Shown: piece after piece, positions 1 to 64,000 of the stretch
How the letters are laid out: the number at the start of each line of letters is the position of its first letter
Position numbering within the stretch: the first letter of the stretch is position 1
Source of the DNA: Bacteroidota bacterium
GTDB lineage: Bacteria > Bacteroidota > Bacteroidia > 2-12-FULL-35-15
Length of the DNA stretch: 64,000 nucleotides
Assembly (NCBI GenBank): GCA_947449315.1
Contig: CANFRC010000003.1
Location: forward strand, 124,001 to 188,000
Direction: 5' to 3'
Notes under the pieces: model-generated
The model's input: the letters and a program-made list of their open reading frames with translations, nothing else
The model's database searches: none
Told to the model about the DNA's origin: nothing
Made by a program: the position numbers and the translations under genes

Positions 1-425
1 CTTGAAAAATAAGTAGACGTATTTATTCCTCCTGCAGTATCAACACGTCCGATTGTTCCATTCCAAGTACCTGTTGATGCGACTGTAAGCGTCCCAATAG
101 GAGCATCATACCCTGCACAAACCACATATCTGTAATCGGCTGATAACGTAACATCTCCTTCTGATACTGCTGTACCGCTTTGTGTTAATATTCGATTGGA
201 TCCAGAAACTGCAGTTGGCAAATCCACCGTCTTCAACCCTACTGTAGAACCACCTGTTGTCATTTCAACCAATGTTACCTTCCATGCAGCACTGGTGACA
301 GCTGCCGATCCATCTCCTACTCGACAGACAATTAAATTCCCCGCATTAAAATTTTGAGCAGATGCATTTAGAGTAAAAAAAAACGACAATAGCAGAATGA
401 AGAATTCACTTTTAAAGGTTTTCAT
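1..425 (-). CDS. Secreted protein with repeat-type N-terminus, partial (3' end outside window)
   Basis: An open frame reads leftward from an ATG at 425 and runs off the window start with no stop, giving 141 codons. The first 23 residues are a signal peptide (Lys-rich start, Leu/Phe core, ending Ala-Ser-Ala before Gln24). The mature part begins with an Asn-Phe-Asn-Ala-Gly-Asn-Leu-Ile-Val motif, then Val-Gly-Asp-Gly and Ser-Gly-Ser-Asn-Arg, which resembles the repeat-rich secreted proteins of Bacteroidota that often end in a T9SS sorting domain. The C-terminus is not visible, so export route and function are inference. A perfect -7 promoter element and two hairpins lie upstream. Confidence 0.75.
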   Translation of the reverse strand, partial: MKTFKSEFFILLLSFFFTLNASAQNFNAGNLIVCRVGDGSAAVTSAAWKVTLVEMTTGGSTVGLKTVDLPTAVSGSNRILTQSGTAVSEGDVTLSADYRYVVCAGYDAPIGTLTVASTGTWNGTIGRVDTAGGINTSTYFS

Positions 426-485
426 TTTTAGTATTTATAAAGTATACTTATTAAATAACTAGAAATTAAAAAGCGGTTTCAGATT

Positions 486-549
486 ATTTTTTCGAGTGAA
501 AAAATTCTTGTAGGATGTTCGCCAATACTATAAAAAATCTTTTATAGTA
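486..549 (-). promoter_or_regulatory. Two tandem hairpins in the leader of the partial secreted gene
   Basis: One hairpin has arms 486-493 and 498-505 with a GAGT loop; the other has a perfect 10-bp stem, 526-535 with 540-549. An outer 8-bp inverted repeat, 476-483 with 553-560, encloses both at DNA level. The stems are AT-rich, so stability is modest. They could also serve as a weak 3' end for the neighbouring gene ending at 621. Confidence 0.35.
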
Positions 550-559
550 ATTTCTGAAA

Positions 560-567
560 CAAATGTA
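560..567 (-). promoter_or_regulatory. Bacteroidota -7 element for the partial secreted gene
   Basis: CAAATGTA on the plus strand reads TACATTTG on the minus strand, a full match to TAnnTTTG. It would start a leader of about 130 nt. No convincing -33 TTTG is seen. Confidence 0.45.
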
Positions 568-620
568 GGAGGGGTATATTATTGTAATTTTATTCTGATT
601 TTAATAAATCATCATATTAA

Positions 621-2516
621 TTACCGTGTAAGTAAAACAAAACCTGTTTTATTGTAAACTTTATTGTCGAATCCTGTTGCCTTGATCACATAATAGTATG
701 TTCCATCACTACATACTTTCCCTGCCTCCGTCCGCCCATCCCAGCCCATAGAAATGGAAGTCAACTCATTTACTTTCAAGCCCCATCTATCATATATAGC
801 GCAATCAAAATCTTTTAATCCAGCACCTTTAACAAAAAACAAATCGTTATTACCATCATTGTTTGGTGAAAATACATTCGGTATAATTAGTACAGAAGGA
901 TTTTCTAAAACAGTCACTTGAATGCTATATGTATCAGAACACCCATTCGAATTAGTAACTGTTAGCGTAACATTATAAACCCCTGGCGTTTGAAACGTAT
1001 TTGCAGGAGAAAAAGAATTACTTGTATTGCCATCACCAAATGTCCACGAATAAGTAATTGCATTTGACGAACTGGCATTCACAAAATTAACTGTTAATGG
1101 TCCGTTGCCTGAAAACGTATCACCGGTAAAAAATGCATTTACACTATCGGTCATTATCTGTAAAGAAGCGGTATCTGTTCCACAAGAATTAGTTACTACA
1201 ACAAAATAAGTTCCTGCATTGGAAACATTGATTGAATTCCCTGTCGCACCAGTTGACCAAATATAGGAGGAAGAACCTGTAGCATTTAACGTAACATTAT
1301 CTCCAACGCAAATAGTTGTAGGTCCACTTGCTGAAATTGTAGCTGCAGGGGGATTAATTGTTGTCACAATTATAGATGATGTATCGGTTCCACAACCATT
1401 TGTTGCAGAGAGGATATATGTTCCTGAGGTAAATGCAGTAATTGAAGGTGTAATTGCACCATTGCTCCACAAATACGAATCACCGCCAGATGCAGCAAGA
1501 ATAACAGAATCACCAGCGCAAATTGTTGTGCTTCCACTTGCTGTAATCGAAGCAGAAGGAATTGACAGAGCAGTAAAAGTCAATACACTAAATACAGTAT
1601 CGTGGCATGGAGTAATTGCACCAAAAGAAATTGTATACGTTCCAGGAGAAGCAGGAGTGTAGGTTGTTGTCAAAGAGTTAGAAGCTGAAAAAGTTCCGCT
1701 CCCCGCACTTTGCCAAACCAATCCTATAAAATTTCCAGTTGCTGTACCTGCTAAATTTATTGGTGAACCAACGCAACCTGAAATAACGGATCCTGCATCG
1801 GCAGTAATTGGAACAAAGGGAGCATTGCAACCATTATTAAGATATAATTGAACACCGGGCCATGAAAAATCAACGCGGTCACCATTGCCACCACTAATAC
1901 CTGTTAACAAAGAAACATCATATGTAGCAGTATCCGTGCAGCCCGTTGCTGTATTCGCTAATATGAAGGAACGAGTACTTGATGCTGAAGCCCAATTTTT
2001 AAAATGCCCTGTTGTTACAGTATAATTAGCATTATGGTATACAACATATAAAGTATCTGTTAAAGTGGAAAATGAGTTGTCTACTGTACTTGGATTAGTA
2101 CTTGCAATCATCAAAACATTCGCACCTTGGGGAATAATTCCACCCGGAGGCTCTAGCAAACGTCCACAGCTGGCAACAACGGTAGCTTGCAAAGCAGCTG
2201 TCGCTGAAGCCGTTGTTGCATTTTGAATTAATCCTAACCATGGAATAGTCGTGGTTGGCCATGCATCAAGAACATAAGGGCCAGTTGCACCCTGCCCGTA
2301 TATACCAATATTTGCGATACTGATAGGATTTGGTCCAACTCTAAAACGAACCATTTCATTATTTGGTTCTAATGAGGTTGCATTACATGCATCGACTAAA
2401 ATACTTTCAATTTCAAAACATTTCGCAGGTATTTGTGCCACAGCAGAATTAATGATCATCAAAATGCAAAACAAAGAAAAATAGATTTTAATACCGAAGG
2501 AATTAAAAAACTTCAT
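621..2516 (-). CDS. T9SS type B cargo: Ig-like/PKD protein with gliding-motility-type C-terminal domain
   Basis: Secreted protein of about 631 aa using the ATG at 2516, chosen because it gives a normal signal peptide ending Ala-Val-Ala before Gln; the frame is open to 2567. Next comes a Bacteroidota N-terminal module (residues about 30-230, Glu-Asn-Glu-Met-Val-Arg-Phe type, possibly lamin-tail-like), three Ig-like segments (about 236-458, each with a Cys and a Tyr-Ile/Leu-Trp-Ser strand), a PKD domain with Trp-Thr-Phe-Gly-Asp-Gly (about 459-538) and a final 93-residue CHU_C/gliding-motility-associated domain (Asn-Val-Phe-Ser-Pro-Asn-Asn-Asp-Gly, Tyr-Asp-Arg-Trp-Gly). That last domain is the type B T9SS sorting signal. 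Surface adhesion is a plausible role but is not shown. It stands alone between intergenic gaps. Confidence 0.85.
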   Translation of the reverse strand: MKFFNSFGIKIYFSLFCILMIINSAVAQIPAKCFEIESILVDACNATSLEPNNEMVRFRVGPNPISIANIGIYGQGATGPYVLDAWPTTTIPWLGLIQNATTASATAALQATVVASCGRLLEPPGGIIPQGANVLMIASTNPSTVDNSFSTLTDTLYVVYHNANYTVTTGHFKNWASASSTRSFILANTATGCTDTATYDVSLLTGISGGNGDRVDFSWPGVQLYLNNGCNAPFVPITADAGSVISGCVGSPINLAGTATGNFIGLVWQSAGSGTFSASNSLTTTYTPASPGTYTISFGAITPCHDTVFSVLTFTALSIPSASITASGSTTICAGDSVILAASGGDSYLWSNGAITPSITAFTSGTYILSATNGCGTDTSSIIVTTINPPAATISASGPTTICVGDNVTLNATGSSSYIWSTGATGNSINVSNAGTYFVVVTNSCGTDTASLQIMTDSVNAFFTGDTFSGNGPLTVNFVNASSSNAITYSWTFGDGNTSNSFSPANTFQTPGVYNVTLTVTNSNGCSDTYSIQVTVLENPSVLIIPNVFSPNNDGNNDLFFVKGAGLKDFDCAIYDRWGLKVNELTSISMGWDGRTEAGKVCSDGTYYYVIKATGFDNKVYNKTGFVLLTR

Positions 2517-2659
2517 ACTAATAAATTTTGAACTACACATGTGTGCTTTTTGGTTTAAAAAAATCAATACGATGAAGCGGTTTAGGAGTATTCTTTAAAA
2601 CAACAAGAATTCTTTTAGGTTAATCACTTAATCAAAAACTCTAATTTTAATTTTCGTGA

Positions 2660-2667
2660 CAAAATTA
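2660..2667 (-). promoter_or_regulatory. Candidate -7 element for the type B cargo gene
   Basis: CAAAATTA reads TAATTTTG on the minus strand, a full TAnnTTTG match, about 145 bp from the chosen start codon. No -33 element is obvious. Confidence 0.3.
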
Positions 2668-2739
2668 ACAAAAGAATATTAGGAGATGGTTACTTATAAA
2701 TTAATCTAATATGAAATATTTTACGATTTGTTAAGAACA

Positions 2740-3126
2740 TCAATGATAACAAGTCAACCAATTTATTTCCTCATTATTCATAACACTTCTTATAAGACTT
2801 AACAACAATTTAGGGCGAACTGGCTTTACAACAATATGTTCCGTGTTTGAAGTCTTCATGTACGCTTCGAGTTCAATCAGACTTAAAAGGGTGACATCTT
2901 TCAAGGTTTCGATTTTTATTTTTTTACTGAATGCATGAAAATCAAGCTCAGAGTCAACTGTATTCACGACAATTAAATTCGGGATTGTTTTTTCTGCAAG
3001 CATAAAGGCATCATTCAAATTAACCGATCTTAAAACTTTAAACCCATTCTCTGCCAAATTTTCTCCTATAAAATCTAACTCTCTTGCATCATCAAACACC
3101 AACAATACACTTTCCATGTGTTTCAT
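2740..3126 (-). CDS. Stand-alone pseudo-receiver protein
   Basis: A 128-aa protein with the fold pattern of a response-regulator receiver: acidic pair Asp12-Asp13, a hydrophobic strand at 51-54, Ser82 at the switch Ser/Thr position and Lys101-Pro102. The phospho-acceptor position is Asn55 in place of Asp, so it should not be phosphorylated in the usual way. There is no output domain. ATG codons at 3126 and 3117 are both possible; the second starts closer to the conserved core. It has its own promoter element and lies downstream of a canonical receiver gene on the same strand. Likely role by analogy: protein-protein regulator or sink in a two-component circuit. Confidence 0.7.
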   Translation of the reverse strand: MKHMESVLLVFDDARELDFIGENLAENGFKVLRSVNLNDAFMLAEKTIPNLIVVNTVDSELDFHAFSKKIKIETLKDVTLLSLIELEAYMKTSNTEHIVVKPVRPKLLLSLIRSVMNNEEINWLTCYH

Positions 3127-3156
3127 ATCTTTTAATTTTAGTTGTTCTATTTTTTA

Positions 3157-3164
3157 CAAAGTTA
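3157..3164 (-). promoter_or_regulatory. -7 element for the pseudo-receiver gene
   Basis: CAAAGTTA reads TAACTTTG on the minus strand, a full match to TAnnTTTG, about 30 bp before the start codon at 3126. Confidence 0.5.
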
Positions 3165-3196
3165 TTCTGAAACCGAAAAATAAGATTGCCTTCATA

Positions 3197-3210
3197 TTAC
3201 CAAATGGTAA
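3197..3210. promoter_or_regulatory. Small palindrome TTACCA-AA-TGGTAA
   Basis: Perfect 6-bp inverted repeat with a 2-bp centre, about 33 bp upstream of the pseudo-receiver's -7 element, where a -33 region or operator would sit. It could equally be a chance AT-rich palindrome. Confidence 0.25.
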
Positions 3211-3224
3211 ACAGAAAGAAGTAT

Positions 3225-3608
3225 CTAAGCCGCTTTTTCTTCAATCAATTTATTGACTATGGAGAGCAGATACTCAAATTTAATAGGCTTAGAAGCATAT
3301 TGGTCGGCGCCAGATGACATCGCATATAAAACTTTGTAATCATCACTAACGGCAGTCAAAAAAATAAAAGGGGTATGATGTAGGTCACTAATTTTTCTTA
3401 TCTCTTTACACATTTCTATCCCATCCATTTCAGGCATGAGAATATCAGAAACAATGACCTCGGGAAGATCTGTTTTAGCAGAAGTAACACCCTCAATTCC
3501 ATTATTTGCAGTTATTACAATGAACCCTTTTTTTCTGAAATTATAAGAAAGAAATTCCAATATATCTGGCTCATCATCAACAATTAATATTTTTCTGTCA
3601 GGATTCAT
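3225..3608 (-). CDS. Single-domain response regulator (receiver only)
   Basis: A 127-aa CheY-like receiver with all key residues: Asp11 and Asp12 in the acidic pocket, phospho-acceptor Asp55, Thr85 and Lys107-Pro108. There is no DNA-binding domain. By eye about half of its residues match the receiver of the PhoB-like regulator at 9867-10553, including the shared Asp-Ile-Leu-Glu-Phe-Leu-Ser-Tyr-Asn stretch, so the two look like paralogues. Family knowledge suggests such proteins act as phosphate sinks or connectors. It lies downstream of the T9SS cargo gene, but the terminator at 3698-3727 and its own -7 element suggest separate transcription. Confidence 0.88.
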   Translation of the reverse strand: MNPDRKILIVDDEPDILEFLSYNFRKKGFIVITANNGIEGVTSAKTDLPEVIVSDILMPEMDGIEMCKEIRKISDLHHTPFIFLTAVSDDYKVLYAMSSGADQYASKPIKFEYLLSIVNKLIEEKAA

Positions 3609-3622
3609 TCGTTATTTTTTTA

Positions 3623-3630
3623 CAAAATTA
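3623..3630 (-). promoter_or_regulatory. -7 element for the receiver-only gene
   Basis: CAAAATTA reads TAATTTTG on the minus strand, a full TAnnTTTG match, with a leader of only about 10 nt before the ATG at 3608. Confidence 0.45.
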
Positions 3631-3697
3631 GGATAGTGATACGTTGCGAATACGTTCTAATTGTTAAGATTATATGAATTAAATATATTTAATACAA

Positions 3698-3727
3698 AAG
3701 CACCTGCACAAAAATGTGCAGGTGCTT
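3698..3727 (-). terminator. Rho-independent terminator of the type A cargo gene
   Basis: Perfect 13-bp stem, AAGCACCTGCACA (3698-3710) with its complement at 3715-3727, and a 4-nt loop. On the minus strand it is followed by TTTGTATT. It starts 22 bp after the stop codon of the gene ending at 3750. Confidence 0.9.
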
Positions 3728-3749
3728 AGTAATTTTACCTTTAAAATAA

Positions 3750-6731
3750 TTATTTTGAAACTACCAACTTCAATGTTTTATTAGCTGTTTTTGATTGCAT
3801 TGAAATAAAATAAATTCCTGCATTTAATTTACTTGCATCAATTTGAAGAGAATTTTGTCCTGCACTCATTTGAGCATCGAATAAATTCATCACCATCTTA
3901 CCAGTAATGTCATAAACATTAACAATTACTTTAGTAGCAATTTCTAAATTAACATTAATTGTTGCAAAATCAGTTACAGGATTTGGATATACATTAAATC
4001 CATTTACTGAAGAAGCTTCTGCTATTCCAACAGTCATGTTTACAACAAAAGAAATTGTATCAGTACATGTTCCATTCGAAGCTATCAAAGTTACAGTATA
4101 CGCACCATTTGTTGCATATGTGTGAACTGGAGCTGAAGCAGAAGAACTTGATAAATCTCCAAAGTCCCAAGTGTATGTAGTAGCACCAGTTGAAGTATTA
4201 GCAAAAGTAACTGCATAACCAGAAGTTGATGCTACAGCACCTGCAGCAGTTGGAACAGGATTAACTGTTACTAGCGTATTAGCTGAAGTACCTACTCCGC
4301 TACAAGCAACAGCATTTGTTGTTATAACATTATAACTTCCTGAAGCTGAAACGGTAATAGTTTGTGTTGTTGCTCCACCTGGACTCCATAAATAAGTATC
4401 GGAAGTTGAAGCAGTTAATGTAGTAGTTTGACCTGCGCAAATTGATGTTCCACCGGAAACTGCAATTGTAGGCAATGGAGCGCTACTTACATTTACTGAT
4501 TGAGCTGTTGAAGTTGCCGAACAACCATTAATATCACTAATAGTAACTGAATAATTTCCAGTGCTTCCTACAACAATACTTGAAGTTGTTGCGCCACCTG
4601 GACTCCATAAATAGGTCGAACCAGTTGAAGAACTAAGTGTAACGTTACTACCTGTGCAAAAAGAAGTTGAGCCACTAGCTGAAATAATTGGTGCTGCAGG
4701 CAGAGGGTTAACAGTTACCAATGTTGGAACCGAAGTTGCTTGACATCCATTTGCATCAGTTACAGTAACATTATAGTTACCTCCTACTGTTGCAATAATA
4801 GAAGATGCTGTTGAACCATTTGACCACATGTAAGAAGTTGCACCAGAAGTTGCAGTTAAAGCAACTGAGTTACCAATACAAAAAGCAAGTGGACCACTAG
4901 CAGATATTGCAGCAACAGGAGCTGTGAAATGAGTAACTGTTATTGGTGAAGAAGTTGCACTGCATCCACCAGAAGTAACAACAACAGTATAAACTCCTGC
5001 TGTTAAAGCATTGTATGATGAACTAACAGCACCAGAAATATCAACACCAGCTAACTGCCACTGATAAGAATATCCTGCAGAAATGTTCGCATTTAAAGTA
5101 ACTGCGGCTGTAGGACAAACTGTTGTAGATCCTGCTGGAGTAATTGTAGCTAATGGAGCAGCTGTTCCGCTATAGTCAGTATTTTGACAATCAAAATTAC
5201 ACCATCCTAACATCCAATTATCGGAAACTGATCCCGTATTACCAAATGCACCAACGTATGCTGTATGATCAAAAAATGAACCTTGTAATTTGCTGCTTGT
5301 AAAACTTGGTTTTACGGCTGGAGCTCCAACAGGGAAAACAACAGGAGAAGAACTCAATGGTATTAAGTTCGGATTCGTTAAACTGAAAGGATTCGTTAAA
5401 CGAACGCTCGTTTGTTCTGTTGCATAATTAACATTTTTGTAAGAAGAAACCAATTCAAAATTATATGGTCCTGAAAATGGGTTAAAAGGAAGAGTTGTCG
5501 TTGTATCACCTTCAACTGATGTTGGTGTTAAACTTCTAGCACCGTCTATTACGAACATCATCTCCTTTTTAGTTGGAGTCAAAGTTGTTGGAATACCACA
5601 AATAATAGTATTTCTGATTTGACCAACAGAGTCAGGACCAGAACCTAGTATATTGTAGTTTCTTGTTGTAGAACCATAAGAAGCAGATGACTGATCGAAT
5701 AAAATACCAGCTGGCCATCCAGCAACAATTGAGTTCATTAAACTTAAAGCTGCTCCTCTGCGAATATGAACAGCAGAAACATATTGAGGGTCAAAAGAAG
5801 TTGATGTTGGACTAACAAGTGGTCCTATCAAAGTAACATTAGAACAAACAGGACGTGTTAAACCTGTAGTATCAGTAAGACCTCCTGGAGAACCTGATGT
5901 TCCATATGTTCCAGATTGATAACTATCTACTTCGAAACCTTTTGAACCAGACTGATCTGCAGCAAAAGGATCTCTAATGCCTACCATATACTGATTTTTT
6001 CCTTTATACCCACAATCCATATCAAAATCATCATCCCAACCAGCATACGCTACTAAATATTTTGAATTTACAGTACCACCAAACCATTCAAATGAGTCAT
6101 CGCCGCTAAAAGAAACTTGGATATGATCTAATTGAGTTCCATCACCAACTGAATACAATGACAATCCATTCACCTCGTTATTCGGTGAAAATGCAACACC
6201 ACCAAATTCAATACGAACGTATGACAAAACACCTGAATTATCATGAGCATTAGGTGTTGCGCCACCACCATACAATGAGCGTGGTCCACCTTCAACTTGG
6301 TGAACACCATAGTTGGTTGGACTAGTATACCAATTGCAATATGCTTTACCACAAAGAATAACTCCACCCCAATCACCATAGCTTCTAGAACCTGCAGGTT
6401 GATTTGATGTAAAAACAATTGGTTGAGTTACTGTACCTTGTGCTATTAATTTCGCACCTCTTTCTACTATCAAGGTCCCTTTTGTTGCTAAGTCACCTTT
6501 AATAACTGTACCTGGATCGATAGTTAAAGTGTGACCATTTGTTACATATATCCAACCTTTAATTAAGTATTGGTTACAAGCAGTCCAGTGTGTATTTGTA
6601 CTAATACTATCATTCACTGATGCATCGTATGTGATCACAGTTGCCTGTGCATTCGCATGCAAAATACCCGTCAAGCTCAAGATAAACAAGGCCAGGATTT
6701 TTTTTAGAGTAAGTAAATTTTCTTTTTTCAT
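3750..6731 (-). CDS. Large T9SS type A cargo: beta-helix-like domain, Ig-like repeats, PKD and sorting domain
   Basis: A 993-aa secreted protein. The signal peptide ends Ala-Asn-Ala before Gln29. Residues about 30-520 form an uncharacterised domain with parallel-beta-helix-like strands (Leu-Thr-Ile-Asp-Pro-Gly-Thr-Val-Ile-Lys-Gly; Trp-Gly-Gly-Val-Ile-Leu; Glu-Gly-Gly-Pro-Arg-Ser-Leu-Tyr-Gly-Gly) and an Asp-rich segment near Trp-Asp-Asp-Asp-Phe-Asp-Met-Asp. Four Ig-like repeats of about 70 aa follow (about 530-815), then a PKD domain (Trp-Asp-Phe-Gly-Asp) and the type A T9SS C-terminal domain from about 910 (Val-Tyr-Pro-Asn-Pro, Gly-Ile-Tyr-Phe). It lies directly downstream of a TonB receptor, so it is likely an outer-surface partner of that receptor, for example a binding protein or enzyme. 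No catalytic motif is recognised. A strong terminator follows. Confidence 0.88.
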   Translation of the reverse strand: MKKENLLTLKKILALFILSLTGILHANAQATVITYDASVNDSISTNTHWTACNQYLIKGWIYVTNGHTLTIDPGTVIKGDLATKGTLIVERGAKLIAQGTVTQPIVFTSNQPAGSRSYGDWGGVILCGKAYCNWYTSPTNYGVHQVEGGPRSLYGGGATPNAHDNSGVLSYVRIEFGGVAFSPNNEVNGLSLYSVGDGTQLDHIQVSFSGDDSFEWFGGTVNSKYLVAYAGWDDDFDMDCGYKGKNQYMVGIRDPFAADQSGSKGFEVDSYQSGTYGTSGSPGGLTDTTGLTRPVCSNVTLIGPLVSPTSTSFDPQYVSAVHIRRGAALSLMNSIVAGWPAGILFDQSSASYGSTTRNYNILGSGPDSVGQIRNTIICGIPTTLTPTKKEMMFVIDGARSLTPTSVEGDTTTTLPFNPFSGPYNFELVSSYKNVNYATEQTSVRLTNPFSLTNPNLIPLSSSPVVFPVGAPAVKPSFTSSKLQGSFFDHTAYVGAFGNTGSVSDNWMLGWCNFDCQNTDYSGTAAPLATITPAGSTTVCPTAAVTLNANISAGYSYQWQLAGVDISGAVSSSYNALTAGVYTVVVTSGGCSATSSPITVTHFTAPVAAISASGPLAFCIGNSVALTATSGATSYMWSNGSTASSIIATVGGNYNVTVTDANGCQATSVPTLVTVNPLPAAPIISASGSTSFCTGSNVTLSSSTGSTYLWSPGGATTSSIVVGSTGNYSVTISDINGCSATSTAQSVNVSSAPLPTIAVSGGTSICAGQTTTLTASTSDTYLWSPGGATTQTITVSASGSYNVITTNAVACSGVGTSANTLVTVNPVPTAAGAVASTSGYAVTFANTSTGATTYTWDFGDLSSSSASAPVHTYATNGAYTVTLIASNGTCTDTISFVVNMTVGIAEASSVNGFNVYPNPVTDFATINVNLEIATKVIVNVYDITGKMVMNLFDAQMSAGQNSLQIDASKLNAGIYFISMQSKTANKTLKLVVSK
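4366..4616 (-). repeat. Near-identical DNA segments inside the Ig-like repeats
   Basis: The 32-bp segments 4366-4397 and 4585-4616 differ at only two positions and encode the same Leu-Trp-Ser-Pro-Gly-Gly-Ala-Thr-Thr strand. This suggests recent duplication or gene conversion between neighbouring repeats. Confidence 0.7.
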
Positions 6732-6794
6732 TTTAATATATATATTTTAATTACTGTATTTTAGAGGGAAGCAGTATTACCCTTTATTCGAAGA

Positions 6795-6802
6795 CAAAAA
6801 TA
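6795..6802 (-). promoter_or_regulatory. Candidate -7 element for the type A cargo gene
   Basis: CAAAAATA reads TATTTTTG on the minus strand, a full TAnnTTTG match, about 65 bp before the ATG at 6731. It suggests the cargo gene can be transcribed separately from the TonB receptor gene upstream. Confidence 0.4.
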
Positions 6803-6835
6803 TATTTGAGATGTTATCCTAAGTATGCAATAGTT

Positions 6836-6861
6836 TTATCTATCTGTTAATTATGTGTTAA
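6836..6861 (-). promoter_or_regulatory. TTAA repeats at 11-bp spacing upstream of the cargo gene
   Basis: TTAA occurs at 6847 and 6858, exactly 11 bp apart, with a weaker TTAT in phase at 6836. The spacing equals that of the repeats between the TonB receptor and PhoB-like genes, suggesting the same regulator. It sits about 35 bp upstream of the candidate -7 element. Confidence 0.35.
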
Positions 6862-6871
6862 AAAATTGATT

Positions 6872-9682
6872 TTACAATTTGAATTTTATTCCGAAAGAAA
6901 AGTATCTGCCTTTCTTATAACTTAACATTTCCTTGTCGGTTCCATCATTTTTAAATTTCCCATCTCTATTTGTATCCTGAACAAGAACAATTGGTTGATT
7001 AAATATGTCTTGAATTGAAAAACTTAGCCAAAAATATTTGGTGATTTTTTGGGAAATATTCAGATCGAGTGTGTTACGAGAAATTTCCCCAATATTTGGA
7101 GTAGCAGTAGTTCCAAGGGAAGCAATCCTAGAACCAAACACATTATATAAAACACTCATTTGTGTAAAAGATGAATCATTCTGATAATAAATTCCTCCAT
7201 TAACAACATAAGGAGATTGGCCTTGTAAAGGACTATTCCTCTGAGCATCAACATTGTCAGGCATTGTCATTTCACTTTGAATAAAAGATGCATTTGCAAC
7301 AATATTAAAATCTGAAAAGGCATGTTTGAATTTAAACTTTTGGTCTATAAAACCTAAATTTTTTCTACCATCTAATTCTATTCCTCTGGAGTAAGCCGAT
7401 TCTGCATTAATAAAAGTATAAGCTCTGCTGTCGGAACCTCCTGAAAGGACTACTTGTTGGATAGGATTAATAAATTGTTTATAAAACAAACCTATTTGAA
7501 TAAAATCACTTCGTGTAGGGTAGTATTCATATCGTAAATCATAATTAAATACTTCTGCAACTTTTAAAATTGTTCCTTGTGGAAAAAGTACATTTGGAAA
7601 AAGGGAACCATAAGTACCTGCGCTTAAATCAAAATCATAAAAATAAAAAGGTGACCATTCGCGGAATTCAGGTCTATTTAAAGTTTTACCACATGCAAAT
7701 CGAACAATTGAAGTATCCGGCTTAATGTTATAGGAAATGTTTAAGCTAGGAAGAATAAATCTGGTTGTCACACTCGGGCTAATACTATCGGTACTAATAT
7801 GGCCTTGTAAAGACATCACATTGTACTCATATCTAGCGCCTCCGACAACATTAAAATGTTTACCTATAGGCATATTTAAGGTCAGATAACTTGCAATAAG
7901 TTTATTTTGGCCAGAATATTTATCAGAAGCAGAAGTGCTTTCGTCAATTCTAAATCCACCTGGAACACCAACATTCGCGTCAGCAAAAATTTGATCAATC
8001 GGAAGATGTTTTAAGTTAAAAGACAATAAATTATTGCCAATGGTATACCCCAAAACGCGAGCTGCAAAAGATCTATTCTTATATTCAATATAATTACCAA
8101 CATTGAAGTCGAAATTATAATTTTTTATTTTTATTTTTTGCTTGAAGTTATGGCTAAAACTATATACTTTTTCATTCATACCTGAAAAGAATCGACCACC
8201 AATATTGGGATCGACAGAACCGTTTGGAACCGATGCATAATACAAAGAATCGGGATCCATCTGTTGTTTCGTATATCTTATTTTCCTAAGATCAGGTGTA
8301 TCCTTTTTTGTCATCGAATACCCGCCCGTCCAAGTGTATTCTGTCCCCCCTTTTTTTGAAGAATGCTTACCAGTCAATTGTATCAAAGTGTTTCTCTTTT
8401 TTTCATATCCTTCCTGATAAGCACGTAAATTAGGGGCTGTTGTCAACAGACTATTTCTAACAACTACTTGCTGACTACCCATCTGATTAAACATGGAACG
8501 AAAATCGATCCGATGTCTTGCACTTACAAATGAAAGATTTTCCAAAAAGCCTGCCTTAACAGAGTTAATACTTTGCACATCCGAATAATTATAGACCTTT
8601 GTAATGCTATCCCAATCTTGACGTTGAATATTATAAGTTGTATTTACGTTGCTGTAATTAATATTACTTACACTTCCTAATTTAAATTTTTTAAACTTAA
8701 TCGGAACCCCATAGGTTATATTAAAACGTTCATCAGGATTACTTTTTGTCGTATTGACTGCCCAAGTATTTTTAAATGATTTGGTCTCTGAACTATTATC
8801 TACATCATTTTTAGAAATATAAGGATGCAATGCTGCGGTATTCAAATCGTAATAATTACTATACCCTAACACATTTTTTTTAATCCCGTCATTTGAATTA
8901 AAATCTTTGAACGTACTGCCATCGCGATAAGAGAGCTGATAATTGAATATTAATTCTTCTTTTTCAGGAACGGACTTTGTATAAATTTTAACCATACCAC
9001 CAGCAAAATCACCAGGCAATTCGGGAGAAGGTGTTTTATAAATCAAAACCCTATCTATTAATCCTGCTGGTAGTATATCGAAAGAAAAAGCCTTTTTATC
9101 TGTTTCTGAACTAGGAGCTCCAGCATCATTCATCCAAACACTGTTATAACGATCACTAAGTCCACGAACCATTATAAACCTGTTTTCAATTATTGTAACC
9201 CCAGGAATACGTTTAACTACTTCGGCTGCATCCCTGTCCTGACTTTTTGCAATCTGTGCAGCAGATGTTCCACTAACAATATTATTGCTCTTCTTCATTT
9301 CAAAAACTACGGCAGATTCGGTGTTTGTTACTTTTGCCTCTACAACCTCAACACCTGCTATTTCATTTAGATTTGGCTCAATTGAAACGTTAATAATTGT
9401 GGGTTTCCCTTCTTCCAATTTAACTTTTTTAACCATTAACGTTTTATAGGAAATGAATGAAAATATTAAATCATAATTACCTGCAGCAAGATTTTTTATC
9501 TCGTAATTACCATCAAAATCAGAAAAAGAGCCAGTTGTAGTTCCGTCAATTTTAACTATTGCACCGGGAAGAGCTTCACCAGTTTGTTTATCAATAATCT
9601 TCCCTTTTATGCTTGAATTTTGAGAAAACACTATCTTTGTAAATAGAACAACTACTAGTGTTGTAAATAATTTTAATTTCAT
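6872..9682 (-). CDS. TonB-dependent outer-membrane receptor with carboxypeptidase-regulatory-like N-domain
   Basis: A 936-aa receptor. Signal peptide 1-20 is followed by Gln21. A CarboxypepD_reg-like domain (about 24-108) has Gly-Lys-Ile-Ile-Asp and Leu-Pro-Gly-Ala. The plug (about 125-245) contains Arg-Ile-Pro-Gly-Val-Thr-Ile-Ile, Val-Arg-Gly-Leu-Ser-Asp-Arg-Tyr-Asn and Pro-Gly-Asp-Phe-Ala-Gly-Gly. A 22-strand-type barrel of about 690 aa follows. It is not a SusC, since no SusD lies beside it. The downstream neighbour on the same strand is the type A cargo gene, 140 bp away; divergently upstream lies the PhoB-like regulator. The role is active uptake of an unknown substrate across the outer membrane. 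PhoB-like boxes in its promoter suggest phosphate-related control, by inference. Confidence 0.9.
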   Translation of the reverse strand: MKLKLFTTLVVVLFTKIVFSQNSSIKGKIIDKQTGEALPGAIVKIDGTTTGSFSDFDGNYEIKNLAAGNYDLIFSFISYKTLMVKKVKLEEGKPTIINVSIEPNLNEIAGVEVVEAKVTNTESAVVFEMKKSNNIVSGTSAAQIAKSQDRDAAEVVKRIPGVTIIENRFIMVRGLSDRYNSVWMNDAGAPSSETDKKAFSFDILPAGLIDRVLIYKTPSPELPGDFAGGMVKIYTKSVPEKEELIFNYQLSYRDGSTFKDFNSNDGIKKNVLGYSNYYDLNTAALHPYISKNDVDNSSETKSFKNTWAVNTTKSNPDERFNITYGVPIKFKKFKLGSVSNINYSNVNTTYNIQRQDWDSITKVYNYSDVQSINSVKAGFLENLSFVSARHRIDFRSMFNQMGSQQVVVRNSLLTTAPNLRAYQEGYEKKRNTLIQLTGKHSSKKGGTEYTWTGGYSMTKKDTPDLRKIRYTKQQMDPDSLYYASVPNGSVDPNIGGRFFSGMNEKVYSFSHNFKQKIKIKNYNFDFNVGNYIEYKNRSFAARVLGYTIGNNLLSFNLKHLPIDQIFADANVGVPGGFRIDESTSASDKYSGQNKLIASYLTLNMPIGKHFNVVGGARYEYNVMSLQGHISTDSISPSVTTRFILPSLNISYNIKPDTSIVRFACGKTLNRPEFREWSPFYFYDFDLSAGTYGSLFPNVLFPQGTILKVAEVFNYDLRYEYYPTRSDFIQIGLFYKQFINPIQQVVLSGGSDSRAYTFINAESAYSRGIELDGRKNLGFIDQKFKFKHAFSDFNIVANASFIQSEMTMPDNVDAQRNSPLQGQSPYVVNGGIYYQNDSSFTQMSVLYNVFGSRIASLGTTATPNIGEISRNTLDLNISQKITKYFWLSFSIQDIFNQPIVLVQDTNRDGKFKNDGTDKEMLSYKKGRYFSFGIKFKL

Positions 9683-9725
9683 TTTTTTCTTGATTTATTT
9701 TGGAAACAAAGTAATTGCGATAAAG

Positions 9726-9762
9726 TCAATATAGGGTTAAACAAAAATTAAAATAGTGTTAA
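9726..9762 (-). promoter_or_regulatory. Putative PhoB-type operator of the TonB receptor gene
   Basis: TTAA lies at 9737, 9748 and 9759, with TCAA in phase at 9726: four elements on an exact 11-bp period. OmpR/PhoB regulators bind 11-bp direct repeats. Toward the gene, a near-consensus -7 element (9707-9714, TTACTTTG on the minus strand, one mismatch) lies about 12 bp beyond the box, matching activation from a site that replaces the -33 element. Confidence 0.5.
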
Positions 9763-9786
9763 TTAAAGCGCCTAAATACAAACATT

Positions 9787-9819
9787 TGTTAATGTTAAAT
9801 TAATCTGAATTTAACTTTG
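9787..9819 (+). promoter_or_regulatory. Putative PhoB-type operator and -7 element of the response-regulator gene
   Basis: TTAA lies at 9789, 9800 and 9811, again exactly 11 bp apart; the third merges with a perfect -7 element TAACTTTG (9812-9819). This predicts autoregulation and a leader of about 40 nt before the ATG at 9867. TTAA is common in AT-rich DNA, so the phasing, not the word, is the evidence. Confidence 0.5.
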
Positions 9820-9866
9820 AAATGAAGGTTAATAACGTACTTTACTGAGAATTAAAAAATGAAAAA

Positions 9867-10553
9867 ATGAATAACAACGAGTATAAGATTTTATTGGTAG
9901 ATGATGAGGAGGATATTTTAGAATTTCTCAGCTACAATCTTAAGAAAGAAGGTTACAATGTATTCACTGCTAATAATGGGAAAGAAGCAGTAATAGTTGC
10001 TAAAAAAGAAAACCCTCATCTTATAATATTAGACGTAATGATGCCAGATATGGATGGCATTGAAACCTGCCGTGAAATCAGAGAAATACCGGGCTTAAAG
10101 GATGTGATGATTGCTTTTTTAACAGCACGCAGTGAAGATTACTCACAAATTGCCGGATTTGATGTTGGCGCAGATGATTATATCAACAAGCCCATAAAAC
10201 CAAGAGTTTTAATCAGTCGAATCAAAGCACTTCTAAGAAGAGGGGCGACCTCCGATGCCAGTAAGACAGACAAAGTTGACATGGGTGGAATAAAGATTGA
10301 CCGCGAGCGTTATGTTGTTGTGAAAGATGGAAAAGAAATTAGCCTTCCAAAAAAAGAGTTTGAACTACTTGCATTGCTTGCCTCTAAACCAGGAAAGGTT
10401 TTTACACGCGATGTTATTTTAGATAGTGTATGGGGTGGCGATGTTGTTGTTGGAGATAGAACAATTGATGTACATGTTCGAAAATTAAGAGAAAAACTAG
10501 GCGAAGACTTTATTAAAACAGTTAAAGGAATTGGTTATAAGTTTGAATTTTAA
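9867..10553 (+). CDS. PhoB/OmpR-family response regulator
   Basis: A 228-aa regulator. The receiver (about 5-125) has Asp12-Asp13, phospho-acceptor Asp56, Thr86 and Lys108. A winged-helix DNA-binding domain (about 133-226) has Lys-Glu-Phe-Glu-Leu-Leu, Thr-Ile-Asp-Val-His-Val-Arg-Lys-Leu-Arg and Gly-Ile-Gly-Tyr-Lys-Phe. The cognate kinase gene follows 86 bp downstream. Family knowledge: phosphorylated dimers bind 11-bp direct repeats, which are present on both sides of the divergent intergenic region. It resembles PhoB of Bacteroidota, but no pst or phoU gene is visible here to confirm a phosphate role. Confidence 0.92.
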   Translation: MNNNEYKILLVDDEEDILEFLSYNLKKEGYNVFTANNGKEAVIVAKKENPHLIILDVMMPDMDGIETCREIREIPGLKDVMIAFLTARSEDYSQIAGFDVGADDYINKPIKPRVLISRIKALLRRGATSDASKTDKVDMGGIKIDRERYVVVKDGKEISLPKKEFELLALLASKPGKVFTRDVILDSVWGGDVVVGDRTIDVHVRKLREKLGEDFIKTVKGIGYKFEF

Positions 10554-10639
10554 AAGAACTTACAGTTCACTGAAAACATGATTTAACAGATTTTTAATTA
10601 GATTTGTCATAGAACTAAACTAAGGTCCATCAAATTTTA

Positions 10640-11677
10640 ATGAAATCTATTTCGCCAAAACTATTATTAATACTTATTGCTGTAGTGCTTGCTGCATTAA
10701 TTGTAGCAGGCATTTTTGTTTATTTACCACAAGAGTTTTTCAATTGGAGAGCTGCTATTTTTATTTTTTTACTATCCATTATTCCATCCTCTGTAGTTAT
10801 TGTTTGTATCCATTTTTCTGTTCTTAAAAAAATGGAGCGCCTACTTGATACAGTAAAAAATTATCGTGCAAACGGTGACAACCCATCACAACTTACAACG
10901 AACTCTGCTAACAATATTGATAACCTGAAACTAGAAATTGTTGCTTGGGCTGATGATCGAAAAAACGAGATTGAACGATTAAAGAAGTTGGAAGTATATC
11001 GTAAAGAATTTTTAGGAAATGTTTCTCATGAATTAAAAACACCTATTTTCAATATCCAAGGATATGTTTTGACACTATTAGATGGAGGTCTTGAAGATCC
11101 TTCTATCAATAGAAATTATTTAGAGCGTGCAGAAAAAAGTGTTGACAGAATGATTACCATCATTGATGATCTGGAAGCGATCTCACAATTAGAGACTGGG
11201 GAATTACAAATAGAGCCTGAACGATTTGACATTTTAGCCTTGGCGAAAGATGTGGCAGAAGCACAAGAGATGAAAGCTACTGCAAAAGGGATTATCTTAA
11301 CATTACCGGAAGACAACAAACCAGTTTATATATTTGCCGACCGTTTCCGCGTTCGACAGGTTCTTGTAAACCTAATCGTAAATTCGGTCAAATATGGCAA
11401 AGAATACGGCGAAACAAAGATCCGATTTTATGACATTGGTGAAAATATTATGGTAGAAATTGCTGATAACGGAATTGGTATTGCGAAAGAACATCTGCCT
11501 CGTTTATTCGAACGTTTTTACCGCGTTGACAAAAGTAGGTCACGTGAACAAGGAGGGACGGGCTTAGGATTAGCTATCGTGAAACATATCATTGAAGCTC
11601 ACAATCAAACGATCAATGTAATGAGCACGGAAAGTGCAGGAACTGTTTTTTCGTTTACTTTGAAGAAATCTACTTAA
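10640..11677 (+). CDS. PhoR-like membrane sensor histidine kinase
   Basis: A 345-aa kinase. Two membrane helices (about 8-29 and 38-62) bracket only a short periplasmic turn, so it has no sizeable extracellular sensor. A linker helix leads to HisKA with Ser129-His130-Glu-Leu-Lys-Thr-Pro, His130 being the phosphorylation site. The ATPase part has an N-box (Asn-Leu-Ile-Val-Asn-Ser), Asp-Asn-Gly-Ile-Gly-Ile and Gly-Gly-Thr-Gly-Leu-Gly-Leu-Ala. The small sensor region fits PhoR-type kinases, which often sense through partner membrane proteins. It is transcribed with the preceding regulator and is the likely phosphodonor for the receiver-only protein at 3225-3608. Confidence 0.9.
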   Translation: MKSISPKLLLILIAVVLAALIVAGIFVYLPQEFFNWRAAIFIFLLSIIPSSVVIVCIHFSVLKKMERLLDTVKNYRANGDNPSQLTTNSANNIDNLKLEIVAWADDRKNEIERLKKLEVYRKEFLGNVSHELKTPIFNIQGYVLTLLDGGLEDPSINRNYLERAEKSVDRMITIIDDLEAISQLETGELQIEPERFDILALAKDVAEAQEMKATAKGIILTLPEDNKPVYIFADRFRVRQVLVNLIVNSVKYGKEYGETKIRFYDIGENIMVEIADNGIGIAKEHLPRLFERFYRVDKSRSREQGGTGLGLAIVKHIIEAHNQTINVMSTESAGTVFSFTLKKST

Positions 11678-11693
11678 TTCATCAGGGCTACCT

Positions 11694-12047
11694 CTACTCT
11701 TTGCTATTTGTCACCTGCGCCTGCATTCTACTTAACTCATTCAAAACTTTCAAATACATTTCACTTAGCAACATAGGATTGTGTGAATAAAACGAAAAAC
11801 TTTCATCATACTGTTGCTTAGTGATATGATGACGTTTCAAAATATCTGTTGTTGGATTCACATTATCTTTACTAACCTTATCTTTGCTTAAAATACTAAT
11901 GTTCAGACTTGCTTCTAGCAAATGGATATCAACCATCACTTCTGCCATTTTATCTTCCGACAAAACTGAATCAGGAATACTAAGCGTCTTATCCTGAGAA
12001 CAAGAAAACAGTAAAACAGAAAAAAACAAAACAAGAAAATAGCGCAT
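11694..12047 (-). CDS. DUF4296 lipoprotein
   Basis: A 117-aa lipoprotein. Signal peptide ends Leu-Leu-Phe-Ser-Cys, giving lipidation at Cys16. The mature part has the DUF4296 pattern: Met-Ala-Glu-Val-Met-Val-Asp-Ile-His-Leu-Leu-Glu-Ala near the start, a His-His-Ile-Thr segment, then Tyr-Ser-His-Asn-Pro. Function is unknown. It converges with the kinase gene, leaving 16 bp between them, and has its own promoter. Confidence 0.85.
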   Translation of the reverse strand: MRYFLVLFFSVLLFSCSQDKTLSIPDSVLSEDKMAEVMVDIHLLEASLNISILSKDKVSKDNVNPTTDILKRHHITKQQYDESFSFYSHNPMLLSEMYLKVLNELSRMQAQVTNSKE

Positions 12048-12086
12048 TTCAGTTCAGAGATTAGTAAAATCGATATTCAACAAATA

Positions 12087-12094
12087 CAAAGTTA
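12087..12094 (-). promoter_or_regulatory. -7 element for the DUF4296 gene
   Basis: CAAAGTTA reads TAACTTTG on the minus strand, a full TAnnTTTG match 40 bp before the start codon. Confidence 0.5.
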
Positions 12095-12213
12095 ATACAA
12101 AAACAAATTACTTTACATCAAGGAATGATATTGTATCTTGCTGTCGGGGCTGCTTCAATTTTGTTCGCAAATTGACTATATTTACCACACTAAAATTCAT
12201 TCATGCAATTTTC

Positions 12214-13011
12214 ATGAGCTCAAACAAAAATAAAGTCGTATGGATCACTGGAGCATCCTCTGGAATAGGTGAAGCACTTGCTCATGCGTTTGCAAACGAA
12301 GGGGCTATACTTGTTCTATCAGCGCGCAGAAAAGAAGAATTACTTCGGGTCAGAAACGCATTAAAGATAAAGGATGCTGATGTATTCATTCTTCCATTGG
12401 ACCTTTCGGATACTTCAAAAGCAGCCGAATTAACGCAACAAGTGATCTCTCAATTTGGCCGAATTGATATTCTGATAAACAATGGAGGTATAAGTCAACG
12501 TTCCCTTACGAAGGAAACGCCCCTCGAGATTGACAGAAAATTAATGGAAGTAAATTATTTCGGGACCATTGCTCTCACCAAAAGTGTATTGCCATTTATG
12601 CTAAAACAGCGGCATGGACATATCATTGCAATGAGCAGTATTGCAGGTAAATTCGGATTCTTTTTCCGTTCTGCATATTCCGCTTCCAAACATGCATTGC
12701 ATGGCTTTTTTGAATCTTTACGAATGGAGATCCAGCATGATAATGTGAACGTTCTGATTGTTTGTCCGGGCAAAGTACAAACAAATATTTCAGTCAATGC
12801 CATTACAAGCGATGGTGGGAAACATAACAAAATGGATGAAAGCCAAAAAAATGGCGTCAGCGCTGAATTTTGTGCAAAACAAATTTTAAAAGGAATAAAA
12901 AACAACAAGGAAGAACTATTTATAGGTGGCAAAGAATTACGAGCACTTTGGGTAAAACGAATATTCCCAAAACTATTTTCTAAATTGATCCGAAAGCAAA
13001 AACCGGAATAA
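12214..13011 (+). CDS. SDR-family NAD(P)-dependent oxidoreductase
   Basis: Classical short-chain dehydrogenase, 265 aa from the ATG at 12214. The frame is open from an ATG at 12172, but the later start puts Thr-Gly-Ala-Ser-Ser-Gly-Ile-Gly at the usual distance, and a TATATTTA promoter-like element (12177-12184) would overlap the longer version. Motifs: Asn-Asn-Gly-Gly (usual Asn-Asn-Ala-Gly variant), catalytic Ser-Ser-Ile-Ala and Tyr-Ser-Ala-Ser-Lys. A basic C-terminal tail could touch the membrane. Substrate is unknown. It leads a rightward set with VOC, radical SAM and ferritin-like genes. Confidence 0.9.
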   Translation: MSSNKNKVVWITGASSGIGEALAHAFANEGAILVLSARRKEELLRVRNALKIKDADVFILPLDLSDTSKAAELTQQVISQFGRIDILINNGGISQRSLTKETPLEIDRKLMEVNYFGTIALTKSVLPFMLKQRHGHIIAMSSIAGKFGFFFRSAYSASKHALHGFFESLRMEIQHDNVNVLIVCPGKVQTNISVNAITSDGGKHNKMDESQKNGVSAEFCAKQILKGIKNNKEELFIGGKELRALWVKRIFPKLFSKLIRKQKPE

Positions 13012-13072
13012 ATTATTGCCACATCAGTTATACTAAACTATTATTTTAAAACACATAACTACAAATTTATTT

Positions 13073-14134
13073 ATGAGTCAGCCAACAATCGCGGGGATCC
13101 AGCAAGTAGGAATAGGAATCCCAAATGTACATGCAGCTTTCAAATGGTATCGTCAGAACTTTGGAATGGATATTCCAATTTTTGAAGAAGCTGCAGAAGC
13201 AAATCTGATGTTGCCTTATACAGGAGGCAAACCACATCAGCGACATGCTATCTTAGCTATCAACATGAAAGGTGGCGGAGGTTTTGAGATCTGGCAATAT
13301 ACTAGCCGCGTTCCCGAACCTTGTTCTTTTGAAATACAAGTCGGAGATCTTGGTTTTTATTGTGCGCGAATGAAAACGAGCGACGTAAAGGGCTCTTATG
13401 AGTTTTTGAAATCTAAAAATGCTACTATCGTAAGCGAATTAACTAAAGATGCAGGAGGAAATGATACATTTTATTTACGCGACCCCTGGAAAAATTTATT
13501 TCAAATCGTAAAAAGTGATTCCTGGTTTGGCTCAGGAGCGCAGCTGACAGGTGGGCCAGCAGGAATGATGATTGGAGTGAGCGATATTGAAAGATCTATA
13601 AAGTTTTATTCTGATATTTTAGGGTATGACACGGTTGCATACGACAAAGAAGGTGTTTTTGAAGATCTGAAAAATTTACCAAGCGGAACAACAAAAGTAC
13701 GTAGGGTTTTATTAAAACACAGCAAGCCAAGAGTGGGTGCATTTTCTAATTTACTAGGAACAAGTGAAATTGAATTGATCAAAACACTGGAACGCACTCC
13801 ACGTAAAATATTTGAAAATCGATTCTGGGGAGATCAAGGTTTCATTCATTTATGCTTTGACATAACCAATCAAAAAGCGATGAAAGAATTGTGCGCAGAA
13901 AAAGGCCATCCGTATACCGTGGATAGTGGAGAAAAATTTGATATGGGAGAAGCCGCTGGCCACTTCAGTTATATTGAGGATCCGGATGGAGCTTTGATAG
14001 AATTTGTTGAAACAAAAAAAATACCTATCATGAAAAAAATAGGTTGGTACCTCGATCTCAGAAAACGAGATGCTTCAAAACCATTGCCTAATTGGATGTT
14101 AAAAGCTTTAAAATTCAACAGGGTTAAAGATTAA
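13073..14134 (+). CDS. Two-domain VOC (glyoxalase/dioxygenase-fold) protein
   Basis: A 353-aa protein with two vicinal-oxygen-chelate domains, about 5-145 (Val-Gly-Ile-Gly-Ile-Pro-Asn-Val, Trp-Tyr-Arg-Gln-Asn-Phe-Gly) and about 160-310 (Val-Ser-Asp-Ile-Glu-Arg-Ser-Ile-Lys-Phe-Tyr; Phe-Ile-His-Leu-Cys-Phe-Asp; Asp-Pro-Asp-Gly-Ala-Leu-Ile-Glu-Phe). The His and Glu of the second domain fit metal ligands. A C-terminal extension of about 40 aa is basic. Lyase, dioxygenase and isomerase activities all occur in this fold, so the reaction is open. It lies 21 bp before the radical SAM gene, so co-transcription is likely. Confidence 0.85.
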   Translation: MSQPTIAGIQQVGIGIPNVHAAFKWYRQNFGMDIPIFEEAAEANLMLPYTGGKPHQRHAILAINMKGGGGFEIWQYTSRVPEPCSFEIQVGDLGFYCARMKTSDVKGSYEFLKSKNATIVSELTKDAGGNDTFYLRDPWKNLFQIVKSDSWFGSGAQLTGGPAGMMIGVSDIERSIKFYSDILGYDTVAYDKEGVFEDLKNLPSGTTKVRRVLLKHSKPRVGAFSNLLGTSEIELIKTLERTPRKIFENRFWGDQGFIHLCFDITNQKAMKELCAEKGHPYTVDSGEKFDMGEAAGHFSYIEDPDGALIEFVETKKIPIMKKIGWYLDLRKRDASKPLPNWMLKALKFNRVKD

Positions 14135-14155
14135 AAAAAACTTTTACAACCTATA

Positions 14156-15808
14156 ATGCAAGTACTACTAACCACTTTAAATGCCAAATACATTCACATG
14201 AACCTTGCAATTCGTTTGTTATACGAATTGAACAAAGAACATAAAGGGTTAGAGTGGAAAGAGTTTACAATCAAAGAAGACAAAGATGAAATTGCTGAAT
14301 ATTGCAGCAAGTTCGAAATTGTTGCTTTCAGCTGTTATATATGGAATATAACACCAACACTTGAAGTTGCAAATAAGATCAAAGCGCTTAATCCTGAATG
14401 TAAAATTCTGCTCGGTGGACCTGAAGTTAGTTATGATTACAAGGAGACAATTGCTCTTCAACAGGTCGATTACATTATTGTTGGAGAAGGTGAAACGCCT
14501 TTCACTGAATTTCTAAATTCATTTCCTTCTCTTGAAAACGTCGCTGGTTTAGTTTGGAAAAAAGAGGGTGTTGTGACAGAAAACAAAGCTGCTCCGATGT
14601 TTGAACTGAAAAACTTTTCAAACATCAACCCATATATCAACGACAAATCGGAAGAGTTATACAACAAAGTTTGTTACATTGAAACCTCCAGAGGCTGTCC
14701 CTACAAATGTGAATTTTGCTTAGCCAGTCTCGATAACAAGGTTCGTTATTTACCAGATGAAAATATAAAATCCAATTTATTACATCTCATGAACTATGGA
14801 AGAACGATCAAATTTCTTGACCGAACTTTCAATATCAAGAAGGACTTCACAATTGATATTTTCAAATTTATTCTGAAACATCATCAACCAGGAAATGTTT
14901 TTCAATTTGAAATCACAGCAGACATTGTTCATCCCGAAATAATAAAATTCATTAATGAAAATGTACCGAAAGGGTTGTTCCGTTTTGAAATAGGGATTCA
15001 AACTGTGAATCAAAAAGCAAATTTAGAAGTCAGTAGGAAACAAAACTTTGAAAAGACAAAAGGTATTATCCAACAGTTATCAGATAAAATCGAAATGCAC
15101 CTCGATTTGATTGTTGGTTTGCCCCTCGATCAATGGGAAGACATTAAATTCAGTTTCGAAGAAGTATTTAAATTATTTGCACCTGAATTACAACTAGGAT
15201 TTTTAAAATTTTTAAAAGGCACACCCGTCCGTGAAAAATACGAGCAGCATGGTTTTAAATTCGACCCTAATCCTCCCTATCAAATTATAGAAAGCAATTA
15301 TTTATCTGCTGAGCAATTACATAAAATCACTTTGGTGGAACATTCATTAGAAGTGTATTGGAACAAAAAAAGAGCACCCAACACACTAAAATACATTACT
15401 ACCAATTATTCTATTTTTGATTTCTTATTGGGACTGGGATTGCATTTCGAATCCAAAAGAGACCTCCACAAGTTTTCTTTAAATGATATTTTTGAAATTA
15501 TTACGGAATATGCTTCTACGAGCTACAAAGAAGATATTATTATACAACAACTCATTGCGATAGATTATTATTTACACCACAAAGTAAAACCACAAACTTT
15601 ATTTATTGAAGAAGTAGAAAGACAAATAAAGAATAAAATTATTGAAGAGAAGCGATTGAATCATCACAAGTACCGATATATAATTCTTCCTCTGCCGTTC
15701 AATTTTAATGCATTTGAAAAAGAAAACACGATTGAAAAAATAGATTCGAACATTATAATTCAATATGATGGGGTAAATAAAGCAGAAGTAATTCATGATC
15801 TGATTTAA
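14156..15808 (+). CDS. B12-binding radical SAM protein (DUF4080 type)
   Basis: A 550-aa protein. The N-terminal cobalamin-binding-like Rossmann domain (about 1-150) has Leu-Leu-Gly-Gly-Pro-Glu-Val and Val-Gly-Glu-Gly-Glu. The radical SAM core holds Cys181-x3-Cys185-x2-Cys188 for the 4Fe-4S cluster. A C-terminal DUF4080-like region follows. Family knowledge: such enzymes use SAM radical chemistry, often methylation or rearrangement; the substrate of this subgroup is not established. It sits 20 bp before the diiron ferritin-like gene, suggesting a joint pathway. Confidence 0.88.
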   Translation: MQVLLTTLNAKYIHMNLAIRLLYELNKEHKGLEWKEFTIKEDKDEIAEYCSKFEIVAFSCYIWNITPTLEVANKIKALNPECKILLGGPEVSYDYKETIALQQVDYIIVGEGETPFTEFLNSFPSLENVAGLVWKKEGVVTENKAAPMFELKNFSNINPYINDKSEELYNKVCYIETSRGCPYKCEFCLASLDNKVRYLPDENIKSNLLHLMNYGRTIKFLDRTFNIKKDFTIDIFKFILKHHQPGNVFQFEITADIVHPEIIKFINENVPKGLFRFEIGIQTVNQKANLEVSRKQNFEKTKGIIQQLSDKIEMHLDLIVGLPLDQWEDIKFSFEEVFKLFAPELQLGFLKFLKGTPVREKYEQHGFKFDPNPPYQIIESNYLSAEQLHKITLVEHSLEVYWNKKRAPNTLKYITTNYSIFDFLLGLGLHFESKRDLHKFSLNDIFEIITEYASTSYKEDIIIQQLIAIDYYLHHKVKPQTLFIEEVERQIKNKIIEEKRLNHHKYRYIILPLPFNFNAFEKENTIEKIDSNIIIQYDGVNKAEVIHDLI

Positions 15809-15828
15809 ATTTTATTTTAAAAAAAAAT

Positions 15829-16389
15829 ATGAAACTCAACCACGCTGGATTGGTCGACTTACTTAGAAAAGCATATTCCGCTGAAAAAGCCGCTGCTTTT
15901 GCTTATCAAGGTCATGCAGGAGCAGTAAAAAAGCCTGAGGAAAAAAAGGCGATCCATCAAATTGAAATCGATGAATGGAACCATCGGAGAGATGTACTAT
16001 TGATCATGCAAAAATACAATGTTCCAATTTCTAAATATTATGAATTCCGATTTCATGTAATCGGTAAGATCATCTCCGGAAGTTGTTATGTAATTGGTTG
16101 GTTCATGCCCTTTTATTTTGCAGGAAGATTAGAAAGTGGAAACGTATGCGAATATTTCAGAATGATGCACATGTTCCATTCGTTGGGAATAAAAGAACAC
16201 GACAAGGTATTGTATGAAATGGGAATAAAAGAAAAAGAACATGAAGTTTACTTTTTAGAACAAATTAAAACGAATAAAATGTTGCCCTTTTTTGAAAGGT
16301 TATTTTCTTGGGGTAATAAAAAAGGGTTTAATGATATCGATTTGGACAAAAAATATTCCGTTGACGAATCTGATATATACTGCAAATAG
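15829..16389 (+). CDS. Diiron ferritin-like protein (COQ7-related fold)
   Basis: A 186-aa helical protein with the carboxylate-bridged diiron signature: Glu19, Glu49-x2-His52, Glu102 or Glu108, and Glu135-x2-His138. A hydrophobic stretch at about 78-98 could dip into the membrane as in demethoxyubiquinone hydroxylase. The actual reaction is unknown; it could be hydroxylation of a lipid or quinone. It ends the SDR-VOC-radical SAM set and converges with the acyltransferase gene at 12 bp distance. Confidence 0.8.
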   Translation: MKLNHAGLVDLLRKAYSAEKAAAFAYQGHAGAVKKPEEKKAIHQIEIDEWNHRRDVLLIMQKYNVPISKYYEFRFHVIGKIISGSCYVIGWFMPFYFAGRLESGNVCEYFRMMHMFHSLGIKEHDKVLYEMGIKEKEHEVYFLEQIKTNKMLPFFERLFSWGNKKGFNDIDLDKKYSVDESDIYCK

Positions 16390-16401
16390 TAAGACTTCTA
16401 T

Positions 16402-17751
16402 TTATTTTGAATAAGAAAGATATTCCTTCTTCGCTAACTCTAATTCATCAATAATAGCAGCGCGTTCAGAAACTAATTGCTGAACAGTATCCCGATCTTT
16501 CCTTACCATCCTCAATAATCGCCAACGACCAACTATTTTCTTCATCACAGGATAGAATTGTAACACATATTTAGTTGAAAGCGGAACGATGATCGCGTAG
16601 ATAAAAAACACCTTCCAATTATGAACGATCAATGCCACTAGAGTCAATTGAATGAAATAATAAACTACCCACATCATCATCGATATATTGGCATAAACAG
16701 AAGCCTTAAACTCATTCTTCTTAATGTTTTTATTTGTATATTTTTTTGCCAAATAATATGGGAGGTAATTCATCAACAAACCGATAAAATAAAGTGGCAT
16801 TCCTAAATAGATGATAATATATTCCTTGATAAAAGTACCAATATTCATTTTATTGATGCTCTCTTCTCGCAACAAATGGTCGCGCAGATTATGCCGATTC
16901 AGGTTCTTTGTATACACAGCAACTTTTTCTCTTAATGAAGCCACCAATTCAGGATTACGCTCATCTAAGCAATTCAACATGTTTACTATCTCCCTGCTTC
17001 CTTCGTATTGATTCGACAATTTATTTACATCCACTTTTTTATCTTTCAACCATTGATTCATATAGATTTCTTCAATGCCTTCCATCAACTTATCATTCTC
17101 TCGGTTTTTGATAATCACCATGTATTTGGACATTTCAACTTCCAATTTTTTTGTAAAATCATTGATTGCCTTTACTTTATCATCTCTGTAAATGCTTTCG
17201 TATTGCCTCACCGAAAGGGGATCACCTATTTCAATAAATAATTTACTGCGAAATCTTTTGGGATCAGAATAATTTAAACCGATGGGTATCACAATTACAT
17301 CTTTACTAAAATCAAAAGATTCTAAAGTTTGAAAAACTATTCGAGATAGACCTTTCTTCAATGGTTGAAGTCGTCTTTCCTGAATGCAAATACCTTCCGG
17401 GAAAATTAAGATTGTTTTATTGTCTGTCAATAACTGTTTGCATTCTTCAAATGATTTGTCATTTTTCTTAACCTCTGCAAATCCATCTTGCATTCGGTAC
17501 ATCGGGCTGATATTTAATTTATCCAGTATCCACAAGGCCAACTTCCCTTTAAAAACATCTCCACGAGCAAAAAACCTTACTTTTTTAGGCGAAAAAATTG
17601 CAACAACCACAGGATCAACAAATCCATTACTATGGTTAGGTGCAAAAACAATGGGTTTGTCCCTAGGAATTTTCTCTAATCCTCTAACATCTAATTTATA
17701 AAAGATATTTAAAGAAAAAATAACATGTGGTTTTACAATAGAATATAGCAA
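16402..17751 (-). CDS. PlsC-like lysophospholipid acyltransferase with C-terminal membrane part
   Basis: A 449-aa protein. The acyltransferase motif I is Asn-His-Ser-Asn-Gly-Phe-Val-Asp-Pro, with five residues between His and Asp (the HX5D variant seen in Bacteroidota 'NHPN' members), and motif III is Phe-Pro-Glu-Gly. Two or three membrane helices lie at about 318-345 and 355-395, then a charged C-terminal helix. It likely acylates a glycerolipid or ornithine-type lipid. It is 50 bp downstream of the dihydroorotase gene on the same strand. Confidence 0.83.
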   Translation of the reverse strand: MLYSIVKPHVIFSLNIFYKLDVRGLEKIPRDKPIVFAPNHSNGFVDPVVVAIFSPKKVRFFARGDVFKGKLALWILDKLNISPMYRMQDGFAEVKKNDKSFEECKQLLTDNKTILIFPEGICIQERRLQPLKKGLSRIVFQTLESFDFSKDVIVIPIGLNYSDPKRFRSKLFIEIGDPLSVRQYESIYRDDKVKAINDFTKKLEVEMSKYMVIIKNRENDKLMEGIEEIYMNQWLKDKKVDVNKLSNQYEGSREIVNMLNCLDERNPELVASLREKVAVYTKNLNRHNLRDHLLREESINKMNIGTFIKEYIIIYLGMPLYFIGLLMNYLPYYLAKKYTNKNIKKNEFKASVYANISMMMWVVYYFIQLTLVALIVHNWKVFFIYAIIVPLSTKYVLQFYPVMKKIVGRWRLLRMVRKDRDTVQQLVSERAAIIDELELAKKEYLSYSK

Positions 17752-17801
17752 AGCTGAATAGTATTAAAATTATAAATTGAATAAACTATAAAACACTTTT
17801 G

Positions 17802-19136
17802 TTAACGAACAAATGTTAATCGCGCACCTTTTTTTGATTCATGAAAACTACCATTATCATAGATCAAATTGCCATTCACAAATGTCTGTTTGACTTTCGA
17901 ATGGAATAAAAATCCTTCAAATGGAGACCAGCCACACTTATACAAGATGTTCGACTTTTCTACTGTCCACGAACTATTCAGATCAACAATAACAAGATCT
18001 GCATAATAACCTTCACGGATATAACCACGTTTCTCTATTTGAAAACAATCTGCTACAGCATGAGCCATTTTCTCCGCTATTTTTTCGAGCGATATTTTTC
18101 CTTGGTGATGCAGCTCCAACATAGCCACCAACGAATGCTGCACCAATGGTCCGCCAGACGGTGCTTTGAAATAAGTATGACTTTTTTCTTCAATAGTATG
18201 CGGTGCATGATCAGTAGCAACCACATCGATCTTATTTTCCAACACACCTTTTAGTATCGCATCTCTGTCACTTGCTTTTTTTACAGCAGGATTCCATTTG
18301 ATGAAATTCCCTTTTGTTTTATAATCTGCATCCGAGAACCAAAGATGATGAATACATGCTTCTGCCGTAATTCGTTTTTCCTTTAATGGCGTTTTATTAT
18401 CGAACAGCTCCAATTCTTTTGCTGTTGAAATATGTAAAATATGTAATCGGGTATTGTATTTTTTTGCAAGCTCTACAGCCAATGCTGATGACTTGTAACA
18501 AGCTTCTTCACTGCGGATAAGCGGATGACATTCTACAGGAACATCTTCACCATATTTTTCACGATACAATTGCATATTGTGCCGAATGATCTGCTCATCT
18601 TCACAATGAGTAGCGATCAACATTTTGCATTTTGAAAAAAGCCCTTCTAATGTCTCGCGTTTATCCACCAACATATTTCCAGTGGAAGAGCCCATGAATA
18701 CTTTTACACCACAAACATCTTTCGGATTAGTTTTTAAAACTTCTTCCAGATTATCGTTGGAAGCACCCATAAAAAAAGAATAATTGGAGAGCGATACTTC
18801 TGAGGCGCGCTTAAATTTCTCTTCCAATAGTTCTTGCGTAAAAACATTCGGAACAGTATTTGGCATTTCCATATAAGACGTAACACCTCCAGCTACTGCA
18901 GCCTTTGCTTCGGTATACAATTCACCTTTATGTGTTAAACCGGGTTCCCGAAAATGCACTTGATCATCGATACATCCCGGGAATAAATAGTTGCCGGAAG
19001 CATCCACCACTTTATCCACTTTCACATCGATCTCGTTTTCGGAGATGATAGAAATAATACTATTTTCAATTAACACATTGCCAAGAAAAATTTTCCCTTC
19101 ATTTACAATGGTTGCATTTTTGATTAGTGTTTTCAT
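17802..19136 (-). CDS. pyrC: Dihydroorotase
   Basis: A 444-aa class I dihydroorotase for pyrimidine synthesis (carbamoyl-aspartate to dihydroorotate). Motifs: Asp57-Asp-Gln59-Val-His61-Phe-Arg-Glu-Pro-Gly, Ala-Gly-Gly-Val-Thr-Ser, Leu-His-Ile-Leu-His and Ala-Thr-Asp-His-Ala-Pro-His. The first metal-site His of the usual Asp-x-His-x-His is Gln59; from memory this Asp-Asp-Gln-Val-His form is shared by other Bacteroidota dihydroorotases, so it is not damage. Its ATG overlaps the stop of the M28 peptidase gene by one base, indicating translational coupling. Confidence 0.94.
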   Translation of the reverse strand: MKTLIKNATIVNEGKIFLGNVLIENSIISIISENEIDVKVDKVVDASGNYLFPGCIDDQVHFREPGLTHKGELYTEAKAAVAGGVTSYMEMPNTVPNVFTQELLEEKFKRASEVSLSNYSFFMGASNDNLEEVLKTNPKDVCGVKVFMGSSTGNMLVDKRETLEGLFSKCKMLIATHCEDEQIIRHNMQLYREKYGEDVPVECHPLIRSEEACYKSSALAVELAKKYNTRLHILHISTAKELELFDNKTPLKEKRITAEACIHHLWFSDADYKTKGNFIKWNPAVKKASDRDAILKGVLENKIDVVATDHAPHTIEEKSHTYFKAPSGGPLVQHSLVAMLELHHQGKISLEKIAEKMAHAVADCFQIEKRGYIREGYYADLVIVDLNSSWTVEKSNILYKCGWSPFEGFLFHSKVKQTFVNGNLIYDNGSFHESKKGARLTFVR

Positions 19137-20365
19137 TAGAATGTAACGTTCAGTTTAATTTCTTTTTCCTCTCTTAAAATAATTATTTCAACAACATCCC
19201 CTTTTTTTACTGCACCTAAAGCTTTCATATAATCATTGGTGCTTTCTACCTTTGTTTCACCTAATTTCAGAACCACATCGCCTTTTTTTACACCCGCCTT
19301 ATATGCAGGCTTACCCTCTGTTACACCATCAATTCGCATTCCTTTGCCATCAAAGGCATAATCCGGCATTACGCCCATGGTAACCTTATATTTACGGGGT
19401 TCAGATGATGTATTTCTTGTTTCCAAAAACTTTAGTTTTGGCAGCTCCAATGTTTTATCGATTATCTGTATGATGTATTCCAACACTTTTTTTTCTCCGA
19501 TGAAATTAATTTTTGCCACATCATCAGATGGTTTATGATAGTCGGAATGTTGCCCAGTAAAAAAATGTAACACAGGAATGTTTTTCAAATAAAAAGAGGT
19601 TTGATCAGAAGGCCCTATTCCTGCGCTATCTTTCTTGATTGTGAATGACGATTGCACATGATCTATCATAGAGACCCATTCAGGAGATGTACCAACCCCG
19701 TATACGATTACTTTATTCGTAGAATCATTCAAACGGCCAATCATATCCATGTTGATCATGTAATCTACTTTAGAAAGATCTATGGTCGGATTTTCACAAT
19801 ACTTCTTCGACCCAAATAATCCCAGTTCCTCCCCTGAAAAACAGATAAACAAAAAATTATATTTCTCTCTTACTTTATTCGTTGAATAGTATCTGGCCAA
19901 CTCTATCACTCCGGCAACGCCAGATGCATTATCGTCTGCTCCATTATGAATCTTACCTTCTGGATTGGGGTCTAATGAATTATGATCGAATCCCATTCCT
20001 AGATGGTCATAGTGTGCTCCGATCACAATCGTATTCTCCGCATCATTATTTAAAAAGCCGACCACATCAATTGCTGAAACAGGAGCACCACCAATTGTGT
20101 CCTGTTTATCTTTTGGTGTATTGAATTTAAATGAATAATAATAACTGTTAAGATTCCCCTTAGCTTCTAACTTCAAATTACTGAAGTTAATACGAATGTA
20201 ATTAGCTGCAGTAAGCTCATTTTGAGTGCCAGTAGCTCTACCTTTCAACTTATCACTTGCAAGATATTTAATGTGCTTTTTTAAATTCGAAACATTTATT
20301 TGCTGACCAAAAGAAAAATTGATTAGAAGGTAAAAGAGGAATGAGAGAACAAATCCTTTTTTCAT
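19136..20365 (-). CDS. Secreted M28 metallopeptidase with C-terminal PDZ domain
   Basis: A 409-aa exported peptidase. Signal peptide 1-20 is followed by Gln21. Zinc-site residues of M28 are present: Ala-His-Tyr-Asp-His, Asn-Gly-Ala-Asp-Asp-Asn, Gly-Glu-Glu-Leu, Asp-Met-Ile-Gly and the late His in Gly-Gln-His-Ser-Asp-Tyr-His. A PDZ domain (about 325-405) has Gly-Val-Lys-Lys-Gly-Asp-Val. Likely an aminopeptidase in the periplasm or at the surface. It is 8 bp downstream of the mannosyltransferase gene and overlaps pyrC by one base. Confidence 0.9.
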   Translation of the reverse strand: MKKGFVLSFLFYLLINFSFGQQINVSNLKKHIKYLASDKLKGRATGTQNELTAANYIRINFSNLKLEAKGNLNSYYYSFKFNTPKDKQDTIGGAPVSAIDVVGFLNNDAENTIVIGAHYDHLGMGFDHNSLDPNPEGKIHNGADDNASGVAGVIELARYYSTNKVREKYNFLFICFSGEELGLFGSKKYCENPTIDLSKVDYMINMDMIGRLNDSTNKVIVYGVGTSPEWVSMIDHVQSSFTIKKDSAGIGPSDQTSFYLKNIPVLHFFTGQHSDYHKPSDDVAKINFIGEKKVLEYIIQIIDKTLELPKLKFLETRNTSSEPRKYKVTMGVMPDYAFDGKGMRIDGVTEGKPAYKAGVKKGDVVLKLGETKVESTNDYMKALGAVKKGDVVEIIILREEKEIKLNVTF

Positions 20366-20373
20366 TTTTTGAT

Positions 20374-21087
20374 TTAATTAATTTTTTTAAAACGCATCCG
20401 AAGAACACCCCAAAATGCTTCTTTAAAAATCCCCTTACTCATTTTCGAAACCCCTTCGGTTCTGTCAGTAAAGGTTATAGGCACTTCCACCACTTTAAAT
20501 CCAAGTTTGTAGGCCGTATATTTCATTTCAATCTGAAAAGCATACCCAACAAATTTTATTTCATCGAAATTGATTCGCTCCAAGACTTTTCTTCTGTAAC
20601 ATTTAAAACCTGCTGTCGTATCGTGTATTGGGACGAACAAGACCATTCGTACATAAACGGATGCAAAATAGGACATCAATACACGCCCTTTGGGCCAATT
20701 GGATATCTTGCCATCTTTCACGTAACGTGAACCTATAGCAACATCTCCGCCATTCATACACGCTTCCCTTAATCGGATGAGGTCATCGGGATTGTGAGAG
20801 AAATCGCAATCCATTTCAAAAATATATTCATATTTACTGGCAAGCGCCCATTTAAAACCGTGAATATATGCAGTACCAAGACCTAGTTTGCCTATACGCT
20901 CTTCCATAAATAAACGACCGGGATATTCCTGCATTAATCGTTTTACGATGTCTGCCGTACCATCGGGCGAACCATCGTCGACAATCAATAAATGGAAAGA
21001 AAAAGGCAATGAAAATACTTTGCGAACCATTCGCTCTACATTTTCCTTTTCATTGTAGGTAGGTATGATAACTATACTGTCGGACAC
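20374..21087 (-). CDS. Polyprenol-phosphate mannosyltransferase (GT2)
   Basis: A 237-aa family 2 glycosyltransferase of the dolichol-phosphate mannose synthase type. Motifs: Ile-Pro-Thr-Tyr-Asn-Glu-Lys-Glu-Asn, Asp-Asp-Gly-Ser-Pro-Asp-Gly-Thr, Asp-Cys-Asp-Phe-Ser-His and Arg-Tyr-Val-Lys-Asp-Gly. There is no C-terminal membrane domain, so this is the soluble, membrane-associated form. It probably makes polyprenyl-phosphate-mannose for periplasmic O-glycosylation, which is known in Bacteroidota. It leads the M28-pyrC-acyltransferase run. Confidence 0.92.
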   Translation of the reverse strand: MSDSIVIIPTYNEKENVERMVRKVFSLPFSFHLLIVDDGSPDGTADIVKRLMQEYPGRLFMEERIGKLGLGTAYIHGFKWALASKYEYIFEMDCDFSHNPDDLIRLREACMNGGDVAIGSRYVKDGKISNWPKGRVLMSYFASVYVRMVLFVPIHDTTAGFKCYRRKVLERINFDEIKFVGYAFQIEMKYTAYKLGFKVVEVPITFTDRTEGVSKMSKGIFKEAFWGVLRMRFKKIN

Positions 21088-21177
21088 GCCATAAATTTTG
21101 AAAACCGAAGGTAAGGCTAATTCAGGAACTATAAAAGTTTTAACAAAAATTATATGTTTAACAACTACAACCTCTGA

Positions 21178-23070
21178 TCAGAGAGCACCCGCCTTGATTT
21201 CGTCAACAACAGCAGGATCGAGCAACGTAGACGTATCTCCCAAGTTAGTCAATTCGCCCTCAGCTACTTTTCTTAGAATTCTGCGCATAATCTTACCGCT
21301 TCTAGTTTTTGGCAAACCGCTTACAATTTGAATCTTATCTGGTTTGGCAATTGATCCGATTACTTTGGTTACTTCCGCCAAAATTTCTTTTCGTAATGCA
21401 TCTTTATCCTTATTCTTTTTCGTGCAGATAACAAAAGCATAAATACCTTGCCCTTTTATATCATGTGGATAGGCAACTACAGCAGACTCTACAATATCTG
21501 CATGCATGTTGATTGCACTTTCTACCTCGGCAGTTCCGATGCGATGTCCGCTTACATTCATCACATCATCTACACGCCCTGTTATTCGGTAATAACCATT
21601 CTCATCGCGTCTGCAGCCATCACCAGTAAAATATAAACCAGGATAGGTAACAAAATAATTTTGTTTGCAACGTTCATGATCACCATACGTGGAGCGGATA
21701 ATAGAAGGCCATGGAAATTTGATACACAAGTTTCCTTCAACACCATTTCCAAAAATCTCATTTCCTTTTTCATCCACAAGAACGGGTTGTATTCCTGGAA
21801 GAGGCAAAGTGGCAAAACCTGGTTTTGTTAATGTTACACCTGCAATTGGAGAGATCATCATTCCACCCGTCTCTGTTTGCCACCACGTGTCAACAATTGG
21901 ACACTTTTCTTTACCGATATTTTTATTATACCAATTCCAAGCTTCTTCATTGATAGGCTCCCCCACGCTTCCTAACACTCTTAAAGAATCTAATTGATAA
22001 GGGTTCACAAAATTTAGTCCCGCGGCTTCAAGCGCTCGTATTGCTGTTGGTGCTGTATAAAAAATATTTACTTTATATTTATCGATGACCTGCCAGAAAC
22101 GGCTAGCATCGGGATAAGTAGGAACACCTTCAAAAATTACGGAAGTAGCTCCAGCCAAAAGTGGAGCATACACACAATAAGAATGGCCTGTTATCCAACC
22201 AATATCAGCAGTGCACCAAAACACTTCGTTGTCTCGGTATTGAAAAACATTTTCGAATGTATAATGCGTATATACCATATAACCACCGCAAGTATGAACA
22301 ACACCTTTTGGTTTTCCGGTAGATCCAGATGTGTATAAAATAAACAACATATCTTCTGCATCCATAGGTTCTGCTGCACAGTCAGAATTCACCTTTTTCA
22401 TTTCATCATTCCAAAATACATCTCTGCCCGCTACCATTTTTATCTTGGTTTGTGTTCGCTCCAACACAATTACTTTGCTTACGGAAGGACATACTTCCAG
22501 CGCCTCATCAACCAGCTCTTTCATTGGAATATCTTTTGCCGCGCGATAAGCACCATCTGTTGCAATTACTATCTTGCAATCGCTATCCTGGATCCTGCTC
22601 GAAAGGGCTGAAGCTGAAAATCCGCCAAAAACGACCGAATGAATGGCACCGATTCTTGCGCACGCTAACAATGCAATCACAAGTTCAGGAACCATAGGCA
22701 TATAGATACAAATGCGGTCGCCTTTTTTAGCACCATTTTTTTTCAGCACATTCGCGAATTTGCAAACCTGTTCGTGCAATTGTTTATACGTGAATTGAAC
22801 TGCTTTTTCAGCCGGATCATTTGGTTCCCAATAATAGGCAATTTGATCGGCGCGCGCTGGCAAATGTCTATCCAGACAATTTTCTGTTATGTTTAATTTA
22901 CCTCCTATATACCAATTAATTTTCGGGTCTATAAAATTCCAATCCAATACCCTATCCCACTTCTTTTTCCACACAAACTGCTCGGCCTGCTCGGCCCAAA
23001 ATTCCTCTGGATGATCAATACTTCGTTTATACTCTTGATGATATTGCTCAATGGATGTAATACGTGACAT
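21178..23070 (-). CDS. acs: Acetyl-CoA synthetase (AMP-forming)
   Basis: A 630-aa ligase making acetyl-CoA from acetate, ATP and CoA. Motifs: Tyr-Thr-Ser-Gly-Ser-Thr-Gly-Lys-Pro-Lys-Gly (P-loop-like), Thr-Trp-Trp-Gln-Thr-Glu-Thr-Gly-Gly, Gly-Arg-Val-Asp-Asp-Val-Met-Asn-Val-Ser-Gly-His-Arg and the C-terminal Pro-Lys-Thr-Arg-Ser-Gly-Lys, whose last Lys is the catalytic residue regulated by acetylation in this family. Length is normal. It has its own promoter element about 40 bp upstream. Confidence 0.96.
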   Translation of the reverse strand: MSRITSIEQYHQEYKRSIDHPEEFWAEQAEQFVWKKKWDRVLDWNFIDPKINWYIGGKLNITENCLDRHLPARADQIAYYWEPNDPAEKAVQFTYKQLHEQVCKFANVLKKNGAKKGDRICIYMPMVPELVIALLACARIGAIHSVVFGGFSASALSSRIQDSDCKIVIATDGAYRAAKDIPMKELVDEALEVCPSVSKVIVLERTQTKIKMVAGRDVFWNDEMKKVNSDCAAEPMDAEDMLFILYTSGSTGKPKGVVHTCGGYMVYTHYTFENVFQYRDNEVFWCTADIGWITGHSYCVYAPLLAGATSVIFEGVPTYPDASRFWQVIDKYKVNIFYTAPTAIRALEAAGLNFVNPYQLDSLRVLGSVGEPINEEAWNWYNKNIGKEKCPIVDTWWQTETGGMMISPIAGVTLTKPGFATLPLPGIQPVLVDEKGNEIFGNGVEGNLCIKFPWPSIIRSTYGDHERCKQNYFVTYPGLYFTGDGCRRDENGYYRITGRVDDVMNVSGHRIGTAEVESAINMHADIVESAVVAYPHDIKGQGIYAFVICTKKNKDKDALRKEILAEVTKVIGSIAKPDKIQIVSGLPKTRSGKIMRRILRKVAEGELTNLGDTSTLLDPAVVDEIKAGAL

Positions 23071-23507
23071 AATTGTTGGTTTTATGATAAGACCTTAATA
23101 ATACTCTCAAAGTTATATAAAGTATTTCGGATATTATTGCCTTATTTTTTGATTATCTATACGTAACAAAATAGGGCCATAAAAAATTAACATGCCGCAT
23201 GGATAGATTTCTCAAGGAATAAGAATTAGCACTTTCAAAGCTACGCAAAACGCTAATAAATATTTTAGATTTCTCCTTGTTAGTCTAATAAATGACTTAC
23301 AGCATTTGGATTCAGAAACATGCTATCGAAGAACGCTTAGGCTCACTTATTCGAAAGGCAGGGGCCATTTTTTATGGCCAGGTGGATTATTTGAGCCTTT
23401 GATCAATACTTTATTTGTGGAGAGGAAAGTAAAAGCTATTTTTGAATACCGAGAAAAAATATTACAAGCACTATTTAAACAAGCTCGGTTTCAACACAAC
23501 CAACATT
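23071..23507. other. 437-bp intergenic region between acs and the HAD gene
   Basis: It holds the acs promoter at its left end. A 36-codon ATG frame on the plus strand (23292-23402, starting Met-Thr-Tyr-Ser-Ile-Trp) contains a small hairpin, GGCCAT-TTTTT-ATGGCC, near 23373-23389; no homology is recognised and it may be a decayed gene. The region is less AT-rich in its right half than typical spacers here. No tRNA or riboswitch shape was seen. Confidence 0.4.
23108..23115 (-). promoter_or_regulatory. -7 element for acs
   Basis: CAAAGTTA reads TAACTTTG on the minus strand, a full TAnnTTTG match, 38 bp before the acs start codon. Confidence 0.5.
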
Positions 23508-24152
23508 TTGAAAAACTATCAATACATACTTTTTGATCTGGATGGAACATTAACAGATCCTAAAGAAGGAATTATCAATTCGATACAATTTGCTCTAAAC
23601 CGTTTTGGAATAAAAAAAGAAGAGCACGAATTACTTCATTTTATTGGACCACCACTTCATGTATCCTTCCAAGAAATTTTTGGAACAGAAGAAAAAGCAT
23701 TTGAGGCTGTAGCTGTTTACCGAGAATATTTTGCCGACAAAGGCAAGTATGAAAATTTTGTTTACTCCGGAATTCCGGAATTATTAAAACAATTGACAGA
23801 GAAAAGAAAAACACTTTTTGTTGCCACATCCAAGCCTACAATTTTTGCTGAACAGATCCTTGCGTATTTTAATTTACATCATTATTTCAAAGCAGTTATA
23901 GGAAGTAATTTAGATGGAACACGGACAGAAAAAAAAGAAATCATTCAGGGAGTAATTGACCAACTGCCAGGAGTAAAGCCTTCCGAATTAGTAATGATAG
24001 GGGATAGAAAATATGATATTATCGGAGCGAAACATCATCACATTGACAGCATTGCTGTTGCTTATGGATATGGTACTTTAGAAGAGTTGCATCATGAATC
24101 ACCTCATCGCCTTGTTTACACGGTAGAGGAATTATCCAACTATATAAAATAA
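23508..24152 (+). CDS. HAD-family phosphatase (phosphoglycolate phosphatase-like)
   Basis: About 214 aa from a TTG start at 23508, chosen because Met-Lys-Asn-Tyr-Gln-Tyr-Ile-Leu-Phe-Asp-Leu-Asp-Gly-Thr is the normal distance to the motif; the frame stays open to a TTG at 23442 but no ATG precedes the conserved core. HAD motif I Asp-x-Asp-Gly-Thr, motif II Ala-Thr-Ser-Lys, then Gly-Asp-Arg-Lys-Tyr-Asp in motif IV. A helical cap of about 70 aa follows motif I. Substrate is unknown; phosphoglycolate or a nucleotide or sugar phosphate is usual. It converges with the SusCD pair across a shared terminator. Confidence 0.85.
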   Translation: MKNYQYILFDLDGTLTDPKEGIINSIQFALNRFGIKKEEHELLHFIGPPLHVSFQEIFGTEEKAFEAVAVYREYFADKGKYENFVYSGIPELLKQLTEKRKTLFVATSKPTIFAEQILAYFNLHHYFKAVIGSNLDGTRTEKKEIIQGVIDQLPGVKPSELVMIGDRKYDIIGAKHHHIDSIAVAYGYGTLEELHHESPHRLVYTVEELSNYIK

Positions 24153-24184
24153 AGATCCCGCCTCTTTAATAGAAGCGGGATCTT
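24152..24184. terminator. Terminator between the HAD gene and susD-like gene
   Basis: A 10-bp perfect stem, AAGATCCCGC (24152-24161) with GCGGGATCTT (24175-24184), plus three inner pairs. The left arm overlaps the HAD stop codon. On the minus strand it is followed by TATTTTATATA, so it best serves the SusCD operon, and may act in both directions. Confidence 0.8.
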
Positions 24185-24206
24185 AATGTATCAACTTAAT
24201 TAATTT

Positions 24207-25601
24207 TTATAAATCATACCACACATGTTGTAAAATATTTCCAACTACTGTTGCATTTGGATTATACAAACGCTCATCACGAGAAGTTGGCAATCTTCTT
24301 GGAATACCAGATACAACGCCACTCGAATTAGGAGTTAATGCAGGAAGATTTGTTCTTCTCCAATCAGTCCAAGTTTCTATCTGAGTAAATAATGCAATGT
24401 ATTTTTCCATCATTATTTTATTCAATGTGATTGTAAGATTTGTTTCTGAAGCGTGAGTAGTTTCATAAGCAGCATCTGCTGCACCGGTTACTGCTAGCAT
24501 AGAAGCTTTCACAGCTTCATTGTGCGCAGCAGCAGCACCAATGGCATCTCCACTTCTTAATTTACATTCTGCCTCAATAAATTTAGCTTCCACATAGGTT
24601 ACTAAAGGCATATTAGCCGCCACATTATCGCAATAAATACCGATATCAGATGAGGTTCCAGCAATTGCATTCGAAAGCGCACCACCTGCATAAATACCTC
24701 CAGAAATGGTATCTGCATAATATGGTAATCGAGGATCGGAGGTAGCATTCATTGTATCAATGAAAAACGCACCCATCTTAATGTAATCACCGCGCGTCTG
24801 ATTGAAAATTGCCCATTGATTACTTTCACTTCCTCCTGATCCAAATTTTGCCTGAGCATCATCTGCATTTCCAGCAAATCCTGCTGCATAAGCATCAGCT
24901 AAAAATGCAAGAGCATCTGTTGCTGAAGCTACAGGGCTAATTTCACTTAAGCGGTTTGCATAACGTGCTTTTAATACATATGCAATACGAATCCATGCAT
25001 TTGTATTTCCGGAAAACATAAAATCATCATCCGCAGGGAAAAGTGTATTAGAACCTGAAGGTTTTGATAAATCAGCAATACCATCAGACAACAATGTTTG
25101 GATATCACTTAAAACTACTTGTTGGTTATCGAAATGGGGAGTGATTTCCAAATTCAATCCTTTAAAAGCCTCTTTATTTGGCACATCACCCCACATATCA
25201 GTTGCAAGACCAAGATTCATAGCTTTTAAGATTTTAGCCATTCCAGAATAGTATGGATTTTCGGCTCCAAATTTATCAATAATGATCTGAGAATTTATTA
25301 ACGCTCCAGAATATATTGTTAACCAATCATTCGTAACATCACCTTCAAAGACATTATAGTTAGCAATATCAGACATCTGGAATCCAGTTCCAGCACAATG
25401 CTGCGTAAAAACAGCTGCTCTTCTAGCATTATTTCCTGTATAGCTTGCAAATGTTGCAACTTCAACATTCGCTAACAATACCTTAGGGCCAACATTCTCA
25501 GGTGCATTTGGATTTGGCGAAACATCATCCAAATAATTTTTACATGATGTAATGGAGGTTGCTACTATAACAACCATTCCTATAAATTTTATTTTTTTCA
25601 T
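24207..25601 (-). CDS. SusD/RagB-family surface lipoprotein
   Basis: A 464-aa lipoprotein; signal peptide ends Thr-Ser-Cys with lipidated Cys20, followed by Lys-Asn-Tyr-Leu-Asp-Asp, a Lys/Asp-rich start typical of surface-exported SusD-like proteins. Body is helical with TPR-like parts (Leu-Lys-Ala-Met-Asn-Leu-Gly-Leu-Ala-Thr-Asp-Met-Trp-Gly-Asp-Val-Pro) and a late Trp-Thr-Asp-Trp-Arg-Arg motif. It forms the lid of the SusC barrel, 24 bp downstream of that gene. No glycosidase or peptidase is adjacent, so the substrate is unknown; peptide and glycan are both possible. Confidence 0.92.
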   Translation of the reverse strand: MKKIKFIGMVVIVATSITSCKNYLDDVSPNPNAPENVGPKVLLANVEVATFASYTGNNARRAAVFTQHCAGTGFQMSDIANYNVFEGDVTNDWLTIYSGALINSQIIIDKFGAENPYYSGMAKILKAMNLGLATDMWGDVPNKEAFKGLNLEITPHFDNQQVVLSDIQTLLSDGIADLSKPSGSNTLFPADDDFMFSGNTNAWIRIAYVLKARYANRLSEISPVASATDALAFLADAYAAGFAGNADDAQAKFGSGGSESNQWAIFNQTRGDYIKMGAFFIDTMNATSDPRLPYYADTISGGIYAGGALSNAIAGTSSDIGIYCDNVAANMPLVTYVEAKFIEAECKLRSGDAIGAAAAHNEAVKASMLAVTGAADAAYETTHASETNLTITLNKIMMEKYIALFTQIETWTDWRRTNLPALTPNSSGVVSGIPRRLPTSRDERLYNPNATVVGNILQHVWYDL

Positions 25602-25625
25602 TTTTATTTCTTTTTTTTGTTACAA

Positions 25626-28600
25626 TTAGAAACCAAGTTTAACACCTAAGAATATAGATTTAGTTCCAGGATTATTGAAGTAATCAAATCCTTGTAAATT
25701 TGAACCAGCACCTGTTAAACTTGTTTCGGGATCAACACCTTTGTATTTTGTAAACAAAAGTAAATTACGTCCAGTTACAGAGAAATCGAGGTATTGAACA
25801 CATTTTGATTTACTAGAAAGATCCAATCTGTAACTTACGGATACATCTCTTAAACGCACCCATCCTCCATTTTGAATAGCATTCTCAACAGCTCCTCCAG
25901 CATCACCCATATAACTTCTCCAATAGTCACGACCATCGATAGCAACTGAATTTGAAGTTGAAGTTGCATTAGCATAGCCATCAGCATTTGTTGTTCCATC
26001 TCCTAAAACTCCTTCAATAACATAAGAACCTTCTCTATCAGCAGATGCCGCAGAAGTTCCAACATTATTTAAACGCGCTCCAGTTCCATTCCAAACTTTT
26101 CCTCCATGACGAATATCCCACAAGAAGGAGAAAGAGACTTTTTTATAGGAAAATGTATTTCTGATTCCCATCAACCAATCAGGATATGGATTACCCAAGT
26201 TCTTTGATTTTGGGTCAATGTAAGGAAGACCCGTAGATGGATTAATAATTAATTTACCATCCGCATTACGTTGCCAAGCCGACCCGTAGAATGCACCATA
26301 TGGTTGACCAACGATAGCGTAAGAACCGATTTCATCAAAACCAGCCTCAATACTAACTTGATCAACCCCTTCAGCCAACTTCAAAACCTTAGATTTATTT
26401 TTTGCCCAATTAACTGAAACATCCCACTTGAAATCTTTCGTAAGAACAGGAGAACCTGTTAGCATAATTTCCCAACCCTTATTGTACATCTGTCCTGAAT
26501 TTGCATATAAAGCAGTAAACCCACTGGATGGTGCAATCGGGCGAGGTAACAAAATATCAATTGTTTTTTGATAATAATACGTTACATCTAAATTCAAACG
26601 ACCGTTAAAGAATCTCAAATCTGCACCATATTCCTGCCCTTTTACTCTCTCTGGCTTTAAACCATCGTAACCAAGTGTATTACTAATAGCGTATCCATTT
26701 TGTCCTAAGTAAGGAAATGTAACACCGTTAGTAAATCCATCTGTATATGTAGGAGATGCATAATACGTTTTAGCACTGTAGGCACTTGGTGAAATCCCTG
26801 ATTCAGCATAAGCTGCTCTTAATTTCGCAAATGAGAACCAAGTTGGCAAATGCAACATTTCAGAAATCACAATTGCTGTATTTACGCCTGGATAATAGAA
26901 ATTATTTTTCTTAGTACCAAAGGTAGATGACCATTCGTTACGGCCTGTTATCCCAAGAAATAGTTTACTTTTATAATCAATAGCTCCATCAAAAAACATA
27001 GCATATCCTCTAGTTTTTACTTGCGAATTGCTTGCATATCGCTCAGAAGCATTATTCAAATTGTAGTAATCAGGCACTGATAAATTCCTACCTCTAGAAA
27101 ACACATCTCTGCCATCAATTTGGTTGATGTTATTACCAACTGTTAAAGACGAATGAATGTTCTCGCCATAATTCTTTCTAGCTGAAACTAACAAATCAGA
27201 GTTAATAGACGTTTTAGTATAGTTATCATAATTAATCTGACCATATGCAGCACTATTATCATCACCATTTGATGACACAGCAAAAATCTGACGATTGTTA
27301 TCAGTATAATTATCCAAACCTAGTCTATAAGTCACATCTAACCAAGTCAATGGTTTGTATACAAAATTTGTATTCCCAAAAACGCGATTAACATTTGAGT
27401 TATATGTGTTTTTATAGACTGAGTAATAAGGATTATCATAAAAAGCAAAATACGTTTTATTGAACCCATTACCATATTTATAATCCGACAAATCATAACT
27501 AGCAGGGGTTCTCATTAAACCAAGCATGACACCAGACAAGTTACTTCCGTTTTGTGGTGCTTGAGTATTAGTACTAGCATAGCTTATGTTGGTTCCGACT
27601 GTTAACTTATCAGTTACTTTGTGATCAGCAGTTAAACGTATCGTGTTACGTTTCAAATATGTATTTGGGACTACACCTTTATCGTTTACATTACTGTAAG
27701 AAAAACGGTACATCGTGTTATCATTCCCACCATCAACAGAAATATTGTTGGTATAGGTCGTTCCCATTTGAAAAAATTCTTTGGCATTATCGCGAGATTT
27801 TAAGCCTAAACTTGCGATTGTAGGCCCCCAAGATTTTGAAGTTCCATAAGCAACATCATCAGCTGTAAAATACACTTGATCTGGACCAGGATCAGACGTA
27901 GCGAAAGTTGGAACACCTGCTCCCCCTCCTGAATAATCCCAATCACCTTGCGCATATTTATCTTGACGTTCTGGTAATTTATTTACCCATTGCATTTCAA
28001 CACTGGAAGAATAAGTGATTCCCATTCCTTTTTTGAAATGACCTCTTTTAGTAGTATATAAGATTGCACCTTGTCCTGCTCTTGAACCATAAAGTGCAGC
28101 TGCAGCAGGCCCTTTTAATATCGTCACTGACTCAATATCATCCGGATTTATATCCAATGCACGATTTGAATTATTTACACCAGCTAAATTTGGGTTAAAT
28201 GGATTATCTCCTGCACTTGCTGAGTTTGTTGAATTATCAACAGGCACACCATCAACAACAATTAATGGTTGATTATCTCCTGTGAACGTTTGATTTCCAC
28301 GAATAGTAATTTTACTAGAAGCTCCAGGAGTTCCTCCTGAACTAGTAACCTGAATACCAGCAGCCTTTGATGCAAGCGCTTGGATAACATTTTGCTCTCC
28401 AGACTTAGTAATTTCATCAGCTTTCACCTCTGATACAGCATAGCCAATTGATTTCTTTTCTTTTGAAACACCAAGAGCAGTTACTACTGTTTCTTTTAAT
28501 GAGGTAGTTGTTGCTTCAATGGAAACATCAACAACATCTTTATCTGCAGCAACAACCTTTGTTGCAAAACCCAATGATGATAAGATCAGTTTTTTTCCTT

Positions 28601-28802
28601 GTCCATCCACATTGATTGTGAACTCTCCCTTTTCATTGGTGATTGTTGCGGTGGTTGTGCCTTCCACCAATACCGTTACACCTGGAAGTGTTTCATTTGT
28701 TTTGGAGTCCTTTACGGTTCCTTTTACCACTCTGCTCTGCGCAAAAATCGCAAACTGCAGAAGCAAAAACATCGCTGTAAACAGCATTTTTTTTCTTTTC
28801 AT
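25626..28802 (-). CDS. SusC/RagA-family TonB-linked outer-membrane protein
   Basis: About 1058 aa from the ATG at 28802 (an ATG at 28814 adds four residues before the Lys-Arg-Lys-Lys start). Signal peptide ends Ile-Phe-Ala before Gln22. A CarboxypepD_reg-like domain (about 24-105), a SusC plug (Gly-Ile-Gln-Val-Thr, Ile-Arg-Gly-Asn-Gln-Thr, Asp-Gly-Val-Pro-Val-Asp-Asn, Ile-Leu-Lys-Gly-Pro-Ala-Ala-Ala-Leu-Tyr-Gly-Ser-Arg-Ala) and a large barrel ending in Phe follow. It imports an unknown oligomer with the SusD partner. Confidence 0.95.
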   Translation of the reverse strand: MKRKKMLFTAMFLLLQFAIFAQSRVVKGTVKDSKTNETLPGVTVLVEGTTTATITNEKGEFTINVDGQGKKLILSSLGFATKVVAADKDVVDVSIEATTTSLKETVVTALGVSKEKKSIGYAVSEVKADEITKSGEQNVIQALASKAAGIQVTSSGGTPGASSKITIRGNQTFTGDNQPLIVVDGVPVDNSTNSASAGDNPFNPNLAGVNNSNRALDINPDDIESVTILKGPAAAALYGSRAGQGAILYTTKRGHFKKGMGITYSSSVEMQWVNKLPERQDKYAQGDWDYSGGGAGVPTFATSDPGPDQVYFTADDVAYGTSKSWGPTIASLGLKSRDNAKEFFQMGTTYTNNISVDGGNDNTMYRFSYSNVNDKGVVPNTYLKRNTIRLTADHKVTDKLTVGTNISYASTNTQAPQNGSNLSGVMLGLMRTPASYDLSDYKYGNGFNKTYFAFYDNPYYSVYKNTYNSNVNRVFGNTNFVYKPLTWLDVTYRLGLDNYTDNNRQIFAVSSNGDDNSAAYGQINYDNYTKTSINSDLLVSARKNYGENIHSSLTVGNNINQIDGRDVFSRGRNLSVPDYYNLNNASERYASNSQVKTRGYAMFFDGAIDYKSKLFLGITGRNEWSSTFGTKKNNFYYPGVNTAIVISEMLHLPTWFSFAKLRAAYAESGISPSAYSAKTYYASPTYTDGFTNGVTFPYLGQNGYAISNTLGYDGLKPERVKGQEYGADLRFFNGRLNLDVTYYYQKTIDILLPRPIAPSSGFTALYANSGQMYNKGWEIMLTGSPVLTKDFKWDVSVNWAKNKSKVLKLAEGVDQVSIEAGFDEIGSYAIVGQPYGAFYGSAWQRNADGKLIINPSTGLPYIDPKSKNLGNPYPDWLMGIRNTFSYKKVSFSFLWDIRHGGKVWNGTGARLNNVGTSAASADREGSYVIEGVLGDGTTNADGYANATSTSNSVAIDGRDYWRSYMGDAGGAVENAIQNGGWVRLRDVSVSYRLDLSSKSKCVQYLDFSVTGRNLLLFTKYKGVDPETSLTGAGSNLQGFDYFNNPGTKSIFLGVKLGF

Positions 28803-28855
28803 AATTTTTAGCATTTAAATTTGAATGGTGAAAATAGATTATATAATTGTTAAAT

Positions 28856-28863
28856 CAAAAATA
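28856..28863 (-). promoter_or_regulatory. -7 element for the susC-like gene
   Basis: CAAAAATA reads TATTTTTG on the minus strand, a full TAnnTTTG match 54 bp before the start. It abuts the sucB terminator stem. Confidence 0.4.
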
Positions 28864-28898
28864 AAAAAGGAGCAAAACTTATCAGTCGCTCCTTTTTT
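28863..28898 (-). terminator. Terminator of the sucA-sucB operon
   Basis: GGAGC (28869-28873) pairs with GCTCC (28888-28892), extended by runs of A and T on both sides to about 11 bp. On the minus strand the stem is followed by a T-rich tail. It lies about 20 bp after the sucB stop. Confidence 0.75.
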
Positions 28899-28918
28899 TT
28901 TAAACACCTGTTAATAAC

Positions 28919-30169
28919 TTACAACCCTAATACAATTTCATTGGGATCCTTACCTCCAAACAACATTTTGGTCGGATTTTCTAACATTTCCTTTACTTTC
29001 ACTAAAAACCCTACCGATTCTCTTCCATCAATTATTCTATGGTCGTAGGATAATGCAACATACATCATCGGACGAATAACAACCTGACCATTAACAGCAA
29101 TTGGACGATCGACCACATTGTGCATTCCTAAAATTGCACTTTGTGGCGGATTAATGATAGGAGTACTCATCATGGAACCAAAAACACCTCCATTTGTGAT
29201 CGTAAATGTTCCACCACTCATATCCTCAAGGGTAATTTTATTATCGCGTGCTTTTAAAGCTAAATTTTTAATTGCCGTTTCAATTCCGGCTAAACTCAAT
29301 TGCTCTGCATTACGAACCACAGGAACAACCAACCCTTTTGGAGCACTCACGGCAATTCCAATGTCTGCATATTTATGATAAACAATTTCATCACCATCTA
29401 TCATTGCATTCACAGCAGGAAATAAATTCAACGCTTCAGTAACCGCCTTTGTAAAGAAACTCATGAATCCTAAATTTGTTCCATGCACTTCTTTGAATTT
29501 ATCCTTGTACTTCGCTCGCATGGCATAAATAGCACTCATATCTACTTCATTAAAAGTAGTCAGCATTGCTGTTTCATTTTTTACCGCAACCAATCGCTGC
29601 GCTAATTTTTTGCGTAAAGGTGTCATCTTTGCCCTGTCCGTATCTCTACTTCCACCCCAACCTGCGGTTGAAGAAGAATCGAAACCATTTGCCAAAACAT
29701 GCAATACATCCCCTTTTGTAATTCTTCCATCTTTACCAGATGCCGCTATTTTATTAGAAGGGATTTTATTCTCCTCCATTAATTTTTTTGCAGCAGGTGA
29801 TGGTGTTCCATTTGCATATGAATCTTGTTTATTATTATTTGCAGGTGTAACCGGAACAGCAGCATCCTTTTTTACTTCAGCCTTAACTTCTTCTTTTTTC
29901 GTTTCTGCTTTTGGTTTACTTTCGCCTTTTATTGAATTATCAATTGAAAAAACAACTTGTCCTACCTTTACCGTATCGCCTTCAGCTGCTAAAAGTTTAA
30001 CCGCACCTGATTCTTCAGCATTAATGGTTAAGGTTGCTTTATCTGAGTCAACTTCTGCAACTTCTTCATCCTTCTCCACAAAATCTCCATCCTTTTTTAG
30101 CCATCGTGCAATCACCACTTCGGTAATTGATTCTCCCGGACTAGGAACTTTCATTTCAATTATTGCCAT
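28919..30169 (-). CDS. sucB: 2-oxoglutarate dehydrogenase E2 (dihydrolipoyl succinyltransferase)
   Basis: A 416-aa E2 subunit. Lipoyl domain 1-77 with Asp-Ser-Asp-Lys44-Ala, Lys44 being the lipoylation site. A Lys/Glu/Ala linker, then a peripheral-subunit-binding domain (about 122-160, Ala-Lys-Lys-Leu-Met-Glu-Glu-Asn) and the catalytic domain with Asp-His377-Arg-Ile-Ile-Asp381-Gly. It transfers the succinyl group to CoA. The gene follows sucA with a 70-bp gap; no E3 gene is in the window. Confidence 0.96.
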
Positions 30170-30239
30170 ACTTTTCTGTTTTTTATAATGAATTCAACAT
30201 GTTCGGATTTTAGCGAACAAAACACATCTATTCAAAAAA

Positions 30240-32981
30240 TTACTTATTTACTAATTGTTTCGACACTACTGTATCAATGATTCGCTGTTGCTGCTCTGCA
30301 TGCGATTTGGAAAAGCCTGTTGCAGGGCTTGCATTTTCAGCACGACCAACATATTTTAATAAAACACCACTCGTTTCAGGGTGCTTCATAAACATACGCA
30401 TTACATGTGCCCACGCTCCCATATTTTCTGGTTCTTCCTGTGCCCAACAATATTCGGTTGCGCCTTTATATTTCTCAATAATCCCTTTCAATTGTTTGGC
30501 TGGGAAGGGATATAATTGCTCTAAACGAATAATAGCAAGTTCATCTGATCCAACCTTTTCTTTGCCTTCTAAAAGATCATAATATATTTTACCTGAACAA
30601 AAAACAACTTTTTTTACTGTTTTGATGTTCGCAGATGAATCGTCAATCACTTCCTGAAAGCTTCCGCTTGTAAAATCTTTTAGCGAAGAAACGCAAGAAG
30701 GGTATCGCAATAATTTTTTAGGGGTAAAGCAGATCAGCGGTTTACGGAAATTGCGTTTCAATTGTCTGCGCAACACATGAAATTGGTTTGCAGGTGTTGT
30801 ACAATTTACGATCTGCAAATTATTTCCCGCACATTGTTGTAAGAAACGTTCTAAACGGGCACTTGAATGCTCAGGGCCCATTCCTTCATAACCATGTGGC
30901 AAGAGCATTACCAAACCATTCATTCGTCTCCATTTTGCTTCAGCAGATGTAATGAATTGATCAATGATAATTTGTGCTCCATTAAAGAAATCGCCAAATT
31001 GTGCTTCCCATATTGTTAAACAATTAGGAGTAGCAACAGCATAACCAAATTCAAATCCTAATACACCATATTCAGATAGAGAGGAATTATAAATTGATAA
31101 TTTTCCTGTTGCACCAAAATTATTTAGAGGAGTATACTCTACTTCAGAATCTTCGATCTTCACAACAGCATGACGATGTGAAAAAGTTCCACGCTCAACA
31201 TCTTGTCCGCTGAAACGAACGTGATGACCTTCCTTCATCAGGGTGGCATATGCCATTAACTCACCCATTGCCCAATCGTAAGTATCATTTACAATCATTG
31301 CAGCTCTATCATCAAATAACTTTTGAATTTTATTGAAGAACTTTTTATCCTTCGGCAACTCAACCGTTTTTTTTGCAATATCAAGAAATATTTTTTTATC
31401 TACACCTGTTTCTGGCGACGTATCAAAGGTGTCGGTATCAGCCATTTTCAAGCCTTTCCACTGTCCTTCTAAAAAAGAAGTCACTTTTGCCTTCTCTGTT
31501 TGTTTGGCCTCATCTAATTTCTCTTGCAACAAATTTTTGAAATTTGTTTCCATTTCTTTAGCAAGATCTGCAGCAATAGAACCTTCTGCTAACAATTGTT
31601 TTGCATAGATCTCTCGGGGATTCGGATGCGAAGCAATTGCTTTGTATAATAGCGGCTGAGTGAAACGAGGCTCGTCTCCTTCATTGTGACCGTATTTTCT
31701 GTAACATAAAACATCAATAAAAACATCGCGGTTAAACTTCTGACGAAACTCAACGGCTAATTGTGATACATATACTACTGCTTCAACATCATCGCCATTT
31801 ACGTGAAATACTGGTGACAAAACTGTTTTTGCAACATCGGTACAATAAGTACTAGAACGTGCATCCAAATAATTGGTAGTGAAACCTACTTGATTATTAA
31901 TCACCAGATGAATTGTCCCGCCTGTTTTATAGCCTTCCAGCTGACTCATCTGCAATACTTCATAAACGATTCCTTGTCCTGCCAAGGCTGCATCACCATG
32001 AATTAATATTGGACACACTTTATTGAGATCACCTGCATGCAGCTGATCAATTTTAGCACGAGCAATTCCTTCAACAACAGGATCAACAGCTTCCAAGTGA
32101 GATGGATTCGGCGTTAAACTTAAGTGCACTTGTTTTCCATTATTGGATTGAATGTCACTGGAGTAACCCATATGATATTTAACATCACCATCAAAAACTG
32201 AATCTTCAGAAGGTCGTCCTTCAAATTCAGTGAATATATCTTTATATGTTTTATTAAGAATATTTGCCAACACATTGAGTCGTCCGCGATGCGCCATCCC
32301 AATAACAAAATCCTGAATACCCATATCAGCTCCTTTTTCACAAACTGCATCTAAAGCAGGAATGGCCGTTTCAGCACCTTCTAAAGAGAAACGTTTTTGT
32401 CCGACAAATTTGGTGTGTAAGAAATTTTCAAAAACAACTGCTTGATTGAGTTTATTTAAAATAACTTTCTTCTCATCTAAAGAGTAATGGGGCGTATTCC
32501 TTGAGCTTTCCATCTTTTCCTGAAGCCAGTTAACTACTTCAGGTGTTCGGATATACATGTACTCTGCACCGATCGATTGACAATAGGTTTGATGAAGATG
32601 AGCGATGATGTCTTTCAATTTTGCAGCACCAATGCCAATTTGAGTCCCTGCCTGAAAAACAGTTTCCATATCCGCTTCAGCTAATCCAAAATTTTCAATT
32701 GCTAAAGTAGGTGAATATTGTCTTCGTTCACGAACTGGATTTGTTTGTGTAAATAAATGTCCGCGCGTACGGTAGCCATTGATAAGATTGATAACGTTAA
32801 ATTCCTTTTTTACATTGAGCGGTATTTCTCCATTGTCTTCAAAATTTGTTTTTGCAAATTCAAAACCCTCAAAAAATTTTTGCCATCCAAAATCAACAGA
32901 TGTATTCTCTTTTTGATATTGTTGAAACAAATCATCAATGGAAGAAATGTGTGCGTTACTTAAATAGGAGTATTTGTCCAT
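30240..32981 (-). CDS. sucA: 2-oxoglutarate dehydrogenase E1
   Basis: A 913-aa thiamine-diphosphate E1. N-terminal E2-contact segment (Tyr-Leu-Ser-Asn-Ala-His...Leu-Phe-Gln-Gln-Tyr), Met-Ala-His-Arg-Gly-Arg-Leu-Asn-Val-Leu, the ThDP motif His-Gly-Asp-Ala-Ala-Leu-Ala-Gly-Gln-Gly...Asn-Asn-Gln-Val-Gly-Phe-Thr-Thr, and Arg-Phe-Ser-Gly-Gln-Asp-Val-Glu-Arg-Gly-Thr-Phe-Ser-His-Arg. It decarboxylates 2-oxoglutarate in the TCA cycle. Length is typical. A separate promoter splits it from the ferredoxin-linked oxidoreductase genes upstream. Confidence 0.97.
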   Translation of the reverse strand: MDKYSYLSNAHISSIDDLFQQYQKENTSVDFGWQKFFEGFEFAKTNFEDNGEIPLNVKKEFNVINLINGYRTRGHLFTQTNPVRERRQYSPTLAIENFGLAEADMETVFQAGTQIGIGAAKLKDIIAHLHQTYCQSIGAEYMYIRTPEVVNWLQEKMESSRNTPHYSLDEKKVILNKLNQAVVFENFLHTKFVGQKRFSLEGAETAIPALDAVCEKGADMGIQDFVIGMAHRGRLNVLANILNKTYKDIFTEFEGRPSEDSVFDGDVKYHMGYSSDIQSNNGKQVHLSLTPNPSHLEAVDPVVEGIARAKIDQLHAGDLNKVCPILIHGDAALAGQGIVYEVLQMSQLEGYKTGGTIHLVINNQVGFTTNYLDARSSTYCTDVAKTVLSPVFHVNGDDVEAVVYVSQLAVEFRQKFNRDVFIDVLCYRKYGHNEGDEPRFTQPLLYKAIASHPNPREIYAKQLLAEGSIAADLAKEMETNFKNLLQEKLDEAKQTEKAKVTSFLEGQWKGLKMADTDTFDTSPETGVDKKIFLDIAKKTVELPKDKKFFNKIQKLFDDRAAMIVNDTYDWAMGELMAYATLMKEGHHVRFSGQDVERGTFSHRHAVVKIEDSEVEYTPLNNFGATGKLSIYNSSLSEYGVLGFEFGYAVATPNCLTIWEAQFGDFFNGAQIIIDQFITSAEAKWRRMNGLVMLLPHGYEGMGPEHSSARLERFLQQCAGNNLQIVNCTTPANQFHVLRRQLKRNFRKPLICFTPKKLLRYPSCVSSLKDFTSGSFQEVIDDSSANIKTVKKVVFCSGKIYYDLLEGKEKVGSDELAIIRLEQLYPFPAKQLKGIIEKYKGATEYCWAQEEPENMGAWAHVMRMFMKHPETSGVLLKYVGRAENASPATGFSKSHAEQQQRIIDTVVSKQLVNK

Positions 32982-33008
32982 AATGCGTACTTGTTCTAAT
33001 TAAGGGCG

Positions 33009-33016
33009 CAAATTTA
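33009..33016 (-). promoter_or_regulatory. -7 element for sucAB
   Basis: CAAATTTA reads TAAATTTG on the minus strand, a full TAnnTTTG match, 28 bp before the sucA ATG and after the stop of the upstream korB-like gene. Confidence 0.5.
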
Positions 33017-33070
33017 TGGTTTTTAAGGGTATTTTCCCAATGTAATCTTAATTTCGTTTGTTGGCCAAAT

Positions 33071-34123
33071 TTACCTTAGGCCAGCATTAACAGCCTTAAG
33101 TGCCTCTGAACCAGGACAAAGATCCGACTTCTTAAGACTGTTGAGCGGTTTATTTGAAGTTTCTATAAGTTCGTGTAAGTCCACGGAATTCGGGTTCATG
33201 TATAAAAGACCTGTCAATATTTCGTTTTTCGCACGTGCATTTTGTACCGCATTCATCGCAGACAATCTATCCAAAGGATCCCAACCTTCTGCCAATTTTT
33301 TCAATTGAATATAGGAACCGTCATGCAGTTTTACTTCTTTCGAACTTCCTTTTTCATAATTGGCTGTGATTTCTTTCATCTCAGGAACAAAATCAATTGT
33401 TGCTGTGGCTTCCACATGTTCGCGGACAAAGTCATACGACTTTGTAGAACCTAAATTATTATTGAATGTAACGCAAGGAGAAATAACATTTATGAATGCA
33501 AAACCGGGATGACTCATGGCCGCTTTAATTAAAGGAACAAGCTGCGACTTGTCGCCGGAAAAACTTTGTGCTACAAATGTAGCGCCCAATTCAATCGCTA
33601 AGCTTGCAAGGTCAATCGATTGGAATAAGTTGACTTCACCTGATTTATTTTTCGAGCCTCTATCAGCAGTTGCCGAATCTTGTCCTTTTGTAAGTCCATA
33701 ACAACCATTATTCATTACGATGTAGGTCATATTCAAGTTTCTTCTTACCACATGAACAAACTGCCCCATACCGATAGACGCAGTATCCCCGTCACCTGAA
33801 ACTCCAAAATAAGTAAGATCACGATTTGCCATTGCCGCACCGGTTGCAACAGAAGGCATACGACCATGAACAGAATTGAATCCATGAGAATTACTTAGGA
33901 AGTAAGCAGGTGTTTTTGATGAACAACCAATACCCGAAAGTTTTGCCAGCTTATGAGGTTCAATATTCAATTCAAAAGCCGCTTGAATAATACCTGCACT
34001 AATTGAATCGTGTCCGCATCCTGCACACAGTGTAGAAAGAGCTCCTTCATATTTATCAACAGAATATCCTAATTTATTTTTAGGCAATTCTGGATGGCGG
34101 AATTTGGGGCGTAAGTATGTCAT
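33071..34123 (-). CDS. korB: 2-oxoacid:ferredoxin oxidoreductase, beta subunit
   Basis: A 350-aa ThDP subunit. Cys-Ala-Gly-Cys-Gly-His near residue 35 gives two 4Fe-4S ligands; Gly-Ile-Gly-Cys-Ser-Ser and Ser-Pro-Cys-Val-Thr supply the others. The ThDP motif is Gly-Asp-Gly-Asp-Thr-Ala-Ser-Ile-Gly...Asn-Asn-Gly-Cys-Tyr-Gly-Leu-Thr-Lys-Gly-Gln. There is no extra ferredoxin domain. With the alpha subunit it interconverts a 2-oxoacid and acyl-CoA using ferredoxin. The 2-oxoglutarate assignment is an inference from subunit architecture and the sucAB neighbours. It is 36 bp after korA. Confidence 0.9.
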   Translation of the reverse strand: MTYLRPKFRHPELPKNKLGYSVDKYEGALSTLCAGCGHDSISAGIIQAAFELNIEPHKLAKLSGIGCSSKTPAYFLSNSHGFNSVHGRMPSVATGAAMANRDLTYFGVSGDGDTASIGMGQFVHVVRRNLNMTYIVMNNGCYGLTKGQDSATADRGSKNKSGEVNLFQSIDLASLAIELGATFVAQSFSGDKSQLVPLIKAAMSHPGFAFINVISPCVTFNNNLGSTKSYDFVREHVEATATIDFVPEMKEITANYEKGSSKEVKLHDGSYIQLKKLAEGWDPLDRLSAMNAVQNARAKNEILTGLLYMNPNSVDLHELIETSNKPLNSLKKSDLCPGSEALKAVNAGLR

Positions 34124-34159
34124 ATTTTAATTATGGATTATCGTTCAGTTTTATTTTAA

Positions 34160-35995
34160 TTAATTTTTAGCATCTAATATTTTAAACTTGTGATTTAAGT
34201 TTCCTGTAATCTGTTTAATAATATTTTCAGCTGTAATTGGCAGTCCATCGTAATTCAGAACAGAAATCAATTTTTCCGGGTTTATTCCTAATTCGATCAT
34301 CAACAAACTTTTCATTTGTGCGTCACGATTCTGCTCGATGACAAATATTTTATCATGTGAATTAATAAAGTCTTCGACTGTTTTATTAAATGGAAATGCT
34401 CTGATACGAATAGCATCCACTATTACTTTTTCTTCTTTCAAAAGATCCATCGCTTCTTCAGCAGCATATTGCGAGGTACCAAAAAACAAAATCCCATTTT
34501 TTGAATTATTTTTTTCCTGATATACTTGCGGAGGGGAAACAATTTCTTTTGCAGTATTCCATTTTTTTATTAATCGATCCATGTTACGATGATATGCATC
34601 ACTATCTTCAGTATAGGTTGCATATTCGTCGCGGGAAGTACCGCGAGTAAAGAAAGAGCCTTTTGTAGGGTGGGTTCCTGGATAGGTACGATAGGTTATT
34701 CCATCGCCATCTACATCGAGATAACGCCCAAATTTTTCTATCTTTTCAAGATCCGCTGCATTTAAAACTTTTCCTCTGTTGTATTCACGTTTATCGTCCC
34801 ATGCAAATGGTTGAGATATATGGTCATTCATTCCAAGATCTAAATCAGTCATCAGAATTACAGGTGTTTGCAACAGCTCTGCAAAATCAAAAGAATCAGC
34901 CATCATATCAAAACATTCTTTTGGTGTTGACGGAAACAATAAAACATGTTTTGTATCACCATGAGAAGCATAAGCCGCTTCCAATACATCTGACTGTTGT
35001 GTTCGTGTTGGCATTCCGGTAGAAGGGCCAGAACGCTGAACATCCACCAATACCGCCGGCACTTCCGCAAAATAAGCTAAACCCAAAAACTCATTCATCA
35101 AAGATAAACCTGGGCCACTCGTTGCAGTGAATGAACGAGCACCATTCCAATTTGCACCGATTACCATTCCAATAGCCGCTAATTCATCTTCAGCCTGAAT
35201 GATAGCAACATTGTTTTTTCCTGTTTCTTTATCCACCCGAAATTCATCTGCATAATTTCCAAATGCTTCAACAACTGATGTAGAAGGTGTGATAGGGTAC
35301 CATGCAACAACTGTTGCACCTGCGTATACTGCACCTAAGCCACAGGCAGAATTTCCATCAATCATTATCGCATCACCAATCAAATCCCTTCTTTCTAGTC
35401 TAATTTCCAATGGGTATTTAAAATTTTTATGAATATAATCCACACCCATTTGCAGGGCTTTCACATTCATCGGGATCAATTTTTCTTTTCCTTTGAATTG
35501 ATCTGCTAACAATCCTTCCAACACGCTGAACTCAATATCTAAGAGTGCAGCCAAAGCACCCACATAAATTATATTTTTAAAAAGTTGTCGTTGACGAGCA
35601 TCGGAATAAGCTTCATTACACATTTGCATCAGCGGAATGCCGATGTAATTAATATCTTCTCGAATATATTCTGCATGTAATTTTTTAGAGCTGTCGTATA
35701 AAAAATAGCCTCCTGTTCTTACACTCTTCACATCGTTCATCATACTCTGAGGATTCACAGCCACAAGAAGATCAATCCCTTCTCTACGGCCCAAATACCC
35801 TTTCTCACTCACTCTCACTTCGTACCAAGTAGGTAATCCTTGAATATTAGAAGGGAAAATATTTTTTGGTGTAACAGGAATTCCCATCCTGAATATTGCC
35901 TTTGTAAAAAGGAAATTCGCACTTGCTGAACCTGTTCCATTTACGTTTGCAAACCTTACTACGAAGTCGTTCACTTTATCTTTTTTTCCTGCCAT
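34160..35995 (-). CDS. korA: 2-oxoacid:ferredoxin oxidoreductase, fused gamma-alpha subunit
   Basis: A 611-aa protein: gamma domain (about 10-190, Gly-Thr-Gly-Ser-Ala-Ser-Ala-Asn-Phe-Leu at the start) fused to the alpha domain (about 205-600, Gly-Asn-Ser-Ala-Cys-Gly-Leu-Gly-Ala, Tyr-Pro-Ile-Thr-Pro-Ser-Thr, Ser-Gly-Pro-Gly-Leu-Ser-Leu-Met). This gamma-alpha fusion is the usual KorA layout of two-subunit enzymes. The 2-oxoacid specificity is not readable. It lies between the GltD-like gene (39 bp) and korB (36 bp), all on one strand. Confidence 0.9.
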   Translation of the reverse strand: MAGKKDKVNDFVVRFANVNGTGSASANFLFTKAIFRMGIPVTPKNIFPSNIQGLPTWYEVRVSEKGYLGRREGIDLLVAVNPQSMMNDVKSVRTGGYFLYDSSKKLHAEYIREDINYIGIPLMQMCNEAYSDARQRQLFKNIIYVGALAALLDIEFSVLEGLLADQFKGKEKLIPMNVKALQMGVDYIHKNFKYPLEIRLERRDLIGDAIMIDGNSACGLGAVYAGATVVAWYPITPSTSVVEAFGNYADEFRVDKETGKNNVAIIQAEDELAAIGMVIGANWNGARSFTATSGPGLSLMNEFLGLAYFAEVPAVLVDVQRSGPSTGMPTRTQQSDVLEAAYASHGDTKHVLLFPSTPKECFDMMADSFDFAELLQTPVILMTDLDLGMNDHISQPFAWDDKREYNRGKVLNAADLEKIEKFGRYLDVDGDGITYRTYPGTHPTKGSFFTRGTSRDEYATYTEDSDAYHRNMDRLIKKWNTAKEIVSPPQVYQEKNNSKNGILFFGTSQYAAEEAMDLLKEEKVIVDAIRIRAFPFNKTVEDFINSHDKIFVIEQNRDAQMKSLLMIELGINPEKLISVLNYDGLPITAENIIKQITGNLNHKFKILDAKN

Positions 35996-36034
35996 GATAT
36001 TCGTCTTGTTCTATTTATTTTTTTGCCTATTGAT

Positions 36035-37828
36035 TTATTTATGAGAGGCGCAACCACTATGTGCTTTCGTTACATTGTAAAAGAATTTTTGCATATCCCA
36101 TGCAGAAGTAGGACATCTTTCTGCACACAAACCGCAATGCAAACAAACATTTTCATCTTTCACCATTACACGATTTGTTTTCAGTTCGGATGAAACATAT
36201 AAATCCTGCGTATGATTTGTTGCAGGCATTTTTAACATTGAACGAAGATCATTTTCTTCTGCATTCTCCGTAAAAGTGATACAAGCAGTCGGACAAATAT
36301 CTACGCAAGCATCGCATTCAATACATTTGTCGGTAGCAAATACAGTTTGCACGTCACAATTCAAACAACGCTCTGCTTCTTTAAATCCTGTTGCAATGTC
36401 AAACCCTAATTCAACTTCTTTTTTTCGGTTTGTTAGTGTTACCTTTTTTTCAGCTTGCGGTACCGCGTATCTTTTATCCGTTTCAACAGCACTATCATAA
36501 GCCCATTCATGAATACCCATTTTTTGACTCACCAAATTAACAAACGGAGAAGGGCGAACATTTAGATCTTCCCCTTTACACATCAAGTCAATGGAAATTG
36601 CCGCCTGATGCCCTTGAGCAACAGCTGTAATAACATTTTTAGGACCGAATGCAGCATCTCCACCAAAAAATACTTGTTTATGTGTAGATGCAAAAGTTGT
36701 TTCATGAACTACAGGCATGTTCCATTTATCGAATTCAATTCCCAAATCTTTTTCAATCCAAGGAAAACTATTCTCCTGACCAACAGCTACCAATACATCA
36801 TCCGCTTCAATAAAAACTTCCTGTTCGCCAGCTGAGACTAATTGTCTTTTGCCTTTCTCATCATAAACGGCTTTCACCTTATCGAACATCATCCCCTTCA
36901 ACTTACCATTTTCAATTACAAACGATTTCGGAACGTGATTGTCAATAATAGGAATATCTTCATGAGCCGCATCTTCCTTTTCCCAGGGCGATGCTTTCAT
37001 TTCAGAAAAAGGGCTTCTTACCACTACCTTAACTTGTTCACCGCCTAATCTGCGGGCTGTGCGACAACAATCCATAGCTGTGTTTCCACCTCCCAGCACA
37101 ATAACTTTTTTTCCGATCTTGCTTGTATGTTCAAAAGCAACGCTACTCAGCCAATTAATACCGATGTGAATATTGGCATCTCCTTCTTTTCGTCCGGGTA
37201 GATCCGGAAGATCTCTTCCGCGAGGAGCTCCTGTACCAACAAAAATAGCATCGTACTCTTTCGCCATCAAGTCTTTCATGCTCGAAACAAAATGATTAAA
37301 ATGCGTATGTATTCCAAGATCCAAAATAAAATTCACCTCTTCATTCAACACCGTCTCTGGCAAACGGAAAGAAGGAATTTGGCTTCTCATGAAGCCTCCG
37401 CCTAATTTTTGCTCATCAAATAAATGTATCTCATAACCTAATGGAGCCAGATCACGCGCTACGGTTAATGCAGCAGGACCGCCACCCACAAGCGCAACTT
37501 TTTTTCCATTTGATTTAAAAGGACCTTGGGGCATGTGTTTTTTTACATCTCCTTTATTATCAGCAGCAACCCGCTTTAACCTGCAAATAGCTACCGGCTC
37601 TTCTTCTACTCGACCTCTGCGACAAGCTGGTTCACAAGGGCGGTCGCACGTACGACCCAATACACCTGGAAAAACATTTGAATCCCAGTTGACCATATAC
37701 GCCTCTGTATATTTTTCTTCTGCAATTAATCTGATATACTCTGGCACTGGAGTATGCGCAGGACAGGCATGTTGACAATCGACCACTTTATGGAAATACT
37801 CCGGGTCATTAATGTTTGTTGGTTTCAA
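36035..37828 (-). CDS. GltD-like FAD/NAD(P) oxidoreductase with C-terminal 4Fe-4S ferredoxin domain
   Basis: A 597-aa flavoprotein. N-terminal Fe-S region (Cys-Gln-His-Ala-Cys-Pro; Cys-Asp-Arg-Pro-Cys-Glu-Pro-Ala-Cys-Arg), FAD site Gly-Gly-Gly-Pro-Ala-Ala, NAD(P) site Gly-Gly-Gly-Asn-Thr-Ala, then Cys-Ile-Glu-Cys-Asp-Ala-Cys-Val-Asp-Ile-Cys-Pro and Cys-Leu-His-Cys-Gly-Leu-Cys-Ala-Glu-Arg-Cys-Pro for two 4Fe-4S clusters. It resembles the glutamate synthase small subunit, but no large subunit is here. Its place ahead of korAB suggests it couples NAD(P)H with ferredoxin or passes electrons from KorAB; this is inference. Confidence 0.88.
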   Translation of the reverse strand: MKPTNINDPEYFHKVVDCQHACPAHTPVPEYIRLIAEEKYTEAYMVNWDSNVFPGVLGRTCDRPCEPACRRGRVEEEPVAICRLKRVAADNKGDVKKHMPQGPFKSNGKKVALVGGGPAALTVARDLAPLGYEIHLFDEQKLGGGFMRSQIPSFRLPETVLNEEVNFILDLGIHTHFNHFVSSMKDLMAKEYDAIFVGTGAPRGRDLPDLPGRKEGDANIHIGINWLSSVAFEHTSKIGKKVIVLGGGNTAMDCCRTARRLGGEQVKVVVRSPFSEMKASPWEKEDAAHEDIPIIDNHVPKSFVIENGKLKGMMFDKVKAVYDEKGKRQLVSAGEQEVFIEADDVLVAVGQENSFPWIEKDLGIEFDKWNMPVVHETTFASTHKQVFFGGDAAFGPKNVITAVAQGHQAAISIDLMCKGEDLNVRPSPFVNLVSQKMGIHEWAYDSAVETDKRYAVPQAEKKVTLTNRKKEVELGFDIATGFKEAERCLNCDVQTVFATDKCIECDACVDICPTACITFTENAEENDLRSMLKMPATNHTQDLYVSSELKTNRVMVKDENVCLHCGLCAERCPTSAWDMQKFFYNVTKAHSGCASHK

Positions 37829-37989
37829 TTATGTATGTTTTAAATTATTTTTTTCAATGTTTTGAAATAAATAAAAGTAGTAACTACCTTATTTATAATA
37901 AAGACCAAATTGGAAATTTTTGAGAACAAAAGCAAGAAAAGTTATCTTATTTTACTACAAATAAAACCCTGATTTACAAGAAGATAAAC

Positions 37990-38343
37990 TTACTTAGATT
38001 TATAGTGATTACGAATTACCACTTTTTGTAATTCACGTTTAATGATTAAGTCGGTAACGATAGCAGAAAATGATTCGGAAGAATTTTCATGGACTGCCTT
38101 TTTTATTTGCTCTTCATTTAGATCGATCCGATAAAGTATGCCAAGAAATTTTTGATGATTTGAAGAAATGAGTTTACTAATATGAGGTTCTACTTGTTCA
38201 AATAATTCTTCGTATGCATTGAAAGCATTTCCAGAAAATTTTACTTCCATTCCAAACATATCAAAATCTTTTATGATTTGACTGGCCGTATCCTTAATCA
38301 GATCAAGACGATTTATATATTTTGAGAGGTTGGTAAAGTCCAT
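37990..38343 (-). CDS. Conserved hypothetical helical protein
   Basis: A 117-aa, mostly helical cytosolic protein with no signal peptide, membrane segment or known motif. It is acidic in the middle and basic at the C-terminus (Arg-Asn-His-Tyr-Lys-Ser-Lys). It lies 12 bp after the 2Fe-2S protein gene at the end of a run of five genes, so it is probably co-transcribed with them. I do not recognise a family function. Confidence 0.7.
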   Translation of the reverse strand: MDFTNLSKYINRLDLIKDTASQIIKDFDMFGMEVKFSGNAFNAYEELFEQVEPHISKLISSNHQKFLGILYRIDLNEEQIKKAVHENSSESFSAIVTDLIIKRELQKVVIRNHYKSK

Positions 38344-38355
38344 CTAGAAATGGAA

Positions 38356-38688
38356 CTAGGCTGTTTTTTTGCTACGGACGAACTCTAATTTCAGTCTTTC
38401 CACAACACGATTATTTATGATATGCTCTTGAATGATTTCATCCACATCACTTAACTCCACTCCCACATAAAAAACACCTTCTGGATATATTACAACCGTT
38501 TGTCCGAAATCACAAATATCCAAACAGCCCGCTTTTTGCGCACGAAGTTTTATTGGAAGATGTAAGTCCTTTAGTTTTTTCTTGAATGCATCCACAATTT
38601 CCAACCCATGAGATTCTCCACAACTTTTTCTTGGGGCTCCTTCTGCACGCTGATTGGTACAGATAAATATATGTTTGTCGTAAATCAT
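38356..38688 (-). CDS. Thioredoxin-like 2Fe-2S ferredoxin
   Basis: A 110-aa protein with Cys10, Cys23, Cys55 and Cys59 in the spacing of thioredoxin-fold (Shethna-type) 2Fe-2S ferredoxins: Cys-Thr-Asn-Gln, Ser-Cys-Gly, then Cys-Leu-Asp-Ile-Cys. Electron-transfer partner is unknown. Its ATG overlaps the stop of the polyprenyl synthase gene by four bases (ATGA), indicating coupling. Confidence 0.9.
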   Translation of the reverse strand: MIYDKHIFICTNQRAEGAPRKSCGESHGLEIVDAFKKKLKDLHLPIKLRAQKAGCLDICDFGQTVVIYPEGVFYVGVELSDVDEIIQEHIINNRVVERLKLEFVRSKKTA

Positions 38689-39665
38689 ACTTCCCTCATC
38701 ATTAAACTATCTGCAAAAGCAATTAAATTTTGTTTCTTTGATTCTTCGACAGGGATATCCGACAAAAATGTGAGCGCTAAGTCGAAATGTTTTTTCATTT
38801 CTACCCGTGCCAATTCTTTTACATTTAAAAAATTATAAATATTGGTCACCGCATCTACTTTTTCTTTTGCGTCGAACTGGGGTGCATTTATCCATTGCTG
38901 CAATTCTTCCTTCATATATCTATTGCCTTCCGATAGCTCTATTGCTTTTAAAAGCAAATATGTTTTTTTATTGGCTATGATATCCCCACCTTTTTGTTTT
39001 CCGAATTTTTCTACATCTGCAAATACATCCAAAATATCATCTTGTAATTGGAATGCAATACCAATGTGTTTTCCGAAATCATATAATCGTTGTGCGTCTT
39101 CTTCTTTTGCACCACCAACTAGTGCACCTATCTTAAGCGCTCCACCTAAAAGAACGGCCGTCTTTAATTCTATCATTTTCAGATATTGCGCTATCGATAC
39201 TTTCGGAAGAATCTCATAATTCATATCATATTGTTGTCCTTCACAAACCTTTACTGCTGTATCGCTAAAGATCTCTAACAACCTAGAAAGATTAGCCATA
39301 TCCGATTTACATATCTCCTGATATGCACGAACCATCATCGCATCTCCACTTAATATTGCAATATTGTTATTCCATTTTTCATGCACTGTTTGCTGACTCC
39401 TCCTTAAAGGAGCATTGTCCATAAGATCGTCATGGACCAATGTAAAATTATGAAACAGCTCAATGGCCAAAGCCGGATGCAATGCTTTTGAAGAATCACC
39501 TCCAAAAAAATCGCAAGCCATTAGTACCAATACAGGACGCAACCTTTTTCCGCCAAGCGACATGATATAGGAAATAGGCTCATAAAGCTCTTTGGGGTTA
39601 GCGCCAAAACTTTTACCTTTTATTATTTTTTCAACTTGATCTTGATATGAGGAAATGGAATTCAA
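38685..39665 (-). CDS. Polyprenyl diphosphate synthase
   Basis: A 326-aa all-trans polyprenyl synthase. First Asp-rich motif His-Asp-Asp-Leu-Met-Asp-Asn, second Gln-Asp-Asp-Ile-Leu-Asp, plus Gly-Gly-Lys-Arg-Leu-Arg-Pro and an Asn-Lys-Lys-Thr-Tyr-Leu-Leu segment. It elongates isoprenyl diphosphates, probably for menaquinone side chains in this lineage. Chain length is not certain. It starts 3 bp after the epimerase stop and overlaps the ferredoxin gene. Confidence 0.93.
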   Translation of the reverse strand: MNSISSYQDQVEKIIKGKSFGANPKELYEPISYIMSLGGKRLRPVLVLMACDFFGGDSSKALHPALAIELFHNFTLVHDDLMDNAPLRRSQQTVHEKWNNNIAILSGDAMMVRAYQEICKSDMANLSRLLEIFSDTAVKVCEGQQYDMNYEILPKVSIAQYLKMIELKTAVLLGGALKIGALVGGAKEEDAQRLYDFGKHIGIAFQLQDDILDVFADVEKFGKQKGGDIIANKKTYLLLKAIELSEGNRYMKEELQQWINAPQFDAKEKVDAVTNIYNFLNVKELARVEMKKHFDLALTFLSDIPVEESKKQNLIAFADSLMMREV

Positions 39666-39668
39666 ATT

Positions 39669-40604
39669 CTATAGTATATAAGAGGTATTTTCCAATAATT
39701 TTTTCAAACCTGCTTCCAAGGAGATTGTTTCCTGAGCAAGTAGCCGTTTCATTTTAGTCGTATCCGGTTGTCTCCGTGTCATGTCACCTTCTTTCAGAGC
39801 TGGCAGATGAACTATTTTTGATTTTGAATTTGTCAATCTGATAATTGTTTGAGCTAATTCCAAAATTGTAACTTCTTTTTCTCCGCCGATATTCACAATA
39901 TCGTTCACAAATTCATTGTTGTAAAAAGCATTTGTTGTTGCAGCAATATTATCATCTATAAAACAAAAAGTACGTGTTTGTTTTCCATCGCCATAGATGG
40001 TGATATCTGCATCTAATAGTGCACTATGAATAAACTTTGAAATAACAAAATCCTTGCTTTGTTTGGGGCCATAGGTATTAAAGAATCGAAAGATGGTATA
40101 ATCCAAATCAAATTCTTTTTTAAAGGATTTCAAAAATGCTTCACCAACATTTTTTACAATAGCATAAGGCAAGCGTGAATTCAATGGCGTGGTTTCCTCA
40201 TTTTGTGGAAACTCAACAGGCTCTCCGTATACTTCAGAAGAGGACGAATAATAAATGCGTTTTACACCCGTGTTCTTTGAAAGATTCAATATATTTTTTA
40301 TTCCGACAATATCTTCTAAAACACTTACAGGATTTTCCTGTGTACGTTTTACGCCAACCATTGCGGCATAATGAAAAACATAATCAAAGGAGTAGGCATA
40401 AAAAACGCTAGAAATATCAGACAATACATTTACATCGCAGTTGATGAATTTAATATTGTTATGTTCTGAAGTTGGTATTTTTGCAATACTTCCAGTAAGC
40501 AAATTATCTACAATCACAATTTGATTTTCTACATTCTCAGCTAATTTTGCTGTAAGGTAACTTGGTATAAATCCTGCGCCCCCTGTAATTAATATTTTCG
40601 ACAT
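39669..40604 (-). CDS. NAD-dependent nucleotide-sugar epimerase/dehydratase
   Basis: A 311-aa extended SDR. The dinucleotide motif is Gly-Gly-Ala-Gly-Phe-Ile-Pro-Ser-Tyr-Leu, with Pro in place of the third Gly. Catalytic Ser-Ser-Ser-Glu-Val-Tyr-Gly and Tyr-Ala-Ile-Val-Lys are present. It is closest in feel to UDP-glucuronate decarboxylase or dTDP-glucose dehydratase relatives. It sits 17 bp downstream of rfbA, so a dTDP-sugar substrate is plausible but unproven. Confidence 0.85.
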   Translation of the reverse strand: MSKILITGGAGFIPSYLTAKLAENVENQIVIVDNLLTGSIAKIPTSEHNNIKFINCDVNVLSDISSVFYAYSFDYVFHYAAMVGVKRTQENPVSVLEDIVGIKNILNLSKNTGVKRIYYSSSSEVYGEPVEFPQNEETTPLNSRLPYAIVKNVGEAFLKSFKKEFDLDYTIFRFFNTYGPKQSKDFVISKFIHSALLDADITIYGDGKQTRTFCFIDDNIAATTNAFYNNEFVNDIVNIGGEKEVTILELAQTIIRLTNSKSKIVHLPALKEGDMTRRQPDTTKMKRLLAQETISLEAGLKKLLENTSYIL

Positions 40605-40621
40605 AGTAAAATTTGTTTAAA

Positions 40622-41488
40622 TTATTGTTGCTCCGCAAGCTTCATTAAATAAGTGCCATAACCACTTTTTACTAATGGCTCAGCGATTTTTTTTAATTGA
40701 TCCTTGTTAATATATTTCATACGGTAGGCTACCTCCTCAATACATCCTATTCGTAAGCCTTGACGCTCTTCAATGACCTGTACAAATTGTCCGGCCTGCG
40801 TTAATGATTCAAAAGTTCCTGTATCCAACCAAGCTGTTCCTCTGTCCAGAATCCCTACACTCAGTTTTCCTTCTTTCAAATAATGCTTATTTACATCTGT
40901 AATTTCATATTCGCCTCGTGCACTTGGTTTTAAAGTTTTTGCCACCTCCACCACACTATTATCATAAAAATAAAGTCCAGGAACTGCATAATTTGATTTC
41001 GGCTTTACTGGTTTCTCTTCAATGGATATCGCTATTCCTTTGTCATCAAATTCCACAACGCCATACCTTTCAGGATCTGAAACATGGTAAGCAAAAACAA
41101 CTCCTCCTTCCGGATCCTGATGTTTCTGCAACAATCTACCTAAACCAGCACCATAAAAAATATTATCCCCTAACACCAAAGCCACTTTATCCTTTCCGAT
41201 AAATTTCTCACCAATTACAAATGCTTGTGCTAATCCATTCGGAATCTCCTGAACAGCATAGCTAAATTTACAACCCAAATTTTCTCCGTTCCCCAACAAT
41301 CTTTCAAAACTTGGAAGGTCGTGTGGAGTGGAGATAATCAAAACTTCAGAAATACCTGCCATCATCAATACTGACAAAGGATAGTAGATCATCGGCTTGT
41401 TATAGATTGGCATTAATTGCTTACTAACAGCAAGTGTTAAAGGGTGCAAACGAGTACCAGAACCACCTGCTAAAATTATTCCTTTCAT
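40622..41488 (-). CDS. rfbA: Glucose-1-phosphate thymidylyltransferase
   Basis: A 288-aa nucleotidyltransferase. [11 protein letters not shown] at the start, Leu-Gly-Asp-Asn-Ile-Phe-Tyr-Gly, Glu-Lys-Pro and Gly-Thr-Ala-Trp-Leu-Asp-Thr-Gly-Thr near the end. It makes dTDP-glucose for surface sugars. The usual rfbB, rfbC and rfbD partners are absent here; the next gene is a single epimerase/dehydratase. It heads a run of five leftward genes. Confidence 0.95.
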
Positions 41489-41560
41489 TTTTTAAAGTAT
41501 TAGTTTTTAGGTATCAAAAAAAATTAAGGTTATTATTACTTTTAAAAATCAAAACAAAAA

Positions 41561-41590
41561 AGAAGCGATTCTATGCAATGCATCACTTCT
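41561..41590 (-). terminator. Terminator of the MMPL transporter gene
   Basis: Arms 41561-41569 and 41582-41590 form a 9-bp stem that is perfect on the minus strand if one G-U pair is counted, followed by TTTTTTGTTTTGATT. It begins 3 bp after the transporter stop codon. Confidence 0.85.
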
Positions 41591-41593
41591 ATA

Positions 41594-44035
41594 TTATTTT
41601 TTATTCTCTATTTCCAATTCATCTAGATTGATATCTACTTCTTCATCATAAACATCAATAAGTGGTTCTTGTAAAAATGCTTTATTGGTTAACCTCTTTT
41701 CCAGGGATAATAAAAAGCAAGGTAACAAAATAAGATTCGAGCAATAAGCAATTAGCAAAGTGATTGATATTAAAATTCCAAGAGCTGCTGTTCCGCCAAA
41801 ACTGGATGCGGAAAATATTCCGAAACCACAAAATAAGATGATTGCGGTGTAGATCATACTTACACCTGTTTCGCGTATTGTTAATGAAACTGTTTTTGAA
41901 ATACTTTTTTGATTGTGTTTGAATTCCTGTCTGTATTTGGTAAGAAAATACAAGGTCCCATCAGAAGCAATTCCAAAGGCAATACTAAAAACGAGTATTG
42001 TACTTGGTTTGATATAAATATGGAAAAAGCCCATGATCCCAGCCGTAATCAACAGCGGAACCAAACTAGGAATAACAGAGATAAGGATCATGCGAGGTGA
42101 CATAAACAAGGTGTACATCACGATGGCAATCAGTAAAATGGCCAACAGTACACTTTCAAGTAAATTCTGAACAAGAAATTGATTTCCTTTTAGAAACATC
42201 ACACTATTGCCTGTGATATTTACGGTATAACTCTTGTCGCCTGTTAAAAATTTATTTGTCTCCGGATCAAAATTAAAAATGGTATCTATTTGAGGTTTTA
42301 GCTTATCTATCAATTTGGCCATTTCAAGGGACCCAACATCTTTCATCTGGATGCTGAAACGGGTATACCTTTTTGTACTGTCAATAAAAGCAGCAAACAT
42401 ATTTTGTTTGCCTTTTTCTTCGGGTTTTACAAACGCTGAAAGATTCTGCAATTCCATTGCCCCTGGTAATCGGAAAGATTTTTTATCCCCGTCGTTATAA
42501 GCCTGATTAAAAAACTTTATGCCCTCCACAACAGAAAGCGATTTAGAAAATACACCAGAAAAATTTGTATCGTTTTTAAATAGTTTCCCTAATTTATCAA
42601 TCTTATAAAGTGTTCTCCCGCCATCTGCAAAAACGCCATTTGGCTTTTTGGTATCGATACTAATTTCAAAAGGTATAACGCCTTTGTAATTTTTTTCCAA
42701 ATACTTCAGATCCAATAATATCGGATCTTTTTTTGGTAAGTCGTCTACCACATATCCAAGAGGCAATATTTTTGTCATTCCGTAAAGTGAAATTGCTACC
42801 ACAATTATTACAGTTGCATAAATCCTAGGTCGGAAATGATGTACCCAGTAGTCAATTTTTTGTAAAATTTTAGTAATGACTTTACTTTGTAAATGTTTGG
42901 TATGATTGACTGAAGGTGAAGGAAGTAAACTAAAAACAATTGGAACCAGCATCATCGAAATTGCGTATGTGAGCATGACACTAATAGATGATATCAACCC
43001 GAATTCAAAAAGAACCTGACTGTCTGTTGAACAAAAAACAGCAAACCCGATGGAGGTGGTAACATTTGCCATAAAGAGAGAGATCCCCACTTTTTCAATC
43101 GAGCGGGAAAGTGCTTTCATTTTATTGTTATGGATTTTATATTCTGTATGGTATTTATTCAATAACATAATACAGTTAGGAACTCCAATCACAATCAATA
43201 AAGGCGGGATCAATCCGGTTAAAACAGAAATATGATACCCCATCAAAACTAATATTCCGACCGACCAAATAACACCGACAAAAACCACAGCCAATGAAAA
43301 TACTACGGGCAAAAATGATCTAAAGAATAACATCAATATTATTGCTGTTACAATGAGTGCCAACAACATAAACAGAGTCATTTCACTTTGAATCTTGCGA
43401 GCTACTGCTGTGCGTATATATGGCATTCCAGAATAATGAACCACAATGTTTGTTTTAGCTACAAACTTTTCGACTTGGGCTTTAATGGAGTCTACGATAG
43501 CTAATCTATTTTTAGTGTTTAACAATTTATTGTCAAACGTAATTGCCATTATTGTAGAATGAGTGGTATCATTGTAAATAAATCCCTTGTAAAAAGGCAA
43601 TTGACTGATGACCTGCCTGATACTATCTAACTCTAGCTGAGTTTTCGGGTTTCTATTTAAAACTGGTAAATTTTCAAACTTTTCTAAACTATCATTCTTA
43701 ATAATCGTTTGCATTCTGGCGAGCGACAATACATTTTTTACTCCAAAAACATCTTTTACGGAATCGCCAAGTTCATACCAAGCATTGAAATTTTTAAGTT
43801 CATATAGGTTGCTATCGGAAATTGCGATGAACATGACAGCACCGTCTTGTCCAAAGCGAGCTTTAAATTTTTTATATTCTATTGCTGTGCTGTCGTGATC
43901 TGGAAGAAGCTTCGGCGCTTCATATGAAAGTTGCGCTTGCAATGCACAATACCCAAGATAAGTAGTTATCACTCCAAGAGTGATAATAATGGCGAGTCTA
44001 TTCCTTAATATAAATTTTGCAATTGATGCCCACAT
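41594..44035 (-). CDS. RND/MMPL-family transporter (Patched-like)
   Basis: An 813-aa membrane protein with an N-terminal helix, a periplasmic loop, five or six helices with a sterol-sensing-like cluster (about 215-380), a second large periplasmic loop (about 425-620) and five more helices (about 625-785). The C-terminus is acidic. Family members export lipids or hydrophobic compounds; the absence of adaptor and outer-membrane partners suggests lipid movement within the envelope. It ends in its own terminator, so it is separate from rfbA. Confidence 0.88.
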   Translation of the reverse strand: MWASIAKFILRNRLAIIITLGVITTYLGYCALQAQLSYEAPKLLPDHDSTAIEYKKFKARFGQDGAVMFIAISDSNLYELKNFNAWYELGDSVKDVFGVKNVLSLARMQTIIKNDSLEKFENLPVLNRNPKTQLELDSIRQVISQLPFYKGFIYNDTTHSTIMAITFDNKLLNTKNRLAIVDSIKAQVEKFVAKTNIVVHYSGMPYIRTAVARKIQSEMTLFMLLALIVTAIILMLFFRSFLPVVFSLAVVFVGVIWSVGILVLMGYHISVLTGLIPPLLIVIGVPNCIMLLNKYHTEYKIHNNKMKALSRSIEKVGISLFMANVTTSIGFAVFCSTDSQVLFEFGLISSISVMLTYAISMMLVPIVFSLLPSPSVNHTKHLQSKVITKILQKIDYWVHHFRPRIYATVIIVVAISLYGMTKILPLGYVVDDLPKKDPILLDLKYLEKNYKGVIPFEISIDTKKPNGVFADGGRTLYKIDKLGKLFKNDTNFSGVFSKSLSVVEGIKFFNQAYNDGDKKSFRLPGAMELQNLSAFVKPEEKGKQNMFAAFIDSTKRYTRFSIQMKDVGSLEMAKLIDKLKPQIDTIFNFDPETNKFLTGDKSYTVNITGNSVMFLKGNQFLVQNLLESVLLAILLIAIVMYTLFMSPRMILISVIPSLVPLLITAGIMGFFHIYIKPSTILVFSIAFGIASDGTLYFLTKYRQEFKHNQKSISKTVSLTIRETGVSMIYTAIILFCGFGIFSASSFGGTAALGILISITLLIAYCSNLILLPCFLLSLEKRLTNKAFLQEPLIDVYDEEVDINLDELEIENKK

Positions 44036-44233
44036 AATTCCTCAGAAGTTTTCAATCCTCAAATACAATGATTTTTATTGTTTATGAAAACCGAGTTAAG
44101 TTCGTTTAATCATCGAAATTAAACATAATAAATTAACTTACAAAAAGAGTATGTGAAAGATTGTTGAGGGCAGGTATTATGATCGCGATAGGAAACACGG
44201 AGGAAATTGCTTTGCAATATGCGTAAGTATTTA
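44036..44233. other. 198-bp intergenic spacer upstream of the MMPL gene
   Basis: It contains no convincing promoter word or RNA. The right third is less AT-rich than its surroundings and has a tiny inverted repeat ATTGC-TTT-GCAAT near 44206-44218. It may be relic coding DNA; nothing firm is seen. Confidence 0.3.
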
Positions 44234-45286
44234 CTATTTAGTGTTCGCTTTCGCTAAAACATCTCTCAAATTTGGGCGTAACCTGCTTTTATAAACTGAA
44301 AGACTATCTTCCTTTTTTCTTCCTTTCCTCAAGGCTCTTTGTTCTTCTACTGGCAATGAAGCTATGTGCATGCACTCAGGCGTGCAACAACCCTTCATTT
44401 TTTCAGCGCAAGCAGTACATTGAATAAACAATAGGTGACAGTCGTCATTTGCGCAATTTACATGTGTATCACAACTAATACCACATTGATGACAATGAGC
44501 AATTACATCATCCGTGATGCGCTCTCCAACTCTTTCGTCAAAAACAAAATTCTTCCCAACAAATTTTGAAGGAAGCCCCTCTGCTTTAATTTGTCTAACG
44601 TAATCAATTACCCCACCATGTAATTGACTGACATCTTTAAAACCATGATGTTTTAAATAGGCGCTGGCTTTCTCACATCTAACACCACCGGTACAATACA
44701 TAATTATTTTTTTGTCTTTTTTATCCTTCAGCTCTTCAATCACCATTGGCAACTCTTCTCGAAAGGTGTCTGCATCTGGACAAAAAGCACCTGTAAATTT
44801 CCCTACCTCACTTTCATAATGATTTCGCATATCAATAATCAATGTTTCCGGATCCTCCATTGCATTATTAAACTCTTTCGCTGTCAAATGGTTTCCAACA
44901 TTGGTAACATCAAATGTATGATCATCCAACCCATCTGCAACAATTTTATGCCGCACCTTTACAGTAAGCTTATAAAAGGATTTGCCGTCATCCTCAACAG
45001 CAATTTTAAAGGGCATATCGTTAAAACGTGGGTCGTTATAGAGATTAAATTTAAAAATATCCCAATTTTCCTCCGGCACACACATTTGGGCATTAATACC
45101 TTCGTTAGCAATATAAATTCGACCAAGAACATTTAACATATTCCATTGGGCAAACAAACTATCACGAAGTTCTTGTGGGTTATCAATGATGACGTAGCGA
45201 TAAAACGAAACAGTAATGCGTTTAATGGTCTCTTCCTGAATTCGTTTCTTAAGCTCCTTTTTGTTAACTCTGTTTTGCAATAACAT
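44234..45286 (-). CDS. trhO: Oxygen-dependent tRNA uridine(34) hydroxylase (rhodanese family)
   Basis: A 350-aa protein matching TrhO/YceA in length and layout: N-terminal Ser-Phe-Tyr-Arg-Tyr and Gly-Ile-Asn-Ala-Gln (acylphosphatase-like part), central rhodanese domain with catalytic Cys198 in Tyr-Cys-Thr-Gly-Gly-Val-Arg-Cys, and a Cys-rich C-terminal zinc-type region (Cys-His-Gln-Cys...Cys-Cys-Thr-Pro-Glu-Cys). It hydroxylates U34 of certain tRNAs. A strong inverted repeat overlaps its promoter. Confidence 0.93.
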   Translation of the reverse strand: MLLQNRVNKKELKKRIQEETIKRITVSFYRYVIIDNPQELRDSLFAQWNMLNVLGRIYIANEGINAQMCVPEENWDIFKFNLYNDPRFNDMPFKIAVEDDGKSFYKLTVKVRHKIVADGLDDHTFDVTNVGNHLTAKEFNNAMEDPETLIIDMRNHYESEVGKFTGAFCPDADTFREELPMVIEELKDKKDKKIIMYCTGGVRCEKASAYLKHHGFKDVSQLHGGVIDYVRQIKAEGLPSKFVGKNFVFDERVGERITDDVIAHCHQCGISCDTHVNCANDDCHLLFIQCTACAEKMKGCCTPECMHIASLPVEEQRALRKGRKKEDSLSVYKSRLRPNLRDVLAKANTK

Positions 45287-45313
45287 AGTGTCGAGGGTTT
45301 AAAATTTCGAAGA

Positions 45314-45321
45314 CAAATATA
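45314..45321 (-). promoter_or_regulatory. -7 element for trhO
   Basis: CAAATATA reads TATATTTG on the minus strand, a full TAnnTTTG match 28 bp before the ATG. Its -33 region would fall inside the inverted repeat at 45334-45367. Confidence 0.5.
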
Positions 45322-45333
45322 GGATTTAAAGCT

Positions 45334-45367
45334 TATATAAAGTATGATCTGAATCATACTTTATATA
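45334..45367. promoter_or_regulatory. 15-bp perfect inverted repeat between trhO and tdh
   Basis: TATATAAAGTATGAT (45334-45348), loop CTGA, then its exact complement (45353-45367). It lies in the divergent region, over the expected -33 of trhO, and about 80 bp upstream of tdh. It fits a dimer operator or an RNA hairpin; no T-rich tail supports termination. Confidence 0.7.
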
Positions 45368-45449
45368 CCGTAAACACATATTAAATTGAGTTATTCTTTT
45401 GAAATTAAAATTAAATTTTGATATTTAGCCTTTCAATCCTAGAATTTAT

Positions 45450-46391
45450 ATGCGAACGAGCGATAAAATATTAGTAATTGGTTCCTCCGGACAAATAGGT
45501 ACGGAATTGGTTCAAAATCTTAGAGAAATTTATGGTATTGACTCCGTAATAGCCTCAGATGTTAAAGTTACTGAACAGGCTAAAGAAGGCCCTTTTGAAG
45601 TAATAGATGTAATGAATCCTCAAGGTTTGCTAGAAATTGTAAAAAGACATCAAATAAATCAAGTTTATTTGCTCGCTGCTCTGTTATCGGCTACAGCGGA
45701 AAAAATGCCAAAATTCGGATGGGATCTTAATATGCAAGGTTTGTTTAATGTTCTTGATTTAGCAAAAGAGAAAATCATTGAAAAAATATATTGGCCCAGC
45801 TCTATTGCTGTATTTGGTCCAAATACGCCAAAAGAAAACACCCCTCAATATACAATCATGGAGCCAAGTACTGTATACGGGATCAGCAAGCAAGCTGGAG
45901 AGCGATGGTGCGAATACTATTTTAATAAATACAATGTTGATGTTCGAAGCTTAAGGTATCCAGGACTAATCGGATGGAAATCTGCTCCAGGTGGAGGCAC
46001 GACCGATTATGCCGTCCACATTTTCCATGAAGCATTAAAATCAGCTAGTTACGAATGCTTTTTATCAGAGAATACAACACTTCCTATGATGTATATGCCC
46101 GATGCAATTAAGGCAACAATTAGAATCATGCAGGCTGATTCAGACAAAATAAAGATCCGTTCGAGTTATAACTTGTCTGGCTTTAGTTTTTCACCAAAAG
46201 ACATTGCACAGGAGATAAAAAAATACATCCCAGATTTCACAATTTCATTCAAACCAGATTCTCGCCAACAGATAGCGGACAGTTGGCCTAAAAGCATTGA
46301 TTCTATTGAGGCAAATAAGGACTGGGGATGGAAACCAGAATTCGATTTGGCTGCAATGACAGCCGATATGATTAAAAATTTAAAAAAATAG
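45450..46391 (+). CDS. L-threonine 3-dehydrogenase, SDR (epimerase-like) type
   Basis: A 313-aa extended SDR. NAD motif Gly-Ser-Ser-Gly-Gln-Ile-Gly, catalytic Ser in Pro-Ser-Ser-Ile-Ala-Val-Phe-Gly, Tyr-Gly-Ile-Ser-Lys, and Pro-Gly-Gly-Gly-Thr-Thr-Asp-Tyr-Ala-Val, which is characteristic of epimerase-like threonine dehydrogenases known from Flavobacterium. It oxidises threonine to 2-amino-3-ketobutyrate. It stands alone, divergent from trhO. Confidence 0.88.
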   Translation: MRTSDKILVIGSSGQIGTELVQNLREIYGIDSVIASDVKVTEQAKEGPFEVIDVMNPQGLLEIVKRHQINQVYLLAALLSATAEKMPKFGWDLNMQGLFNVLDLAKEKIIEKIYWPSSIAVFGPNTPKENTPQYTIMEPSTVYGISKQAGERWCEYYFNKYNVDVRSLRYPGLIGWKSAPGGGTTDYAVHIFHEALKSASYECFLSENTTLPMMYMPDAIKATIRIMQADSDKIKIRSSYNLSGFSFSPKDIAQEIKKYIPDFTISFKPDSRQQIADSWPKSIDSIEANKDWGWKPEFDLAAMTADMIKNLKK

Positions 46392-46470
46392 CTTCCTTAA
46401 TAAAATAGGTTTGACATTATGCGATCGAAAAGAAATATCTGTTAGAAATCAGTCTTTAGTTATTATTTAA

Positions 46471-46542
46471 GTTGGAGTCCCTACTCGAATTGCAGTTTAT
46501 AAAGATGAAAGATATTTTGGTGATTGTTTTATTGAAGAATAA
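46471..46542 (+). pseudogene. Possible C-terminal gene remnant
   Basis: A 23-codon frame directly after an in-frame stop reads Val-Gly-Val-Pro-Thr-Arg-Ile-Ala-Val-Tyr-Lys-Asp-Glu-Arg-Tyr-Phe-Gly-Asp and so on to a TAA. It has no start codon and a protein-like composition. No family is recognised; it may be chance. Confidence 0.2.
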
Positions 46543-46574
46543 TTATTCATTAGTATAAAACCACCAAAACTTAA

Positions 46575-46582
46575 TATCTTTG
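46575..46582 (+). promoter_or_regulatory. -7 element upstream of cysS
   Basis: TATCTTTG is a full TAnnTTTG match 45 bp before the cysS ATG. Its last base is the first base of the palindrome at 46582-46606. Confidence 0.45.
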
Positions 46583-46606
46583 GACTTATGAAAATTTCAT
46601 AAGTCC
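46582..46606 (+). promoter_or_regulatory. Perfect 12-bp palindrome before cysS (operator or terminator)
   Basis: GGACTTATGAAA-A-TTTCATAAGTCC, followed by TTTTTATTTTCAG and then the cysS start at 46628. As RNA from upstream it looks like a rho-independent terminator for tdh; as DNA it overlaps the likely transcription start of cysS and could be an operator. Which applies depends on where cysS transcription begins. Confidence 0.6.
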
Positions 46607-46627
46607 TTTTTATTTTCAGAAAAACCT

Positions 46628-48100
46628 ATGCAACATCAACTATCATTATACAATACATTAAGCAGAACAAAAGAAAAATTCGAACCTATCAATCCCGGGA
46701 TAATAGGGTTATACGTATGCGGACCAACCGTATACAGCGATGTTCACCTTGGTAATTGTCGTACATTCATATCCTTCGATCTCATTTATCGTTACCTACT
46801 CCATTTAGGCTTTAAAGTTCGTTACGTCAGAAACATTACTGATGCAGGACATTTGGAAGGCGACAGAGATGAAGGAGATGATAAATTTGCAAAAAAAGCA
46901 AAGATCGAACAGTTAGAACCAATGGAAATTGTGCAAAAATACACCCTTGGTTTTCATGAAGTAATGACAGTGTTTAATACTTTACCGCCAAGTATTGAAC
47001 CAACAGCTACTGGACATATTTGCGAGCAGATAGAAATGATCAAACGCATTATTGCAAATGATTTTGCCTATGAAGTAAATGGAACCGTTTATTTCAATGT
47101 TGAAAAATACAATGAGAAATTTCCATACGGTCAACTCACAAACCGTCAGCTAGAGGATTTAATTTCTAATACCCGAGAATTGGATGGTCAGGATGAAAAA
47201 AGAGGACGACTGGATTTCGCTCTTTGGATAAATGCAAAAGCTGAAACATTAATGAAATGGCCTTCTCCATGGGGTTGGGGGTTCCCTGGGTGGCACATTG
47301 AATGTTCTGCCATGAGCAGTAAATACCTAGGAGATACGTTTGATATTCATGGCGGAGGAATGGATCTTCAGGCAACACATCACACCAATGAGATCGCTCA
47401 ATCACAAGCATGTAATCATACAGCACCTGTTAAATACTGGATGCACACAAATATGCTTACCGTAAATGGTGTGCGTATGTCAAAAACGGCAGGGAATGGT
47501 TTCTTACCCGGCGAACTATTTACTGGTAATCACCCTTTATTGGAGAAAGGTTATAGCCCAATGGCAGTGAAGTTTTTTATGATGCAAACACATTATAGAA
47601 GCACACTTGACTTTTCAAATGAAGCATTGCAAGCTTCTGAAAAAGGCTATGCCCGTTTAATGAATGCCATCAAGACAATGGACAGCTTGAAAACCAGCAA
47701 CACTTCCACTTCTAACATTTCTGAACTTAAGAAAAATTGTTATGAAGCAATGAATGACGACTTCAACTCTCCGATTTTAGTTGCTAATTTATTTGAAGGC
47801 GCGCGTATCATCAATTCCGTTAATGACGGGAAAGAATCAATAACAGCGGACGATCTTAATACATTAAAAATACTGATGCACACTTATACATTTGATGTAT
47901 TAGGATTAAAATCAGAACATTCAAATACAACTACGGATAAAGCATTACAAGGTGTGATGGAAATAATCTTAGATATCCGCAAAGATATCAAAGCAAAAAA
48001 AGAGTTTGAAGCATCTGATAAATTGCGAGACAATTTAAATAAAATACACATCACTATAAAAGATACTAAAGATGGGGCAACCTGGTCAATTCAAGAATAA
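46628..48100 (+). CDS. cysS: Cysteinyl-tRNA synthetase
   Basis: A 490-aa class I synthetase. Zinc and signature residues: Cys-Gly-Pro-Thr-Val-Tyr-Ser-Asp-Val-His-Leu-Gly-Asn (HIGH-type motif), Gly-Trp-His-Ile-Glu-Cys-Ser-Ala-Met-Ser, His-Gly-Gly-Gly-Met-Asp-Leu, His-His-Thr-Asn-Glu and Arg-Met-Ser-Lys-Thr (KMSKS variant). It charges tRNA-Cys. Its 3' end overlaps the next gene by 29 bp. Confidence 0.97.
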   Translation: MQHQLSLYNTLSRTKEKFEPINPGIIGLYVCGPTVYSDVHLGNCRTFISFDLIYRYLLHLGFKVRYVRNITDAGHLEGDRDEGDDKFAKKAKIEQLEPMEIVQKYTLGFHEVMTVFNTLPPSIEPTATGHICEQIEMIKRIIANDFAYEVNGTVYFNVEKYNEKFPYGQLTNRQLEDLISNTRELDGQDEKRGRLDFALWINAKAETLMKWPSPWGWGFPGWHIECSAMSSKYLGDTFDIHGGGMDLQATHHTNEIAQSQACNHTAPVKYWMHTNMLTVNGVRMSKTAGNGFLPGELFTGNHPLLEKGYSPMAVKFFMMQTHYRSTLDFSNEALQASEKGYARLMNAIKTMDSLKTSNTSTSNISELKKNCYEAMNDDFNSPILVANLFEGARIINSVNDGKESITADDLNTLKILMHTYTFDVLGLKSEHSNTTTDKALQGVMEIILDIRKDIKAKKEFEASDKLRDNLNKIHITIKDTKDGATWSIQE

Positions 48101-49088
48101 TTTAAAATTATTCTTTGCTCTTTGCATTATTTTATTTTCTACATCCTGTGGTAATGAAAAAGAACAACCCAAAGAAATCATTACTACTCAACCGGTAACA
48201 GTTAAAATTCCTACACCCGATTTTAATGCCGACTCAGCCTATGCATTTGTGAAAGCACAAGTAAATTTTGGTCCTAGGATTCCGGGGACAAAGGCGCACG
48301 AGAGATGTGCTGATTATATTGTTGCTAAATTAAAATCGTATGGCTTACAAGTAACTGTTCAAAAAGGAACAGTTCAAACGTATGATAACAAACAGTTCAG
48401 CTTAAAAAATATTATTGTTGAATACAAACCGGATTTACCGAACAGAATATTATTTACATCACATTGGGATACTCGCCCTTGGGCCGATTTGGATTCCATC
48501 AACAAGGACAAACCTTTTGATGGAGCTAATGACGGGGGAAGTGGTGTTGCTGTATTAATAGAATTAGCAAGACAACTTAGCATTTCAAAAATTGAAAAAG
48601 GAATTGACCTGATCTTTTTTGATATTGAAGATTATGGAATGGAATCGACGAACACCCAATACGAGCGCAAGGAAGATACGTGGTGTCTGGGATCTCAATA
48701 TTGGGCAACTCATCTTCACAAACCCGGCTATTATGCTCAATATGGTATATTGTTAGATATGGTTGGCGGGAAAAATCCTCAATTTCCTATGGAAGGAACA
48801 TCGATGCAATATGCACCCGATGTCGTAGAAAAAATATGGACCCTTGCAGGCAGAATGGGTTATGGAAATTATTTTACAACTGCTGTAACGGGTGAAACAA
48901 CAGATGACCACCTGTATGTAAATACCTTAGCAAACATCAAATGTATCGACATTGTGCATTATGAAATTGACAAACATAACTATCCGTTCTTTCATCATAC
49001 CCATTCTGACAACATGGATAACATTGATAAAAATACATTAAAAATGGTTGGTCAACTTTTACTAGAGGTAATTTATACTGAGAAGTAA
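48072..49088 (+). CDS. M28-family lipoprotein, glutaminyl-peptide cyclotransferase-like
   Basis: A 338-aa lipoprotein (signal ends Ser-Thr-Ser-Cys26). Zinc-site residues: His-Trp-Asp-Thr-Arg-Pro-Trp-Ala-Asp, Gly-Ala-Asn-Asp-Gly-Gly-Ser-Gly, Asp-Ile-Glu-Asp-Tyr-Gly, Trp-Cys-Leu-Gly-Ser-Gln-Tyr-Trp-Ala and a late His-His-Thr-His-Ser-Asp. The Asp-Ile-Glu-Asp and Cys-Leu-Gly-Ser-Gln pattern matches Bacteroidota type II glutaminyl cyclases, as I recall them, more than aminopeptidases. It would form N-terminal pyroglutamate on exported proteins. The start at 48072 overlaps cysS by 29 bp; no later ATG precedes the lipobox. Confidence 0.82.
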   Translation: MGQPGQFKNNLKLFFALCIILFSTSCGNEKEQPKEIITTQPVTVKIPTPDFNADSAYAFVKAQVNFGPRIPGTKAHERCADYIVAKLKSYGLQVTVQKGTVQTYDNKQFSLKNIIVEYKPDLPNRILFTSHWDTRPWADLDSINKDKPFDGANDGGSGVAVLIELARQLSISKIEKGIDLIFFDIEDYGMESTNTQYERKEDTWCLGSQYWATHLHKPGYYAQYGILLDMVGGKNPQFPMEGTSMQYAPDVVEKIWTLAGRMGYGNYFTTAVTGETTDDHLYVNTLANIKCIDIVHYEIDKHNYPFFHHTHSDNMDNIDKNTLKMVGQLLLEVIYTEK

Positions 49089-49089
49089 T

Positions 49090-50049
49090 TTGAAAAAGAT
49101 ACTCATCATACGCTTTAGCTCTATTGGAGACATCGTTTTAACAACACCTGTTGTAAGATGTATTAAAGAGCAAAAACCTGAAATTGAAATTCATTACATC
49201 ACCAAAAGGCCCTTTAAAGGCATACTGGAAAACAATCCTTTCATCACTAAAATTCATACCATTGAAAAAGATGTGAAAGAAATTGCTGACGAATTAAAAA
49301 AAGAAAATTTTGATTTTGTAATTGACCTTCATAACAATATCCGATCGTTTCAGACAAAAAAAATAATTGGTAAGCCTTCCTCCTCCTTCAAAAAATTAAA
49401 TTTCAAAAAATGGATACTTGTCAACTTTAAAATTGATAAAATGCCTACTGCTCATATTGTTGACAGGTATATGCAGACCTTAGAAAATATTGGAATAAAA
49501 AACGATAACAAAGGATTGGATTATTTTATCCCTACCAATGATGAGGTAATGATTTCTACTCTTCCATTGACCCACCAAGCAGGGTATATTGGTTTTGTGA
49601 TCGGTGCTAAGTTTTTCACCAAACAGATGCCGATAGAAAAAATAATTTCTATTTGTAAAAAAATTAAACAACCAATTATTTTATTAGGAGGAAAGGAAGA
49701 CCAGGATAGAGCAGCGAAAATTGAGCACGCCATCGGCAGTAACATATTGAATGCCTGTGGAAAATATAATTTAAATCAATCGGCATCACTAATAAAACAA
49801 GCAAACAAAATTATTTCACCCGATACGGGACTAATGCATATTGCTGCTGCCTTCAAAAAAGAAATCATTTCTGTCTGGGGGAATACAGTTCCTGCATTGG
49901 GTTTTTCACCTTATTTTCCAGGAGCTAATTCAAAAATAGTAGAGGTGAAAGGACTTTCTTGCAGACCTTGTTCCAAGATCGGATATGATAAATGCCCGAA
50001 AGGACATTTTAAATGCATGATGGAAATTGACGAAACACAATTCATTTAA
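49090..50049 (+). CDS. Glycosyltransferase family 9 (heptosyltransferase-like)
   Basis: About 319 aa from a TTG start one base after the preceding stop (TAA-T-TTG). N-terminus Ile-Ile-Arg-Phe-Ser-Ser-Ile-Gly-Asp-Ile-Val-Leu-Thr-Thr-Pro is diagnostic of GT9. The C-terminal half has Pro-Asp-Thr-Gly-Leu-Met-His-Ile-Ala-Ala and a Cys-Arg-Pro-Cys...Cys-Pro-Lys-Gly ending. It adds a heptose or similar sugar to LPS core. It is translationally linked to the cyclase-like gene and converges with the thioesterase gene. Confidence 0.9.
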   Translation: MKKILIIRFSSIGDIVLTTPVVRCIKEQKPEIEIHYITKRPFKGILENNPFITKIHTIEKDVKEIADELKKENFDFVIDLHNNIRSFQTKKIIGKPSSSFKKLNFKKWILVNFKIDKMPTAHIVDRYMQTLENIGIKNDNKGLDYFIPTNDEVMISTLPLTHQAGYIGFVIGAKFFTKQMPIEKIISICKKIKQPIILLGGKEDQDRAAKIEHAIGSNILNACGKYNLNQSASLIKQANKIISPDTGLMHIAAAFKKEIISVWGNTVPALGFSPYFPGANSKIVEVKGLSCRPCSKIGYDKCPKGHFKCMMEIDETQFI

Positions 50050-50057
50050 AGCTGCGC

Positions 50058-50570
50058 TTACCCTAAAAACAAAGCTTTCAATTCAGTAGCATCTTGCGGT
50101 TTCATTTTTCCCGCAAGAATTAAGCTCAATTGCTTTCTTCTTAAAGCCCCTTCATAACGCGATTTTTCTTCTTCTGTTTCTGGAATCAGCTCTGGAACAG
50201 GAAGTGGGGAGCCGTTCTGATCAACAGCCACAAATGTATATATTGCCTCATTACATTTCACTTTTGCGCCCGTTACATGATCTTCCACCCAAACATCAAT
50301 AAATATTTCCATGGATGAATTAAAAGCCCTTGACACTTTCGCTTCCAGGGTCACTAAACTTGCATGATTGATGGGAATATTAAAGGAAACATTATTCACT
50401 GAAGCGGTAACGACAACGCGCTTACAATGGCGATGTGCAGAAATAGAAGCTACGATATCCATCCATTGCAACAGCTGTCCTCCAAATAAATTCCCTAATG
50501 TATTTGTATCATTCGGCAATACTATTTGAGTTTGAATAGTTAAAGACTCTTTTGGCGTTTTCGATTTCAT
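50058..50570 (-). CDS. Acyl-CoA thioesterase (hotdog fold)
   Basis: A 170-aa hotdog protein of the YciA/BACH type: Gly-Asn-Leu-Phe-Gly-Gly-Gln-Leu-Leu-Gln-Trp-Met-Asp holds the catalytic Asp, followed by Val-Thr-Ala-Ser-Val-Asn-Asn-Val-Ser-Phe. It hydrolyses acyl-CoA. It stands alone with a promoter element close to the start, convergent with GT9 at 8 bp. Confidence 0.93.
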   Translation of the reverse strand: MKSKTPKESLTIQTQIVLPNDTNTLGNLFGGQLLQWMDIVASISAHRHCKRVVVTASVNNVSFNIPINHASLVTLEAKVSRAFNSSMEIFIDVWVEDHVTGAKVKCNEAIYTFVAVDQNGSPLPVPELIPETEEEKSRYEGALRRKQLSLILAGKMKPQDATELKALFLG

Positions 50571-50586
50571 AACAATTAAATTTTAG

Positions 50587-50594
50587 CAAAGATA
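50587..50594 (-). promoter_or_regulatory. -7 element for the thioesterase gene
   Basis: CAAAGATA reads TATCTTTG on the minus strand, a full TAnnTTTG match, with a leader of about 13 nt. Confidence 0.5.
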
Positions 50595-50629
50595 TGAGTT
50601 TTTATATGACAAAATATTTTGCTGCAAAC

Positions 50630-50645
50630 ACGCAAAGACGCAAAG
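50630..50645. repeat. Two tandem copies of ACGCAAAG
   Basis: ACGCAAAGACGCAAAG in the spacer between the thioesterase and HemJ-like genes. This octamer repeat resembles a short dispersed repeat I recall from many Bacteroidota and environmental genomes; only this copy was noticed here. Confidence 0.5.
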
Positions 50646-50677
50646 ATTTCTTGTAACTTCGTAAAAATAATAGCATT

Positions 50678-51229
50678 ATGGGATACGTATTGTCATTGCA
50701 CATCATTTTTATTGTGACCTGGTTTGCTGGTCTATTCTACATTGTGCGTTTATTTATTTATCATACAGAAGCAGAGCAAAAATCAGAGCCGGATAAATCT
50801 ATTTTACAAGCACAATACAAATTGATGGAAAAAAGATTGTGGTATGGCATCACTTGGCCATCCATGATTTTAACAATGATATTTGGACCATGGATGATGA
50901 GTTTTAATTTCTCATATTATATTACTTCTGCTTATTTTATTCTAAAACTTTGTTTTGTTGGTGCATTGGTATTGTATCATTTTCAATGTCATGTTATGTT
51001 CAAACAATTACAAAACAATGTTGTAAAACATTCTTCCTTTAAATTACGTTTATGGAATGAAGTAGCAACGGTTTTACTGTTTGCCATCGTTTTCTTAATT
51101 GTACTAAAAAGCAATACCGGTTTGGTTTGGGGGATGCTGGGATTGATTGTTTTCGCTACAACTTTAGTGTTAGCAACAAAGCTTTATAAAAAGAGTCGGG
51201 AGAAGAAAGAGAACGATAAGAAGTTGTAA
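50678..51229 (+). CDS. HemJ-like protoporphyrinogen oxidase / CopD-family membrane protein
   Basis: A 183-aa protein with four membrane helices (about 1-27, 58-76, 82-102, 126-165). Conserved points: His8 in helix 1, Trp-Phe-Ala-Gly-Leu-Phe-Tyr, Lys-Leu-Met-Glu-Lys-Arg-Leu-Trp and Arg-Leu-Trp-Asn-Glu. These fit HemJ, which oxidises protoporphyrinogen IX in haem synthesis; a general CopD-like assignment cannot be ruled out. A TAACTTCG element (one mismatch to the -7 consensus) lies at 50654-50661. Confidence 0.83.
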   Translation: MGYVLSLHIIFIVTWFAGLFYIVRLFIYHTEAEQKSEPDKSILQAQYKLMEKRLWYGITWPSMILTMIFGPWMMSFNFSYYITSAYFILKLCFVGALVLYHFQCHVMFKQLQNNVVKHSSFKLRLWNEVATVLLFAIVFLIVLKSNTGLVWGMLGLIVFATTLVLATKLYKKSREKKENDKKL

Positions 51230-51249
51230 GGAGTATCGCGGAAAAAATA

Positions 51250-52275
51250 TTAATTTCTGTACAACCATGTACTCGGTTGAAGTTTCCTAATATTTTCTAA
51301 TTCATTTAAGGCTTCTTTTCGGGTTGCAAAATCAGCGCAACTTACTACATACAAACCTTTATTATTTTTTCCTATAATTGATGCAGAAATGTTCTGTTGT
51401 TTCAAAGTATTCAAAAAGTTCAACGCATTTTCTTCAATCTGAAAACACCCTGCCACTAAATGAAATTTAAATTTCAAATTAACAGTCGAAGCATTAATAA
51501 CAGACGTTGTATCAGGTTTTACAAGCTCTACCAAAGCAGTTGAAACAGGAGGTGTAGGTATTTTAGCTGCCAATTTAGCTACAGTAGTATCATTATTTGG
51601 AACAGGTAGTGCAATAGAAGATTTTACAGAGGTGTTAGGAAGAGCAGTCCTGATTTCTTTCGAAGTAAAAGGATTGATGTTTGAATAATTCATGTTCTTC
51701 AACAGATCTGTTTTTAATGGTATCCAAATCATTGCGAAAACAATAGGAGCAGCCATTGCCAGTGCAACATAACGCTTTACATTGGTTCTCTTTTTTTCTA
51801 AAGGAATAGCCCCTCGATCTTTAATTTCCTTTTCAATACGTTTTGCAACCGTATCTCTTTTAATTGCCGGCGATTGGAATGGTGACATGCCAAAGGCATC
51901 CAACAAAAAATTAGTATTAGCCGGTTCAAACTGAATGTTTCGTTCAATATCCAAATACAATACTCCAACATCATCAATATTTACTTTCTCCCCATTATTC
52001 AGTTGAACAAATGAAAGATGCACAAAATGATTGATGCATTTCAAAGCATCGTTATAATTGGTATTTTCAGAGGCTGCAATAAAATTCGCCAGCAATCCAT
52101 CATTATTCTTAAGGTTTTTATTAAAAACAATGCTTTTAGAAGGCGGAGAAAATGTATGTTGCGTAGGATGAATCTTAGCAGGCAGGTAATTAGTAATAAA
52201 TCCGCCAAAGGAAGGCACGATCACACAATCGTGTTCGTATAATAATTCGCTGATATGTTTATCTACCTTTTGCAT
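51250..52275 (-). CDS. HU-CCDC81 and SPOR domain membrane protein
   Basis: A 341-aa protein. N-terminal HU-CCDC81-like pair (about 1-135, Pro-Ser-Phe-Gly-Gly-Phe-Ile near 22-28), one membrane helix (about 168-186), a Pro/Thr-rich periplasmic linker, and a C-terminal SPOR domain (about 270-341) that binds denuded peptidoglycan. The layout is common in Bacteroidota, where it probably links the cytoplasmic side to cell-wall sites during division. It follows kdsB by 26 bp. Confidence 0.9.
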   Translation of the reverse strand: MQKVDKHISELLYEHDCVIVPSFGGFITNYLPAKIHPTQHTFSPPSKSIVFNKNLKNNDGLLANFIAASENTNYNDALKCINHFVHLSFVQLNNGEKVNIDDVGVLYLDIERNIQFEPANTNFLLDAFGMSPFQSPAIKRDTVAKRIEKEIKDRGAIPLEKKRTNVKRYVALAMAAPIVFAMIWIPLKTDLLKNMNYSNINPFTSKEIRTALPNTSVKSSIALPVPNNDTTVAKLAAKIPTPPVSTALVELVKPDTTSVINASTVNLKFKFHLVAGCFQIEENALNFLNTLKQQNISASIIGKNNKGLYVVSCADFATRKEALNELENIRKLQPSTWLYRN

Positions 52276-52301
52276 TTAGGGGATGTGAATATACAACTTT
52301 T

Positions 52302-53039
52302 TTACAAAAATTTGATCAATTTTTTAAGGTCTTCCGGGGTATCAATTGCAACACTCTCTAAATCAGTCAACTCAACTTTTATTTTGTACCCATTTTCTAG
52401 CCAACGAAGCTGCTCCAGGCTTTCGGCCAATTCCAAAGAAGACTGTTTAAGAGCTGTTAATTCCGCCAACACCTTCGTTCGATAGGCATATATTCCTATA
52501 TGCTTGTAAAAAACCTGACTAGAAAGCCATTCAGATTCGTTTTTTCCCCTAACATAAGGTATCGCATGCCTGCTGAAGTAAATAGCTTCATTTGCCTTAT
52601 TCATAATAACTTTCGGAACACTGGGATTAAACAAATCATCTTTAGAAGTTAATAGATGAACCAACGTTGCTATTTGTGTGCTTTCTTGACTAAAACAAGA
52701 GGCAACAAGATCAATTTGTCCCGGCTGAATGAAAGGTTCATCGCCTTGAATATTAATAACCACATCAGCTGAAGGATCATAACTTTGAATCGCTTCATAA
52801 CATCGATCGGTTCCACTCTGATGCGATTCCTTTGTCATCACTACATTACCACCAAACATTTTAACATGTTCTTCAATGCGAATATTATCCGTAGCAACCA
52901 CTACATCCGTCAAGCAGCTTGATTTTTTAGCTTGTTCAAAAACACGTTGTATCATCGACTTTCCCGCAATATCAATCAAAGGCTTGGCAGGAAACCGAGT
53001 AGATGCATAACGAGCAGGAATAATTCCAATAATCTTCAT
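52302..53039 (-). CDS. kdsB: 3-deoxy-manno-octulosonate cytidylyltransferase
   Basis: A 245-aa CMP-Kdo synthetase. Ile-Pro-Ala-Arg-Tyr-Ala-Ser-Thr-Arg-Phe-Pro-Ala-Lys-Pro-Leu, Val-Val-Ala-Thr-Asp, Asn-Ile-Gln-Gly-Asp-Glu-Pro-Phe and Gln-Leu-Arg-Trp-Leu-Glu-Asn-Gly near the end. It activates Kdo for LPS, implying a Kdo-bearing outer membrane. It leads the HU/SPOR gene. Confidence 0.97.
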   Translation of the reverse strand: MKIIGIIPARYASTRFPAKPLIDIAGKSMIQRVFEQAKKSSCLTDVVVATDNIRIEEHVKMFGGNVVMTKESHQSGTDRCYEAIQSYDPSADVVINIQGDEPFIQPGQIDLVASCFSQESTQIATLVHLLTSKDDLFNPSVPKVIMNKANEAIYFSRHAIPYVRGKNESEWLSSQVFYKHIGIYAYRTKVLAELTALKQSSLELAESLEQLRWLENGYKIKVELTDLESVAIDTPEDLKKLIKFL

Positions 53040-53064
53040 TGAATCAATATTTTGAACGAATTTA

Positions 53065-53072
53065 CAAAATTA
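53065..53072 (-). promoter_or_regulatory. -7 element for kdsB
   Basis: CAAAATTA reads TAATTTTG on the minus strand, a full TAnnTTTG match, 26 bp before the ATG. Confidence 0.45.
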
Positions 53073-53234
53073 GTTCTATGTATTCGCCTTGAAATTAAAG
53101 AATTTTAAGACTAAAATAAATAGTAATTTAGTAGACGAACAACGCGATATGTCCTATTTATTTTAAATCCAAGCTATTCTTTTCGAATATTAACCCTAAT
53201 TAAAATTAATTCATTTTAATTTAAAAAATGAGAT

Positions 53235-53242
53235 TAACTTTG
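53235..53242 (+). promoter_or_regulatory. -7 element for the DUF1571 gene
   Basis: TAACTTTG, the strongest form of TAnnTTTG, lies 17 bp before the ATG at 53260, giving a leader of about 12 nt. Confidence 0.55.
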
Positions 53243-53259
53243 CGCACTATTAACGACTA

Positions 53260-54129
53260 ATGATGAGATTGAAAATACGCCCATTCTGCTTTTTTATTAC
53301 ATGCCTAGCTTTAAGCTTATTCCTGTTTTCATTCTCTTATAAAAAAAGTAAAACCCTCTCCAATAGCAGAGAATTAATCGACAAAGTTATCGATGCTGTA
53401 AATAACGTAAAAACATTACGTTATAAATTACAATGCAACGAACGTATCAAAGGGAGAATGCAATATTTTGAATCTAAAGTTAAATTACAAGTTTCTCCAC
53501 GAAAATTATATCTATCATTAAAAGGGCCGGAAGTATTGTGGACTCAGGGAACAAATAATGGCGATGCCTTAGTTAATCCTGCTGCGTTCCCATACATGAA
53601 CCTAAATTTGGATCCATACGGATCATTGATGAGAAAAGATCAGCATCATACTATTCATGAGATGGGCTTTCAATATTTAACGGATATCTTAAAAGATGGA
53701 ATAAAAAAAGCTGGAGATAAATTCGATAAATATTTTACTGTTGTGGGTGAAGATACTTTTTATGGAAAGCCTTGCTGGAAACTTTCTATTACATTCCCAG
53801 ATTTTGCTTGGTATTCCTATACAGTAAAAAAGGGTGAAAACATAACAACCATTGCTCGCATGTTAAAAGTAAGCGAGTACATGGTATTAACCAACAATCC
53901 AAAAATAAGCTGGTACAACGATGTAAAAGAAGGACAAACGATCAAAGTTCCGAATGCCTATGGGAAACAAACTTTATTATTAATTGATAAAGAAAATTTT
54001 CTGCCGGTGAGCAATACCGTTTTTGATGATCAGGGCCTTTATGAAAAATATGAATACATTGATTTGCAAATAAATTGCGTGATACTACCCGAAGAGTTCA
54101 CTAAAAATTACAAAGGATATAACTTTTAA
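53260..54129 (+). CDS. DUF1571 protein with embedded LysM domain
   Basis: A 289-aa exported protein with an N-terminal hydrophobic segment (about 10-27) and no clear cleavage site. DUF1571-like beta-rich domain on both sides of a LysM motif at about 187-232 (Tyr-Thr-Val-Lys-Lys-Gly-Glu-Asn-Ile, Trp-Tyr-Asn-Asp-Val-Lys-Glu-Gly-Gln-Thr-Ile-Lys-Val-Pro). LysM suggests peptidoglycan binding; the LolA/LppX-like shape of DUF1571 suggests lipid or lipoprotein handling, as inference. Its TAA shares bases with the polA stop on the other strand. Confidence 0.8.
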   Translation: MMRLKIRPFCFFITCLALSLFLFSFSYKKSKTLSNSRELIDKVIDAVNNVKTLRYKLQCNERIKGRMQYFESKVKLQVSPRKLYLSLKGPEVLWTQGTNNGDALVNPAAFPYMNLNLDPYGSLMRKDQHHTIHEMGFQYLTDILKDGIKKAGDKFDKYFTVVGEDTFYGKPCWKLSITFPDFAWYSYTVKKGENITTIARMLKVSEYMVLTNNPKISWYNDVKEGQTIKVPNAYGKQTLLLIDKENFLPVSNTVFDDQGLYEKYEYIDLQINCVILPEEFTKNYKGYNF

Positions 54130-56978
54130 TGGGCTTCTAACCAATTCTTTCCAACCCCCATCCCAACTTCCATAGGCACAAGTAGAGAAGGTATTGCATT
54201 CTTCATTCTGTTTTCAATGATTGGTTTTACTATTTCTAGTTCTTCTTTCAACACATCAAAAACTAACTCATCATGAACCTGAAGTAACATTTTTGATCTG
54301 ATATTTTTTTCTTTAAAATCATTCTGAATATGTATCATAGCAATTTTCAGCATATCTGCAGCACTTCCCTGGATAGGCGAATTTATTGCATTTCTTTCTG
54401 CATAACCACGAACAGTCTGATTGGATGAATTGATATCGCGCAAATACCTTCTGCGTCCCATGATCGTTTCTACATAACCTTTTTCTTTCGCAATCTCTAT
54501 ACTTTCATCCATATACGCTTTGATGCCTGGATATTTCGAAAAGTAATTTTCAATAATGGCAGCGGCTTCTTTGCGAGGAATATTTAATCTTTCGGATAAA
54601 CCAAATGCAGAGATCCCGTAAATGATTCCGAAGTTTACCATTTTAGCATTTCTTCGCATATCGGATGTTACTTCTTCTAAAGAAACGTTATACACTTTTG
54701 CAGCAGTGGCTTTGTGAATATCTTGTCCGGATTGAAATGCCTCTATCATTCCAGCATCCTTACTTAATTCAGCAATAATTCTTAATTCAATTTGTGAATA
54801 ATCAGCAGAAAGTAAAATATAATTTTCATCACGTGCAACAAATGCTTTTCTGATCTCTCTACCTCTTTCTGTTCTGATAGGTATATTTTGAAGATTCGGA
54901 TTATCGGAGCTCAATCGGCCGGTAACTGCTACCACTTGATTATAGGAAGTATGGATACGCCCAGTGTTTGGATTGACTAATTGCGGCAGTGTATCAACGT
55001 ATGTATTTTTTAACTTTACTAATTCCCGATAGTCCAATATCTTTCCGATGATATCATGCTTGCCGACTAACTTTACCAATATTTCTTCACCTGTTGCATA
55101 TTGACCTGTCTTTGTTTTTTTGGGCTTCTCGGTTACTTTTAATACTTCGAATAAAATTTCGCCAACTTGCTTAGGTGATGATACATTAAATGGCATACCA
55201 GCCAATTGCTGAATTTCTGCATCCACTTTAGTAATGTCCTTTTCTAATTCTGATGACAATTCTTGCAACGCATTTTTGTCCAAAGCTATTCCTTCTGCTT
55301 CCATTTCTGCTAACACAGAGATGAGAGGAATCTCGATTTCTTCAAATAATTTTTTAATATGTTCATCCGAAAGCATCGGCTCGAATTTATTTTTTAGTTG
55401 CAAAGTAACATCCGCATCTTCCGCAGCATATTCTTTAATCTCTTCAACTGGAACATCTCGCATGGTAAGTTGCCCTTTCCCTTTTTTACCAATCAAGGTT
55501 TCAATAGAAACAGGAGAGTAATTCAGATATGTTTCGGCAAGCACATTCATATTGTGACGCATCTCGGGTTGAATAAGAAAATGAGCTACCATTGTATCAA
55601 ACAACTTCCCTTTTAACGCTATTCCGTATCTCTTTAAAATAGAAAGATCGTATTTAATGTTCTGGCCAATTTTTGTAATAGCAGGATTTTCAAAAACAAT
55701 TTTAAATTCATGCACGATTGCTTGCGCCTCTTCTTTATTTTCAGAAACTGGAATATAATAGGCTTCAGAGGGTGTATAGGCAAATGACATCCCTACCAAT
55801 TCCGCTTGCTGTACATCCAACCCAGTAGTTTCCGTATCAAAAGAAACTTCCGACTGTTTTAAAAGTTCAGTGATAAATGTCGCCCGCTTCTCTTTTGTGT
55901 CAATAAGAATATATTTGTGTGGAACATCTTTTATTGTTAGAAAATTTCTAGCTGTTTCGATCTCCTCAACTTCATCAACAATATCATTTACTGGTTGACC
56001 AAACATATCCATTTGATCTGGATCTGACTTTTTAATTTTAGGTGAAGCAACTTTAGTTTCTTTGACCTCAGGAATATCGGTAGAAGTATTGTTTCCATTA
56101 ACGCCCAATATTTGCTCTGCGAGTCTTCTAAATTCAAGTTCATTAAAAAGGATCTGCAACGCCTCTCTGTTCGGCTCTTCAATTTGCAAAGCTACTTCAT
56201 CAAATTCAACTGGTACATCACAAATAATTGTTGCTAACCATTTCGATTGAATTGCTTTTTCCTTATTTAGCTCTACTTTTTCTTTTAATTTACCTTTCAG
56301 CTTATCTGTATTTTCAATAAGATTTTCAATTGTTCCAAAATCTTTAACCAGCTGAATAGCTGTTTTTTCACCCACTCCAGGTATGCCCGGAATATTATCC
56401 ACCTTGTCTCCCATCAACCCTAAAATGTCGATCAGCTGATCCACATTTTGAATATCCCATTTCTTGCATACCTCTGCAACACCCATCACTTCCACTCCAT
56501 TTCCAAGACGTGCAGGCTTATAAATAAAAATATTTTCTGAAACCAACTGACCATAATCTTTATCGGGGGTCATCATGTATGTTGTAAAACCTTGCTTCTC
56601 GGCCATTTTTGCAAGCGTGCCAATAACATCGTCTGCCTCATACCCAGGCTTGCCAATAACAGGAATATTAAACCCTTCAATCACTTTTATAATGTATGGA
56701 ATTGCTAACCGAAGATCGTCCGGCATCTCCTCTCTATTTGCTTTATATTCTGAAAATTCAACGTGTCGAACTGTTGGCTCAGGAGTATCAAAAACAACAG
56801 CAATATGAGAAGGTTTTTCTTTCTTCAAAACCTCCAACAAGGTATTTGTGAAACCCAATACTGCTGAAGTATTCAACCCTTTAGAATTTATTCGATGATT
56901 ATTCGCAAACGCAAAATAAGCACGGTAGATCAATGCAAACGCATCCAGTAAAAAGAGTTTTTTATTCTTGTCGTTCAT
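54126..56978 (-). CDS. polA: DNA polymerase I
   Basis: A 950-aa polymerase with all three parts: 5'-3' exonuclease (about 1-295, Tyr-Arg-Ala-Tyr-Phe-Ala, Gly-Asp-Lys-Val-Asp-Asn-Ile-Pro-Gly), 3'-5' proofreading domain (about 350-540) with Asp-Thr-Glu-Thr-Thr-Gly-Leu-Asp intact, and polymerase motifs A (Ala-Asp-Tyr-Ser-Gln-Ile-Glu), B (Arg-Arg-Asn-Ala-Lys...Gly-Ile-Ile-Tyr-Gly) and C (Val-His-Asp-Glu). Both exonuclease sites look functional. Convergent with the DUF1571 gene. Confidence 0.97.
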   Translation of the reverse strand: MNDKNKKLFLLDAFALIYRAYFAFANNHRINSKGLNTSAVLGFTNTLLEVLKKEKPSHIAVVFDTPEPTVRHVEFSEYKANREEMPDDLRLAIPYIIKVIEGFNIPVIGKPGYEADDVIGTLAKMAEKQGFTTYMMTPDKDYGQLVSENIFIYKPARLGNGVEVMGVAEVCKKWDIQNVDQLIDILGLMGDKVDNIPGIPGVGEKTAIQLVKDFGTIENLIENTDKLKGKLKEKVELNKEKAIQSKWLATIICDVPVEFDEVALQIEEPNREALQILFNELEFRRLAEQILGVNGNNTSTDIPEVKETKVASPKIKKSDPDQMDMFGQPVNDIVDEVEEIETARNFLTIKDVPHKYILIDTKEKRATFITELLKQSEVSFDTETTGLDVQQAELVGMSFAYTPSEAYYIPVSENKEEAQAIVHEFKIVFENPAITKIGQNIKYDLSILKRYGIALKGKLFDTMVAHFLIQPEMRHNMNVLAETYLNYSPVSIETLIGKKGKGQLTMRDVPVEEIKEYAAEDADVTLQLKNKFEPMLSDEHIKKLFEEIEIPLISVLAEMEAEGIALDKNALQELSSELEKDITKVDAEIQQLAGMPFNVSSPKQVGEILFEVLKVTEKPKKTKTGQYATGEEILVKLVGKHDIIGKILDYRELVKLKNTYVDTLPQLVNPNTGRIHTSYNQVVAVTGRLSSDNPNLQNIPIRTERGREIRKAFVARDENYILLSADYSQIELRIIAELSKDAGMIEAFQSGQDIHKATAAKVYNVSLEEVTSDMRRNAKMVNFGIIYGISAFGLSERLNIPRKEAAAIIENYFSKYPGIKAYMDESIEIAKEKGYVETIMGRRRYLRDINSSNQTVRGYAERNAINSPIQGSAADMLKIAMIHIQNDFKEKNIRSKMLLQVHDELVFDVLKEELEIVKPIIENRMKNAIPSLLVPMEVGMGVGKNWLEAH

Positions 56979-57309
56979 AACTTCTTTAATAATTGAGAAT
57001 CTAAAATTAACCGAAATATTTCATTTATGACAGAGTGTTTATAAGTAATTATCAGAAAGTAAAAAGCAAAAAAGAAGTTAATATAAGTTCAATACTTTCT
57101 TAAAAGCAATGAAAATCTGCACTCTATTTTTTGAGATTCAATTACTGATTTTCAAGTGCTTTCGCAACCACTTCATTTTCAAACAACAACTATTTTAAAA
57201 TGAAAAGGATAGTATTTACTTGCAAAAGAGCAGATTTTGAATATAATTCGATAGAATGTCATCATTGTGTGTGCTATTTCCTAATTTTGTGTAAATCTTT
57301 CCTTTCACC
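56979..57309. other. 331-bp divergent spacer between polA and the L,D-transpeptidase gene
   Basis: It carries a -7 element for the right-hand gene at 57282-57289. No clear polA promoter word, hairpin or RNA gene was found, and no frame has coding character. Confidence 0.5.
57282..57289 (+). promoter_or_regulatory. -7 element for the L,D-transpeptidase gene
   Basis: TAATTTTG, a full TAnnTTTG match, 20 bp before the TTG start, giving a very short leader. Confidence 0.45.
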
Positions 57310-58980
57310 TTGAAAAAGCATCACTTCATTTTATTTGTATTTGCGCTGACCATTATGATCGGATGCAATAAATGTGCAAAAGAAAAACCGAATCCTATTG
57401 TCTTAGTTGACAAGCCAGAAATGATAAATGAGAAAGTATCCGAACTTCTCAAAAGTGAGTTAAGTCAAATTGATACTTCACAGGAAATACTTGTTATTTC
57501 AGATGACAGCTTATATGCAACAAAACAAATTTTTGAGTTTTACAATGGGAATAAAAATACGGCACTCTGGACTGACAAAGGGATATTGAACAAACAAGGT
57601 GATACACTTCTTACCCTATTAAAGAATGCCGACCAATATGGATTAATTTCTGACGATTACCACTATTCAAAAATTGATAGTCTTTTAAAAATTGAAAAAG
57701 ACACAATCAGTAAAAAATTTGATGCTGTAAAAATTTGTACGATTGACCTTTTGCTGACAGATGCATTTTTCACCATTGCGGTTCATGTTAGCAAAGGACG
57801 GTTAAACCCTGACAGCTTGACAAGAGAATGGAAAATCGCTCAGGTGGATACCAACCTCGTTAACATTCTGAAAATAGTGCATGCAAAAAATGAAATTCAC
57901 AATGCGATCGATTCGCTGGAACCTAAAAACAAGTACTATCTAGCGTTAAAAGCTGCTTTAAAAAAATTCAAATTTGAATTTAAAAATACCAACTGGGATA
58001 GTATTAAAAACAGAGAATCCGATTCCACAACTTTTATGGCTCGTGTAAAAGAAAGATTAATACAGAGCCATGACTATTTTGATGAATTCACTGGAAATGA
58101 TTCCTTACGGCTCATGAAATCTATTCAAAATTTTCAATGCAAAAATAATTTAACGGAGGACGGGAAGATTGGCAAACTTACCTTCAAAGCCCTTCAACGA
58201 AATAAGCAGGATTATATTCATCAGATTGAATTAAATATGGAACGCTGGCGATGGTACAAAGCGCCGAACGAAAAACAATATGTGTGGGTGAATATCCCAA
58301 AATTTGAAATGAAAGTTATTGAAGAAGATACACTTGTCATGAAATCAAGAGTAATTATTGGAGCGCCGGAACATCAAACACCATTGCTTAAAAGCACCAT
58401 TCGGTATTTTTTAATTTACCCATACTGGACGGTCCCCTTCAGCATTGCAACAAAAGAACTTTTACCGATTATAAAAATGGATATAACCTATTTAAGCAGA
58501 AAGAATTTTGAAGTATTAGACGGTACTAATAAAAAAGTAGATGCTTCAAAAATAAATTGGAAGAAATACTCAACAAAATATTTCCCATGGAAATTAAGAC
58601 AAGGAATCGGTGAAAAGAATTCGCTAGGAATTTTAAAATTTAATTTTGAAAACAAATATGGTGTTTATATGCACGATACCGATAATCGAAAATTGTTCAA
58701 CAGAGAAATGCGCGCATTGAGTCATGGCTGCTGCCGCCTAGAAAAATTTATGGATTTTGCACAATTCCTGATTCGAGATGACAGTATCAAATACCCCATA
58801 GATTCTTTGAATGCTGACATTTTAAAAGCCCAACAAAAATATGTTTATATCAAACACCCAATACCTTTATATATCAATTACTTCACTGCAGAAATAGACG
58901 AATACAGTGAGTTACATTTCTTCATTGATGTGTATAAAAGAGACGAGAAGATGATGAGATCATTGTATAAAAGGAAGTAA
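57310..58980 (+). CDS. L,D-transpeptidase lipoprotein with peptidoglycan-binding domain
   Basis: A 556-aa protein of the YcbB/LdtD type from a TTG start (Met-Lys-Lys-His-His-Phe; no ATG nearby gives a signal). The signal ends Met-Ile-Gly-Cys19, so it is a lipoprotein. An N-terminal scaffold domain, a PG-binding domain (about 260-300, Gln-Asn-Phe-Gln...Gly-Lys-Ile-Gly) and a YkuD catalytic domain follow, with His in Tyr-Met-His-Asp-Thr and Ser-His-Gly-Cys474-Cys-Arg-Leu. It makes 3-3 cross-links or attaches proteins to the wall. It converges with hflX at 7 bp. Confidence 0.92.
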   Translation: MKKHHFILFVFALTIMIGCNKCAKEKPNPIVLVDKPEMINEKVSELLKSELSQIDTSQEILVISDDSLYATKQIFEFYNGNKNTALWTDKGILNKQGDTLLTLLKNADQYGLISDDYHYSKIDSLLKIEKDTISKKFDAVKICTIDLLLTDAFFTIAVHVSKGRLNPDSLTREWKIAQVDTNLVNILKIVHAKNEIHNAIDSLEPKNKYYLALKAALKKFKFEFKNTNWDSIKNRESDSTTFMARVKERLIQSHDYFDEFTGNDSLRLMKSIQNFQCKNNLTEDGKIGKLTFKALQRNKQDYIHQIELNMERWRWYKAPNEKQYVWVNIPKFEMKVIEEDTLVMKSRVIIGAPEHQTPLLKSTIRYFLIYPYWTVPFSIATKELLPIIKMDITYLSRKNFEVLDGTNKKVDASKINWKKYSTKYFPWKLRQGIGEKNSLGILKFNFENKYGVYMHDTDNRKLFNREMRALSHGCCRLEKFMDFAQFLIRDDSIKYPIDSLNADILKAQQKYVYIKHPIPLYINYFTAEIDEYSELHFFIDVYKRDEKMMRSLYKRK

Positions 58981-58987
58981 TAAAAAT

Positions 58988-60190
58988 CTAGTATAAAAAT
59001 TTATTGTAAGGATATCTTTTTTGGTGAAGCTCTTTCACTTTGTCGTATAGCACTTTTTTGAATTCATCGATATTCAATTTGTCGGCAGCAGATATAAAAA
59101 GACACTCCGCATTCAATTTACTCATCCATGTTTTTTTCAATTCATCCAAACTCAAATTTCTTTTGGTCATAGGAGTAAGGTCATCTTCCTCCTTTTCATC
59201 AAAAGTAAATGCATCAATTTTATTGAAAACTAATAGGGTTGGTTTGTCTCCTGCCCCAATATCAGTCAGTGTTTGATTTACTACATTGATTTGATCTTCA
59301 AAGCCTGAATGAGAGATATCTACCACATGAATTAACACATCCGCTTCACGAACTTCATCAAGGGTTGACTTAAAAGATTCGATAAGGTTAGTAGGTAATT
59401 TACGAATGAAACCAACAGTATCCGAAAGCAAGAAAGGCAAATTTTCGATCACTACTTTTCTAACAGTAGTATCCAGCGTTGCAAATAATTTATTCTCGGC
59501 AAATACATCACTCTTACTTAACATATTCATGATGGTTGATTTACCCACATTCGTATATCCTACCAAAGCAACACGAATCATTTCACCACGGCTTTTACGC
59601 TGTGTTTCCATTTGACGATCGATCGTTTTTAATCGCTCTTTCAACAGCGCAATCCGATCACGAACAATCCGTCTATCGGTTTCAATTTCTGTTTCCCCTG
59701 CCCCCTTCATTCCAATACCTCCTTTGATACGGTCCAAATGGTCCCACATTTTTGTAAGACGAGGTAATAAATAAACTGACTGCGCTAATTCAACTTGAGT
59801 TTTTGCATGAGCGGTTCGTGCCCTAGCAGCAAATATGTCTAGGATCAAACGCGTACGATCAACTACTTTTATTTTTATTTCCTTTTCAGCATTGATTTCT
59901 TTTTCAAGATTTCGTTGCTGTGCAGGAGAAAGTTCATCATCAAAAATGATGATGTCCACTCCATTTTCTAAAACAAAATTGCGAACTTCGATTAGCTTTC
60001 CGGCACCGATGAATGTTCGAGAGTCGGGATGTTCCAAACGTTGTGTATAACGTTTCAACACTTTTGCACCAGCAGTATCTGCCAAAAACTCCAATTCATC
60101 CAGATATTCTTTGGCCGTTTCTTCACTCTGACTTCTGTTGATCAAACCAACAATAACTGCGGTTTCCTGCTTCGTCCCTGTATCGTACAT
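58988..60190 (-). CDS. hflX: GTPase HflX
   Basis: A 400-aa ribosome-associated GTPase. N-terminal HflX domain (Ala-Gly-Ala-Lys-Val, Gly-Lys-Leu-Ile-Glu-Val, Asp-Asp-Glu-Leu-Ser-Pro-Ala-Gln-Gln-Arg-Asn-Leu), then G1 Gly-Tyr-Thr-Asn-Val-Gly-Lys-Ser, G3 Asp-Thr-Val-Gly-Phe-Ile and G4 Asn-Lys-Ile-Asp. It splits stalled ribosomes under stress. Length is typical. Confidence 0.95.
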   Translation of the reverse strand: MYDTGTKQETAVIVGLINRSQSEETAKEYLDELEFLADTAGAKVLKRYTQRLEHPDSRTFIGAGKLIEVRNFVLENGVDIIIFDDELSPAQQRNLEKEINAEKEIKIKVVDRTRLILDIFAARARTAHAKTQVELAQSVYLLPRLTKMWDHLDRIKGGIGMKGAGETEIETDRRIVRDRIALLKERLKTIDRQMETQRKSRGEMIRVALVGYTNVGKSTIMNMLSKSDVFAENKLFATLDTTVRKVVIENLPFLLSDTVGFIRKLPTNLIESFKSTLDEVREADVLIHVVDISHSGFEDQINVVNQTLTDIGAGDKPTLLVFNKIDAFTFDEKEEDDLTPMTKRNLSLDELKKTWMSKLNAECLFISAADKLNIDEFKKVLYDKVKELHQKRYPYNKFLY

Positions 60191-60254
60191 CTTTGAGATA
60201 TGAGGTATAGATATTCGCTAAGTGCAAAACTTAAAGCGAAATAAATACTCTGAA

Positions 60255-60887
60255 TTATTTTTTTAATGTTTCAACATATGCATCAACGGCATTGATCTCT
60301 TGCTCATTTAAAACGTCTTTAAAACCAGGCATAGAACTAGCGCCATTTTTTATTCGCTCTAATTTTGCTTCGTGACTCATTTGTGACATTGTCAAATCAA
60401 CTCCGCCAGCACCATTTGTTCCACCTGAACCATGGCAACTTTGGCAATAGGCTGTATAAACTGATTCACCATGTTTTACAATATCATAATTAGCAGCTGT
60501 TGTATTTGAAACAGCACTATCCACTGTTTGTTTCTCCACTCTTATATGATTCATTTCTGCTAAGCCGTACGATCCAATAATCAACAACAAAGACAATACA
60601 GCCATTATTTTATTACTCTTTTTAAATCCAATGATTGCAACTGGAATAGAGACGAATACCATACACACTTTGATCACCAATAGTTTTGTTGTACCCACTT
60701 GCATGAGCATATATACTCCAGTGATTAAAAACAAAGTGCTAATGATCATTTCAGGAACTTTAACCATTTTAGTGAACTTCGCTAATCCTTGACTTTTATT
60801 CGCTAACAATAAAACTGTTTTTATCAAATAGATCAATAAAAATAAAGTTACCGAAATCACGTGTGTATTAAATATTGCTTTGGGCAT
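60255..60887 (-). CDS. Membrane-anchored monohaem cytochrome c
   Basis: A 210-aa protein: four membrane helices (about 10-29, 47-64, 69-88, 94-112), then a periplasmic class I cytochrome c with Cys148-Gln-Ser-Cys151-His152 and axial Met186 in Ser-Ser-Met-Pro-Gly-Phe. The membrane half resembles SirB2/CopD-like four-helix modules with an early His9. The redox partner is unknown; a respiratory donor or haem-sensing role is possible. It lies 64 bp upstream of hflX on the same strand and has its own promoter. Confidence 0.85.
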   Translation of the reverse strand: MPKAIFNTHVISVTLFLLIYLIKTVLLLANKSQGLAKFTKMVKVPEMIISTLFLITGVYMLMQVGTTKLLVIKVCMVFVSIPVAIIGFKKSNKIMAVLSLLLIIGSYGLAEMNHIRVEKQTVDSAVSNTTAANYDIVKHGESVYTAYCQSCHGSGGTNGAGGVDLTMSQMSHEAKLERIKNGASSMPGFKDVLNEQEINAVDAYVETLKK

Positions 60888-60909
60888 AGTTTTAGATTTT
60901 TTGTACCCT

Positions 60910-60917
60910 CAAAAGTA
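60910..60917 (-). promoter_or_regulatory. -7 element for the cytochrome gene
   Basis: CAAAAGTA reads TACTTTTG on the minus strand, a full TAnnTTTG match, 23 bp before the ATG. Confidence 0.5.
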
Positions 60918-60950
60918 ATAAAAATCCGCTGATATTAACGTTCATATAAT

Positions 60951-60984
60951 TTTGATGGCAAATCGGTTTAAAATGTTATTTTTG
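60951..60984 (+). promoter_or_regulatory. Promoter of the tandem amidohydrolase gene
   Basis: TTTG (60951-60954) and TATTTTTG (60977-60984) are separated by 22 bp, close to the Bacteroidota -33/-7 layout. The ATG follows at 61020. The divergent cytochrome promoter is 34 bp to the left. Confidence 0.5.
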
Positions 60985-61019
60985 TTAGCATCGAAATTAA
61001 AAAACTGAAGACCCTTCAC

Positions 61020-64000
61020 ATGAAAAAAATAATTCTATTCATCCTCGTATTGGCAATAAATAATTTTTCTGTAGCGCAGGAAACTTTCCCAGTAAATGGC
61101 ACTTCTAATAAGAATCACACGATCTATGCATTTATCAATGCAAAAATTGTGGTGAACCCTGATGAAACGATTGAAAACGGAACTATGTTAATTCAGGATG
61201 GACTAATAAGCGTTATAGGTACTAAAATAGCGCTACCAAAAGGGGCTGTTATTTTCGATTTAAAAGGAAAATCAATCTACCCATCCTTCATAGACGCTTA
61301 TACAAGCTATGGTATGCCTGAACCAAAAAGAAATTCTGGCGGACCATTTCCTCAAATTGAAAGCAATACAAAAGGAGCTTACGGATGGAATCAGGCGATC
61401 AAACCTGAGACCGAAGCCAATAAAATTTTCACAACAGACGCCAAAACTGCTGATGAAATGCGCAAAATGGGATTTGGAGCAGTGTTAACATTCCAAAAAG
61501 ATGGGATTGTGAGAGGAAGCGGTTCCGTTGTATCCTTAGCCGATGGCAAAGAAAACCAGTTAATGATTCATGATAAAGCTGCAGCATTGTATTCGTTTGA
61601 CAAAGGCACATCCACACAGGATTATCCATCATCTTTAATGGGTGCGATTGCTTTGCTTCGCCAAACTTATTTAGATGCGGATTGGTACAAAACCGATAAG
61701 ACAAAAAAAGAGTACAACATTTCATTAGACGCTTTCAACAATTTACAAACCCTTCCACAACTATTTGAAACCACAGATAAATTAAACGTTTTACGTGCCA
61801 ATAAGATTGCTGATGAGTTCAAAATAAAATACATAATAAAGGGTTCCGGAAATGAATACCAGCGACTCGATGATATTAAAGCAGCGAATTGCAAATTGAT
61901 CATTCCTTTAAACTTTCCGGCTGCATTTGATGTAGAAGATGCCTACGACGCTTCTAACATTTCTTTAACCGAATTGAAACATTGGGAAATGGCGCCTTTA
62001 AATCCTTCAGCACTAGAAAAATACCTTATTCCTTTTGCAATAACAACATCTGACCTGAAGGATAAAAAAGATTTCTGGAAAAACTTGCGCAAAGCCATCA
62101 CTTACGGATTAACGGAAAAACAAGCGTTAAGATCGTTAACTACCATTCCTGCCGAGATGCTCAATTTAAGTGATAAAATAGGAAGTTTGAAAAGCGGAAT
62201 GATCGCTAACTTTATCATCACTTCGGGAAATCTATTTGACGAAAAAACAATCATTTATGAAAATTGGGTTCAAGGAATCAACTATAAATTAAATGATTAC
62301 AACGCTGTTGATGTGAGAGGAAATTATGATTTTTCGTTTGGTCACAACCGCAATTTGTTTCAACTAAAAATTGAAGGTGAACTTGACAAGTTAAAAGGCA
62401 CAGTAATTATTGACACCGCTAAAACACCTGTTAATGTTATAGTGTCAGGAAATTCTATTTCAATTTCTTTCAACCCGAAAGATATTACAGGAACGATCCG
62501 ATTAAGTGGAACTATTTCTGACGGACCGATTCGAATGAATGGTAAAGGACAAACTCCTGACGGCGACTGGATTGACTGGAGCGCTAATTATACAAGTGCT
62601 TTAACTGCATTACCTAAAAAAGACCAAGTAAAAGAATTACCGAAATTCGGACAAGTTATTTATCCATTTTGTGCCTATGGAAAACCATTAGATAACCATG
62701 AGGGCTTCAGTAAAATTGTGCAAGACTTTAAAAACCGCGATGAAGTAATCGTTATAAAACATGTGACCATTTGGACAAATGAAGAAGCAGGAATTTTAAA
62801 AAACCAAGATGTTTACATTGCGAATGGCCGTATTGCAAGGATAGCAGATGATATCAACGCAACAAAATTAGAATTTGCTAAAGTCATAGATGGAACAGGG
62901 AAACACTTAACAGCCGGAATCATTGACGAACATTCACATATTGCTCTTATCAGCGTGAATGAGGGAACCCAAGCCTCAAGTGCTGAAGTAAGAATGGGCG
63001 ATGTCATTAATTCGGAAGACATTAATATTTACCGTCAGCTTTCAGGAGGAGTCACCACATCGCAATTATTACATGGCTCGGCAAACCCTATTGGAGGTCA
63101 ATCGGCAATTGTAAAACTTCGTTGGGGAAAAAATCCGGAAGAAATGAAATTTGCAAAAGCAGATGGTTTCATAAAGTTTGCATTGGGAGAAAATGTTAAA
63201 CAGAGCAATTGGGGCGATGCAAACACAATTCGTTTTCCCCAAACCAGAATGGGAGTTGAACAAGTGTATTATGATTTTTTTACACGTGCAAAAGAATACG
63301 ATGCAAAACAAAAAGCGTTTGCTAGTCTAACCGAAAAAACAAAAGCAAATGCCGCACCATTCCGCAGAGATTTGGAATTAGAAGCAATTGCGGAGATCCT
63401 AAATAAAAAACGATTCATCACGTGCCACTCATATGTTCAATCTGAAATCAACATGTTGATGCATGTTGGAGATTCATTGGGATTTCAAGTAAATACATTT
63501 ACACATATTTTAGAAGGATATAAAGTAGCGGATAAAATGAAAGCGCGAGGCATAGGAGCTTCCACTTTCAGTGATTGGTGGGCATATAAAATGGAAGTAA
63601 AAGATGCCATTCCATACAATGCATCCATTTTAAATCAAATGGGAATTGTAACAGCAATCAATTCTGATGATGCAGAAATGGGAAGACGATTAAATCAGGA
63701 AGCTGCAAAATCGGTAAAATACGGAGGGATGAGCGAAGAAGATGCCTTGAAATTGGTCACACTAAATCCGGCGAAGCTATTACACATCGACAACAGAGTA
63801 GGAAGCATTAAAGTAGGAAAAGATGCTGATGTTGTTCTGTGGTCTGACAACCCTTTATCAATTTATGCGAAAGTGGAGAAAACAATTATTGATGGACATA
63901 TTTATTATGATAGGGAAGAAGACGCTAAACAACGACTTGATATTCAAAAAGAACGTGCAAGAATCATTCAAAAAATGCTGGATGAGAAAAAAGGTGGAGC
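61020..64000 (+). CDS. Secreted tandem amidohydrolase, partial (3' end outside window)
   Basis: The frame is open from the ATG at 61020 to the window end, 993 codons with no stop. Signal peptide 1-19 is followed by Gln20. Two amidohydrolase-like halves are seen. The first (about 30-430) has the sheet and C-terminal pattern (Gly-Ser-Leu-Lys-Ser-Gly-Met-Ile-Ala-Asn) but lacks metal ligands: the His-x-His place reads Ile-Asp-Ala-Tyr-Thr-Ser. The second (from about 570) is intact: Asp-Glu-His638-Ser-His640, later His in Cys-His-Ser-Tyr and Thr-His-Ile-Leu, Asn-Ser-Asp-Asp, and Gly-Lys-Asp-Ala-Asp-Val-Val-Leu. Substrate is unknown; an imidazolonepropionase- or prolidase-like exported hydrolase is possible. 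Confidence 0.88.
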   Translation, partial: MKKIILFILVLAINNFSVAQETFPVNGTSNKNHTIYAFINAKIVVNPDETIENGTMLIQDGLISVIGTKIALPKGAVIFDLKGKSIYPSFIDAYTSYGMPEPKRNSGGPFPQIESNTKGAYGWNQAIKPETEANKIFTTDAKTADEMRKMGFGAVLTFQKDGIVRGSGSVVSLADGKENQLMIHDKAAALYSFDKGTSTQDYPSSLMGAIALLRQTYLDADWYKTDKTKKEYNISLDAFNNLQTLPQLFETTDKLNVLRANKIADEFKIKYIIKGSGNEYQRLDDIKAANCKLIIPLNFPAAFDVEDAYDASNISLTELKHWEMAPLNPSALEKYLIPFAITTSDLKDKKDFWKNLRKAITYGLTEKQALRSLTTIPAEMLNLSDKIGSLKSGMIANFIITSGNLFDEKTIIYENWVQGINYKLNDYNAVDVRGNYDFSFGHNRNLFQLKIEGELDKLKGTVIIDTAKTPVNVIVSGNSISISFNPKDITGTIRLSGTISDGPIRMNGKGQTPDGDWIDWSANYTSALTALPKKDQVKELPKFGQVIYPFCAYGKPLDNHEGFSKIVQDFKNRDEVIVIKHVTIWTNEEAGILKNQDVYIANGRIARIADDINATKLEFAKVIDGTGKHLTAGIIDEHSHIALISVNEGTQASSAEVRMGDVINSEDINIYRQLSGGVTTSQLLHGSANPIGGQSAIVKLRWGKNPEEMKFAKADGFIKFALGENVKQSNWGDANTIRFPQTRMGVEQVYYDFFTRAKEYDAKQKAFASLTEKTKANAAPFRRDLELEAIAEILNKKRFITCHSYVQSEINMLMHVGDSLGFQVNTFTHILEGYKVADKMKARGIGASTFSDWWAYKMEVKDAIPYNASILNQMGIVTAINSDDAEMGRRLNQEAAKSVKYGGMSEEDALKLVTLNPAKLLHIDNRVGSIKVGKDADVVLWSDNPLSIYAKVEKTIIDGHIYYDREEDAKQRLDIQKERARIIQKMLDEKKGG

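Follow-up and report, generated by a model that had tools for sequence, protein, structure and literature searches.

Two TTAA tracts of 11-bp period between a TonB-dependent receptor gene and a phoB-like gene in a Bacteroidota bacterium: candidate back-to-back operators of the Pho-box type

The window analysed here, a stretch of 64,000 nucleotides from assembly GCA_947449315.1 (contig C3, positions 124001–188000; the genome comprises 2.61 Mb in 27 contigs), contains a divergent pair of genes. On the minus strand lies the gene for a TonB-dependent receptor of 936 amino acids (6872–9682), assigned by domain and family profile matches and by divergently placed orthologs in the genus. On the plus strand lies the gene for a PhoB-like response regulator of 228 amino acids (9867–10553) with a receiver domain (PF00072) and a winged helix (PF00486), adjoined by that for a PhoR/PnpS-like histidine kinase of 345 amino acids (10640–11677, plus strand), whose profile scores were below the curated cut-offs and in which a domain profile search found no PAS domain. 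The best NCBIfam matches of the regulator were PhoB models, with scores below the cut-offs (TIGR02154, 228.6 versus 296.2; NF053854, 221.4 versus 270); the protein is therefore called PhoB-like only. It is 36% identical to PhoB of Escherichia coli, and its receiver, OmpR-type DNA-binding domain and PhoB-type recognition helix are intact.

The gene for a T9SS-exported protein of 993 amino acids (3750–6731, minus strand) lies beyond the receptor gene, in a position which matches that of lipoprotein FII in the PhoBR locus of Flavobacterium johnsoniae (PMC8115612). Two stand-alone receiver proteins are encoded downstream of it on the minus strand; the one at 3225–3608 looks intact, and the one at 2740–3126 is degenerate at the phosphorylation residues. 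Together with this T9SS protein, the receptor and the PhoB-like/PhoR-like pair extend a phosphate cluster at C3:106–122 kb, which encodes PstA, PstC, two PstS proteins, a porin of the OprO/P type, T9SS-exported proteins, a glycosyltransferase and an LpxH/PlcP-like phosphoesterase, and also a carbonic anhydrase, whose gene is divergent from that of a second PhoB-like regulator. The latter (C3:112911–113594; 6911–7594 of the adjoining stretch L010) is found beside the pst genes and has no adjacent kinase. The genome contains six regulators of the OmpR family, two of which belong to the phosphate cluster.

The intergenic region between receptor and regulator (9683–9866) has a GC content of 21.7% and contains 10 TTAA words. 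Rechecking of the coordinates placed them as in the preliminary description: TTAA stands at 9737, 9748 and 9759 and again at 9789, 9800 and 9811, with TCAA in phase at 9726; further TTAA words, at 9763, 9795 and 9829, are out of phase. The half-site is more than plain TTAA, namely TTAAC[A/T], and it is directional, being read on the minus strand toward the receptor and on the plus strand toward the regulator. The candidate receptor-side operator (9719–9762, minus strand) consists of TTAACACTATT (9762–9752), TTAATTTTTGT (9751–9741) and TTAACCCTATA (9740–9730), followed by a degenerate fourth half-site, TTGACTTTATC (9729–9719), which corresponds to the TCAA. The candidate regulator-side operator (9789–9821, plus strand) reads TTAATGTTAAA TTAATCTGAAT TTAACTTTGAA.

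Such tracts are rare. When the intergenic region was shuffled 20,000 times with its dinucleotides preserved, at least one TTAA triplet at 11 bp occurred with a probability of 0.0039 and at least two with 0.00015; if any single period between 8 and 20 was admitted, the probability of at least two triplets was 0.0015. A search of the 64-kb window found no 11-bp TTAA triplet besides the two tracts. In the whole genome TTAA-N7-TTAA-N7-TTAA occurs at only 7 places, five of them within the approximately 28 kb of C3:106–134 kb which contain the pst genes and the receptor and regulator genes of the window. When both gaps were varied from 5 to 9, 61 places were obtained for the 25 gap combinations; the 24 others thus average 2.25 each, and this whole-genome search found no match with other gaps in C3:106–134 kb. 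Plain TTAA triplets are nevertheless too permissive for finding a regulon genome-wide, since those at C4:3609 and C3:74510 are low-scoring or without a well-placed promoter element.

A weight matrix was derived from 45 half-sites in the pstC promoters of 15 other genomes of the same genus, excluding the window genome; background statistics were based on about 350 kb of stretches and on whole-genome pattern searches. The pstC promoters of these 15 genomes contain TTAACATTAARTTAACAYAAGCATAACA, nearly letter for letter, with three half-sites at spacings of 11 and 22, and the resulting motif has the core [T/A]TAACA in three copies with an 11-bp period. Among all positions of the window, the receptor-side site (9730–9762, minus strand) ranked first with a score of 21.3. 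The regulator-side site at 9789 ranked third with 13.1, which barely exceeds the best unrelated site in the window (12.6 at 61954). Elsewhere in the genome, pstC scored 33.2, the porin 22.7 and pstS1 13.4. A box was called if the score was at least 8 within 150 bp upstream of a gene; among 294 genes, 10 of the 20 in the phosphate cluster had one, versus 4 of the 274 background genes (Fisher's test, p = 1.4e-10). Since the orthologs of pstC, one of these ten, had trained the matrix, nine others remain. The enrichment was found at period 11 only; with periods of 8–10 and 12–15, at most one cluster gene had a box. The presence of the same motif at phosphate genes bears out the earlier suggestion of an operator for a PhoB/OmpR regulator.

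The boxes are also conserved. Orthologs of the regulator were found in 32 of 36 genomes of the genus, and in 27 of the 28 with readable upstream regions three half-sites in phase occur 70–81 bp before the start codon. For the receptor box the comparison covered the 11 genomes whose receptor gene is divergent; the box is clear in all of them (scores 14.9–24.4), and one genome outside this set, G013, shows a weaker site in the corresponding position (11.6). The mean best score was 18.3 at period 11 and below 2 at each remaining period between 8 and 15. In the alignment of the 11 genomes the half-sites form conserved blocks, whereas the DNA between both operators varies. Of 31 more distant Bacteroidota loci, 16 passed the threshold at period 11, compared to 0–3 at other periods.

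Promoters of Bacteroidota are known to contain a -7 element with the consensus TAnnTTTG, and the boxes have a fixed position relative to it. For the receptor, an element with one mismatch had been proposed; it reads TTACTTTG (9707–9714, minus strand), is conserved and begins 26 bp after the start of half-site 3, a spacing present in 10 of the 11 receptor promoters. The perfect element which had been claimed for the regulator, TAACTTTG, exists literally at 9812–9819, but it shares positions with half-site 3 and lacks conservation, the letters after TTTAAC varying in relatives, so that it is probably a coincidence and was rejected. The conserved and likely -7 element of the regulator is GTACTTTA at 9837–9844 (plus strand), again 26 bp after the start of half-site 3; it reads GAACTTTA in most relatives. 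In 19 of the 28 regulator orthologs its core, ACTTTAC, is found at a distance of exactly 28 bp from half-site 3, which means that the octamer starts at 26. In the window genome a perfect TAnnTTTG is found at 26 bp for pstS1, the porin and the plcP-like gene, and at 37 bp for pstC and the T9SS gene; the latter distance (26 + 11) occurs in 14 of 16 pstC promoters.

The T9SS-exported protein of the window is preceded by a third candidate operator of this type, TTAACACATAA TTAACAGATAG ATAAAACTATT (6829–6861, minus strand; score 18.2, rank 2 in the window), with a perfect -7 element, TATTTTTG, at +37 (6795–6802). A further candidate at 560–604 (minus strand, score 9.0, perfect -7 element TACATTTG at +26) precedes a gene for a secreted protein (3–425, minus strand), which continues into L010. 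Also in L010, the genes for the glycosyltransferase and the PlcP/LpxH-like phosphoesterase lie side by side (13409–15316) behind a Pho-type box with a perfect TAnnTTTG at +26; by analogy to other bacteria (PMC4796936) this suggests phosphate-controlled remodelling of membrane lipids. Outside the cluster, the TTAA triplet at C3:74510 (8510–8535 of stretch L008) abuts the start of an operon which encodes a domain of the VTC polyphosphate polymerase type and DUF4956. This operon was rejected as a member of the regulon, because the box abuts the start codon and has no -7 element at the right distance; the triplet is probably due to chance. A genome-wide search for boxes with -7 elements gave 51 matches; 14 of these were in phase (22, 33 or 44), compared to about 5 expected, and those outside the cluster (C1, C2, C7, C8, C9, C12) were mostly chance-like. 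The inspected loci were inside genes or far from starts, or they preceded dxs or a DUF5916-like gene, with open reading frames judged by eye.

Four sequence traits of a Pho box are present at the locus: at least two direct repeats at 11 bp (three per tract, with a degenerate fourth on the receptor side), conservation upstream of orthologs, a constant distance to the core promoter (26 or 37 bp), and recurrence of the motif at pst and further phosphate genes in this genome.

Several known systems are similar. The PhoP box of Bacillus subtilis is composed of TTAACA-type repeats and has nearly the same half-site and period; phylum and promoter type differ, and homology of the operators is not claimed. 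The CtrA box of alphaproteobacteria, TTAA-N7-TTAA, is recognized by an OmpR-family regulator with a cell-cycle regulon; the TTAA spacing is identical, whereas regulon and phylum differ, the sites of the window fronting phosphate genes. Proteins of the PhoB family bind head to tail on direct repeats of 11 bp, and in E. coli such repeats are found upstream of pst and phoB, beside the core promoter (PMC4415409). The helix contacting DNA is of the same type (DRTxDVHxR) in E. coli PhoB and in the regulator described here. In contrast to the CTGTCAT-type half-site of the E. coli box and its sigma70 -10 element, TTAAC[A/T] occurs here, usually in three units, in front of a -7 element of the Bacteroidota type.

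Within Bacteroidota, PhoP of Riemerella anatipestifer showed a core of TTTAACA in DAP-seq, and in EMSA it bound to the promoter of its own gene as well as to a TonB-receptor promoter (PMC9603813); half-site core and both targets agree with the locus described here. Its reported role is in virulence and the Bat operon, and neither 11-bp repeats nor a spacing to a -7 element are described in the accessible text of that source; the likeness concerns motif and targets. The PhoBR locus (PUSIV, Fjoh_0541–0549) of F. johnsoniae has the same order of PhoR, PhoB, TonB receptor and a secreted lipoprotein of the beta-helix type, and upon depletion of Pi the log2 rise was 3.06 for PhoB, 8.02 for the TonB receptor, 9.91 for the FII lipoprotein and only 0.76 for PhoR; no operator is described in the accessible part of the report (PMC8115612). 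In contrast to that locus, as described there, the window genome has pst genes and T9SS proteins in the same cluster. In the literature searched, no definition of a Pho box for Bacteroidota was found, only the Riemerella motif. While the Pho box is a known kind of operator, the motif and spacing rule given here is sharper for this lineage than what that literature contained.

It appears very probable from the sequence data that the two TTAA tracts are separate, back-to-back operators of the Pho-box type for the PhoB-like regulator, serving activation of the receptor gene and autoregulation of phoB at low phosphate. The preliminary description had proposed an 11-bp direct-repeat operator of a PhoB/OmpR regulator with one tract per gene and had predicted autoregulation; this proposal agrees with the rarity, the conservation and the sharing with phosphate genes. 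The same motif, with the same geometry, is present at the pst, porin and T9SS-protein promoters, and from these features we infer binding, phosphorylation and direction of regulation at both operators. During phosphate starvation the PhoR-like kinase would most likely phosphorylate the PhoB-like regulator, which would bind head to tail on one face of the DNA, one monomer per 11-bp unit. With 26 bp between the start of half-site 3 and the -7 element, bound protein would cover the -33 region; with the last unit there, the regulator may act as a class II activator. The receptor-side operator would drive the TonB-dependent receptor and the regulator-side operator phoB, resulting in positive autoregulation. 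Activation at low phosphate is in part predicted by analogy from the induction of the syntenic genes in F. johnsoniae, a different genus (PMC8115612).

The boxes could be real and yet serve, chiefly or additionally, as binding sites of the second PhoB-like regulator. Its recognition helix, NRTIDVHIRKLREKL, is nearly identical to DRTIDVHVRKLREKL of the window protein, it is present in most of the genus, and its gene is itself preceded by a Pho-type box, with a -7-like element at +26. In all 16 readable orthologs of the genus, however, the second residue of its acidic pocket, Asp in the window protein, has been replaced by Thr, Ser, Asn or Ala; together with the missing adjacent kinase this makes a phosphorylation-dependent activator unlikely, and the box beside the kinase-linked regulator is kept in 27 of 28 genomes. 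This alternative is considered unlikely. A tentative and rather doubtful extension would be that two PhoB-family proteins read the Pho operators of the genus, a kinase-linked activator and a paralog with a broken pocket, the latter perhaps a built-in competitor or phosphate-independent partner which limits the starvation response.

Quite improbable is an assignment of the tracts to a non-phosphate regulator of the OmpR family (ArcA-like or CtrA-like), with phosphate linked by neighbourhood only. The genome has four other such regulators, and PhoB is not alone in using a motif of this shape, since 11-bp-spaced TTAA words also serve regulators of the ArcA and CtrA types. A likeness to ArcA has been noted for the flavobacterial PhoP motif (PMC9603813). 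Yet the motif, which was learned from pstC promoters, is also present at the receptor, at pstS and at the porin of the phosphate-selective type, and it is rare elsewhere. Chance phasing, conceivable in a region of 78% AT and in a genome with lone triplets outside the cluster at C3:74510 and C4:3609, is extremely improbable in view of the shuffling result (P = 0.00015) and is refuted by the alignment of 11 genomes, in which the repeats make up the conserved columns and the spacer separating the boxes is not conserved.

Two back-to-back operators of the PhoB-like regulator, as preferred here, would provide a testable Pho-box rule for this lineage of Bacteroidota: three half-sites of the [T/A]TAACA type, one per 11 bp, the third located 26 or 37 bp before TAnnTTTG. 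This rule would allow prediction of phosphate regulons in a phylum whose low-phosphate genes came from omics studies, and it would make a TonB receptor part of the phosphate response, together with T9SS-exported proteins of unassigned function.
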